DNA of 36,901 nucleotides from Patescibacteria group bacterium. GTDB lineage: Bacteria; Patescibacteriota; Patescibacteriia; Buchananbacterales; GWA2-38-13. The notes beneath the pieces were generated by a model. It ran no database searches, was not told the DNA's origin, and worked only from the letters and a program-made list of their open reading frames with translations. Each line of letters begins with the position of its first letter. Within the stretch, counting starts at the first letter, position 1. The translations under genes were made by a program, and so were the position numbers. This document shows, one piece after another, positions 1 to 36,901 of this stretch. The stretch spans positions 1 through 36,901 of the forward strand of contig JAQTQO010000014.1 of assembly GCA_028712155.1 (NCBI GenBank), read 5' to 3'.

Positions 1-532
1 CACCGGCGGCATCGTCGAGTGTCGCACCGACGAGCCGGAAACTCCGCGCATTTTTCATCAGCACCAACTCCGTATGCCCGCCTGAGACGACGAGTGCCAA
101 AGCCGGAAATAGAATTCTGAATTCTGAATTCTGGATTCTGGATTTCCCGCCGCGCGGTGGCAGCCACGCGGCGTACACGTGCGCCCGCAGGTGATTGATC
201 GGCACTATCGGTTTTTTCCACACAAATGCCAGAGCTTTAGCTGTTTCTGAGCCGACTAACAACGACGTAATAAGTCCGGGGCCGACCGTTACGGCCAGAC
301 GGTCAATGTCGGATGAATTTACCTTGGCTTGCCGCAGCGCAGCGTCTATCACCGGAATAATGTTGACGACGTGGTTGCGCGCGGCAACCTCCGGCACTAC
401 TCCACCGTAGCGCGCGTGGATTTTTATCTGCGACGCAACAACACTGGAGCGCACCACAAATCCTGCCGCGGTTTTTACCACTACCGCCGCCGCAGTTTCG
501 TCACAACTCGTTTCAATGCCTAAAATTATCAT
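1..532 (-). CDS. tsaD: tRNA N6-adenosine threonylcarbamoyltransferase TsaD, partial (runs off window start)
   Basis: Reverse-strand translation from 532: MIILGIETSCDETAAAVVV...YGGVVPEVAARNHV...VTVGPGLITSLLVGSETAKALA...INHLRAHVYA...FPALALVVSGGHTELVLM; family motifs intact. Confidence 0.96.
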   Translation of the reverse strand, partial: MIILGIETSCDETAAAVVVKTAAGFVVRSSVVASQIKIHARYGGVVPEVAARNHVVNIIPVIDAALRQAKVNSSDIDRLAVTVGPGLITSLLVGSETAKALAFVWKKPIVPINHLRAHVYAAWLPPRGGKSRIQNSEFRILFPALALVVSGGHTELVLMKNARSFRLVGATLDDAAG

Positions 533-770
533 GGAAATTATTGCGTGAAGTAAAAAAACATTTCTCTGAGTCTCGCCCCTCGAAGTCCGCCTTTGGCGGA
601 CGAAGTGGGGTCACAAGATGTTTCAATACCGAGAATGAACATGGAAAATATTTACCTCCGCCGTATTTACATTTATACCATTTTGTGCTACGTTTTCCCA
701 TTCCATGCCGGGTGCGGTGAGCGGTTCACTTCGTCTGGTTGGTGTGGAAACTCATGCAAGAGGAGATATC

Positions 771-992
771 GTGTCCAAACCCGTTCTTTCCGGCAAGGCC
801 AAGGAGAAATTCGGGCAAGCGCTCCTCGCCATTTTCCTTCACGATCTTGGCGAGGTTCAGCGGGTGATCGATCTCAAGATCTCCGGCTTGCCGGCGCGCC
901 TCCAGCTCATTATGCTGCAGGCCCTAGACAAGATTGTGCGTGAACGCACCCTTGAGGCCGAAGCCGATCTCGAGGATGAGAAACGGGAGTGA
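771..992 (+). CDS. small protein of unknown function (73 aa, GTG start)
   Basis: SD AGAGGAG before GTG at 771; followed by terminator at 1015-1054. Contains LLAIFLHDLGEVQRVI. Confidence 0.7.
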   Translation: MSKPVLSGKAKEKFGQALLAIFLHDLGEVQRVIDLKISGLPARLQLIMLQALDKIVRERTLEAEADLEDEKRE

Positions 993-1014
993 GGTCGTTA
1001 CCGACCTTCCTGAT

Positions 1015-1054
1015 AACGGCGTGTGGCAATGTGCTGCACGCCGTTCATTTTTTT
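1015..1054 (+). terminator. rho-independent terminator
   Basis: AACGGCGTG...CACGCCGTT followed by CATTTTTTT. Confidence 0.85.
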
Positions 1055-1098
1055 AAAAACCTTGCCATGGAATTGTCGTTGACCGGCAGTGCCAAGCC

Positions 1099-1127
1099 TT
1101 GACCAAAACAATCCTATATGCTATTCT
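1099..1127 (+). promoter_or_regulatory. sigma70-like promoter for the 1206 gene
   Basis: TTGACC - 17 nt - TATTCT. Confidence 0.55.
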
Positions 1128-1205
1128 CACCGATTGCAAGCTACGGCAGATTTCTGTGTCTGCCATAGGAACTTGCATCGTCGCTGCCCTTTTATAGGAG
1201 GCAAT

Positions 1206-1490
1206 ATGCCTCAGTCAGAGCAACCGGTCGGTATCCGCGACGAGGTCACGCGCAAGCTCCTCGTCGGTATGTTGGCCGCCCAGATGATGGACGACCTCGG
1301 TGAGTTCAAACGACGCATCGGCCCCTTCGTCCGGCCGGAGGACTTCCCGGACCTTGTGAAGGTCAAGGAGATCTTCTGGGGACTGATGGAAGAGGCCATG
1401 GCACTTGTCCGCAAGTCGGACATGGCTCGGGTCAGGTCCCATCCGTCCAAGGACGGCCCCCCGAAGTCGGGCAACACGGCGCACGGATAG
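1206..1490 (+). CDS. small protein of unknown function (94 aa)
   Basis: SD ATAGGAGG before ATG at 1206; shares a DLGE-x-x-R motif with the 771 protein. Confidence 0.7.
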   Translation: MPQSEQPVGIRDEVTRKLLVGMLAAQMMDDLGEFKRRIGPFVRPEDFPDLVKVKEIFWGLMEEAMALVRKSDMARVRSHPSKDGPPKSGNTAHG

Positions 1491-1689
1491 CGAACGAGAG
1501 TGAGTGGGTAGCGGTAACCCGGAGTAATTTCTGCATCATCTACAGATGAGAGGAAGAACAAGAATCCGGGAAATTACCTAGAAAACCCCTCAACCCACGT
1601 TCCAGGCGCGCGGCTCGCGTGAGTCGCGCGCCACTTTACAAAGTCCGAGAGGAGATTCGGCAATGGGCGAATTGCTCAGGAGGTAAATC

Positions 1690-1962
1690 GTGGAAGTTCA
1701 CCCGCGGGAACGTCTCGAGGCCGAGCGGCTGCTGTTGGTGGCCGTGCTGTGCCACACGCTCTGTGGCATGGCCGGAACGACTAACCCCGCCGGCATTCGG
1801 GAATTCTGCCAGACCGTTCGCAAGGATCCCGGGGCAATGGCCCAGAGGATCCTCGGCGTGCTCTCTCCGTTTTTGGAGAGCATGGGACGGAAGAGGGTGG
1901 AGTTCGAGTCGGTCTTCACCGGCCTGCTCCTCGCCGCCGTCGACAAGCTGGAACAACTGTAA
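1690..1962 (+). CDS. small protein of unknown function (90 aa, GTG start)
   Basis: SD CAGGAGG before GTG; terminator downstream at 1997-2026. Confidence 0.65.
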   Translation: MEVHPRERLEAERLLLVAVLCHTLCGMAGTTNPAGIREFCQTVRKDPGAMAQRILGVLSPFLESMGRKRVEFESVFTGLLLAAVDKLEQL

Positions 1963-1996
1963 GGACTCCGTTCGAGCCCCAGCAGATGTACCAGCC

Positions 1997-2026
1997 AAGC
2001 GCGTGCCCAGCACGCGCTTTTTCTTT
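1997..2026 (+). terminator. rho-independent terminator
   Basis: AAGCGCGTGcccagCACGCGCTTTTTCTTT. Confidence 0.85.
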
Positions 2027-2043
2027 GGGAGAAAAATTATAGT

Positions 2044-2071
2044 GTCATTCCGAGCCCGGTCGAGGGATCTC
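2044..2071 (+). repeat. imperfect inverted repeat, left arm flanking GIY-YIG gene
   Basis: GTCATTCCGAGCCCGGTCGAGGGATCTC, about 23/28 complementary to 2372-2399. Confidence 0.7.
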
Positions 2072-2073
2072 GC

Positions 2074-2361
2074 TCATTCCTCCGACAAATCTCGAAATTT
2101 TGGATTGAGCTGTTTGATGAGCCAAACTTTCTTTTCCCGTGACCATTTTTTTAGTTGTTTCTCTCTCTCAATGGCTGATGCAGGGTCGTCAAAAACCTCG
2201 AAGTAAACCAGTTTGGTTAAATTGTATTTTTTAGTAAATCCTTCAACCAGTTTCTGCTTGTGTTGCCAGACTCTTCGGGTAAGATCGCTCGTCACACCAA
2301 TATATGAAGTGGTGTTTTTTTGGTTCATCATAATATAAATGCAGAATTGTTTTTTCCGCAT
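2074..2361 (-). CDS. GIY-YIG nuclease domain protein
   Basis: CIYIMMNQKNTTSYIGVTSDLTRRVWQHK...YNLTKLVYFE...AIEREKQLKKWSREKK is typical of the single-domain GIY-YIG family. Confidence 0.92.
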   Translation of the reverse strand: MRKKQFCIYIMMNQKNTTSYIGVTSDLTRRVWQHKQKLVEGFTKKYNLTKLVYFEVFDDPASAIEREKQLKKWSREKKVWLIKQLNPKFRDLSEE

Positions 2362-2371
2362 AGCTTGGGGA

Positions 2372-2399
2372 GAGATCCCTCGATAGGACTCGGGATGAC
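2372..2399 (-). repeat. imperfect inverted repeat, right arm flanking GIY-YIG gene
   Basis: GAGATCCCTCGATAGGACTCGGGATGAC. Confidence 0.7.
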
Positions 2400-2416
2400 C
2401 GTGTAATTACCACGTT

Positions 2417-3169
2417 TCACGCCACCACCCCAAACATCAGATACAAATCGAAGGCGGTGTGCGCGAGCGCCGTGATGCCGTAGCCGCGCGCCAGGTACAC
2501 GCCCGAAAGCAGTACACTGGTGAAAAAAATGGAAACCAGTCCGCCTACGCTGGCGGAGCCCAGGTGCAGCAGGGCGAACACCGCCGAAGAGATCAGCGTG
2601 GCTTGCGCAGTGGCGACGCCGTCGTCGCCAAGCATTCGGCCGCGCTTCGCGAATAACCCATACAGTCCGGCGAGCAGCAGCACGCGGAACAGTAGCTCTT
2701 CGAACACGCCGGCCCCGACCGCCGCGACGACCTTGGCCCACGGTGAGCTCAGCCCCTGCAGCGCCAGCTGACGGGTGACGCCGGCATTGGATTGAAAAAC
2801 AAAGAAGTGCGGGAGTTTCCGGCCGAGGATGAGGTACACGAGGATGGCCAGCACCACGCCCGTCACTGCAGCCTCAAGGAACATGAGGAGCAAATACCAC
2901 GGCGAAATTTTTACCCGTTTTTTCGTCAGGTACCACAGGAAACCTACCGCCAGTCCTCCGACCGCACCGGCAACTAACCACGTGCTCCAGCGCAACCCAA
3001 ACATGGCGGCCAAAAACTGGAGTGTGAGGCGGAAGATCGCGTCCGCGCCGTTCACGTGCTCACCGAGCATCCCCTGCCACAAGCCGATTTCGTAAATTGC
3101 CAGGAGCGGCAGCACGGCAAGTACGCCGTAGGAAAAGTGTTTTGTTGTTTTGAGGTAATCGCCTTTCAT
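2417..3169 (-). CDS. CPBP family intramembrane metalloprotease (CAAX protease-like)
   Basis: Multi-TM protein with EELLFRVLLLAGLYGL, FALLHLG and AHTAFDL motifs. Confidence 0.9.
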   Translation of the reverse strand: MKGDYLKTTKHFSYGVLAVLPLLAIYEIGLWQGMLGEHVNGADAIFRLTLQFLAAMFGLRWSTWLVAGAVGGLAVGFLWYLTKKRVKISPWYLLLMFLEAAVTGVVLAILVYLILGRKLPHFFVFQSNAGVTRQLALQGLSSPWAKVVAAVGAGVFEELLFRVLLLAGLYGLFAKRGRMLGDDGVATAQATLISSAVFALLHLGSASVGGLVSIFFTSVLLSGVYLARGYGITALAHTAFDLYLMFGVVA

Positions 3170-3195
3170 GTGAATATTTTTTCACCCCTCTTACC

Positions 3196-3606
3196 CTAAG
3201 ACTGGGAGCTATTGGTTCCTCCCCTTGGGGCAAGGGGAGGGTAGGAGGGGTTAACCGTTAGCGCCGACACGATCTGTTCAATTACGCCATCAATGTTTTT
3301 CATTACATCTGAATTCTGAAATCGGATGACTGCAATGGTAAATTTTCCGAGATATTCAGTTCGTTGCCGGTCGTATTTTACTTGCGTCGTTTCACCGTGT
3401 TGACCACCGTCAATTTCGATTGCCAGCCGGCGGGCCGGCGTATAGAAATCCAAAATATACGGGCCTACGCCGTACTGCCGAAAAAATTTCATCCCGAGCA
3501 CTTGCCGGTTGCGGAGCTTACCCCAGAGCAGTCGTTCGGCGTCGGTAAAATTTTTTCTTAGCCGTCGGCGTTGAGGCTTCGACGCGGAGCGGTTGTAAAT
3601 TGACAT
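3196..3606 (-). CDS. DUF559 endonuclease-domain protein
   Basis: LRKNFTDAERLLWGKLRNRQVLGMKFFRQYGVGPYILDFYTPARRLAIEIDGGQH matches the DUF559 pattern. Confidence 0.93.
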   Translation of the reverse strand: MSIYNRSASKPQRRRLRKNFTDAERLLWGKLRNRQVLGMKFFRQYGVGPYILDFYTPARRLAIEIDGGQHGETTQVKYDRQRTEYLGKFTIAVIRFQNSDVMKNIDGVIEQIVSALTVNPSYPPLAPRGGTNSSQS

Positions 3607-3633
3607 CGGTTAACTCCCCTATCCCCTCTTACC

Positions 3634-4317
3634 CTAAGAGGGGGACATCGTTTTAGTTGGTGAGGTAACGTTCAGGCCGTGCTGTTCGAAAAATTGCATC
3701 GGGTCAAGATAGTCTTTCAACCCATTTTTCGTTGCGACGTAGCCGGCAAAACGTATCGCGGTGCCTTCCCACAGTTGGAAGTGGAGGTGCTTGCGTTCGC
3801 CGTCCGTGTCGTGGGAATTGGCGTCACCGAGGATGGCGATGGTCTCCCCTTTTTTAATTTTACTCCCGACCGCTTTGGCCGAGGAAAGTTTGAGATGGCC
3901 GTAGAGCGCGGAGATAGTTTTGCCGTTGATGCGGTAGCGGATGACCAGTACGCCGCCGTAGCCGCTCACCCACTGCCGTACCACGACCTGCCCGTCCGTA
4001 ATAGCGTACACCGGCACCTCGCCCGAGATGTCGCCGTATTCAATGTCATCGCCGGTGTGGTAGCCCCTGAAACGGTCCTGCACGTACTGGCCAAAGACTT
4101 TGAACGTCCGTCGCGCCAGGTAATCGGCAATTGGAAAAACGACGGCCGACGCAGATTCCGGTGTGGCGGTTGGTGCCACGGTTGGAGTGTGCGTTGGTGT
4201 CGCTGTTGACGCGACGGTCGGCGTCGGCGCAGGCTGGGAGACTGGCGCCACCGGCGTCGGTGCGCAGGCGGACAGCAGGAGCACGATGGCGGCCGCAAAT
4301 AGCGTTCGATGGTTCAT
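3634..4317 (-). CDS. secreted lipoprotein with M23 (LytM-like) peptidase domain
   Basis: Lipoprotein signal LLLSACAP; Pro/Thr linker; YHTGDDIEYG...LYGHL...LHFQLWEG M23 motifs. Start at MNHRT chosen over the upstream 4350 Met. Confidence 0.85.
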   Translation of the reverse strand: MNHRTLFAAAIVLLLSACAPTPVAPVSQPAPTPTVASTATPTHTPTVAPTATPESASAVVFPIADYLARRTFKVFGQYVQDRFRGYHTGDDIEYGDISGEVPVYAITDGQVVVRQWVSGYGGVLVIRYRINGKTISALYGHLKLSSAKAVGSKIKKGETIAILGDANSHDTDGERKHLHFQLWEGTAIRFAGYVATKNGLKDYLDPMQFFEQHGLNVTSPTKTMSPS

Positions 4318-4321
4318 GGTG

Positions 4322-6034
4322 TTAATCCGGTAAAGTCCCCAGTTTTTCAATTTTTTCCGCCGGTACGGTCCAGAGCGTAAAACGCGGGTCGTTCGGATTG
4401 CCGATCACCGCGGTTGGGGTGCTGGTGGAAAGCCCGAGTTGGTCAACGAACCACTCGGCGCTATCGGTGCGTTTGGCCGCGCGCTCCAACGTGTTTTGCC
4501 CGACCACCAGCATGACCTGCGTATTGGTGGCGTTGGGTAAAATCGCATCAAACTGGTTTTCCTCCAGTACGGTTTTAAGGCCGTCCGTGGAGATGGCCGT
4601 CCAGCCGTGGTAGATAGTTCTGCGGATGAAATACCACAGCGGCGTCGGCCAGACGAGGTCGGCATCGTACGCGATCAGCAGGGATTTTTCCGGTTTTTTT
4701 GCCGCGCGCGCAACGCCGGCGTCGGCAAAACTCTGCAGCACGGGGAACTGCAGCTTCGGGGGTGCGGAGGGGCGGAAGCCGTCGAGTTCGCGCGCTAACA
4801 CGGCATCCAGTTGGTTATAGCCGAAGTTCCCGCCTTCGTTGCGCAGCAGCGAAACAATCCACGGGTTGCCCGGACGGTAGTCGGTGGTGAATGTATTGGT
4901 CCAGCTAAACCACCCCAGTCCGGTGACGCAGGCGAGCCCGACAAAAACGAGAATCGGCCGCCACGATTTTGGAGTCCGGTGCATCACGGCGTCGGCGGTC
5001 AGGGCAACCGTCAGGATCATCCAGGGAACCAAGAGCACCAGGAACCGGGGGCTGGGGCCGATGACCATCAGCAAGGCGACCGTCCACCCGATGCCGAGCC
5101 CGATGAACTGATTGGCGGGTTTGCGCCAGTGCCAGACAAGGTACAGCACACTCAAACCGGCCAGGGCGGACAGCGGCGCTGCGGAACGGTACAGCGTCGG
5201 GAGAAAATTTTGTACACGCTGCGTGAACGACCCGATCATTTCTTTGCCCGGCAGAAACCGCCAGGCCGGCACATCGATGCCGAGCAGTGAAGAAATTTGT
5301 AAATCAAAATGCCCGCGGTTGTGGAAGAGCGCGAGGTTGTAAATGACGATCGGTAAAATAACCACGCCAAAGACAATTTGCCCCCGCCAGAATTTTTTTT
5401 CGCGCAGCGTTGTCCGGGCGGCGATGCCGAGGTACGAAATAATGATCGGCAAGAACACCACGACGGTGTATTTAGAAAGCACGGCCAGCCCGTAGATGAG
5501 CCACATCGCGTACCACCAGCGCGGTTCTTTGAGCGCACGTAAAAAAGCATAGAGCGCGGAGAGCAGCAGCGCGAGCGTGATGCTCTCCTGTAATCCCAGC
5601 CGCGACGGCCATATCAGATAGAGTTCAACCGCGCCCAGCGCCGCCGCAATAATGCCGGCGCGTTCATTTTTTAGCTGCCGGCCGATGAGGTACAGCAGCC
5701 ATACGACCGCGATACCGGCAAACGCACTGGGCAGCCGCAAGCCCCAGACGTTCTCTCCAAAAATCCGCATCGAGAAATGCTGCACGGAAAACACTAGCGG
5801 CGGATGGTCGTGAAACGACAGGTACGACCACCACGGCCGCACTGCGTACCACTCCGCGGGCGTCCCCTGCGCGGGCGTGCCGAGGAAATCCAGATACCCG
5901 ATGGATCGCACGCCCAGGAACGCTTCGTCGGTCACAACGTCGGCGTGGTCAAGCTGCCAAATCCGCAGGAACGCAGCTCCAAGCAGAATGGCTATGAGGA
6001 TGAACGTGAAAGCCCTGGGTTTAATATGTTGCAT
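4322..6034 (-). CDS. glycosyltransferase family 39 / ArnT-like multi-TM protein
   Basis: N-terminal AFLRIWQLDHADVVTDEAFLGVRSIGYLDF...HDHPPLV, many TM segments. Confidence 0.85.
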   Translation of the reverse strand: MQHIKPRAFTFILIAILLGAAFLRIWQLDHADVVTDEAFLGVRSIGYLDFLGTPAQGTPAEWYAVRPWWSYLSFHDHPPLVFSVQHFSMRIFGENVWGLRLPSAFAGIAVVWLLYLIGRQLKNERAGIIAAALGAVELYLIWPSRLGLQESITLALLLSALYAFLRALKEPRWWYAMWLIYGLAVLSKYTVVVFLPIIISYLGIAARTTLREKKFWRGQIVFGVVILPIVIYNLALFHNRGHFDLQISSLLGIDVPAWRFLPGKEMIGSFTQRVQNFLPTLYRSAAPLSALAGLSVLYLVWHWRKPANQFIGLGIGWTVALLMVIGPSPRFLVLLVPWMILTVALTADAVMHRTPKSWRPILVFVGLACVTGLGWFSWTNTFTTDYRPGNPWIVSLLRNEGGNFGYNQLDAVLARELDGFRPSAPPKLQFPVLQSFADAGVARAAKKPEKSLLIAYDADLVWPTPLWYFIRRTIYHGWTAISTDGLKTVLEENQFDAILPNATNTQVMLVVGQNTLERAAKRTDSAEWFVDQLGLSTSTPTAVIGNPNDPRFTLWTVPAEKIEKLGTLPD

Positions 6035-6138
6035 GCAGGGTCATCATAGCAGGAGCTTTGGCGATAGTGAAAGGCCGTTTTGCCCGGCAGTTCCGCGCTT
6101 CTTCCGCGGAGCCTCGTGTCTGCTATAATGGGAACGCT

Positions 6139-7800
6139 ATGGTTTTGAAAAACAAGATAATTTTTGTTGTTGTGGCGCTGGTTGGAGCGGCCTTTTTCGG
6201 AGTGTTTTTCCGTATGAACAAAATCTGGCAAAACCAAAAATCGCCGGCCGCGTCGGGCGATTTTCCCATTGCGAGCGGAGTGGTTCCGCATCATGCGGTC
6301 GCCAAGGAAATTATCGAGAATTTTTTCTCTTCCATCGCGGCACGCGAGCAGCCGCAGGTTGTGGTGATACTGGGTCCGGACCATTTCCATATTACGGAAT
6401 TGTCCGGGAAAACGTTTGTGAGCGTCCGTCAGGATACGCGGCAGTTGAATGGTCTGGACGTTGATACGCAGCTGCTGCGGTCGCTCGCGGGTCAACACCT
6501 GGCTTTCAACAGTCCCGGCCTCAGCTCCGATCATGCCGTCACCGCGCTCTTGCCGTATGTCGCAAAATATTTTCCCCACAGCCGCGTGCTGCCGCTCCTG
6601 GTGTCTTCTTCGGCATCCGCCGCCGATATGGAAGCGCTGATGCAAAACTTGCACGTGCACGCGCCGGTGCAGACGCTGGTTGTCGCCAGCGTCGATTTTT
6701 CCCATTACCTCCCGCCTCCGGCAGCGGATTTTCATGACGTCAAAAGTATCGCGGCCGTAATGGATCGGGAAGAAAACGATTTCCGCAATCTGGAAGTGGA
6801 CTCCTGGCAAGCGGTGTACGGCGCGCGGTATTTCGCCCAGGTGCGGAAAAATTTTTCCCCGACCTTGATGGGACGGGGCAAATCATCCGATTATCTGAAA
6901 ACCGGTAGCAGCGAAGAAGTGACTTCCTACGTGAGTGCGGTCTTTAGTGCAGCAGCGGACCGGCCCGAAATTGAGCGGGGCAAAACCGTTTTGCTGGTTG
7001 GAAATATCATACTGGGTCAGGGGGTGACGGCGCTGGTGGAGAAAAACAACCCGCATTATCCTTTTCAAAAGATCAGCCAGTTTCTGCGAGGGATTGATGT
7101 GGTAGTTGGGAATCTGGAAGGCCCGCCGGTGCTGGGGCAGCCGATGGCCGCGGCCCTGGCCTCGGCGAAATTCAACCTCCTTTCATTAGCCAACGATCAT
7201 GCCTCGGATGTAGGGATGGAAAAACTGGCCGCGCCGCGGGAAATTTTATCGGGGGCAAATATCAAGACCGTTGGCGATCCCGATCCATGCGCCGGTGCGT
7301 CAATTTTTCAAAAAGAAGGCGTCACATTTTTCGCCTTCAACGCGATGAACTCCGCCGGCTGTGTAAGCGAAGACCTGGTGCGTGCGGCCCGGCAATCGCA
7401 CCCCAAAAATTTTCTCATCGTCAGCATGCATTGGGAGAACGTTTTTCCGCAGGAACTCGCCCACCGGATTATTGAAGCCGGAGCCGATGTCGTTGTCGGG
7501 CACCATCCCCAGGCCGTGCAAAAAATTGACGTGTACGGGGGTAAGCCCATCTTCTATGCGCTCGGGAATTTTGTCACCGACCAAGATTTCCCTACCCCGA
7601 CGCGGGAAGGCATGGGAATCGGCATTGAGATCTACGACCGCGCGGTCCGCTACCGGTTGTTTCCCCTGCAGAGTATCGCCAGCCAGCCCGCGCTCATGCC
7701 GCAGGCAGCCGCAAAAATTTTTCTCGCCCGCCTCGCTCAAAAGAGCGGCGTTAAATTGCGCTCGGCCATCCAAAACGGTATAATTGAAGTCGAAAGGTAA
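6139..7800 (+). CDS. fusion: AmmeMemoRadiSam system protein B (Memo-like) domain + CapA-like domain, N-terminally anchored
   Basis: VPHHAVAKEIIENFF...VVILGPDHFH...SSDHAVTALLPYVAKYFP...VASVDFSHY (Memo) then VVGNLEGP...LSLANDHASDVG...SMHWE...GADVVVGHHPQAVQ...GNFV (CapA). Start at MVLKNK. Confidence 0.9.
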   Translation: MVLKNKIIFVVVALVGAAFFGVFFRMNKIWQNQKSPAASGDFPIASGVVPHHAVAKEIIENFFSSIAAREQPQVVVILGPDHFHITELSGKTFVSVRQDTRQLNGLDVDTQLLRSLAGQHLAFNSPGLSSDHAVTALLPYVAKYFPHSRVLPLLVSSSASAADMEALMQNLHVHAPVQTLVVASVDFSHYLPPPAADFHDVKSIAAVMDREENDFRNLEVDSWQAVYGARYFAQVRKNFSPTLMGRGKSSDYLKTGSSEEVTSYVSAVFSAAADRPEIERGKTVLLVGNIILGQGVTALVEKNNPHYPFQKISQFLRGIDVVVGNLEGPPVLGQPMAAALASAKFNLLSLANDHASDVGMEKLAAPREILSGANIKTVGDPDPCAGASIFQKEGVTFFAFNAMNSAGCVSEDLVRAARQSHPKNFLIVSMHWENVFPQELAHRIIEAGADVVVGHHPQAVQKIDVYGGKPIFYALGNFVTDQDFPTPTREGMGIGIEIYDRAVRYRLFPLQSIASQPALMPQAAAKIFLARLAQKSGVKLRSAIQNGIIEVER

Positions 7801-7815
7801 TTTTTTAATCTTGAA

Positions 7816-10413
7816 ATGAAAATCAATATGGAGGACAGCAATATCGCACCAAGTTCAGTACCGCCGTCCGGGAAGAGCACGCGCACCGCACTCGTGGTCG
7901 CCGGTTTTTGTGTGGCTGCCGTTGCCGTCGCCGGTACGATTTTTTACCTCAGCCGGATCCGGCCGTCGGGAACGGTATCCCCCTCGCCGTCGGCCACGCC
8001 GACCGCGACCGTTGAGGAAACTCCTACGCCGTCGCCCATCCAGATTTCACTCACCTCGGCCAAACGCTTGATCGCGCCGGCGGATATTACTTTGGCGAAC
8101 GTCGACGTCAGCCCCAAAGTTCCCGCGTACCAGCTGCCGCTCGATCTTGGCGCCGTTTCCAACTTCAAAAATTTCTCCAATAAACTGCCGTTAAGTGCGT
8201 CAGCCAAATCGCTGCTACAAAAAAACGGATTTGCCGCGTTTCCCACGCCCAAGGAAATCGGGCAGTCACCCCAGGATTTCGCTGATTTCTATTCCGTGCT
8301 GCCGGACAAAGATATCCCGGTCTTTGTGACCACCGACAGCCTGTTGCACTACTACCATGTCTTTTTCGACACCGCGTTGATGCGGATGGAAAAGGACCTG
8401 TTCTACCAGGACGTTTGGCAGATGAGCCAGAGTTTTTTTAACGATGCGATGGAGGTGTACGGCAGCGCCAGCGACCCGACCGTCAAAGAAGCGGCCAAGA
8501 GAAACATTGCGTACCTGAGCGTTGCGCTGGAGTTGCTCAAGCCGAAAAGCGACCAAGTCGTGAACGACCAAAACGTCAAAGACGCGGTATCGTGCTACGG
8601 TTCGAGTGAATATTGCCAGGATTCCTATGCCAAAGCGCTGGAAGAGGGAACTTTCAGCAAGTTCGGGCAAAAAGAAGCGGCGCAATACTTATTCACCATC
8701 CCCGATTTCGTCGAACCGCTGGTGGACAATGAGTTGCAGCTCATCGGCGACCATAAGGGGTGGAATTGTTCGCCGGTCTTTCTCTACCAGGAGGATTACT
8801 CCCAGTACGTGCCGCGCGGACACTACACGAAATCGGAGAAATTGAAAAACTATTTCCGGGCGGTGATGTGGTATGGCCGGATGACCGATCTGGTCAAGGG
8901 TTCACCGGCGCTCGTCGCCGGGAAATGCAACCAGCACGACTCCGCAGGGTTCGTGGCAAAAGATGACGCGAAAATCCAGACGCTGGGCGCGTCGCTTTTG
9001 GCGAGAAAGTTTGCTTTGGATAAGGATATTCAGAGCAAGTGGGCTCGGCTCTACGCCATCACGTCGTTTTTCGTCGGGTACTCCGATGATTTAGGCCCGG
9101 TCGATTACGCGGCTGCCGCCAAAGGGGTGGTCGGCGGCGACCAAACGGCGGAGGTCAGCCAGCTGGCCGCCAACATTGAAAAAATTCAGCAGGTCATCCA
9201 GACGCAATTTGCCAAGCCGAAAATTTACAGCGGGCTGGGGAAGGCCGAGATGCTGGTGCTGCCCCAACCGCCGCTGACCGAGCAGCAGATCAACGAATTG
9301 AAGCAGCAGGCCGGCCAACTTTTGGCAAATACCCAGGGTTTCCGGATGCTGGGCCAGCGCGAAGTGGTGGATTCCTACCTGTTCTCCAAAATCGTTTCCC
9401 CCTATTCCGGTGAGTACACCGGCGACCCGAACACATTGCCCTTCACCTACGTCGTCACTCCGGTGGGTCGCAAAGTGCGCGGCTTTCCCCGCGGTCTGGA
9501 TATTTTCGCGCTTTTCGGTTCGGAGCGGGCGAGCGCCATCATCAAAGAACTTGGCGACGCGAGCTATTCCGATTATGCCAAGACTTTTCAGGCGCTAAAA
9601 CAGGAAATGGACGCGCTGCCATCGGACGCCTGGTACAAAAATCTCTACTGGAGCTGGCTGTACACCTTGAAATCATTGACGCCGAAGTTCGGCGAGGGCT
9701 ACCCCACCTTCATGCAGACCACGGCCTGGCAGGATAAATCATTGACCACGGCGCTGGCCTCCTGGGCTGAGCTGCGGCACGATACGATTCTGTACGCCAA
9801 GCAGAGTTATACCATGGCCGAATTGGGTGGTGCTCCTGATGAACCGATCGTCGGCTATGTTGAACCGGTGCCGGAATTCTATGCCCGATTGCTCAATCTC
9901 ACGAAGTTGACCAATGTTGGCTTGTCGCGGATGTTGACCAAGGAAGAAATGGACAACATCGGAGTGGGCGGGGCGCTGGGCAGCTTTGACACCGTTTTAT
10001 CCCGTTTGTTGAGCATCTCCAAAACGGAACTGGAAAATAAGGAGCTGGCGGACAGCGATTACTGGTTCATCAAATATTTCGGCACTCAGCTTACCGACAT
10101 CAATAAAAGCCTGGTGGGTGCCGGTTACGGCGGCGAGGTTGACCCGGATATGTTCAAAACTACCCTGGTGGCGGATGTGCATACCGACGGCAATACGAAG
10201 CAAGTCCTGGAAGAAGGGGTCGGCTATCTCTCGACGATGGCAGTCGTCTACCGGTTGCCGGACAACCGGCTGCTGATCGGTGCCGGTCCGATTTTCAGCT
10301 ACTACGAATTCAAACATCCGATGTCCGACCGGTTAACCGATGAAGCCTGGCGCCAAATGCTGCAGAGTAATCCCCCGCCCGCGCCGGAGTGGGTGAAGAA
10401 TTTTTCCGAATAG
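7816..10413 (+). CDS. DUF3160-like secreted protein
   Basis: N-terminal TM, then long domain with LPDKDIPVFVTTDSLLHYYHVFFD and LVADVHTDGNTKQVLEEGVGY. Confidence 0.8.
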   Translation: MKINMEDSNIAPSSVPPSGKSTRTALVVAGFCVAAVAVAGTIFYLSRIRPSGTVSPSPSATPTATVEETPTPSPIQISLTSAKRLIAPADITLANVDVSPKVPAYQLPLDLGAVSNFKNFSNKLPLSASAKSLLQKNGFAAFPTPKEIGQSPQDFADFYSVLPDKDIPVFVTTDSLLHYYHVFFDTALMRMEKDLFYQDVWQMSQSFFNDAMEVYGSASDPTVKEAAKRNIAYLSVALELLKPKSDQVVNDQNVKDAVSCYGSSEYCQDSYAKALEEGTFSKFGQKEAAQYLFTIPDFVEPLVDNELQLIGDHKGWNCSPVFLYQEDYSQYVPRGHYTKSEKLKNYFRAVMWYGRMTDLVKGSPALVAGKCNQHDSAGFVAKDDAKIQTLGASLLARKFALDKDIQSKWARLYAITSFFVGYSDDLGPVDYAAAAKGVVGGDQTAEVSQLAANIEKIQQVIQTQFAKPKIYSGLGKAEMLVLPQPPLTEQQINELKQQAGQLLANTQGFRMLGQREVVDSYLFSKIVSPYSGEYTGDPNTLPFTYVVTPVGRKVRGFPRGLDIFALFGSERASAIIKELGDASYSDYAKTFQALKQEMDALPSDAWYKNLYWSWLYTLKSLTPKFGEGYPTFMQTTAWQDKSLTTALASWAELRHDTILYAKQSYTMAELGGAPDEPIVGYVEPVPEFYARLLNLTKLTNVGLSRMLTKEEMDNIGVGGALGSFDTVLSRLLSISKTELENKELADSDYWFIKYFGTQLTDINKSLVGAGYGGEVDPDMFKTTLVADVHTDGNTKQVLEEGVGYLSTMAVVYRLPDNRLLIGAGPIFSYYEFKHPMSDRLTDEAWRQMLQSNPPPAPEWVKNFSE

Positions 10414-10471
10414 GAAAGGGTTCGGCGGACGGATGATATTGTCGTAGTTCGCAAAAAAGCGAGTAATAAAA

Positions 10472-10500
10472 AAACCAGCGCATAACCGCGCTGGTTTTTG
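10472..10500 (+). terminator. rho-independent terminator
   Basis: AAACCAGCGCataaccGCGCTGGTTTTT. Confidence 0.85.
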
Positions 10501-10530
10501 ATATCCTAATTGTTTTGATGAGTATAATCC

Positions 10531-10559
10531 TTGACTTTTTTCAAATTATTGGATAAAGT
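10531..10559 (+). promoter_or_regulatory. sigma70-like promoter for 10614 gene
   Basis: TTGACT - 17 nt - TAAAGT. Confidence 0.65.
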
Positions 10560-10613
10560 GACACGTCACGTCTTTGACAATCTGTGGGCCATTGAGAAAG
10601 GAAAAATCCAACA

Positions 10614-11564
10614 ATGGTACGTAACATCGTTCTGCTCTTTTGGTCGTCGTTCGTCTTTGTCGCCGCGGCTTTCGCGCAGGAGCAAAACTCCCCCAACCCG
10701 CCGCCGGCAGCCGGGCAGGAGCCTGCCGACACGCCGTCGCCCGGCTTGCCTACGCTGCCGCCGTTCACCCTGCGGTTCGATGATCCGCCGTCTCCATCGC
10801 CGACCGCCGAACCGGCGACTCCCCCGCCCGCGCCTGTCGAACCCAGTTGGAGGCCGAAGGGTTTCCTCTCGTTCACCCTGCAGCAGCGTTACGTCGGGAC
10901 GTTCACATCCCGGCTGCTCCACGATGGCTGGATGGCGTGGACGGAACTGAACGTGCAGCTGCCCAAAGGATTTTACGCCGACCTCTGGTGGACGTACGGG
11001 CTCGACGACAACAACGTCAACTCGAACAAGGGCGACGAGTTCGAACCCAACTTCGGTTGGAAGGGTAAGCTGCCGTACGATTTGTGCCTGCACCTGTTCT
11101 TCCGGTACTTCGATTTCTATCCGCTCGACGAGTGGTATGACAGCGATTGCTGGATACAGGGTGCGGCGCTCGCGCGAGATTTCGTTCTCGGCAAAGATTC
11201 GCCACACGGCACGCACACCATCCGGCCGGAGCTGTTGGCTGGTTACCTGTCCGAAGTCAACGACTTCATCGGCGGCGCGGCGGTTCTTTTGCCCAACGTC
11301 ACCTACACGTGGGCCAAACCGTTGGGCTACCAGTACCTGACGATTGCCAATCAGGTGTACCTGCAGTACGACGACGGCTTCGACCGGCCGTGCAACGACA
11401 CCGGGTTGTTCTTCCGCTGGCAGGGCGGGCTGCAGTGGCAGGTGGCCGACAACGTCATCCTAACGCTGCCGGGGATTTTAGCCCTGGTCTCGATGGTTGA
11501 TCACAACGACGACCGGCTGGACGAAGTGTTTTCGTTCAACGCCGCCGTCAAGCTCATTTTCTGA
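10614..11564 (+). CDS. secreted protein resembling an outer-membrane beta-barrel (C-terminal Phe)
   Basis: Signal peptide ending AFAQE, Pro-rich linker, aromatic-rich alternating strands, C-terminus AVKLIF. Confidence 0.7.
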   Translation: MVRNIVLLFWSSFVFVAAAFAQEQNSPNPPPAAGQEPADTPSPGLPTLPPFTLRFDDPPSPSPTAEPATPPPAPVEPSWRPKGFLSFTLQQRYVGTFTSRLLHDGWMAWTELNVQLPKGFYADLWWTYGLDDNNVNSNKGDEFEPNFGWKGKLPYDLCLHLFFRYFDFYPLDEWYDSDCWIQGAALARDFVLGKDSPHGTHTIRPELLAGYLSEVNDFIGGAAVLLPNVTYTWAKPLGYQYLTIANQVYLQYDDGFDRPCNDTGLFFRWQGGLQWQVADNVILTLPGILALVSMVDHNDDRLDEVFSFNAAVKLIF

Positions 11565-11594
11565 CGTTTCCGTTCCCCGACCACGTTTCGACGG

Positions 11595-11623
11595 CGCCTC
11601 ACACGTAGTGTGAGGCGTTTTTT
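11595..11623 (+). terminator. rho-independent terminator
   Basis: CGCCTCACACgtaGTGTGAGGCGTTTTTT. Confidence 0.9.
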
Positions 11624-11636
11624 GATAAATAATTTT

Positions 11637-11658
11637 GCCACCTTTCTAGAAAGGTGGC
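11637..11658. repeat. 22-bp perfect palindrome, left boundary of AT-rich island
   Basis: GCCACCTTTCTAGAAAGGTGGC; same arms recur at 13578-13601. Confidence 0.8.
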
Positions 11659-11659
11659 C

Positions 11660-11800
11660 CAAAGTCGCGCCCTGTCTCGAAATGTAGAAAAAATCAGACT
11701 CGCTCGGCGTAAAATCGCTATGCGCATACTACCTCAGCACGCGATTTCCCACCGCCTCGCTCGCCTCGATTTTTTACCTACATTTCTCCAATGGGCGCTT
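11660..11800. repeat. nested inverted-repeat element
   Basis: GCGCCC..AAATGTAGAAAAAATC..AAATCGC..GCGATTT..GATTTTTTACCTACATTT..GGGCGC. Confidence 0.65.
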
Positions 11801-11809
11801 TAGTATTTT

Positions 11810-12553
11810 TTATTTTGCCTGTGCCCAAAGGTACTGAAAAAAGTCTCGGATTAGGCGCGATGCATTCCGGTCAGCTGTGATTACCATCGTCGGGCTCTTC
11901 TTTGTAGCATTGTTAATTGAGGTTCCAACAATATAGGCCACATCATCTACCACAAAAAATCTGTCATGAAGCCTTGGATGTCGTCGCCGAAAATATTTTT
12001 TATACTCAATCTTAAATCTATTGTCGCGCGCGAGAAATTTCCCCGACGTGTGATTTAACAAAAAATATATTTTAAGAGTTCTTGGAATTATCGCCAGGGC
12101 ATTATCAAATGTGTTTTCATCGGTATAGGAATCGGCAAAAAAGACATATTTTTTTGCTTTAGCAAGTATGTTTCTGATATGGGTATCGAATGTGACGGAT
12201 TGTCCCCAATGGAAAATTCGAAGTCCCCAACAGCCTTTTATTTCTTGTTGATCGCCATTTCCGTCAACCAGTGCCTCTAAATGCTCTATACCTTTCACGG
12301 TTACTGCGAACCATCCCCGCTTTCCGGTGGGTTTAACCCATTCGTCTCTATCTGCTCGGTCATAAAAACTCGGGTTGAAATCAGATTTCAGGATACTTTT
12401 TCTCCAATCCTTTTTGATGCGTGCGATTTCAAGACCCCATCCTGGTTTTCCCGCACATTCCCAAGCTGCTAGCGCCAAAAATTTTTGATGCCCCGTCATT
12501 TTGCCGACCGGTAGCTGCCGGAAAAACGATTTTATGCTGCTGCGATATTTCAT
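11810..12553 (-). CDS. PLD-like (HKD-type) protein with N-terminal winged-helix-like domain
   Basis: HDRFFVVDDVAYIVGTSI C-terminal PLD-like motif; N-terminal region resembles the 12900-13307 protein. Confidence 0.7.
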   Translation of the reverse strand: MKYRSSIKSFFRQLPVGKMTGHQKFLALAAWECAGKPGWGLEIARIKKDWRKSILKSDFNPSFYDRADRDEWVKPTGKRGWFAVTVKGIEHLEALVDGNGDQQEIKGCWGLRIFHWGQSVTFDTHIRNILAKAKKYVFFADSYTDENTFDNALAIIPRTLKIYFLLNHTSGKFLARDNRFKIEYKKYFRRRHPRLHDRFFVVDDVAYIVGTSINNATKKSPTMVITADRNASRLIRDFFQYLWAQAK

Positions 12554-12565
12554 TGTTGCTCAATA

Positions 12566-12910
12566 CTATTTTCTTATGACGTATTCCCATTTATTGTCTT
12601 TTTGATTAAATATTCGATTTAAGTCGCGCGACTTCACGAGCCGGAGAAGTTTTGTGGCGATCGCAGGATCACTATAGAAATACCCCATTTCACGCAATTT
12701 CCCCCTGACAGTCGACAGGCTGCGTGGTGTATCAAAAAAATTTTCATGTATAAGGGTATTAATTCCGCCCGTTACTCCACTAGCTTTTCTTTTGCTTGGG
12801 AGAACAAAATGACGTCGTGATTGCAAATCTGACTTTTCACCAAGAGTCTCGCGCAATTCCTCTAAAAGCTGTGCGATCTGACTTATAATTATCTGCGGTT
12901 TATTTGGCAT
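12566..12910 (-). CDS. hypothetical protein, probable winged-helix-like domain
   Basis: Overlaps the upstream gene by 11 nt; GGINTLIHENFFDTPRSLSTVRGKLREMGYFYSDPAIATKLLRLVKSRDLNRI. Confidence 0.65.
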   Translation of the reverse strand: MPNKPQIIISQIAQLLEELRETLGEKSDLQSRRHFVLPSKRKASGVTGGINTLIHENFFDTPRSLSTVRGKLREMGYFYSDPAIATKLLRLVKSRDLNRIFNQKDNKWEYVIRK

Positions 12911-13307
12911 ATTTTTTATCTATAGCCTGTTGGATTACCTGCTCCACAGATTCGTCAAGGATGTACTGACCTTTCTTTCCAGATTCGTGGCACCATCCTT
13001 TATCACCTGCTCGAGATGGATAGACTGGGTTGTATTTTTTTAGGAATCTCGTCATGTTAGACCACTCCTTTTCAACATCTCTTATTTGTACAATACCTGA
13101 TTTTCCGCCAGCAAGGTGCCAGGCGACTACTATCCAGCGCAGTTCGCCACTTGTGAGATTTCGGTTGTGCTGATACAGGAACGCTCTAAGCGATCCTACT
13201 TTGCTGCTTTGTAGGATTTTATGTTTGGGGGTAGTCTCCGAAAACAGAAAACCCTCGATTTTTTTGATTCGTCGATCATGATCGGCGACAGTTTTTTCCA
13301 AATCCAT
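12900..13307 (-). CDS. hypothetical protein with winged-helix-like domain
   Basis: WHLAGGKSGIVQIRDVEKEWSNMTRFLKKYNPVYPSRAGDKGWCHESGKKGQY parallels the PLD protein N-terminus. Confidence 0.7.
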   Translation of the reverse strand: MDLEKTVADHDRRIKKIEGFLFSETTPKHKILQSSKVGSLRAFLYQHNRNLTSGELRWIVVAWHLAGGKSGIVQIRDVEKEWSNMTRFLKKYNPVYPSRAGDKGWCHESGKKGQYILDESVEQVIQQAIDKKYAK

Positions 13308-13577
13308 AGCTGTTTGTATAAATTAATACTTAACGAAAATGATAATAGCGCAATGGCGTCCCATTTGTCAAGTCTTTTTACCGCCAGATGCGTTGATTTA
13401 TTGTTAACTAGATTAATATTACAATGTAAATTAACCATTTTTTCGCTAAAATTACATAATTTTTAGTACATTAGTAAATTTTTTGACTTCTCAAAATATT
13501 TATTGTCTATACAGCCAAAAATAACTTACGGCTGCTGTTAAATTCTCCAAATTTCGGAGTCTGCTCGCTGGTTTGGT

Positions 13578-13601
13578 GCCACCTTTGCCATCAAAGGTGG
13601 C
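13578..13601. repeat. hairpin matching 11637-11658, right boundary of island
   Basis: GCCACCTTTgccatcAAAGGTGGC. Confidence 0.8.
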
Positions 13602-14590
13602 TAAGCTTTGAACTCAATCCAATACTCCTTCGGCTTTGATTCTGATCCAAGCACTTTTTTCCAGTATGTATCAATATCCGAAACGTGGAGAATCTTTCCG
13701 TTGTGGTAACAGAACGGGTCCACGACGCGGGATTTGCAGAGCACCTTCATCCCCTTGCCCGGCGGGTTTACCGTGTAGGGCACTTTGTTGTTCGCACGGT
13801 TAAATAATTCGGCCAAAGTTTTGTCGTCTGCATGGTGCCGCGCGATTTTGGCAAGCACTTGCGCGTCGGTGGTGTAGAGGTCGGTTTCATGTATGTAGTT
13901 TTTGTCGAGCGCGTAGCGCAGGTATTTGGCCATGGTGGAAAACATCAGAATGGTCGGAACGCCGGCGTAGTATTCCTGGTTGAGCCGGAAAAACAAATCG
14001 ACATACCGTTTGGCGCTGGCAAAATCTTTGAACACCCACGTGCGGTTGGAAACTGTGAGGTGGTCGAGCAGGTAGGCGACGTCCTTGCTCCCGATGTATT
14101 TGATGGCGGTTGCATCCTGCAGAACGTAATCAATCCGGTCGGCGCACAGTTCCGGCAGCGGCCGCTCTTTGAGCGGGAAATTGTTGTCGTCCAAGATATA
14201 GTCGAGAGGAATGCCATACTTTTTTAGGATAGCGGGAATTTCCGTTTTACGGATAAAATCGGCGTGGATATCGTCTTGGTGCTGTTGGTTGTGCGCGTTG
14301 CCGATTTTCTCCCGCATCACGTAGTCAATGCAATGGGAAAACACGACGTGCGAAACGTCGTGGAGCAACCCCGCAATCTGCTCTTCAAGCGGTGCGCCGA
14401 ATTTTTTCAGCAGCAAAAAAACGCCGACGGAATGTTCAAACCGGTTGTGCGCCGTGCCGGGAAAATACGGCTCGAAATACCCCTGTTGGTCAATGCCCTT
14501 CAGTCGCTGCAGCGCGGGGCTTTCGATGAGTGCAACCGCCACCGGTTCGGCAATTTCCACGCTGCCGTAGATGCGGTCCTGGTAGTGCAT
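13601..14590 (-). CDS. HD-domain phosphohydrolase (dNTPase/SAMHD-like)
   Basis: IYGSVEIAEPVAVALIESPALQRLKGIDQQG...HNRFEHSVGVFLLLKKFG...GLLHDVSHVVFSH. Confidence 0.92.
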   Translation of the reverse strand: MHYQDRIYGSVEIAEPVAVALIESPALQRLKGIDQQGYFEPYFPGTAHNRFEHSVGVFLLLKKFGAPLEEQIAGLLHDVSHVVFSHCIDYVMREKIGNAHNQQHQDDIHADFIRKTEIPAILKKYGIPLDYILDDNNFPLKERPLPELCADRIDYVLQDATAIKYIGSKDVAYLLDHLTVSNRTWVFKDFASAKRYVDLFFRLNQEYYAGVPTILMFSTMAKYLRYALDKNYIHETDLYTTDAQVLAKIARHHADDKTLAELFNRANNKVPYTVNPPGKGMKVLCKSRVVDPFCYHNGKILHVSDIDTYWKKVLGSESKPKEYWIEFKA

Positions 14591-14593
14591 AGG

Positions 14594-15481
14594 CTATTGC
14601 GCCGCATTCGGCGGGACTTCAGACTTGTACGAAATGGCAATGCCGATAAGAATCATTAAGCCTCCCACGGCCATCGCCAAGGTAATTGCCTCACCAAAAA
14701 ACAGCCAGCCGAAAAGCGCGCCAAAAATCGCCTCCAGCAGAAGGGCAATGCTCGCAGTTTGTATCGACAACAGGCGGAATCCGTAAATCGCCAGAACATC
14801 AGCCGCAATCGTAATCACCGCAAAAGCAAGAATTGCCAGCCATAAAATGGAAAAAGTGGGAGAGGACAGCGGCTCTCGCAGCAGAATTGCCAGCCCGCTG
14901 CTTATGGTCGTAACAATAATCTGATCGACGAAGAAAATCTGCGGAGCCGTATAGCGGTTCGCCAGCTTTTTCGAAAGGGCGTACCAGCACGCCGTACTCA
15001 CGCCCGTAATAACGGGGAGTGCGGAATACCAAATTTTACCCGGGTCTACTATCGTGAAATACAGGAACAATAACCCGATTAATGCAATTATCAGCGCCAA
15101 GAGTTTTCTCGGGGTTAGACGTTCGTTGAAAAACAGATGACCGATGCCGTATCCGCTGATGGTTACGCTCGCATAAAAGACCAAGAGAACAAAACCAATC
15201 GGCAGGAAATTGAAAGCGATAAATACGGCAGAAAACGAAATAACGGAACTTATGCCCAGGGCGAGAAACCTGCGGATATCCCCGGTGCGCAGAGCCGGCC
15301 ATCGACGGTGCCAGATAATTATTGGAAGTAGAAGAATGGCAACCAGCAGGCCTCGGACTGCGGTCTGAAAAAATACGCCGAAATCAACGCCAACAATGCG
15401 CGACAACACCCCATACCACCCATAAAATAACGCGGCAAAAATGAGCGCCACTACTCCTTTTGGGTAATTATTTTGTGCCAT
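14594..15481 (-). CDS. EamA/DMT-family transporter
   Basis: Ten-TM pattern, RGLLVAILLLPI...LLEAIFGALFGWLFFGEAI. Confidence 0.88.
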   Translation of the reverse strand: MAQNNYPKGVVALIFAALFYGWYGVLSRIVGVDFGVFFQTAVRGLLVAILLLPIIIWHRRWPALRTGDIRRFLALGISSVISFSAVFIAFNFLPIGFVLLVFYASVTISGYGIGHLFFNERLTPRKLLALIIALIGLLFLYFTIVDPGKIWYSALPVITGVSTACWYALSKKLANRYTAPQIFFVDQIIVTTISSGLAILLREPLSSPTFSILWLAILAFAVITIAADVLAIYGFRLLSIQTASIALLLEAIFGALFGWLFFGEAITLAMAVGGLMILIGIAISYKSEVPPNAAQ

Positions 15482-16052
15482 GAACAGTTTCTATTAATGG
15501 TCGCCAGTCTTGTTGGATTTGTACAAACCATGGTTTCCCAAGCTCTTTGCTGTACGCGAAATTGAGGCGGTCGAACTTTTTCAATTTCCTTTCCAATTCT
15601 CCGAACAGTCCCCTGTCTTTTGCCCAGTTGGCAAATGCGGTGTAGAGGATTTTATCGGCAAAGAACGCCAAGGTGTCGGCGTCCTCGATGATTTTTAATT
15701 CCACCGACTCTCCGGTGTGTGCAACCGCCTCTTTTATCTTTTCCAGTTGTTCGGGCGGGAGCTCGAGCGTTTGCAGAAATTTTTCGCTCATGACGATGTT
15801 AAAATTTTCGTGCTTTTGACGGAGCGTGGTTTCATCGGCGACGTAGGTTTTGCCGATGTCGTGGAGCAGCGCGCCGATGGCGAGCGCCGTTCCATCGCAC
15901 GGAACGTGCTTGGCGATTTGCAGCGCGGTATCTTTTACGCGGACGCTGTGGTTATACATGATCGTCCAGTCGTTGAAGCTGTAGTGGGGGTGCTTGAGGA
16001 AGGCGTCATGAACGAACGCCTCGGTTTGGGCGACGATGTTTTCCATATCCAC
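15468..16052 (-). CDS. HD-domain protein
   Basis: YNHSVRVKDTALQIAKHV...ALAIGALLHDIGKTYV...DADTLAFF. Confidence 0.9.
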   Translation of the reverse strand: MDMENIVAQTEAFVHDAFLKHPHYSFNDWTIMYNHSVRVKDTALQIAKHVPCDGTALAIGALLHDIGKTYVADETTLRQKHENFNIVMSEKFLQTLELPPEQLEKIKEAVAHTGESVELKIIEDADTLAFFADKILYTAFANWAKDRGLFGELERKLKKFDRLNFAYSKELGKPWFVQIQQDWRPLIETVHGTK

Positions 16053-16054
16053 GG

Positions 16055-16603
16055 TTACTGCCGAACTTCCGCCAGCTGGCTGTTTTCTACTCGGAAGTAT
16101 TTGGATACCCCGACCGACGGTTTCGCGGTCATCGGCTCGCCGGGTTTTCGGTCGGCGAAGTTCACAATGATTTGGCCGTCGCGGAATTCACTGGATTGCG
16201 GCGCGATGCGGTCGCCGAGCAGGACGGCGTTGGTGCCCTGGCATTTCGTGCCGCCCAATGCCACCGCGACGTAGTAGAATGTCCCGCTCCCGCCGGCATC
16301 CTGTGTGAGGAGGAACGCGACATCGGGAGTTCCGTCGCCGTTAAAATCGCCGGCAACTTCGTTGCCGAAGTAACGGGTGATGAGCTTTGCTTGTGTATCG
16401 TCAATAGTAGTTTCGGCTGAGCCGTTGGCCAAGGTGATATTTTTTCCGTCAACCGAATATGTGCAATTTTTCGGGTCTGCAGCGACGGCCGCGACCGGCG
16501 TTGGTGTACTTTCCGGCTGCGGGTTCTTTGTCGGCGTACAGCCGATAGCGATGCCGGCAAAAACAAGGCCGAGTGTCGCGTAGCGGAGGAAATTTTTCTG
16601 CAT
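16055..16603 (-). CDS. lipoprotein, possible FG-GAP-like single repeat
   Basis: Lipobox AIGCTPT; EVAGDFNGDGTPDVAFLLTQ. Start at MQKNF. Confidence 0.7.
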   Translation of the reverse strand: MQKNFLRYATLGLVFAGIAIGCTPTKNPQPESTPTPVAAVAADPKNCTYSVDGKNITLANGSAETTIDDTQAKLITRYFGNEVAGDFNGDGTPDVAFLLTQDAGGSGTFYYVAVALGGTKCQGTNAVLLGDRIAPQSSEFRDGQIIVNFADRKPGEPMTAKPSVGVSKYFRVENSQLAEVRQ

Positions 16604-16656
16604 AGGTCGAGTAAGAGTTACGGCGATGTTGCCGCAGCGGTTCGTGGGTTTGACCA

Positions 16657-18975
16657 CTACCACACCGGGCCGGATTTTCTGGCGTGGGTCAAGACGTTTC
16701 CGTCCATCGCGTAAGTTTCGGACATACCGGGAGGGTTGGGGATATTCTCGGTGCCGCTCGCGCATTGCCCTGGTTTGGGTGATTTGCAGGAGTAGGTCTC
16801 GGTGTAGAAATCGTCCGCGGTGTAGCCGAGGTAGCTTTGGGATTTTTCTACCTCACCGGGAAGTAATTTTTTTTCCTGCAGAGTACAAGCGCCGTTTTCG
16901 ACGGCGATTTTTAGGTTGCATGTTCCCGACTGGCATTCATTTCCGGCGGCGCATGCGGTACCGGCGTCGGGTGCCGACATCACGCATTCGTAGATGGTGT
17001 TGGAACCTCCGAAATGCAGCGCTACCTCGCGCACGGTGGCATTTTTTGCCGTGCACTGCGCATTGAAGTCGGATGGGCACGCCGGGTATTGGTCGCCGGC
17101 AGCGTGTGTCGCACATTGCATCAGCGGTTCGCGCGTGTAGCTGGAAAATTCGCCCACTTCAATCTTGCGTAAATTGGCGTTGGTGATACCGAGCGACAGG
17201 AAACGCATAATTTGGTACGCGGAATCGCCGTCGGCCATGTAGTACCGTTTGCCGTCGACAGGATTGATGTACCACGCTTCGCCGCGGCTTTCCACCTGCA
17301 AAAGAATTCTGCCTTTCAGACGATTGGCGAACGCCGCAACGGTTGGCAGCCGTCCGCTGCCTGCGGGATTGTAATTGGATTGGAGTTCGGCGCCATCGGT
17401 GTATCCATCGCCATCGGAATCGGGATTATTCGGGTCGGTGCCAATGGCGGCTTCAAGCTGGTCGCCCAGTCCGTCGTTATCGGTATCCACTGCCGTCGCG
17501 CGCGACTCAATACCGACCGGAATTTTTTGCAGGTCGGCGTTGGTGATGCCCAGCCCGAACGTGCGCAGCGCCGTGTAGGCGGTCTCGCCGTCCTTGAGGT
17601 AGAACTTTTTGCCGCTCTTGCCGTCCACGTACCAGGCTTCGCCGCGGTTTTCCACTTGCAAAAGGATGCGGCCGGCCATGCGTTTGCTGAGCGCGGGATC
17701 AACGCGCATAACCAGCTGCCGTTCGGTGTTGAGGTATTCGCCATCCGTGGCGGTTGGCGCGGTTGGAGTTGGCGTCGGCGACGGCAGCGGCGTAGGTGAT
17801 GGAACCGGAATCGGCAATGCAGGTGTAGGAGTGGGTGTTGGAGTTGGCGTGGCAGGGTAGATCGGTTCTCCCGTTGAGGTGGTCAGTGGTTCGGTGGTAA
17901 AGGTTCGATCAACATCGTGCTGGTCGCCGTAGAGAAGTGAATAATGATAGGTGGTGCCGGGAGAAAGGTTATCAAGCGTACAGTACCAGGTCGCCACGGG
18001 GGTAGTCGCGTGCTCACGCGAAGTGCTGTTGCCGCAATGCCGTGCGTGGGTGCCATAACTGATGGATGCACCGTAGATCAGGTCTGGTGCATACCGTTGG
18101 ACATACGGGTCGGCCGTGCTTCCGCGGACATCGAAGTCAATGCTGGCAAAGGTAATGACCGACCCGGAAGTATTCGTGGTTGAAGCAGAATAGACTCGCA
18201 CATTCTCAAACGTGTACCCCAAGCTGACGGGTGTTGCTAGCTGATCGTTGGCGGTATCAATGGTCTTTTCGCTCCGCACCGTCGTGTAATGGCCTGCCGT
18301 ATCGTAAGCGATGATCATGATCTGATAACGGCTGCTGCTCGCCAACCCTGCTGCCTGCGACCAGTGCGACGTTCCAGCCGCGGTCGTAATTGAACCGTAT
18401 TCCGTAACCATTGCCCAGTGCAGAGGTGAGGCAAAAAAATTATCATCGGTAGGATCTGGCTGGCTGAACGGCAGGGCGTACACCTCTCCGGTGGTTGGGA
18501 CATTCGTTTCCCACTTTACCTTTGCCCCGGTGATCGTCGGGTCGCTGATCACGATTCCGGTTATGTTCACCAGTTCGGGGGATTTCGTCAGCCGGTATTC
18601 ATACACGGGACTGAGAAAATCAATGTTCGTCCAGCTCTTGATCTGGTAATACAAGGTGCGGCCGGGGAGCAGAGAACCCATGGCCATTCCCAACTCGAGC
18701 CGGTGTTTTGTGGTCGGCTCTTTGTCGACCGCCGCGAGATAGCAGCTTACCTTTCCGTTCTTTATGCAATCGACCGGCGCCGTATCCAACCCCACAACAT
18801 ACGCGATGCTCATTTGGACCGGATCTGCAGTATCCCATTCGACCACGACTTTATCCGGCGAAGCGGCCGTCACGTGGACATTGCTGATGGTAACCGGATC
18901 GGCCGCCTGCGCGGCGATTGCCAGCGCCATGAGCGTACCAGCCACACCCACGAACAATAGACTAACTTTTTTCAT
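16657..18975 (-). CDS. large secreted protein: FnIII-like domains, Pro/Thr linker, duplicated repeat domain, thrombospondin type-3-like Ca-binding repeats
   Basis: Signal peptide; DTDNDGLGDQLEAAIGTDPNNPDSDGDGYTDGAEL; two copies of RILLQVExRGEAWYxx...GLGITNADL. Confidence 0.85.
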   Translation of the reverse strand: MKKVSLLFVGVAGTLMALAIAAQAADPVTISNVHVTAASPDKVVVEWDTADPVQMSIAYVVGLDTAPVDCIKNGKVSCYLAAVDKEPTTKHRLELGMAMGSLLPGRTLYYQIKSWTNIDFLSPVYEYRLTKSPELVNITGIVISDPTITGAKVKWETNVPTTGEVYALPFSQPDPTDDNFFASPLHWAMVTEYGSITTAAGTSHWSQAAGLASSSRYQIMIIAYDTAGHYTTVRSEKTIDTANDQLATPVSLGYTFENVRVYSASTTNTSGSVITFASIDFDVRGSTADPYVQRYAPDLIYGASISYGTHARHCGNSTSREHATTPVATWYCTLDNLSPGTTYHYSLLYGDQHDVDRTFTTEPLTTSTGEPIYPATPTPTPTPTPALPIPVPSPTPLPSPTPTPTAPTATDGEYLNTERQLVMRVDPALSKRMAGRILLQVENRGEAWYVDGKSGKKFYLKDGETAYTALRTFGLGITNADLQKIPVGIESRATAVDTDNDGLGDQLEAAIGTDPNNPDSDGDGYTDGAELQSNYNPAGSGRLPTVAAFANRLKGRILLQVESRGEAWYINPVDGKRYYMADGDSAYQIMRFLSLGITNANLRKIEVGEFSSYTREPLMQCATHAAGDQYPACPSDFNAQCTAKNATVREVALHFGGSNTIYECVMSAPDAGTACAAGNECQSGTCNLKIAVENGACTLQEKKLLPGEVEKSQSYLGYTADDFYTETYSCKSPKPGQCASGTENIPNPPGMSETYAMDGNVLTHARKSGPVW

Positions 18976-19047
18976 AGATTGTGATGCAAAGGTTTAATTT
19001 GATACCTCGTATCTTAACTATAGCTTGATGTTGACGATGGCGCAATA

Positions 19048-19078
19048 AAAAAATCTCCGCAGGGAGGCGGAGATTTTT
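19048..19078. terminator. bidirectional rho-independent terminator
   Basis: AAAAAAATCTCCGCagggagGCGGAGATTTTT. Confidence 0.85.
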
Positions 19079-19105
19079 GTTGGTGAATTTCAATCCGGTA
19101 GAATA

Positions 19106-20362
19106 TCATTTGATGCTGAACGTGGCGTCGCTGGTATCGTAGGCGTTGTTGTGCGCTGCATCTTCCACGGTGACCATGTACTGGTCTGATGCGGGCAGGT
19201 CGGTTACGCCCAGAACTTCGGCGTACAGTTCCTTGACCGTCCAAGAGTAGCTGCCGGTGTTCGGAACGCCGGAGGCAATAGCTGCGTTGAAGTTCTGGCT
19301 GTCCGGATTGCCGGAAACCGCCAGCCGGATATTGACCGAGGTAATATCTTTTGGTGCGCTCCACGTGATGGTGACTTTCTCGCCCTTGGTCCAGGTTTCC
19401 CCACCGTTTGGCGTCAGGACGGTGATTGCCGATGTTTCCGCAGCAGCCGGCGCGGGGTTGGTCACGTAGACTAAGGTCTGGCGGATCTTGTCAAACTGGT
19501 CAATCAGCCCCGTGCGGTTGAATTCGGTAATGGTTCCTTCCGGGTAATTGCCGATATTGGTCGAATGGATGAGGTAGCGGACCGCCAGGCAGGGATTCGT
19601 TCCCGGCAGCGCCCAGACGTCTTCCTCATAGAGATTGCCCGCCGCGCCTTCAGTGGATGAGGCGAACGAGTAGTCCGTTCCGTTGTCGGTCACCGCCTGC
19701 GGGTTTACTTCGCGGTCCAGGAACAGGCCGGCGTTGCAGTCCGCGGTGGCCGGAATGATTTCTACCGAGACGCCGGTGTCAAAACTCGACAAATTCGTGC
19801 CGGCGGCCGTGCTGGTCGGGATGGTGAATTTTACTCCATGGATGTCTTTTCCCGGGCCAAGTCCCTGATAGGCATACGCCGTGTTCAGGGAGTATTCAGC
19901 CGGATAACGAACGGTAAATCCGACGGTTCCATCGTGGTACACCTCCGGCAATCCACCCGGATCGGCCGCAACTACCACGCACCCGAGGTAACTTTTCTCG
20001 GCGTTATTTTCCAGCACCAGCGCGCCGTCGCCCTTGCTCCAGAACACGAATGATTCGTCGCTTGAAGCATACCGTGAACCGTCGGCGGAAATTGTTTGCG
20101 GCAGGGTAAAATTTCTGCCGTCGCTCAGTACGATTTTGACGTTCCCCGCCGATACCGGCGGTTGTCCCGGCTCTACCGGCGTCGCCTCGCCCTTGGAGAA
20201 CGTGGCGTCAATGGTTTTTCCGTTGTCGCAGGCGTAGTGCGCTTCCACGGTCGGCAATTCCGACGGCGGAAGATTTTGGTTCATGTTCGTGCGGGAGTAC
20301 CACACGTACAGACCGGCCACGATCACGAGAACGACGATAACGGCGACAAGATTTTTTTTCAT
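19106..20362 (-). CDS. anchored protein with MliC-like domain and C-terminal Kre9/Knh1-like (Ser-Thr-rich GPI family) domain
   Basis: VEAHYACDNGKTIDATFSKGE...VKIVLSDGRNFTLPQ...; ITVLTPNGGETWTKGEKVTITWSAPKDI. Start at MKKNLVAVIV. Confidence 0.8.
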   Translation of the reverse strand: MKKNLVAVIVVLVIVAGLYVWYSRTNMNQNLPPSELPTVEAHYACDNGKTIDATFSKGEATPVEPGQPPVSAGNVKIVLSDGRNFTLPQTISADGSRYASSDESFVFWSKGDGALVLENNAEKSYLGCVVVAADPGGLPEVYHDGTVGFTVRYPAEYSLNTAYAYQGLGPGKDIHGVKFTIPTSTAAGTNLSSFDTGVSVEIIPATADCNAGLFLDREVNPQAVTDNGTDYSFASSTEGAAGNLYEEDVWALPGTNPCLAVRYLIHSTNIGNYPEGTITEFNRTGLIDQFDKIRQTLVYVTNPAPAAAETSAITVLTPNGGETWTKGEKVTITWSAPKDITSVNIRLAVSGNPDSQNFNAAIASGVPNTGSYSWTVKELYAEVLGVTDLPASDQYMVTVEDAAHNNAYDTSDATFSIK

Positions 20363-20429
20363 ACGATGAGGTGAATTATTAGGGAGCACTCTCACTATAG
20401 CGGTATGCATCTGATGATGCAAATAAAAA

Positions 20430-20451
20430 AATCTCCGCCGGGGCGGAGATT
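20430..20451 (-). terminator. terminator of the 20489-20950 gene
   Basis: AATCTCCGCC..GGCGGAGATTTTTTT on minus strand. Confidence 0.8.
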
Positions 20452-20488
20452 GCACAGAAGAGCAAACGGGAAGCGCGAGGAGCGCGCG

Positions 20489-20950
20489 TTACGCCGCGAT
20501 GGGCTTGGTGAGCTCGGCGCGCAGTTTCCGGATCGCTTCCTCTTCGGTGTCGTAAGCGATGATCGCCTGGACCGCGGGATTGCCGCGTAATAACCGCGAG
20601 ATCTTGCGAGCTTCGAGCTTGCCGCGCTCGACGAGGATGAAGGCGGGCACGCCGTAGCGGTTCGCCATCTCCACTTCGATGCCGCCGCCCCAGGTCGGCT
20701 CGAGCGCCACTACGACCAAGTGGGTCGTGTGATTGCGGATCTGGTGGCGCTCGGCGGTGTCCACCTGTGCCGGGGTGAAGTGCGCGTGCTTCTTGGGGTC
20801 GTAGTGTTCGTGGGGCACGAACGCCCGTGCGCCCAGCACCTCCTGGCAGAGGTCGGCGATCCGCACGTAGAGCCGTTTGGCGCGACGCTTCTTGCGGAGC
20901 GAGAGTTCGGTCAGCGGACCGCACACGTAGGCCGATTCGGACTGTCTCAT
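20489..20950 (-). CDS. nucleoside 2-deoxyribosyltransferase-like protein
   Basis: YVCGPLTEL...RIADLCQEVLGARAFVPHEHYDP...ERHQIRNHTTHLVVVALEPTWGGGIEVEMANRYGVPAFILV; SD GGAGGA before ATG. Confidence 0.7.
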   Translation of the reverse strand: MRQSESAYVCGPLTELSLRKKRRAKRLYVRIADLCQEVLGARAFVPHEHYDPKKHAHFTPAQVDTAERHQIRNHTTHLVVVALEPTWGGGIEVEMANRYGVPAFILVERGKLEARKISRLLRGNPAVQAIIAYDTEEEAIRKLRAELTKPIAA

Positions 20951-21011
20951 CCCAGTTCCTCCGGGAAAGGGTTGGAAGGTGCGGAAAAATTGACGCAACT
21001 AAATCAAACGC

Positions 21012-21040
21012 AGTGTAAGAGAGGGCCGCGCGGTTGTCAA
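21012..21040 (-). promoter_or_regulatory. sigma70-like promoter for the 20489-20950 gene
   Basis: Minus strand TTGACA - 17 nt - TACACT. Confidence 0.75.
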
Positions 21041-21064
21041 GCAGCGGCGGATGCAAAGGTACTC

Positions 21065-21338
21065 ACCCGCCTACAGTCCGCGAGCAGGTCAAGAGATGAT
21101 CCGGGTCGAACAGGCGCGGACGTTGCCTTCGGCTTGTTTATCAGTAGTCACCGTTCCAAGATTGACTTTCGGCGGGTTAATTTCCCGCATGCAATTTCCA
21201 TCCTCCGGAGCAGGATCAAAAAGTCATCAGATGGGGATTGCCGAATAAACTGTGTCTTGAAAAGTGCGCCATATTACTCTTGAACTCCTGCGGAGGACGG
21301 GCACCTTCGTCTTGGAGCCTTCGGGATCTTGCGGCGGG
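21065..21338 (-). repeat. structured intergenic repeat, copy D
   Basis: Minus strand CCCGCCGC...GCGGGAAATTAACCCGCCGAAAGTC...GACTGTAGGCGGGTGAGTACC. Confidence 0.55.
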
Positions 21339-21348
21339 AAATTAAAAA

Positions 21349-21375
21349 AGGAAGCAGGCATGTGCGCTGCTTCCA
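21349..21375 (-). terminator. terminator of oxidoreductase gene
   Basis: Minus strand GGAAGCAGcgcacatgcCTGCTTCCTTTTTT. Confidence 0.85.
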
Positions 21376-21464
21376 TGGTTGTTGCAGTATGAGTGAATCG
21401 GGTTCTCAATGAAAGTTCGAGACGGAACGTCCGTCACTGATTGGATTGAGCTCGCGATGGTGAC

Positions 21465-22649
21465 CTATTCGTCCAGGTCGGTCCACTCGCCCCCGGAATC
21501 GCTGCTCTCCACGGCCGCCTGGATGAAGGCGATGCCCATCACGCCGTCGTCGACGTTCGCGTACTTGGAGCCGTCGTGGCCCTGGTAGGTGCCGGCCTGG
21601 AACGCGCGGACGTCGGCCTCGAAGCACCGGTGCAGCCTGGCGAAAGCGTCGTGGAACGCCTCGCCGTGGCCCGACGGGATAGTGGGCTCCTTCATTAGGT
21701 CCTCGGGCAGGTCGCCCAGGAACCCGTCGTTCGGGGTCACCGCGTTCCGCCAGTAGACGCGGTCCGGCTGGCCGGGCAGGTTGATGACGAGCTTCTCGGG
21801 CTCCTCCTGCCGCCAACGCAGCGTGCCCTTGGTGCCGTTCACCTCGATGCCCAGGTCGTTGAGATGGCCGATCGAGATCTGGCTGGCGCGGATGAGCGCG
21901 TTGGCGCCATTGGACAGCTCGGCGTAGACGGTGAAGTGGTCGTCGAGCTTGCGGTTGGAGACGAAGGCCCGCAGGTGGGCCGACAGGCGCTTCACCTCGA
22001 GCCCGGTGACGTAGCGCAGCTGCATGAGCGCGTGCGTACCGATGTCGCCCCCGCAGCCGGACGCGCCCGCCCGTTTGGGATCCACGCGCCACTCGGCCTG
22101 CATCACGCCCTTGTCCTCGGTCCGTTCGAACAGCCATCCCTGGATGTAGTAGGCGTCGACCCAGCGGACCTCGCCGATGAGGCCGGTCCGAACGATGTGC
22201 CGCGCGAAGCGGCTCGACCAGTGGCCGAGGTACGTGTGGGCCACACCGAACGGGATCTTCTTCCCTTTCGCCAGCAAGGCCAGCTTCTCGGCGTCGTCGA
22301 GCGTGGTGGTCAGCGGCTTCTCGCAGAAGACCGGGATGCCCATCCGTAGGCACTTCAGCGCCGGGTCGTAGTGGACGTCGTTGGGCGTGACGATGAGGAC
22401 GTAGTCGACGCGCTCGCCGATGGGCTTCTCCGCCTCGGCAGCGATCATCTCGTCGTAGCTCTTGTACCCGCGAATCGGGTACGGCCAGTTCCTCGCCTCC
22501 TCCATCGCGACCTTCGGATCCGGGTGGAGCGCGGCGCAGGTGACGCGCCGGGTGCCGTCGAAGTGGATGGCCTTCTGGTGGGGGTGGACGATGAAGGCGC
22601 CCTTGCCGCCGCCGATCAGACCGACGTTGAGAACACGCTGTGATGACAT
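21465..22649 (-). CDS. Gfo/Idh/MocA family oxidoreductase
   Basis: LNVGLIGGGKGAFI...DYVLIVTPNDVHYDPALKCLRMGIPVFCEKPLTTTLDDAEKL; SD TAGGAGG. Confidence 0.95.
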   Translation of the reverse strand: MSSQRVLNVGLIGGGKGAFIVHPHQKAIHFDGTRRVTCAALHPDPKVAMEEARNWPYPIRGYKSYDEMIAAEAEKPIGERVDYVLIVTPNDVHYDPALKCLRMGIPVFCEKPLTTTLDDAEKLALLAKGKKIPFGVAHTYLGHWSSRFARHIVRTGLIGEVRWVDAYYIQGWLFERTEDKGVMQAEWRVDPKRAGASGCGGDIGTHALMQLRYVTGLEVKRLSAHLRAFVSNRKLDDHFTVYAELSNGANALIRASQISIGHLNDLGIEVNGTKGTLRWRQEEPEKLVINLPGQPDRVYWRNAVTPNDGFLGDLPEDLMKEPTIPSGHGEAFHDAFARLHRCFEADVRAFQAGTYQGHDGSKYANVDDGVMGIAFIQAAVESSDSGGEWTDLDE

Positions 22650-22842
22650 CGCGCACCTCCTATGTGCTTGCGTTTCCTGTTTTGCGACCAGACATCGTAG
22701 TGGTCTTCCGGATGCCTCCTTTCGTTACTTTTTCCGGAAGGTTGGTTATTGAATTTATACGAATTGGGAAGGTTCAAAAAAAATTCTGCCGAACAAGCAC
22801 TCTAGCGGATACGCCCGGATACGTCAAGAGCATTAGGGAAAT

Positions 22843-22866
22843 AAAAAACGCCCAAAAACGTGGGCT
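22843..22866 (-). terminator. minus-strand rho-independent terminator
   Basis: GCCCACGTTTTTGGGCGTTTTTT on minus strand; source transcript unclear. Confidence 0.6.
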
Positions 22867-22922
22867 GAAAATAATGAGGAGGGAGCGGTTATGTACTCCG
22901 TTCCCCCCGACACAGGTGGGTG

Positions 22923-23195
22923 ATGACTAAGGAGCCACGGGCGAATCCCTTTTCTTTTTCAGTGAAAGGGATCGTGATTGATACCTTTATTGTACTCCTC
23001 GCTGGCGAAAGTTTAAGTGGATATCTCAAATGCGTATATCGCGAAATTATAAAGGCGATGCAAAAACAGCACCGCCTACGAGACGCAATGGAACGCAAGG
23101 TTCAAAAAGGAACAGCCGCCAGAGCCAATTCTCGGCCCATCCAAACTGATATCCCTTGGGAGGAACTTCCTCCCCACGCATTCTTGACGGACTGA
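22923..23195 (+). CDS. hypothetical small protein (90 aa)
   Basis: ORF MTKEPRANPFSFSVKG...; preceded by overlapping mini-ORF MYSVPPDTGG (22889-22921) with GAGGAGG. Confidence 0.4.
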   Translation: MTKEPRANPFSFSVKGIVIDTFIVLLAGESLSGYLKCVYREIIKAMQKQHRLRDAMERKVQKGTAARANSRPIQTDIPWEELPPHAFLTD

Positions 23196-23247
23196 AATTC
23201 GTTCGGAAGGGTATAAAGGGTTGGCTGGTGAGCGCGGCGGCTGTTCC
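23109..23247. repeat. inverted-repeat element spanning the stop of the 22923 ORF
   Basis: GGAACAGCCGCC...GGCGGCTGTTCC 12-bp perfect, plus AGCCAA/TTGGCT and internal GGGAGGAACTTCCTCCC. Confidence 0.65.
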
Positions 23248-23344
23248 TCGGAGGGCAATGTGGCAAAGGTCAAGTTTTCTCCATGATATCGGGGAATAGC
23301 AAAAAACGCAAAAACAAGTTTTGCGCTTTTCGTATTCGCGTTTT

Positions 23345-25111
23345 TTACACGATAAACCCGCCGGCCTGGAGCTCCCACAGCTGTTTGTAGAGCCCGCCGG
23401 ATTTGTGTACAAGCGTTTCGTGCGTGCCAACTTCATGGATGCGGCCGTCGCGGACCACGACGATGCGGTCCATCTTCATGATGGTTGAGAGCCGGTGGGC
23501 AATGACGATAGTGGTTTTACCTTCCATCAGGCGGCGAAGTGCTTCCTGAATCAGTTTTTCCGCGTGCGAGTCGAGGCTTGAGGTGGCTTCGTCGAGCAGC
23601 AGGATCGGCGCGTTTTTCAGGATGGCCCGCGCAATGGCGACGCGCTGGCGTTCCCCGCCGGACAGTTTGATGCCGCGTTCGCCGACGTAGGTTTGATAGC
23701 CGTCCGGCAGCTGATTGATGAACTCGTCGCAGTGGGCAGCCTGGGAAGCCGTGAGCACTTCGGCGTCGGTAGCATCGCGGCGGCCGTAGCGGATGTTCTC
23801 CATCAGCGTGCGGTGGAAAAGGATCGGGTCCTGCGGCACATAGCCGATGGCGGCGCGGAGGCTTTCCTGCGTCACGTCGGCGATATCCTGGCCGTCGATA
23901 ATGATCTGGCCGCTGGTGAGATCGTAGAAGCGAAGCAGCAGCGCGACGAGCGTGGACTTCCCCGCCCCCGACGGGCCGACCAGTCCGACTTTTTCACCCG
24001 CGGCGATGTCGAGACTGAAATTCTTTATCACCGTGCGCGTCTGGGCGTAGTCGAAGCTGATGTCGCGGAAGGTGATCACGCCCGTGGTGACCGCCAGCGG
24101 CTTCGCGTTCGGGTTGTCCTGGACTTCGTGCGGCGTTTCGAGGATCTCCACCATTTCCTCCGCGTCGGCGAGGTACCGGTAGAGGTCACGGATGATGCGG
24201 CCGAAGCCCCACAGCCGGGAAAGCATCTGCATCAGGTAGGTTTGGATGAGGACGAAATCGCCGACGGTGAGCATGCCGCGGCTCCAGAAACGGATGGCGA
24301 CGTAGAAGATGGAGAATTCCAACACCACCATCAGGGAGGATTGGATGGCGTCGGCAAAGCCTTCGACGTTCCAGGCTAATCGCGTGGCGCGGAATTGTTT
24401 TTCCGTCAGCTTGCCGAACTCGCGGTGCTCGTCGCCCGCGGCGGTGAACAATTTGATGTTGGCGTTGTTGGTGATGGAGTCCGCCAGCCGGGCGGTGACG
24501 ATGGTGTCGGAGGCCGATCGCTTTTCGTCGTACGGCAGTTTGAGAATCGCCAGGCCGTAGCTGATTCCCAGGTAGATGATGGTCCAGGCGAGCAGAATCG
24601 CGCCGAGCAAGTAATTTTCCCAGAACAGCACGACGAGAATCGCGCCGGTCCGGATCGTGAGCGGCAGCAGGTCCCACTGGATCTTATCGGTCACCCCTTC
24701 GTAGGCGTTGATGAGGCGGTTGACTTTGCGCACGAGGGCGCCGACGAACCGGTTGACGAAAAACCGGTAAGAGTGTTCGTGGAGGTACTCGAAGCACGAG
24801 TCGGCGAGATCAGCCAGCACGCGCGGCTGGAAATGGTTGTTGACGAAGTGCACGATCCGCCAGAGCGCCCAGGCGGTGCTGCCGAGGATGAAGATGGCGA
24901 TGATCGGACGGGTGAGGGCGGCGACGGTTGCACCGGCGGCGTCGGGTTTGGCAACGGCGAGAATGTCAAAGAACCGCTTGTAGAAGAGCGGTGCGGTGGT
25001 TTCAATCAGCACGGCGGCTACCGGAACGATCAGCTGGATGGCAACCAGCAGCCCGTAGCGTCGCGAGTGCCGCCAGAACAGGAGAAAAGTTTGTCGGGTA
25101 ATTTGTTTCAT
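23345..25111 (-). CDS. ABC transporter, fused permease/ATPase (exporter type)
   Basis: GLVGPSGAGKSTLVALLLRFYD...LSGGERQRVAIARAILKNAPILLLDEATSSLD...IAHRLSTI. Confidence 0.97.
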   Translation of the reverse strand: MKQITRQTFLLFWRHSRRYGLLVAIQLIVPVAAVLIETTAPLFYKRFFDILAVAKPDAAGATVAALTRPIIAIFILGSTAWALWRIVHFVNNHFQPRVLADLADSCFEYLHEHSYRFFVNRFVGALVRKVNRLINAYEGVTDKIQWDLLPLTIRTGAILVVLFWENYLLGAILLAWTIIYLGISYGLAILKLPYDEKRSASDTIVTARLADSITNNANIKLFTAAGDEHREFGKLTEKQFRATRLAWNVEGFADAIQSSLMVVLEFSIFYVAIRFWSRGMLTVGDFVLIQTYLMQMLSRLWGFGRIIRDLYRYLADAEEMVEILETPHEVQDNPNAKPLAVTTGVITFRDISFDYAQTRTVIKNFSLDIAAGEKVGLVGPSGAGKSTLVALLLRFYDLTSGQIIIDGQDIADVTQESLRAAIGYVPQDPILFHRTLMENIRYGRRDATDAEVLTASQAAHCDEFINQLPDGYQTYVGERGIKLSGGERQRVAIARAILKNAPILLLDEATSSLDSHAEKLIQEALRRLMEGKTTIVIAHRLSTIMKMDRIVVVRDGRIHEVGTHETLVHKSGGLYKQLWELQAGGFIV

Positions 25112-25330
25112 GGCTAAGTGGAGCCAAAATAAGACAATACCCATCCAGCCATACGCCGGACGCTCTACTTAATTAGACGGATTTTCACCCCTGCCCGTTA
25201 CGCAGAGGAAATTTTTTTCACTTCTGGTGCCAGGTTACACCTTTCCTGCCCGGCAACGCTTGCAACGTAATTTGAAAAATAATTTCTTTACTCCCGTCAA
25301 TTTTCCAAGCGCCATGTGTACACTTTTTAT

Positions 25331-25359
25331 TTGACAGGGGTATGCATAGGTGTTAACGT
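25331..25359 (+). promoter_or_regulatory. promoter of arginine leader / argB
   Basis: TTGACA - 17 nt - TAACGT; closely resembles 27225-27253. Confidence 0.65.
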
Positions 25360-25374
25360 TTCATCCACGTATCT

Positions 25375-25470
25375 ATGTTGTGTGCAAGCAAATTCCGCCG
25401 CGTGACGACGCACTGCGCAATTCGTCGGAACGTTCTCCGTGGAGAGCGGCGGTGTCTGGCGCGTATCTAG
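25375..25470 (+). CDS. arginine-rich leader peptide MLCASKFRRVTTHCAIRRNVLRGERRCLARI
   Basis: 31 codons, 8 Arg, ends just before an attenuator-type terminator upstream of argB. Confidence 0.75.
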   Translation: MLCASKFRRVTTHCAIRRNVLRGERRCLARI

Positions 25471-25490
25471 AAAATTTTTTTCAACCAGCC

Positions 25491-25525
25491 CCGCCCCTCT
25501 CAACGTGAGGAGGCGGAATTTTTTT
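25491..25525 (+). terminator. transcription attenuator terminator of argB leader
   Basis: CCGCCCCTCTCAACGTGAGGAGGCGGAATTTTTTT; 5' arm also pairs with leader segment GAGAGCGGCGG (25442-25452). Confidence 0.8.
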
Positions 25526-25579
25526 CATAAGGAAATAGACAACCGAAACCGAACAAGCTGAACCTTGAAAGGAGATAAC

Positions 25580-26515
25580 GTGAACGGAAACGACGTTCGA
25601 ACTCTGCGGGATGCGCTTCCCTACGTGCGCAAGTTCCGCGACGCGACGTTCGTCATCAAGTGCGGCGGAGAGATCGCCCGCGATGCCGGCGCACTCGACC
25701 TGCTCGGGAGCGACATTTCGCTGTGCGCCCACCTGGGCATCCACATCGTGCTGGTGCACGGCGGCGGGCCGCAAGCCGATGAGCTCTCCGAGCGTCTCGG
25801 GCTAGAGCCCGTCAAGGTGGGCGGTCGGCGCGTGACCGATGAAGCAACCCTTGAGGTTGCCAAGATGGTCTACTCGGGCAAGATCAACATCGACATCCTC
25901 TGCGCGCTCCGGCGCCATGGTCTCAAGCCCGTCGGCTTGAGCGGGGTGGACGGTGCCATCGTGCACGCCGTCAAGCGGCCGGCGCGGACGGTGCAGGACC
26001 CGGCGACGGGAATAGAGCGCGAGGTCGATTTCGGCCTTGTCGGTGACATCGTGCGCGTGGACGTCGGCCTGCTGCGCCACCTGCTGTCGGGGAACGACTC
26101 TAACGAGCACCTGTTCGTACCGGTGGTCTCGTCGCTGGGCGGCGACGATGACGGTCACGTTTACAACATCAACGCGGATACCGTGGCGCTACAGATCGCC
26201 ATCGCGATGGAGGCGAGCAAGCTGGTCATGCTGACCGATGCTCCGGGCCTGATGGCCCATCCTCCCGACCGCGCGTCGCTCATCTCGCAGGTCACTGCCG
26301 CGCAGTGCCGCGAAATGATCCGGTCCGGTGCGGTGACTGGGGGTATGGTGCCCAAGCTCGAGGCGGTCATCGCCGCTGTTGAGGGCGGCGTTCCGCGCGT
26401 TCACATCCTGGACGGCAAAAACCCCGACTCGCTCCTCCTGGAGCTCTTCACCCAGCAAGGCACCGGCACGATGGTGACCAAAGACGAGGAGGAAGCCCGT
26501 CCTCCAGTCCGATGA
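25580..26515 (+). CDS. argB: acetylglutamate kinase (ArgB-like)
   Basis: FVIKCGGEIARDAGALDLLGSDISLCAHLGIHIVLVHGGGPQADELSERLG...YNINADTVALQIAIAMEASKLVMLTDAPGL...GGMVPKLEA; SD AAAGGAG before GTG at 25580. Confidence 0.92.
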   Translation: MNGNDVRTLRDALPYVRKFRDATFVIKCGGEIARDAGALDLLGSDISLCAHLGIHIVLVHGGGPQADELSERLGLEPVKVGGRRVTDEATLEVAKMVYSGKINIDILCALRRHGLKPVGLSGVDGAIVHAVKRPARTVQDPATGIEREVDFGLVGDIVRVDVGLLRHLLSGNDSNEHLFVPVVSSLGGDDDGHVYNINADTVALQIAIAMEASKLVMLTDAPGLMAHPPDRASLISQVTAAQCREMIRSGAVTGGMVPKLEAVIAAVEGGVPRVHILDGKNPDSLLLELFTQQGTGTMVTKDEEEARPPVR

Positions 26516-26541
26516 CGACCCGCTCGTCTGCCCTTTCCGTT

Positions 26542-26575
26542 GCCCCTGTACGCTCAGCGTCCGGGGGTATTTTTT
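26542..26575 (+). terminator. terminator of argB
   Basis: GCCCCTGTACGCTcAGCGTCCGGGGGTATTTTTT. Confidence 0.75.
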
Positions 26576-26580
26576 ATTTT

Positions 26581-26821
26581 CAGCCACCACAGTCAGCCCA
26601 AGTCTGATCCGCCTGGGGCGGACAAGGCACCGCTTTGCGACCGCCAGCGAGGTGAGCAGAAAATTAACCCCGTACCAATTTTGCCGTGTTTGTCCCGGTT
26701 TCCAGTGTTTTTTGCTGGCCGTTAGGTACGGCCGCGAAGCGCGCGGGGCGAATAGCCCCATTCCGTTGACGGCGAAGCGCTTCGCCAACGCCAATGATGC
26801 GAAATTGGTGCGGGGTAAATT
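26581..26821 (+). repeat. structured intergenic repeat, copy A
   Basis: AATTAACCCCGTACCAATTTTGC (26662-26684) pairs with GCGAAATTGGTGCGGGGTAAATT (26799-26821); internal GGGGC-GAATA-GCCCC and GCGAAGCGC/GCGCTTCGC. Confidence 0.7.
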
Positions 26822-26862
26822 GTTCCCAGCAAATGTTTTTTGAGAAATTTGGGGAAACAATT

Positions 26863-26893
26863 AAAAAAACGCCCACGCAAGTTACGCGAGGGC
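26863..26893 (-). terminator. terminator of 59-aa small gene
   Basis: Minus strand GCCCTCGCGTAACTTGCGTGGGCGTTTTTTT. Confidence 0.75.
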
Positions 26894-26921
26894 GTCGGAC
26901 AAAGAGCGGACGAGGGCCGGA

Positions 26922-27101
26922 CTAACCGTAGTAGTTATCCGACATCGGGGGGTCGGACCAACTGGGGTGGGGCGGCGGGGGAGCATTACCCCCGACGCGG
27001 ATGGAGTGGGCGGCGCAGCCGACGGGACGGACTTCGCGGTCTTCAACGACCGCAACGGCCGTTTCTCCATCTTTGGGAAAGGGCGGATCGGACGAAGGCA
27101 T
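26922..27101 (-). CDS. novel small Pro-rich protein, 59 aa: MPSSDPPFPKDGETAVAVVEDREVRPVGCAAHSIRVGGNAPPPPHPSWSDPPMSDNYYG
   Basis: AGGAGG SD, minus promoter TTGACG-17-TAACAT at 27174-27146, terminator downstream; below the ORF-track length cut-off. Confidence 0.6.
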   Translation of the reverse strand: MPSSDPPFPKDGETAVAVVEDREVRPVGCAAHSIRVGGNAPPPPHPSWSDPPMSDNYYG

Positions 27102-27145
27102 TCTTCCTCCTGTTCAGTCCAAACTGGAAAAATTATGAAGCATTT

Positions 27146-27174
27146 ATGTTAGCGTATAAATTTTTCCCCGTCAA
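27146..27174 (-). promoter_or_regulatory. promoter of 59-aa small gene
   Basis: Minus strand TTGACG - 17 nt - TAACAT. Confidence 0.6.
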
Positions 27175-27224
27175 GGGGAAATCATACGGCGTCATAACCG
27201 GCAACGGAAAGATCACTCAAGTAT

Positions 27225-27253
27225 TTGACACGTTGTCGTATCGGTGTTAAAGT
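27225..27253 (+). promoter_or_regulatory. promoter of histidine leader / hisI-hisG
   Basis: TTGACA - 17 nt - TAAAGT. Confidence 0.75.
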
Positions 27254-27263
27254 CCACCTGCGT

Positions 27264-27350
27264 ATGAACCAATCCATTATCAACCGCTGCCATTCCAGCC
27301 ATTCGCACGGCGTTCCTCATGAGGAACGGCGGTTGTTGATGGCTGTTTAG
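27264..27350 (+). CDS. histidine-containing leader peptide MNQSIINRCHSSHSHGVPHEERRLLMAV
   Basis: 28 codons with 4 His clustered at positions 10-19; followed by attenuator-type terminator upstream of hisI-hisG. Confidence 0.75.
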   Translation: MNQSIINRCHSSHSHGVPHEERRLLMAV

Positions 27351-27375
27351 ATTACATTCTCTCGGCTACTCAACC

Positions 27376-27412
27376 CCTGCCCCTCCTCGTGAGGAGGCAG
27401 GAGTTTTGTTTT
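27376..27412 (+). terminator. transcription attenuator terminator of his leader
   Basis: CCTGCCCCTCCTCGTGAGGAGGCAGGAGTTTTGTTTTT, closely similar to the argB attenuator. Confidence 0.8.
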
Positions 27413-27413
27413 T

Positions 27414-27617
27414 CCGCCGCCATAGCAAGGGAGTTTACGACCGCAGCGAGGTGAGCGGAAAAATAACCCCGCACCAATTTTGCCGTATGTCGTCGCGTGA
27501 ATGTTCCTTTTTGCGCCTACGTTCATAACAGCCGCGGAGCGCGGGGCCGAATAGGCCTTCCCGCTATGGGCGCAGCGCTCCGCCGTTGGAATATCCGCAA
27601 AATTGGTGCGGGGTTGG
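27414..27617 (+). repeat. structured intergenic repeat, copy B
   Basis: AACCCCGCACCAATTTTGC (27465-27483) perfectly complementary to GCAAAATTGGTGCGGGGTT (27597-27615); internal GGCC-GAATA-GGCC and GCGGAGCGC/GCGCTCCGC. Confidence 0.75.
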
Positions 27618-27685
27618 TACCTTAGTCCAATTGAGAGTACGTTTGTTCTTTCTTTGTGGCTCTTTTACAAGAAAGGAGTACTGCT

Positions 27686-28108
27686 ATGCAGTGTTTACGG
27701 CCGAATTTCGCCAAACGCGGCGGACTGGTGACCGTGGTCGCGCAGGATGTTTGTACGAAAGAAGTGCTGATGGTGGCATCAGCCAACGAAGAGGCGTGGC
27801 GCAAGACGTTGGAGACCGGCATCGCCCACTATTGGTCCACTTCGCGGAACCGGCTCTGGAAGAAAGGAGAGGAATCCGGCCATGTGCAAATAGTTTTACG
27901 CGTGCTGGTGGACTGTGACGGGGATGCCGTGCTCTATCTGGTCGAGCCGAAAGGCCCGGCGTGCCACACCGCGCAACGGAGCTGTTTCTACCGCGATGCG
28001 GTTTCCGATGTTGCACGGGCCGCATTTCCGAGCGCGCGAGACGCGCTGGCCGTTGTCGATATACCCGTGAATCTCGGTGTTCAAGAGAAAGGAGTCAGCC
28101 GTGACTGA
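27686..28108 (+). CDS. hisI: phosphoribosyl-AMP cyclohydrolase
   Basis: [52 protein letters not shown]...[29 protein letters not shown]. Confidence 0.95.
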
Positions 28109-28994
28109 TCCCCTCCTTCGTTTCGCCGTTCCCAACGGTTCCCTTCAGGAGCAGACTCTGCGCGTGCTGCGCGAGGCCGGCTACCAACTGTCAACCCAGG
28201 TCGGGCGCGATGATCGGCTCGGCCGGTCCGACGGCATCGAGTTCTTCGTGCGCGACCGGGAAAACATTGCGAGCCTGGTCGGACATGGGGTGTTTGATGC
28301 CGGCATTACCGGCGCCGATCTCCGGATGGAGGAAGGGCAAGACGACGTGCCGGTCTTGTGCGACCTGCCGTACGGCCGCGCGACCAACGGCCCGGTCGTC
28401 TACGTGCTCGCCGCTGCGGCGGGTATCACTCCCGCGCTCTGGGAGTCGCGGAAAAAACGCCGGATCGGCGCCGAACGCGTGTGGCTCGCGCGCCGCTGCC
28501 TGTCGGACGCCGGCGTGCTGCGATCCGACGATCACATCGTTTCCCTGCCGGGCAAGGAGGAGGCCGCCATTGACGATGGCCTGTGCGACGCGGTGTTCGT
28601 GATGACCGAAACCGGTTCCAGTCTGAAGGCGCACAACCTTGCGGTCATCTATCCGCGCCTGCTGACGGTGTCGCCCCAGCTCTACTACCGGCCCGGACTC
28701 AAGCGCAAGCCGGAACGCTTCCGGTACATCGAAGCGTTGGGCGCAGCCATGCGCGCGGTGCTCACTGCCGACCAGGTCGTCGTGGTCACTTTCAACATCC
28801 CGCACCGTGCGGCCAAAACCCTCAAGCTGCCGGCTGCCGTTTCCCCGACCATCAGCAAAACCAAGGATCCGAAGTGGAACGCCGGCCAGGTGCTCATCCG
28901 GCGCGCGCAATTTCCGGCGACGCTCTTGCAGTTGCAGCGCGCCGGCGCCCGGAGCATCTTCATGCTCGACGTCGCCGCCTACCTGCCCCGTTAG
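28101..28994 (+). CDS. hisG: ATP phosphoribosyltransferase, long form (HisG with C-terminal regulatory-like domain)
   Basis: [25 protein letters not shown]...[11 protein letters not shown]...[16 protein letters not shown]-terminal [46 protein letters not shown] start with GAAAGGAG, overlaps hisI by 8 nt. Confidence 0.9.
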
Positions 28995-29079
28995 AAAATC
29001 CATGGCCGATCCCCCTACGGCAAGTGGGAAGGTATCTGAAGTCGGGGGATAAAACTATGCATGAAGTTTTCTAACGGGG
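28986..29079. repeat. inverted repeat spanning hisG stop
   Basis: CCCCGTTAGAAAA / TTTTCTAACGGGG 13-bp perfect; inner ATCCCCC/GGGGGAT. Confidence 0.75.
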
Positions 29080-29117
29080 CCTGCCGGAGTAGTTCTTTCA
29101 CCCTCGCTCTTTCTCAG

Positions 29118-29150
29118 ACCCCCGATGTGAAAACACCGGGGGTCCTTTTT
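29118..29150 (+). terminator. terminator of hisI-hisG
   Basis: ACCCCCGATGTGAAAACACCGGGGGTCCTTTTT. Confidence 0.85.
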
Positions 29151-29176
29151 GTGTTATGATGAAATCGCACTGAATT

Positions 29177-31792
29177 ATGGATAACCAGCGCCCTTTTCTG
29201 GCTACCCGAACCACCACCAAAACCGGCACCACGGTTGCCGCCACGGCCATGCTCACGCTGTCCGCCACGGCGCTGTTTTTGGCGTGGGGTATGCTGGTAG
29301 TTTTATCTGGGCATACCGTAATACAGCGTGAGACCGTCCACATAGCCTTTGTGGCCGCATCAGCTCCTGAGTCGATTTTTATCCGCGGCGATGTCGATGG
29401 CTCAGGTAAAGTTGATTTAAGCGATGCGAATAAAATTTTGTCATATCTCTATTCAGATGATCAGCCGGGCTGTTTGGATGCCTCTGACGCCGATGATAGT
29501 GGAAAAATTGAGGTGGCGGATGCGGTGTATTTGTTAAAATATTTATTTTTGGCCGGACTTCAACCGTCAGCCCCGTTCCCCAGTTTAGGTGCTGATCAGA
29601 CTCCGGACAATTTAGGGTGTCCTGGGGGATTACTTAATCTCAGCGGTTATCATATCCAAAATGAGACTTATTATGATGCGGCATTCGCACGAGCCTTTTT
29701 GGATGCAGAAAGGCTCGGTGCATCAGCCTTATATATTCCCCCCGGTAATTATCCCGTGACAAATGCCTTTCGATTCGTTAGTGGCGTGAATGTATTTGGC
29801 GACCCGCATTCACCGCCAGTGTTTGAAGGTGGATGCACGAATTGCAGGTCTAATACCTTTGTCAGCATTGAGCAAACCGATTTAAAAAATGTCACCCTTC
29901 GCAATCTTCAGTTTAAGAACATACGGCTGTCCTTAAACGGTAGTAACAATTACTATCAAGCGATTAAAAACGTAACTTTTACAAATTGCGACTTTTCCAA
30001 CGGATGGGAAGATGATGACTGGAACGCAAATTACCTGTCGCTCGTTTATTCAGATGACGTGACCATAGAACATTGCACTTTTCGCCGGAGTTCTCAGGCA
30101 TACGCGGGGCGTGGAATTGTCCTGTATCGAACCCACCATAGTGTTGTGCGTGATAGCTTTTTTGGTACCTCAAACAATCTTGAGTCAGCTTCAGTCAATG
30201 GTTATTTTAAAACTGCTATCAACATACAAGGTTATAAACCGGGCGAGCCACCCCTGCAATCAGATGAGATTCGTATTTTTCGCAATGTGATTCAACGGCA
30301 GCCTCCGGACAAATGTCCCACCGATGACCACGGTAACCCGATATGTCAGGATCACGGCATTTATGGCTGGGGATTTAATGGTGTTGATATTATTGACAAC
30401 CGCGTTGGCGGATGGGACACAACGGGGGGAGGTGGAGGAATAAAACTTCGCAATGGCAGTTTCTCGCGAGTGATGGGTAACGTGCTAACCTCGGGTATGC
30501 TTTATTATACTGACCGTGGAGACGCAGAACAGCCCCTGCCCGAGTTTTTCAAAAACGTTTGGGTCCACTCCAATACCGTGAATCTTGAGGGGCCACCGCC
30601 ACAAGGATATCGAGACATTAATTCCGCAGATTTTGCATTTGGCATCTATTATCAACGGAATTTCGATCTTAATGACCCCGTCGAGTGGCATGAAGAGGGT
30701 CTGGTATTTACCGACAATTATTTTCTTCGGGGCGGACAAATTAGCATCTTGGGGCCGGATCCTTCTGCTTTTTGCATCGCCAACAATCCTGAAGCCAAAC
30801 TTTATTCTCATGAAAAGTCTCAGATCTCGGAGATTTCGGAAAATTCTAGCTGTACGCTGGATGAAGTTTGGATGAATAAACCGGTTGATTTATTCGTGAG
30901 TGATTTCAACGGCGACGGGGTTGAGGATTTTATCTATTTTGATAAACATCCCGATACCACGGGCCGTAATCTGTGGACCGCTCACCTTAGCGACCTCTTT
31001 GGGTTTCACACGGTTCGTATCATGGGCGGAGATGGTGTCTCAAATTTTTCTGCAGAAACGAATCTTTATCGCGGGGGTGTAGGCGATTTTGACGGTGATA
31101 GTCATAATGAGATTATACTTCGCGGTAAGTGCGGCGCAGACACGCGTGCCTGCTGGCAAGTGTGGCGGTATGTAAGTGAAGGGATTGATGCACCCGATGG
31201 ATTGCTTGAAATGTCTGAGAGCGGGCCTGAGAGTGGTGAATCAGGCAATGCATTTCGGCCGGATAATGAATTCAATGAACTAATACTTGCCGACTTCAAT
31301 GGCGATGGCCGCACTGAAATTGCTTACGTCGGGATATGTGGCGATGATAATCAAATCTGCTTCCGGGTTCACCGCTGGGATGCGGAAACAAAAACTTTTA
31401 TTGCCGAGAAATGGGGCGGGGGTATGAGGATTTCCAGTGAAACTTTGACGTACGGATTGAACGCCGGTGACTTCAATGGCGACCGCCGTGCGGATCTTGT
31501 TTATCGCGGCCTTTGTGGCAACGATGCGCATGCCTGCTGGCGCGTGCAGCAAAGTGAGAAAACGGGAACGGGCTTTATTTTTTCGGCCAATGATTTCGGC
31601 AACAATGCATGGTTTTCAGCGGATTCGTCGTTGCTGGGCTTGCAGCTGTCAGATGTTAATGGCGATGGAAAAACCGATATCGGTTATCGCGGCAAGTGCG
31701 GTGATGGACATCCTTGCTGGCGGGTGCATCTAAGCACAGGAAGTTATTTCCAAAATGCAGTGGATTACGGAAATGATACACCCTTCGATTAA
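29177..31792 (+). CDS. surface protein: N-terminal anchor, dockerin-like domain, right-handed beta-helix, FG-GAP/VCBS-like repeats
   Basis: RGDVDGSGKVDLSDANKILSYLY...DADDSGKIEVADAVYLLKYLF; DFNGDGVEDFIYF, DFNGDGRTEIAYVG, DFNGDRRADLVYRG, DVNGDGKTDIGYRG. Confidence 0.88.
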   Translation: MDNQRPFLATRTTTKTGTTVAATAMLTLSATALFLAWGMLVVLSGHTVIQRETVHIAFVAASAPESIFIRGDVDGSGKVDLSDANKILSYLYSDDQPGCLDASDADDSGKIEVADAVYLLKYLFLAGLQPSAPFPSLGADQTPDNLGCPGGLLNLSGYHIQNETYYDAAFARAFLDAERLGASALYIPPGNYPVTNAFRFVSGVNVFGDPHSPPVFEGGCTNCRSNTFVSIEQTDLKNVTLRNLQFKNIRLSLNGSNNYYQAIKNVTFTNCDFSNGWEDDDWNANYLSLVYSDDVTIEHCTFRRSSQAYAGRGIVLYRTHHSVVRDSFFGTSNNLESASVNGYFKTAINIQGYKPGEPPLQSDEIRIFRNVIQRQPPDKCPTDDHGNPICQDHGIYGWGFNGVDIIDNRVGGWDTTGGGGGIKLRNGSFSRVMGNVLTSGMLYYTDRGDAEQPLPEFFKNVWVHSNTVNLEGPPPQGYRDINSADFAFGIYYQRNFDLNDPVEWHEEGLVFTDNYFLRGGQISILGPDPSAFCIANNPEAKLYSHEKSQISEISENSSCTLDEVWMNKPVDLFVSDFNGDGVEDFIYFDKHPDTTGRNLWTAHLSDLFGFHTVRIMGGDGVSNFSAETNLYRGGVGDFDGDSHNEIILRGKCGADTRACWQVWRYVSEGIDAPDGLLEMSESGPESGESGNAFRPDNEFNELILADFNGDGRTEIAYVGICGDDNQICFRVHRWDAETKTFIAEKWGGGMRISSETLTYGLNAGDFNGDRRADLVYRGLCGNDAHACWRVQQSEKTGTGFIFSANDFGNNAWFSADSSLLGLQLSDVNGDGKTDIGYRGKCGDGHPCWRVHLSTGSYFQNAVDYGNDTPFD

Positions 31793-31841
31793 AGCTGATT
31801 TTTCTCTCGAGCCTAAGATACCAATAGATTGTGGGTTTCCA

Positions 31842-31874
31842 AAAGCCCGACCCGAACGTGGCCGGGCTTTTTTT
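31842..31874 (+). terminator. rho-independent terminator
   Basis: AAAGCCCGacccgaacgtggCCGGGCTTTTTTT. Confidence 0.85.
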
Positions 31875-31976
31875 GTGCACAGAAATATTGCAACGTGTGT
31901 GGTATCATAACTACGTTACTTCAGGTAGGCCATAATCTCGTCTTGGTTTTCCTGATAACCATATATTCCGTACGCT

Positions 31977-34835
31977 ATGCCACAGATTTCTCGAGTAAAA
32001 AATCAAACTCAGATTTCAACATCGGCTACAACTATTGCCGCCACTGGCATGCTTACGGTTAGCACGGTCTCGTTATTATTGACCTGGGGAATATTGGCAG
32101 CAGCCGTTTTGTCGCCGGGCGTACATCAGGAAACTGACGGCAGCGCCATTGTTTGCCAACATATGGAGTTTGCAGGTTTACGCGGGCAAGATTTCGTAAA
32201 AATTGATGCTGGCGAAAAGGCAAATGCCAGGCGATTAAAAAAGCAGGTGCAGGAGAAGATGCAACTGGTTAAAAAAAATATTGAGGGTTCAGGGAGAAAT
32301 TACCAGAGCGTTAACGAAAAAAATGAATTTGCCAAAAACATCCAGGATTTTTCCAAAGAGTTCGTATCGATGATGAGAAAGAACCCTCAGGACGCTCTCG
32401 CATTGCTGCCATCCGAACAAGAGCTCAATGATCTGAATCTGCTTACGAAAAATTGTTTCCCTGAACCCCTCAAAGCGCTTGAGGGAGCGGTGGAAGTATT
32501 TCATGCCGATGATTTTAAAAATCAGAGGAGTAAAACCGATTATTATCTCAAAGCAGCGGACAGGAAAAAATATATTTTGCATCTACCGCGAATCGAAGAA
32601 AACATTGAATCGCGAACTAAACTGAGCATCCAAAAAGCATATCAGTTGAATAATGAAGTGTTGGTTGACGAATATATGATCACCGGCCAGCCGGGCAACC
32701 CGCCGGTCTTGGGGCCGCAAAGCGTCATGGCAATTTTAGTGAACACGACAGTGGTTGATAAAGTTTTGGGCACAACAAATGAATACGATACACCTATGCT
32801 GACGAAGGCCGAAGCGGCTAACTTGCTTTACGGTGATGTGAATAATTTTTACCAAATTAATTCTTACCAAAAGATGAGTGTCGTGGGGGCGGAGAATAAT
32901 CCGGGAAATGTCGCTGACGTTTTTGGGCCATATCATATTACCGTTACAGTAAACAGTTATTATTGTTCAAAAGACCAATCTTTATCGTGTAGCGGTTCGT
33001 GTCCGGACGGTAAGGGCAGCTGCCAGGCGTATATTGATTTTGGAGCAATGTATACCTCAATTATCCGGGCAGCCGATGCGGACATTGATTTTCGTAAATA
33101 TGGCGGTGTTTTGTCGTTTGTTTCAATGCCCTCGCTAGATATATGGCAAGGGATTTCCAGCGCGGGAAAAATATCAACCATCTCTAACGACTTTGGTACC
33201 GATGAGGTTAACCAATCAATAGCCGCAGTATTATTGGGTGATTATCTGGAAGGCAATGAAATTACCACGGCCCACGAACTGGGGCATAGTTTTGGCTCAG
33301 TTAATCACGCTGGATACCTTAATTGCGATAATTCTTTTGACTTCAATGTTGACTGTCGGTCGGAATACGGGGATTTGTATGACGTTATGGGTTTAGGGGA
33401 TTTTTTCCACTTTAACGCCAAAATGAAAGAAAGTTTTGGCTGGCTTGCGGCCGATCACGAAAATCACAAAATTATCACCGTGACAAAAGATACGAGCGAG
33501 CCGATATACCTTGACCCGATTGAGAAACAAGACGGTAAAATTCAGGGCGTGCGGTTTCGCCGAGGCCCTGACGATGGTTATAAAGATTTATATATAGAAT
33601 ACAGGCAGCCGGATGTTTTGGACGAAAAAATTTTTGGTAAGGCCCTTGAATTTGGAGCACAAACCGATGTTTTCTCCGGCGCGTTATTGCATCTTTCATA
33701 CATCGGTAGCTCTGTTTTACTTGATGTCCAGCCGCCGGCCAAAGTCTATAAAGATTTATTTTTAAGCACCATTCACGCAGCTACGGAAAGCGGGAAATAT
33801 TCATATTATACTGATCCTTATTCCGGCACGAAAATCGGAGTGGGCAAACCCGATCCGGTGCGCGGCCTGCCGGTGATGATTGATATCGGGCGGACCGATT
33901 TTACGCCGCCAGTTATAGATTCTTTTGAGTTTCTCAGTTATAACGAGGAAGACTGCTCTGGAAATTTTAAAATTACCGCCTCGGACGCTGAAACCGGCAT
34001 TTCAAAAATTGAAGCATTGGACCAAACATTTTTTTCTGATGAAGCGATTGTTCGGGTGCCCTCAACGCTTTTCAACTCCTCTATTGCCGTTACAGTTTTT
34101 GATAACGTGGAAAGTCAAGGAGGCGTTGGAAATAATGTAACAAAAATGAATTTTAATACTCCATTTAACAATTGCGACATTAAACCAATAATTACTGTTT
34201 CCTCGCCACTTTTTACTAATGATTATGTCTTTGAGCCAAATTATGATACTGCCAATGAAGTTGTCATAAAAGAAGTAATCACTAACCCGGCCATTATAAA
34301 TTTTAATATTACAGACGATAGCTTGTCTTCGGTATATATATCCGAATTTTTTAAGGATGATCTTTATAATTATGCGTCTAGAGACCCTCTGCGCAGTTTT
34401 AAAAATTTTTCTTATACATTACGCCGAATGCTAACTCCGGGCCGGCACGAGATTGTTATTGACGGCGTGAATAGCGGTCACTCCTATTTTGCCATTATAA
34501 TTTTTGACGTCGTTCAATCACCAAGGTTTGTCCGCGGGGATGTCAATCAAGATGGGCGAATCGATGTGAGCGACTCCGTGACCATTTTGGAAAATCTCTA
34601 TCAAGGTACGGCGCCGATCAACTGTCTCGACTCGGCCGACGTTAATAATGACGAAGAGTTAAACCTGACCGACGGGGTGGCTTTGTTGCAAAATCTGTTT
34701 ATGTCGGAAAAGCCAGCGGACGTTAATCTCAGTAAGACCTGCGAAATTGATTTGGCGATTTTCGATTTGAATACCGAAAGCTTGGATACCGAGAAAATTG
34801 ACTGCGGAAGTTTTACCGCGGGAAACTGTAACTGA
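31977..34835 (+). CDS. surface metalloprotease (M11/M6-like, HExxHxxxxxH) with C-terminal dockerin-like domain
   Basis: TAHELGHSFGSVNHAGYLNC...SEYGDLYDVMGLGDFFHFNAKMKESFGWL; C-terminal RGDVNQDGRIDVSDSVTILENLY...ADVNNDEELNLTDGVALLQNLF. Confidence 0.85.
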   Translation: MPQISRVKNQTQISTSATTIAATGMLTVSTVSLLLTWGILAAAVLSPGVHQETDGSAIVCQHMEFAGLRGQDFVKIDAGEKANARRLKKQVQEKMQLVKKNIEGSGRNYQSVNEKNEFAKNIQDFSKEFVSMMRKNPQDALALLPSEQELNDLNLLTKNCFPEPLKALEGAVEVFHADDFKNQRSKTDYYLKAADRKKYILHLPRIEENIESRTKLSIQKAYQLNNEVLVDEYMITGQPGNPPVLGPQSVMAILVNTTVVDKVLGTTNEYDTPMLTKAEAANLLYGDVNNFYQINSYQKMSVVGAENNPGNVADVFGPYHITVTVNSYYCSKDQSLSCSGSCPDGKGSCQAYIDFGAMYTSIIRAADADIDFRKYGGVLSFVSMPSLDIWQGISSAGKISTISNDFGTDEVNQSIAAVLLGDYLEGNEITTAHELGHSFGSVNHAGYLNCDNSFDFNVDCRSEYGDLYDVMGLGDFFHFNAKMKESFGWLAADHENHKIITVTKDTSEPIYLDPIEKQDGKIQGVRFRRGPDDGYKDLYIEYRQPDVLDEKIFGKALEFGAQTDVFSGALLHLSYIGSSVLLDVQPPAKVYKDLFLSTIHAATESGKYSYYTDPYSGTKIGVGKPDPVRGLPVMIDIGRTDFTPPVIDSFEFLSYNEEDCSGNFKITASDAETGISKIEALDQTFFSDEAIVRVPSTLFNSSIAVTVFDNVESQGGVGNNVTKMNFNTPFNNCDIKPIITVSSPLFTNDYVFEPNYDTANEVVIKEVITNPAIINFNITDDSLSSVYISEFFKDDLYNYASRDPLRSFKNFSYTLRRMLTPGRHEIVIDGVNSGHSYFAIIIFDVVQSPRFVRGDVNQDGRIDVSDSVTILENLYQGTAPINCLDSADVNNDEELNLTDGVALLQNLFMSEKPADVNLSKTCEIDLAIFDLNTESLDTEKIDCGSFTAGNCN

Positions 34836-34871
34836 CCGTGCTGTGGATTCAATCGTATCGTGGCGGTAGCA

Positions 34872-34906
34872 AAAAGCCCGGCGCTTCCCGCGCGGGGCTT
34901 TTTTTG
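34872..34906 (+). terminator. rho-independent terminator
   Basis: AAAGCCCGGCGCttccCGCGCGGGGCTTTTTTT. Confidence 0.85.
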
Positions 34907-34987
34907 ATATCGAGATGGTTGACGGCGCCCGGAATTGGGTGGAGAATTACGGTGGGTTGAAACGTAACGGGAAAAGGAGGCAGTCGC

Positions 34988-35374
34988 ATGACCTTTGTGG
35001 AGCTCTTTGACCAAGTGCGGATCGAGGTTGGTCCCGGGGACCAAACCGAGGCGTTGTTGTGGGCTATCGAGGAGGGCTTGAACGACCATTTTTCAACCGA
35101 TCCTGGTTGGAAAAACGAGCCGGTTCGGCCGCCGGTGGCCAGGCTATACCAAGCGGTGCTCACGGCCTTGGGCGGAGTATTGCGGCATGTGGATGCCACC
35201 AATACCAAAGTGGTCGAGGGGGCAAAAGAAGTGGCGGAAAGTTTTCGCGCCATCATCAACCGCACGCTGCGCGCGTCCCTTGAGTCCCAACCCATCCGGG
35301 TTGCCCGACGCGCCGAGGCCAAGCCCGAACCGCCCGCGCAAGTCCGGCGCACCTCCCGTCGCCGTACGGCGTAA
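34988..35374 (+). CDS. hypothetical protein, 128 aa, basic C-terminus
   Basis: SD AAAAGGAGG before ATG; terminator directly downstream. Confidence 0.75.
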   Translation: MTFVELFDQVRIEVGPGDQTEALLWAIEEGLNDHFSTDPGWKNEPVRPPVARLYQAVLTALGGVLRHVDATNTKVVEGAKEVAESFRAIINRTLRASLESQPIRVARRAEAKPEPPAQVRRTSRRRTA

Positions 35375-35381
35375 TCCTCTT

Positions 35382-35407
35382 AACCGTCGCTCCGGCGACG
35401 GTTTTTT
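35382..35407 (+). terminator. rho-independent terminator
   Basis: AACCGTCGCtccgGCGACGGTTTTTT. Confidence 0.9.
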
Positions 35408-35412
35408 AATTT

Positions 35413-35588
35413 CCCGCCGCCGCAGCAAAGGAGCGGAGCGACTGCTGCGAGGCGAGCGGGAAATTAACCCCGCACCAAGCTCCTTAACGAGTCGCTGGAT
35501 TTTGATTTATGAGCCGCAGGCGGTAGATTGCGCCAGATCAACAGGGCTATGGCAGTTTGGAATTCGCAAGCTTCGGTGCTGGGGTTTG
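35413..35588 (+). repeat. structured intergenic repeat, copy C
   Basis: CCCGCcgcCGCAGCA...TGCTGCGaggcgaGCGGG then AAATTAACCCCGCACCAAGCT paired with AGCTTCGGTGCTGGGGTTT. Confidence 0.65.
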
Positions 35589-35632
35589 TACCTTTTTACC
35601 TAAACTTGCGGTATGATATAGGAGTTAGTGAT

Positions 35633-36421
35633 ATGCTACTCAGCCACAAGAAAAAATATCTGCAGGTGGCGCTCAATGGGACACTGGCCGATGCCCAGCG
35701 CATCATTGCGAGTTTACCGGTGTCCGACCGCATTATCGTGGAGGCTGGTACGCCATTCATCAAACGGTATGGCGCCAATGGCATCGCCCAGGTCAAATCG
35801 TGGTATGGCGCGCGGGTTGCCGGGCAGGTGGCCGCGCTGCCGGCCATCACTGCGAAAAGCAGATTCGGCCAGGTGCTGGTTGGTTTGTTGCAAAGCCAGT
35901 ACCAGGCGGCGCAACGGAAAGGGCAGACTTTGCCGCTTCCCTTTGAACCGTACGTGGTGGCCGATTTAAAAACCATGGACCGCGGCGGGACCGAGGTGAT
36001 GATGGCTAAGCAGGCCGGCGCGAATGCCGCCGTGGCGTTGGGGCTGGCGCCGACGGAAACGCTGGATTCGTTCATTGCCGAATGCCGGGCGATGGGCGTG
36101 GATGCAATGGTGGACATGATGAACGTGCCGTACCCGATCGCCGTGTTGCGGACATTAAAACTTCAGCCGGATGTGGTGGTGCTGCACCGCGGCGTGGATG
36201 AAACGGAATTCAACAAAGAGAAGATGCTCCCCTTCCACGAAATTCAGCGCATCAAGGCTAACTATACCATGATGATCGCGGTCGCCGGAGGCGACACCAT
36301 CCGCGAAGTCCAGCGCGCGATTTTCAACGACGCCGACATCGTCGTAGTCTGGAAATCATTTTACGCCGCGTCGGGTGAAACCGGCCAACTCGCCCAACAG
36401 TTTTTGGATGAGATTCGATGA
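35633..36421 (+). CDS. TIM-barrel protein of the OMP decarboxylase / hexulose-6-phosphate synthase (HUMPS) family
   Basis: PYVVADLKTMDRGGTEVMMAKQAGANAAVALG...VDAMVDMMNV...DVVVLHRGVDETEF...IAVAGGDTIREVQRAIFNDADIVVVWKSFY; SD ATAGGAG. Confidence 0.8.
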   Translation: MLLSHKKKYLQVALNGTLADAQRIIASLPVSDRIIVEAGTPFIKRYGANGIAQVKSWYGARVAGQVAALPAITAKSRFGQVLVGLLQSQYQAAQRKGQTLPLPFEPYVVADLKTMDRGGTEVMMAKQAGANAAVALGLAPTETLDSFIAECRAMGVDAMVDMMNVPYPIAVLRTLKLQPDVVVLHRGVDETEFNKEKMLPFHEIQRIKANYTMMIAVAGGDTIREVQRAIFNDADIVVVWKSFYAASGETGQLAQQFLDEIR

Positions 36422-36459
36422 ACTCATAGCGTTTTTCCGCTGATGAAAAAAGAGCGTGC

Positions 36460-36487
36460 AGCTCGGCGTGGCCGAGTTTTTTATTTT
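36460..36487 (+). terminator. rho-independent terminator
   Basis: CTCGGcgtggCCGAGTTTTTTATTTT. Confidence 0.75.
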
Positions 36488-36674
36488 GTTGCGGTTAAAT
36501 AATTTACCGGAGTCCTCCTGCTACTCAGGAACAAAGGCGCGCGTTAAACTGAAATCAATGGTTGCGTAATCAGTAATTCACCTATTAGGAAGATGGTACG
36601 GTGTCAGATTAATGCAGGGCCGTGGAGTGAGTAAATTACCTTACGTATTGTTATGCTATACTTAAACTATCACT

Positions 36675-36901
36675 ATGGTGAAAACCAAAACCGTGACGTC
36701 GTTTAAGCTCCAACTAGTCACCTCCGTGGCCTTGCTGGGGCTTTCTTTGGGGTTTTTCATCCTGGCATCCAGTTTTTCCTCATCGCCGCCGAGTTTCCAT
36801 ATTGCGACCAATGTAAATTCTCCGACACCTACAAGTGTAAAAATCATCCCCCTTAATACGAACTCCTCATCCCCTACCCCTGCCCCGCAACTTTCACCCT
36901 C
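36675..36901 (+). CDS. secreted/anchored protein, N-terminal fragment (runs off window end)
   Basis: ATG then MVKTKTVTSFKLQLVTSVALLGLSLGFFILASSFSSSPPSFHIATNVNSPTPTSVKIIPLNTNSSSPTPAPQLSPS; TM followed by Ser/Thr/Pro linker. Confidence 0.6.
   Translation, partial: MVKTKTVTSFKLQLVTSVALLGLSLGFFILASSFSSSPPSFHIATNVNSPTPTSVKIIPLNTNSSSPTPAPQLSP

Follow-up and report, generated by a model that had tools for sequence, protein, structure and literature searches.

An AT-rich operon of winged-helix proteins and a PLD-like protein in Patescibacteria: a candidate member of a modular defence family

Three genes, here called A, B and C, form a compact operon on a contig of a Patescibacteria group bacterium (JAQTQO010000014.1); the window, i.e. 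the whole stretch of DNA that was analysed, comprises 36,901 nucleotides. Related cassettes were found at 14 loci, all of them in Patescibacteria except for one in an Acidobacteria-labelled bin, and across these loci the effector gene is exchanged while the small genes stay. In our judgement it is somewhat probable that A-B-C is a minimal representative of a defence family of the abortive-infection type, one that is modular, spreads horizontally and swaps its effectors, with winged-helix proteins acting as sensors or adaptors. A candidate defence or conflict system had already been proposed from the sequence alone, and this proposal is supported by the co-occurrence of the genes, an association with restriction-modification systems, the low GC content and the patchy distribution.

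The defence of uncultivated Patescibacteria is poorly known. Should our reading be right, a defence family with several genes and swapped effectors would be gained, and the five families of short proteins, A, B, D, E and F, would provide annotators with markers of hidden defence loci. A further, testable question would be whether winged helices are able to link a sensor to a suicide effector as adaptors, instead of acting as transcription factors.

Layout, composition and boundaries of the operon

The features of the island are as follows.

11637..11658, no strand assigned: left bounding hairpin GCCACCTTT-CTAG-AAAGGTGGC, copy of a repeat dispersed over the genome, taken as boundary mark
11667..11798, no strand assigned: MITE-like palindromic repeat downstream of gene C, imperfect inverted ends of 27 nt (74%); contigs C2 and C31 have pieces related to it
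11810..12553, minus strand: gene C (247 aa), A-type winged helix plus PLD-fold domain, candidate nuclease effector
11813..12241, minus strand: predicted PLD-fold domain of C, residues 105-247 (VIA-align; PADLOC PDC-S05 E=7e-13)
11945..11968, minus strand: HDR(x4)D motif of C, residues 196-203, where Nuc has HxK(x4)D
12260..12553, minus strand: predicted winged-helix domain of C, residues 1-98 (AlphaFold2 secondary structure, pLDDT ~92; A HMM E=2e-10)
12566..12910, minus strand: gene B (114 aa), predicted N-terminal helix 4-23, linker and winged helix 46-112 (AlphaFold2 pLDDT 82; Foldseek; family alignment)
12900..13307, minus strand: gene A (135 aa), N-terminal helix plus A-type winged-helix domain, predicted from sequence and homologous to the C N-terminus
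13342..13371, minus strand: putative sigma-70-like promoter, TTGACA-18-TATTAT, 11/12 consensus match, 35 bp upstream of gene A
13578..13601, no strand assigned: right bounding hairpin GCCACCTTT-GCCATC-AAAGGTGGC, dispersed repeat, directly behind the stop codon of an HD-domain gene

The three minus-strand frames (A 13307-12900, B 12910-12566, C 12553-11810) lie exactly where the sequence-only reading had placed them and run in the same direction, A and B overlapping by 11 nt and B and C being separated by 12 nt. The island is also, as that reading had it, more AT-rich than its neighbours. GC is 0.38–0.43 between 11.7 and 13.8 kb and 0.52–0.60 on both sides; for the operon itself it is 0.422 compared with 0.546 for the rest of the window, and the operon falls within the lowest 3.4% of the contig's 1.5-kb stretches. 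Three promoter-like sites were found versus 4.6 expected from shuffles; the one at 13342..13371 scores 11/12 and is correctly placed, and it probably drives the whole operon.

The island coordinates 11637-13601 correspond to two GCCACCTTT...AAAGGTGGC hairpins, the left one being joined to the MITE-like repeat. This repeat family has seven exact copies in the genome versus none in a reversed control. A role of the hairpins as terminators was considered and rejected, as they show no clear T-run on the island side and are scattered repeats, and they are taken as boundary marks only. On contig C58 of the same genome (15887-17211; L008:3388-4712) two GCCACCTTT hairpins bracket a SocA/Panacea antitoxin gene (Pfam E=3e-19) and a gene for a 137-aa protein, the only other hairpin-bracketed cassette seen in the genome. 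Such cassettes may be a type of small mobile element in this genome, and the pair suggests a preferred site or vehicle for conflict cassettes, although two cases prove nothing. In an empty-site comparison the neighbouring HD gene was found to have homologues in relatives, those outside the genus being distant ones only, and the comparison revealed no empty site.

The layout would also suit a toxin-antitoxin (addiction) module with C as the toxin and A and B as winged-helix antitoxins or repressors that bind C and autoregulate the promoter, phage defence being secondary. Small DNA-binding-like genes precede the candidate toxin in one tight operon with overlapping frames, AT-rich palindromic stretches ahead of the promoter might act as operators, and the second hairpin-bracketed cassette bears the SocA/Panacea antitoxin. 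We nevertheless regard such a module as fairly unlikely in view of the homologous loci, which are described below.

A further, longer AT-rich stretch of the window lies at ~29.4-34.8 kb. This stretch (29177-34835 with its genes) encodes two long secreted proteins (871 and 952 aa) that look dockerin-like by eye, and it was possibly acquired as well. Elsewhere in the window small ORFs at 2074-2361 and 3196-3606 resemble, by eye only, a GIY-YIG protein and a DUF559/Vsr-like protein.

Domains of the encoded proteins

Structure prediction, which had been proposed as a check, gave B a winged helix, and for C it combined such a domain with a PLD fold. The winged-helix domain of B reached an AlphaFold2 pLDDT of 92–97, and Foldseek placed the B model with winged helices of the MarR/Fur/BlaI type. 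A and the N-terminus of C are the same domain, as the sequence-only reading had recognised: BLASTP aligned them at E=1e-6 (24% identity over 80 aa), an HMM built from A-type proteins only matches C (E=2e-10), and in the reverse direction a C HMM matches A at 4.5e-10. The same reading had described both partners as paralogous winged-helix-like proteins. This holds for A, and B is indeed a predicted winged helix, but it is no detectable paralogue, profile comparison having found no homology between A and B (hhalign probability 0.4%). To judge from sequence, only A and C are demonstrably paralogous among the three; in addition A is homologous to E, a small protein of other loci (hhalign 93%, E=4e-7).

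Neither A nor B has a family in Pfam, NCBIfam, PADLOC or PHROGs. PDB sequence searches with B, with C alone and with a HEPN-like effector found no relatives, and an Rfam search gave no match.

The AlphaFold2 model of C (six sequences; mean pLDDT 83, pTM 0.53) bears out the earlier description of C as a PLD-like protein. The closest fits of its PLD domain in VIA-align are the nucleases NucT (Z 16.2) and Nuc (Z 15.3), with an rmsd of 2.3–2.5 over 136–138 residues; the other nucleases follow with 14.6 for Zucchini, 14.1 for SauUSI, 12.4 for NgoAVII R and 10.6 for BfiI. Among non-nuclease folds the pseudo-enzyme FAM83 scores 15.8, TrmB 13.6 and MITD1 10.8. Since C resembles FAM83 and TrmB as well, the fold alone is no proof of activity, and pseudo-PLD folds such as FAM83, MITD1 and TrmB do exist.

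The candidate catalytic motif H196-D-R198-(x4)-D203 aligns to the HDK(x4)D of Nuc (1byr). Strict HxK(x4)D has no match in C, as lysine is replaced by arginine in all homologues; H, R and D, plus the Gly/Ser after them, are invariant among these homologues, and H-D-R and Gly are invariant in nine diverse PLDs of the HDR type, including fusions with ORF6N as well as representatives from Roizmanbacteria and Acidobacteria. We know of no characterised HDR-type PLD enzyme. We take C to be a putative nuclease; the lysine-to-arginine change, together with the TrmB-like layout, leaves some probability for a non-catalytic role.

That layout could also mean that C is a transcription regulator similar to TrmB, i.e. 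a winged helix joined to a catalytically dead, ligand-binding PLD fold, with A and B as further regulators. TrmBL2, which like TrmB combines both domains in one chain, is the top Foldseek match of C (E=4.8e-10), and the arginine in the HKD motif would fit a dead enzyme. Against this, C differs from TrmB and TrmBL2 in its conserved HDR(x4)D motif, residues of which persist even in distant PLDs, and in an operon context with exchanged effectors, where HEPN-like proteins take its position at other loci; moreover its PLD domain alone fits NucT and Nuc better, and the Pfam matches of C up to E=1 contain none to the TrmB model. We therefore consider a TrmB-like regulator very unlikely and continue with C as a putative nuclease. 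The characterised enzymes Nuc, NucT, BfiI, NgoAVII and SauUSI have, like C, the PLD fold (Z 10.6–16.2) with a single catalytic motif per chain; they differ from C in having HxK instead of HxR, and C in addition has an N-terminal winged helix and the partner genes A and B. The C-terminal PLD-like domain of MITD1 (Pfam MIT_C) also matches the fold of C (Z 10.8), and C relatives in L054 and L069 match MIT_C below threshold; MITD1, however, is a eukaryotic membrane-binding protein without a cassette-like context.

Homologous loci and exchange of the effector

Single scans took in as many as 380 class genomes and 379 phylum genomes, and 84,980 GTDB genomes were searched by pattern. The family is rare: full-length C occurs in only four of the 380 class genomes, the window's own counted in. 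Each locus combines 1–5 small winged-helix genes of families A, B, D, E and F with a varying effector, which is a C-type PLD, one of three other HDR-PLDs or one of two HEPN-like proteins. The gene orders, read 5' to 3', are as follows.

Window: A-B-C
G017: B-F-A-C
Falkowbacteria: B-A-A-C
Kerfeldbacteria: [B fusion]-C
Liptonbacteria: D-E-B-C
CSMAG_1227: B-F-B-A-C, then a B+Ymh-HEPN fusion
Acidobacteriaceae bin: B-A-C-B-B
G011: B-A-HEPN1
G280: B-B-A-PLD2
G675: E-A-HEPN1-TM
G490: B-B-F-B-HEPN1
G710: D-E-A'-A-HEPN2
G501: D-PLD3
Roizmanbacteria: E-B-PLD4

The conserved co-occurrence on which the sequence-only reading had staked its proposal is present at every locus open to inspection. Each of the seven full-length C homologues has neighbours of the A, B or D/E type, and close to each A-type gene found there is, within the same operon, a gene for a PLD or HEPN-like protein. 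In every cassette one to five small proteins, each with a winged helix behind an N-terminal helix, accompany an HDR PLD or HEPN-like effector, and C-type effectors carry a winged helix of their own. As the Acidobacteria bin has two more B genes behind its effector, the effector is not always last. The remaining small proteins are D, E and F, of which F is BlaI-like, and the HEPN1 proteins have an invariant SNRG-x-RHD motif in common; D, E, F and HEPN1 gave no confident match in Pfam, PADLOC and/or NCBIfam. We call the exchanged effectors HEPN-like on account of an R-x3-H motif and one sub-threshold Pfam match, which are suggestive of such a domain. Directly after a C-type PLD operon, at L025:5201-5965, a B-type winged helix and a Ymh (PF09509) HEPN domain are fused in one protein. 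One weak match in G327 was dropped because it looks like a chance match in another frame.

At 13 of the 14 loci the GC content of the cassette is below that of the flanks (sign test P=0.002). The closest relative of the window's C is the Acidobacteria-labelled C protein (40%), making transfer between phyla likely unless that contig is mis-binned. It is from composition and distribution only that we infer mobility of the cassette. C had no match among 50,697 phage records, and neither C, the C protein of the Acidobacteria bin (L026) nor the HEPN-like effector of L106 matched any of 72,556 plasmids. Viral contigs contained no match to the C protein or the HEPN-like effector; a search of them with the C alignment returned one match, to the PLD only, and for such a scan the A and B profiles proved too divergent.

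Defence neighbourhood, proposed function and known systems

A search for a defence-island association, another of the proposed checks, found a restriction methylase within ~4 kb at 6 of the 14 loci, the window not being among them. The E-A-HEPN-like-TM cassette of L070 (G675; 4463-6199) interrupts a complete type I restriction operon, with hsdM on one side of it and hsdS on the other. The cassette follows a TdeIII-type restriction enzyme and methylase in L068 (G011) and an Eco57I-type enzyme in L069 (G280). In L106 (G490; 4022-9393) the B-B-F-B genes and their HEPN-like effector continue in one run into a SIR2-like gene, a methylase of the Eco57I type and the restriction enzyme Tsp45I. The cassette in the Acidobacteria bin (L026) is accompanied by HsdM/HsdS and by AbiEi, an EcoRI-type methylase lies 3.4 kb off in Kerfeldbacteria (L018), and a Mrr-type endonuclease is among the neighbours in CSMAG_1227. 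A partial control, which took all PF02384 and PF01555 methylases of ten cassette genomes and is limited to these two families, rounded genome sizes and few loci, gave three loci with such a methylase within ~6 kb versus 0.25 expected (Poisson P ~0.002). At about half of the loci, the window among them, no restriction methylase is close by, and the window's own genome has no PF02384 match. A restriction or defence neighbourhood is a recurrent feature of the cassettes, as in defence islands, and is not found at the window itself.

These neighbours bear on the possibility of a guided restriction system, a multi-subunit relative of BfiI and NgoAVII in which the winged-helix proteins recognise particular (e.g. 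unmodified) DNA and recruit the PLD protein to cut it. Winged helices usually bind DNA, the PLD restriction enzymes BfiI, NgoAVII and SauUSI have the fold of C, and several loci have methylases nearby; but the small proteins occur just as well with HEPN-like effectors, a class that acts on RNA, and the window operon, as just described, has no methylase beside it. We consider guided restriction distinctly unlikely. That effectors of two unrelated kinds, PLD and HEPN-like (the latter RNase-type), occur with the same small winged-helix proteins makes a role of these as sensors or adaptors for a general suicide effector likelier than pure DNA targeting.

The loci likewise speak against the toxin-antitoxin module introduced above. 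One to five small winged-helix genes of mixed families per cassette exceed what an antitoxin would need, the position of the L070 cassette inside a restriction operon and of others beside such operons is typical of defence accessories, and the plasmid searches described above found none.

In the abortive-infection reading, which we prefer, A and B would oligomerise via their N-terminal helices, while A and C would pair through the A-type winged helix that they have in common. The complex would keep C inactive until a signal derived from infection is bound. The winged-helix proteins might bind this signal, which could be phage nucleic acid or protein or the inhibition of a neighbouring restriction system. 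Single-HKD PLD nucleases dimerise, and C may do so after the signal and then degrade nucleic acid, which would stop the infected cell, i.e. cause abortive infection. More tentatively, and rather doubtfully, the cassettes might constitute an undescribed class of prokaryotic immune operon, in which a variable set of small coiled-coil/winged-helix proteins forms a signalling scaffold and matching winged helices dock interchangeable PLD or HEPN effectors to it. If true, bacteria, here Patescibacteria that are small and depend on a host, would have an equivalent of adaptor-domain immune signalling.

Swappable HEPN and PLD effectors with one partner domain in restriction-modification operons are already known for the AbiJ-NTDs: according to PMC3710099, AbiJ-NTD1/2 is an N-terminal domain common to HEPN and HKD-PLD effectors in such operons. 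HEPN/Ymh/AbiJ-type abortive-infection genes resemble the cassettes in their common partner, their swappable effectors and their embedding, and one relative (L025) has the fusion of a B-type winged helix to Ymh HEPN. Whereas AbiJ-NTD systems share a fused domain, the cassettes share separate small winged-helix genes, and the AbiJ-NTD Pfam models do not match A, B or C. Panacea/SocA toxin-antitoxin systems, too, combine a constant small partner with many effectors and may be likened to the cassette; the Panacea domain, however, is not found in A or B by Pfam, and the cassettes have winged helices as partners, frequently several in one operon. The covered literature on systems with winged helices, HEPN and PLD, mainly on CoCoNuT, BREX and Dnd and in HEPN surveys and mostly outside subscription papers, does not describe this operon.

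PADLOC 2.0.0 gave no match for A and B and matched C via its PLD domain only, to the phage-defence candidate PDC-S05 and to no named system. PDC-S05, a single gene combining ORF6N and PLD, shares the HDR-type PLD domain with C (E=7e-13, residues 112-231); in the place of ORF6N, C has the A-type winged helix, with no Pfam ORF6N match, and in the window it ends a multi-gene operon. Fusions of an ORF6N-type or related N-terminal domain to an HDR-PLD were also observed in Patescibacteria (L022:4460-5374, L023:1361-2203 and L056:889-1878), the ORF6N+PLD protein of L022 matching PDC-S05 over its full length (3e-123).

Follow-up and report, generated by a model that had tools for sequence, protein, structure and literature searches.

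A probable arginine-codon attenuator upstream of argB and its histidine counterpart in a patescibacterial genome

The argB gene of this Patescibacteria group bacterium is preceded by a short Arg-rich open reading frame and an intrinsic terminator, which raises the question of whether its transcription depends on the supply of arginine. We analysed the stretch of 36,901 nt that carries the gene (the window), along with the rest of the genome and related genomes. The alternative-structure logic of ribosome-mediated attenuation is that of the trp, his and leu operons. Our analysis indicates that the argB leader is very probably a transcription attenuator of this type that senses charged tRNA-Arg. 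The same reading had been given in the first-pass annotation, and it is supported by the order of the parts, by simulated ribosome stalls, by the lack of a riboswitch or T-box match, and by a copy with His codons elsewhere in the window.

Parts of the argB leader and their alternative pairings

The features of both leaders are collected in Table 1. The Arg-rich ORF, the U-tract terminator and argB were found where the first-pass annotation had placed them, and the ORF has the 8 Arg codons and the three CGN-CGN pairs it listed (CGC-CGC, CGT-CGG and CGG-CGG). The two pairings it had pointed out are also seen in the sequence: CCGCCGC in segment 1 is perfectly complementary to GCGGCGG at 25446-25452, and segment 2 pairs at 10 of 11 positions with CCGCCCCTCTC (25491-25501). 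The 1:2, 2:3 and 3:4 pairings are mutually exclusive. What the annotation lacked were the promoter at 25331-25359, the likely paralogue in front of hisI, and the His attenuation found across the class.

This promoter is the only match found upstream of argB, and its consensus (TTGACA-17-TAACGT) has 21 matches in the 1.44-Mb genome against one for a backward control. Transcription from it would start near 25366. The leader ATG lies about 9 nt from this presumed start and has no Shine-Dalgarno sequence, which suggests near-leaderless initiation. The argB product scored 215 bits against its family model, for which the cut-off is 151.

Table 1. Positions of the arg and his leader elements and of the genes that follow them
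Feature	Position	Strand	Description
arg promoter	25331-25359	+	sigma-70-like, TTGACA-17 nt-TAACGT, TG before -10
Arg leader peptide ORF	25375-25470	+	MLCASKFRRVTTHCAIRRNVLRGERRCLARI, 31 codons, 8 Arg
Segment 1	25395-25401	+	CCGCCGC, over the first CGC-CGC pair; pairs with 25446-25452
Control codons	25423-25428	+	CGT-CGG, directly 5' of the protector hairpin
arg protector hairpin	25431-25448	+	local, CGTTCTCCGTGGAGAGCG, Arg codon (CGT) at tip
Segment 2	25442-25452	+	GAGAGCGGCGG, antiterminator 5' arm
arg intrinsic terminator	25491-25525	+	9 bp + bulged A
Terminator 5' arm (segment 3)	25491-25499	+	
Terminator 3' arm (segment 4)	25507-25516	+	
T7 tract	25519-25525	+	
argB	25580-26515	+	acetylglutamate kinase, GTG start, Shine-Dalgarno AAGGAG at 25569; TIGR00761
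his promoter	27225-27253	+	TTGACA-17-TAAAGT
His leader peptide ORF	27264-27350	+	MNQSIINRCHSSHSHGVPHEERRLLMAV
his protector hairpin	27311-27328	+	CGTTCCTCATGAGGAACG, His codon (CAT) at tip
his intrinsic terminator	27376-27413	+	
hisI	27686-28108	+	phosphoribosyl-AMP cyclohydrolase; PF01502, E = 2.9e-32
hisG	28101-28994	+	ATP phosphoribosyltransferase; TIGR00070 and PF01634

The arrangement of these parts suggests the following mechanism. A ribosome would start on the leader very near the 5' end of the transcript. If charged tRNA-Arg is scarce, it would stall at CGC-CGC or CGT-CGG and thereby break the protector pairing, i.e., the 1:2 duplex and the local hairpin. Segment 2 could then capture segment 3 once this is transcribed, no terminator would form, and argB would be transcribed. 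With ample arginine, the ribosome would reach the TAG codon and cover segment 2, allowing 3:4 to form, and transcription would stop at the U tract.

We simulated these stalls by in silico co-transcriptional folding with the ribosome placed at a given codon. When the A site held an Arg codon at 25396-25426, the antiterminator reached a probability of 0.77-0.83 in transcripts that end just beyond segment 3. A ribosome at the leader stop codon gave 0.00 for the antiterminator and 0.88 for the terminator. In the full-length fold, 3:4 wins at equilibrium for stalls at 25396-25399 and 25426, so antitermination at these stalls would require that 2:3 has formed first. In the ribosome-free fold, 2:3 is still favoured (0.68-0.83 for arg and 0.70 for the his leader described below), and the default state of an untranslated arg leader is thus not clearly 'off'.

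No residue of the leader peptide is more enriched than Arg (p = 9e-5 against the window's own proteins). The same Arg count was reached by 409 of 5000 dinucleotide shuffles (8%) of this GC-rich ORF, so that codon enrichment taken alone is weak evidence. The duplex between the leader and the terminator 5' arm performed better, beating 499 of 500 or 981 of 1000 shuffles, depending on the stretch taken. What lifts the arg attenuator above chance is the His-specific copy 1.9 kb away, together with His leaders in relatives.

The shuffle result and the missing Shine-Dalgarno sequence would also fit a constitutively terminated short transcript, such as a small RNA or a decayed leader, in which the ORF arose by chance and argB transcription comes from terminator read-through or an undetected promoter. 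A further terminator-like hairpin nearby (25188-25220) and the lack of orthologous conservation at the other argB genes examined point the same way. Against this explanation, which we consider unlikely, stand the complementarity of the leader arms to the terminator arm beyond that of shuffles and the result of a consensus scan, which found no promoter match in the 54 nt separating the terminator from argB. It also does not account for the His-rich leader of the same layout before hisI-hisG, where, as at argB, the codons fit the gene.

The further hairpin is a third terminator-like structure with a T tract on the + strand and lies just ahead of the arg promoter. It is preceded by a short ORF (25111-25173, MAKWSQNKTIPIQPYAGRST), and positions 25144-25165 resemble a section of the his leader (77% over 22 nt). 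Hairpin and ORF are possibly the remains of a decayed third attenuator.

A histidine counterpart upstream of hisI-hisG

The element located 1.9 kb downstream of the arg attenuator repeats its layout with His codons (HSSHSHGVPH). His is the top enriched residue of this leader (p = 0.002 against the proteome, 6% against shuffles). In the simulations, stalls at the CAT, CAT and CAC codons gave an antiterminator value of 0.70, and a ribosome at the stop codon gave a terminator value of 0.99. In both leaders the control codons fit the downstream gene, Arg preceding argB and His preceding hisI-hisG. This bears on the idea that the argB leader responds to a general slow-down of translation or to a ribosome-targeting antibiotic rather than to arginine, as erm- and bmrC-like leaders do. 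The divergent neighbour at 23345-25144, an ABC transporter, would suit such a role, yet argB and hisI-hisG each fit the enriched codon of their own leader and a resistance gene is absent downstream, which makes this idea very improbable.

The resemblance between the two leaders extends to their details. The arg promoter and the his promoter region (27222-27253) share 72% identity across 32 nt, and both leaders have CCAC directly before the ATG, a CGG-CGG block and the same type of terminator. From the end of the -10 element to the stop codon, the alignment has z = 3.9, which none of 1000 shuffles matched. Anchored at the stop codon, 23 of 42 nt are identical, a value found in 5 of 20,000 shuffles, or in 110 of 20,000 when the 6-nt block GAGCGG/GAACGG is left out. 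All seven pairs of the protector hairpin are kept, with two compensatory changes and one wobble; 113 of 500 shuffles were equally good, and two sequences are too few for a formal covariation test. Strict local alignment of the leaders alone was not significant (z = 1.7-2.4), so the support for paralogy is confined to the global and anchored tests. Furthermore, the need to complement similar terminators may have made the two leaders converge in part. Paralogous copies with swapped codons would explain both the alignment above shuffles and the compensatory changes in the hairpin, and on this comparison the arg attenuator is probably a duplicate of the his attenuator in which the control codons were switched from His to Arg.

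A search of the genome with a model built from both leaders gave strong matches only to the arg and his copies themselves. The weaker matches, on contigs C60 and C26, are plain terminators. Of the 21 consensus promoters in the genome, only those at argB and hisI had a leader that could be recognised; an FMN riboswitch, a tRNA or possible structured RNAs follow others. The FMN riboswitch match (L022) belongs to a set of loci (L013, L022 and L024) that also includes a tRNA cluster containing a group I intron; L013 looks T-box-like by eye and has no Rfam match. A T-box or metabolite-binding riboswitch in which the ORF is incidental would be in keeping with this genome's own use of the FMN riboswitch and the T-box-like L013, but it is the least probable explanation of the argB leader, which is about 120 nt long, has no recognised T-box specifier or antiterminator bulge, and gave no Rfam riboswitch or T-box match over 25100-25640 at the gathering threshold or at a relaxed E-value, so that it is not a known element of either class.

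The his terminator and hisI are parted by one copy (27444-27616) of a repeated element of about 150 nt with terminal inverted repeats of about 19 nt (AACCCCGYACCAATKTTGC) and an inner GGGGCGAATAGCCCC hairpin. Another copy lies in the window at 26645-26820, and there are copies at L014 (contig C8), ahead of a gene that looks by eye like purC, and at L034 (contig C26). The arms co-vary between copies, and the element is either a miniature mobile element or a structured RNA.

His leaders in the class and arginine genes in relatives

The model of the arg and his leaders was also searched over 384 genomes of the class, which comprises more than 90 families; the relatives in it have genomes of about 1 Mb, which fits the first-pass annotation's description of the genome as CPR-like. 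Most of the matches inspected were ordinary CCTC...GAGG terminators or coding sequence. A match in genome G125 (L036, contig C34, ORF from 1463) combines a leader-like peptide, MQCSQLISKVCFTIVLLKGRRLSA, with a promoter, a CGGCGG block and a terminator, and looks like a real leader resembling those of the window.

His-rich peptides were found upstream of hisI in three genomes: MKNLNTTIHHHEQAQAI, with a terminator, in G307, MNYLFSIFGHHYALP in G011 and MVAVINQKFNHHQINSPESR in G005. In three others (G239, G020 and G172) the upstream ORF is YerC/YecD-like (TrpR family), ends in a C-terminal tail made up of the His codons, and is followed by a terminator. In other bacteria, YerC-like proteins have been described as regulating histidine genes and named HisR (PMC9413887). 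Within 200 nt past the TrpR-family domain, CAYCAY occurs in the sense direction at 15 of 30 loci and in antisense at 8, compared with a shuffle mean of 3.9 and maximum of 9, and it often lies in a short ORF or tail ahead of a terminator. A His-rich ORF or tail was recorded at six hisI loci (L066, L081, L083, L084, L085 and L087) and at eleven TrpR-family loci (L056, L117, L121, L122, L128, L130, L133-L136 and L140), of which L130 leads into hisG. The genes downstream of these leaders and tails include hisI, hisG, a radical-SAM protein and uncharacterised proteins. In the argB-bearing genome itself, no leader is visible after the gene of its YerC-like protein (contig C26).

These observations lead to a wider proposal, which we judge as likely to be right as wrong: peptide-leader attenuation may be a main control of amino-acid genes in this class of reduced genomes, with His leaders located between HisR-like genes and their neighbours or in the C-terminal tails of the former, and in the argB-bearing genome one such leader would have been duplicated and recoded from His to Arg for argB. 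Class-wide His attenuation near HisR-like genes, together with the probably recoded tandem copy, is a more interesting result than the arg attenuator alone.

The comparison with other argB genes turned out differently. The first-pass annotation had expected related genomes to show the leader ahead of argB. Only 2 of 384 genomes in the class and 7 of 366 in the phylum have an argB above the family cut-off, and none of the other upstream regions examined in class and phylum carries a homologous Arg leader. With argB this rare, orthologous conservation did not emerge. In G046, a tiny ORF (MRERQNK) overlaps the ribosome site of argB.

Another Arg-rich leader was found in the same phylum, in a different class. 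In G619, an argA-like gene (L151) with amino-acid kinase and acetyltransferase domains is preceded by the ORF MHDRDVHSIARQRRLRSASLRGGL, or a shorter form with a GTG start (L151 1243-1400). An antiterminator of 8 bp and a terminator-like stem go with this leader, whose duplex beats 1000 of 1000 shuffles and whose simulated stall behaviour is classical. A consensus scan found neither a promoter nor a terminator at L151. A comparable gene was seen in a single relative of G619, genome G577; the candidate leader before it is weaker, containing 3 Arg in 23 codons, and comes with a terminator-like hairpin. We regard the L151 leader as an independent candidate attenuator, so Arg attenuation may have arisen more than once in the phylum.

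The first-pass annotation further inferred that stalling at Arg codons turns on argB. The attenuator reading is supported, while control of arginine biosynthesis is less straightforward, since the pathway looks incomplete. No argC match was obtained in the genome, rated 96% complete, and the single argG match fell below the family cut-off, so argB appears to lack two of its partner genes. The lone amino-acid-kinase step could draw intermediates from a host or have a different function.

Relation to known attenuation systems

Most organisms of this group are not culturable, and a regulator that can be read from sequence therefore tells which amino acids are sensed, even where a pathway looks incomplete. 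If the mechanism is correct, classical amino-acid attenuation would extend to a group for which we found no report of it, and arginine would be added to the amino acids whose biosynthesis is under a leader peptide plus an intrinsic terminator. The sister attenuators, 1.9 kb apart and with control codons apparently switched, would be a direct example of attenuator specificity being changed via codons. The first-pass annotation regarded Arg-leader attenuation of argB as undescribed in this group, and our literature search, in which subscription journals were thinly covered, likewise returned nothing on attenuation in CPR/Patescibacteria or on attenuation of argB.

The closest likeness is to the his operon attenuators, which are found in Proteobacteria and some Firmicutes (PMC9413887, PMC2965389). 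Shared traits are codons for the regulated amino acid, alternative protector, antiterminator and terminator structures, and an intrinsic terminator before a biosynthetic gene. The argB leader differs by its Arg codons and target gene, its near-leaderless ORF, the codon-swapped His sister 1.9 kb away, and the bacterial group in which it occurs.

Arginine is sensed through leader RNAs in other ways. In the orf34 leader of Salmonella speF (PMC6386406), consecutive Arg codons sense arginine via ribosome pausing and alternative RNA structures. That system uses Rho-dependent termination, unfolding of a ribosome-binding site and RNase G decay to control an ornithine decarboxylase, whereas the leader described here has an intrinsic terminator and precedes argB. 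Arg codons of an upstream ORF also sense arginine in rbfL of S. aureus (PMC13009471); unlike in the argB leader, the output there is translational occlusion of the ribosome-binding site of the biofilm factor rbf, with no terminator switch. The carAB leader of Pseudomonas (PMC4997734) encodes a peptide before a gene of arginine and pyrimidine synthesis and was proposed to act by attenuation, but the effect was ascribed to pyrimidines, and both the gene and the bacterial group are different. Arg T-boxes, located upstream of arginine genes, sense the charging of tRNA-Arg by direct tRNA binding without a leader peptide (PMC1262725), and the argB leader has no T-box match; in Actinobacteria, the comparative study detected no RNA element for arginine (PMC1262725). 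Compared with these systems, the mechanism proposed for argB is classical; what appears to be new is its specificity for arginine, the group in which it occurs and the tandem pair with swapped codons.

Follow-up and report, generated by a model that had tools for sequence, protein, structure and literature searches.

In the enterobacterial hisL attenuator, seven His codons stand in a row. His attenuators are known in Proteobacteria, and hisL (RF00514) combines a His-codon leader peptide with 1:2, 2:3 and 3:4 hairpins, a U-tract terminator, and downstream his genes. His attenuators with three to five consecutive His codons, likewise consisting of a His leader peptide, a terminator, and an antiterminator, have been predicted in three Firmicutes lineages that lack HisR, namely the B. 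cereus group, Peptostreptococcaceae, and Erysipelotrichales (PMC9413887). The same work describes regulons of HisR, a repressor of the TrpR family (PF01371), in which control is exerted by DNA binding (PMC9413887). In Chlamydia, trpRBA comprises a repressor gene, a putative leader peptide (trpL) in the trpR-trpB gap, and biosynthetic genes; this trpL has not been validated, and predictions make it a poor attenuator (PMC7755916). The leader peptide of Corynebacterium ilvBNC is made without a ribosome binding site, according to the passage of PMC10272879 that cites Morbach 2000. No description of leader-peptide attenuation in Patescibacteria was found in a literature search that took in a minority of the subscription papers and no preprints.

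The stretch of DNA analysed here (the window; 36,901 nucleotides) covers the whole of one contig (G000:C33) of a patescibacterial genome of 1.44 Mb, which is 95.8% complete. The genomes compared with it are from outside its genus and include two from its order, Candidatus Buchananbacteria RIFCSPHIGHO2_02_FULL_39_17 (G007, locus L068) and Patescibacteria isolate STC_49 (G010, locus L069). Positions 27225-27413 of the window very probably constitute a ribosome-mediated transcription attenuator through which histidine controls hisI-hisG. They share with enterobacterial hisL the parts listed above and differ from it in that no Rfam model matches, the His codons are interspersed (or paired, in the relatives), no Shine-Dalgarno sequence is present, and the genes that follow are an orphan hisI-hisG pair. 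The Rfam covariance models, including RF00514 (His_leader), matched neither the window nor any of 17 relatives; at a loose threshold the window gave implausible microRNA-type matches only, and the T-box riboswitch model had no match upstream of hisI.

A promoter of the sigma-70 type is found on the plus strand at 27225-27253 (TTGACA, a 17-nt spacer, and a TG-extended TAAAGT; 10 of 12 consensus matches), and transcription is predicted to start near 27260. The leader-peptide ORF (MNQSIINRCHSSHSHGVPHEERRLLMAV and a stop codon) occupies 27264-27350 of the same strand. It is probably leaderless, because its ATG is only 10 nt past the -10 element and a Shine-Dalgarno sequence is absent. The initial annotation had reported this ORF with His at codons 10 (CAT, 27291), 13 (CAT, 27300), 15 (CAC, 27306), and 19 (CAT, 27318) and with no consecutive His run, which is correct in every detail. 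The ORF is short (28 codons) and enriched in codons for the relevant amino acid. Four His in a short ATG ORF were attained in 45 of 5000 dinucleotide shuffles, and of the window's 252 short ATG ORFs, counted over both strands, no other has four His inside 10 residues. The extended -10 promoter, the absence of a Shine-Dalgarno sequence, and a repeat element farther downstream (27444-27615) had been missed in the initial annotation.

The 155-nt leader RNA has a folding z of -4.65 and contains three alternative structures, all on the plus strand. The 1:2 hairpin (27308-27331, extendable to about 27296-27345; -14.2 kcal/mol) contains the perfect 18-nt palindrome at 27311-27328 that had been assigned to this stem. 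Segment 2 of the antiterminator (27321-27345) pairs with segment 3 (27363-27388), as judged from the 2:3 fold (-30.3 kcal/mol) and the partner-swap test given below. The 2:3 pairing consists of three helices, 27321-27325/27384-27388, 27328-27332/27377-27381, and 27335-27345/27363-27374. The first two contain the pairings proposed before, GAGG with CCTC (27321-27324 with 27385-27388) and GGCGG with CUGCC including one G-U pair, and the third makes the antiterminator longer than had been recognized. Segment 3 also supplies, as proposed, the 5' arm of the 3:4 intrinsic terminator, a hairpin at 27376-27401 (-16.6 kcal/mol) followed by TTTTGTTTTT, with the U-tract reaching 27413. This terminator is absent from the output of a simple terminator scan of the window; its U-run begins two bases past the stem, and the stem is imperfect.

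The switch between these structures was modelled by blocking a ribosome footprint at each codon in turn and computing the terminator probability, and five footprints were compared. A ribosome stalled at codon 10 holds the terminator probability to 0.04 or less whatever the footprint. A stall at codon 13 gives values of about 0 with four footprints and 0.52 with the smallest one; codon 15 yields results that vary with the footprint, and codons 16-24 all give 0.98 or more. Every footprint thus places the switch between codons 13 and 16. With the ribosome at the stop codon, the probability is 0.94 in one run and ranges from 0.07 to 0.98 across the five footprints, and for some footprints it is low when the ribosome is paused at codons 25-29, which is counted against the attenuator. 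In the model, therefore, the control codons lie on the plus strand at 27291-27308: His10 and His13 are usable, His15 is borderline and dependent on the footprint, and His19 is too far downstream. The earlier view of all four His codons as sensors thus holds for His10 and His13, depends on the footprint for His15, and fails for His19. The 2:3 and 3:4 structures are mutually exclusive, and in the model it is a stall at the control codons that decides between them.

The transcription, translation, and response to histidine that we infer from this anatomy would proceed as follows. RNA polymerase would start near 27260, and a ribosome would initiate at the 5'-terminal ATG without a Shine-Dalgarno sequence. 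When charged tRNA-His is plentiful, the ribosome would pass the His codons and reach the stop codon, leaving segment 2 unavailable or paired in 1:2, so that 3:4 would form and transcription would end at 27404-27413. Under histidine shortage, the ribosome would instead stall at His10 or His13 and cover segment 1; segment 2 would then pair with segment 3, the terminator would be blocked, and hisI-hisG would be transcribed. In equilibrium folding with no ribosome present, the antiterminator is the preferred structure, so that termination would need the passage of a ribosome or early, co-transcriptional folding of 1:2. This preference is a limit of equilibrium folding, yet it is counted against the attenuator.

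A search of the relatives with the window leader DNA returned short chance matches only and no homologue, a result counted against the attenuator. The conservation of the competing stem in relatives, which the initial annotation had called for, is supported by the shared architecture and by partner swapping rather than by alignment of the window leader itself. HisG is present in 28 of the 380 genomes of the class. A first contig scan with the HisG of the window as query gave no confirmed match. A HisG alignment of eight members proved too diverse for use as a query; a HisR alignment worked. In 13 other genomes of the class, a His-pair ORF, a hairpin, and a U-tract terminator stand upstream of hisG or hisI-hisG, with leader peptides such as MNYLFSIFGHHYALP, MVAVINQKFNHHQINSPESR, MKKFLSKNLIHHQIISP, MNKSIFLIQTHHNTSSLSRKSCVVTDL, and MQLSLIIIHHHRYRRKG; ten of these leaders switch in the stall model. 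The relatives with the device range from Buchanan- to Roizmanbacteria.

Because the 13 class leaders had been picked by their His pairs, an independently chosen set was added, consisting of 80 loci from named genomes, mostly Patescibacteria, gathered by HisR similarity and not by leader. A TrpR-family gene (PF01371) stands upstream of his genes in several genomes of the class. A His-pair ORF with a terminator is found in 40 of the 80 HisR loci, and 31 of the 40 are predicted to switch in the model; none of the eight HisR loci named as other phyla showed a His pair. The model predicts no switch for the leaders L037/L074, L045, L046, L097, L104, L107, L137, L139, L142, and L143. One match, L141, was judged not to be a leader and was rejected.

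The leaders take three forms. In the first, a leaderless leader peptide is encoded at its own promoter (the window, L060, and L053; probably also L044, L045, and L142). In the second, the leader ORF directly follows hisR and overlaps or lies near its stop codon (L056, L057, L059, and L072). In the third, the control codons are in the C-terminal tail of hisR itself (L061/L147, L058/L092, L083, L088, and others). Many hisR genes end in tails like ...THHSSSVFKKS or ...NHHKTSSSSRKRLI, with a terminator about 17-40 nt past the stop codon, and HH occurs in 30 of the 48 Patescibacteria hisR tails of at least 9 residues. A clear Shine-Dalgarno sequence is present in none of the leaders, and a weak AGGA in two; relatives' leaders with their own promoter start soon after the -10 element. 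A leaderless leader peptide is thus a typical trait in this group. As a rule the His codons are adjacent, but interspersed ones also occur, as HQH in L078, which switches, and as HTH in L131; the pattern in the window is therefore not unique. From the sequences compared, the window device appears to be the free-standing form of an attenuator that is widespread in Patescibacteria and that elsewhere has its His codons after or in hisR.

In 27 of the 31 switching leaders of the HisR set, the switch falls 0-4 codons past the last His. Random placement would put 7.0 there, with a maximum of 18 in 200,000 simulations; the corresponding p-value is approximate, since related species are not independent. 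A MAFFT alignment of the hisR-tail leaders misplaced the 1:2 region, and covariation was therefore tested by swapping partners and not by counting columns. Among 41 dereplicated leaders, the cognate 2:3 pairing has a mean of -17.1 kcal/mol versus -10.0 kcal/mol for swapped partners (p < 1e-5), and none of 100,000 permutations matches the cognate pairing. For the window, the 2:3 duplex is -24.6 kcal/mol with the cognate partner versus -13.3 kcal/mol with swapped ones, and the cognate partner ranks 1 of 41. Switch-like behaviour at matched positions is shown by 5 of 107 other terminators in the same loci, as against 24 of 48 leaders including that of the window (p = 1.6e-10). Three tests, namely HH in the hisR tails, the position of the switch, and the cognate pairing, are in agreement. 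The proposal of a His-leader attenuator thus remains the best explanation of the locus, on the strength of the stall modelling, the architecture shared within the class and in the wider Patescibacteria, and the 2:3 covariation.

The leader is flanked by an argB-like amino-acid kinase gene (25565-26515, PF00696) and by hisI-hisG (27686-28994), as assigned by Pfam. On the plus strand, hisI (phosphoribosyl-AMP cyclohydrolase, 27686-28108; PF01502, E 2.5e-32) has the Shine-Dalgarno sequence AAAGGAG, and hisG (ATP phosphoribosyltransferase with a HisG_C domain, 28101-28994; PF01634, E 1.6e-18, and PF08029, E 2e-9) has a GTG start and a Shine-Dalgarno sequence; these matches agree with the earlier naming of hisI and hisG as the next plus-strand genes. 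Between the terminator and hisI lies the repeat element (27444-27615, strand unassigned), with 19-nt terminal inverted repeats. This repeat of about 172 nt, bounded by AACCCCGYACCAATTTTGC, is MITE-like, and one copy separates the attenuator from hisI; a second copy is found at 26645-26816, and further full or partial copies at 35441 and on contigs C8, C10, C26, and C37.

The repeat, together with a complete promoter and terminator enclosing about 150 nt, would suit a small RNA or short transcript that stands alone between its own promoter and a strong terminator and exerts no cis control over hisI-hisG. Such an origin is very unlikely, because a His-rich ORF directly precedes the his genes, the relatives carry this layout right in front of the same genes, and the swap test finds conserved an antiterminator pairing that a small RNA would not need.

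The attenuator precedes an incomplete pathway. Neither hisA/hisF (PF00977) nor hisD (PF00815) was found in the 95.8% complete genome, so that a complete histidine pathway is missing and hisI-hisG form an orphan pair; a histidyl-tRNA synthetase gene is present. The initial annotation had described classical hisL logic before his genes; the logic of attenuation stands, but the his genes are orphaned. hisA/hisF and hisD were likewise not found in three other genomes (G005, G010, and G250), and in G019, G325, and G044 hisD is absent and the PF00977 matches are weak or partial only. Incomplete assembly might account for a single absence, but because the same absence recurs in several genomes that are 92-100% complete, it is hardly the cause of the gaps. 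Several relatives with a similarly incomplete his pathway still keep His attenuators.

Three features, namely the interspersed His codons, the repeat before hisI, and the absence of most of the pathway, are counted against the attenuator. They might indicate an attenuator that was once functional and is now decaying, a reading to which the location of hisR on another contig would also conform: the leader has no adjacent His codons, hisA, hisF, and hisD are missing, and the repeat at 27444-27615 stands before hisI. Decay is nevertheless highly improbable, considering that no swapped partner gives the window a stronger 2:3 duplex than its own (rank 1 of 41), that the promoter is intact, that the switch position still fits His13, and that relatives with an equally incomplete pathway retain HH leaders.

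The genome of the window does contain a hisR gene, a member of the TrpR/HisR family (PF01371) located away from hisI-hisG (L065, G000:C26:21508-21759), and a TAGTAT...ATACTA palindrome overlaps the promoter region of that locus. In relatives, repeated palindromes of the TATTAATACA type, the likely operators, occur at promoters, either that of hisR or that of the leader; none was seen by eye at 27225-27263 of the window. A role of the 18-nt palindrome as DNA operator for a repressor such as HisR, with its RNA pairing as a by-product, is extremely unlikely. Perfect palindromes of at least 18 nt are indeed rare (two in the window), and a TrpR-family gene is present, but this palindrome is unlike the likely operators, is located some 50 nt inside the transcript, and corresponds to RNA hairpins in the relatives.

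The histidine attenuator thus preferred differs from the described systems in several respects. Compared with the Firmicutes leaders (PMC9413887), those of Patescibacteria often have hisR adjoining or containing them. The relatives resemble the HisR regulons (PMC9413887) in that a gene of the same family adjoins the his genes, but here the 3' end of hisR or the next ORF additionally forms an attenuator. The order of repressor gene, leader peptide, and biosynthetic genes recalls chlamydial trpRBA; in contrast to trpL (PMC7755916), the structure is backed by cross-species pairing in Patescibacteria. The likeness to Corynebacterium ilvBNC lies in initiation of the leader peptide without a Shine-Dalgarno sequence; from what the passage in PMC10272879 gives, that leader has codons for branched-chain amino acids and belongs to another phylum and other genes. 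The switch in the window belongs to an apparently undescribed set across Patescibacteria, in which the end of a repressor gene often forms part of the device.

If this is right, reduced and mostly uncultured bacteria of many lineages sense histidine starvation by ribosome stalling, and the repressor's own coding sequence is often the sensor, which joins repression to attenuation within a single gene. Conservation of the device also suggests that the orphan hisI-hisG pair, without the rest of the pathway, is still under the control of the histidine supply, and this makes the function of the partial pathway directly testable. As guesses, orphan HisI-HisG may act on intermediates shared with a host or make a nucleotide product induced by starvation. 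A broader reading is put forward tentatively: His attenuation would occur widely in Patescibacteria, would probably be ancient there, and would be integrated into the end of hisR, so that one transcript carries the repressor, a starvation sensor in its last codons, and the target genes, and in the lineage of the window a leaderless sensor peptide would drive an orphan HisI-HisG with a role other than making histidine, for example a starvation-induced nucleotide product or exchange with a host.

The genes downstream of the leaders in other lineages include hisI, hisG, hisS, and genes for a PNP-family phosphorylase, GNAT proteins, and a SLOG-family protein. In L070, L111, L115, and L125, hisR-tail leaders precede a PNP-family phosphorylase, a SLOG-family protein, and GNAT proteins, not his genes. 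hisR is found directly upstream of histidyl-tRNA synthetase-like genes in L120 (by Pfam), where its tail carries HH, and in L114 (by eye).

Elsewhere in the window, no tRNA genes were found. Downstream of hisG, 29177-31792 and 31977-34835 encode consecutive large proteins of secreted type with similar N-termini (...TTT..ATAMLT.S...L.WG.L) and dockerin-like repeats; one was scanned with Pfam and the other inspected by eye. A 22-nt perfect palindrome, GCCACCTTTCTAGAAAGGTGGC, is located at 11637-11658; some 1.9 kb from it, at 13578-13601, lies an inverted repeat of related sequence, GCCACCTTTGCCATCAAAGGTGGC.
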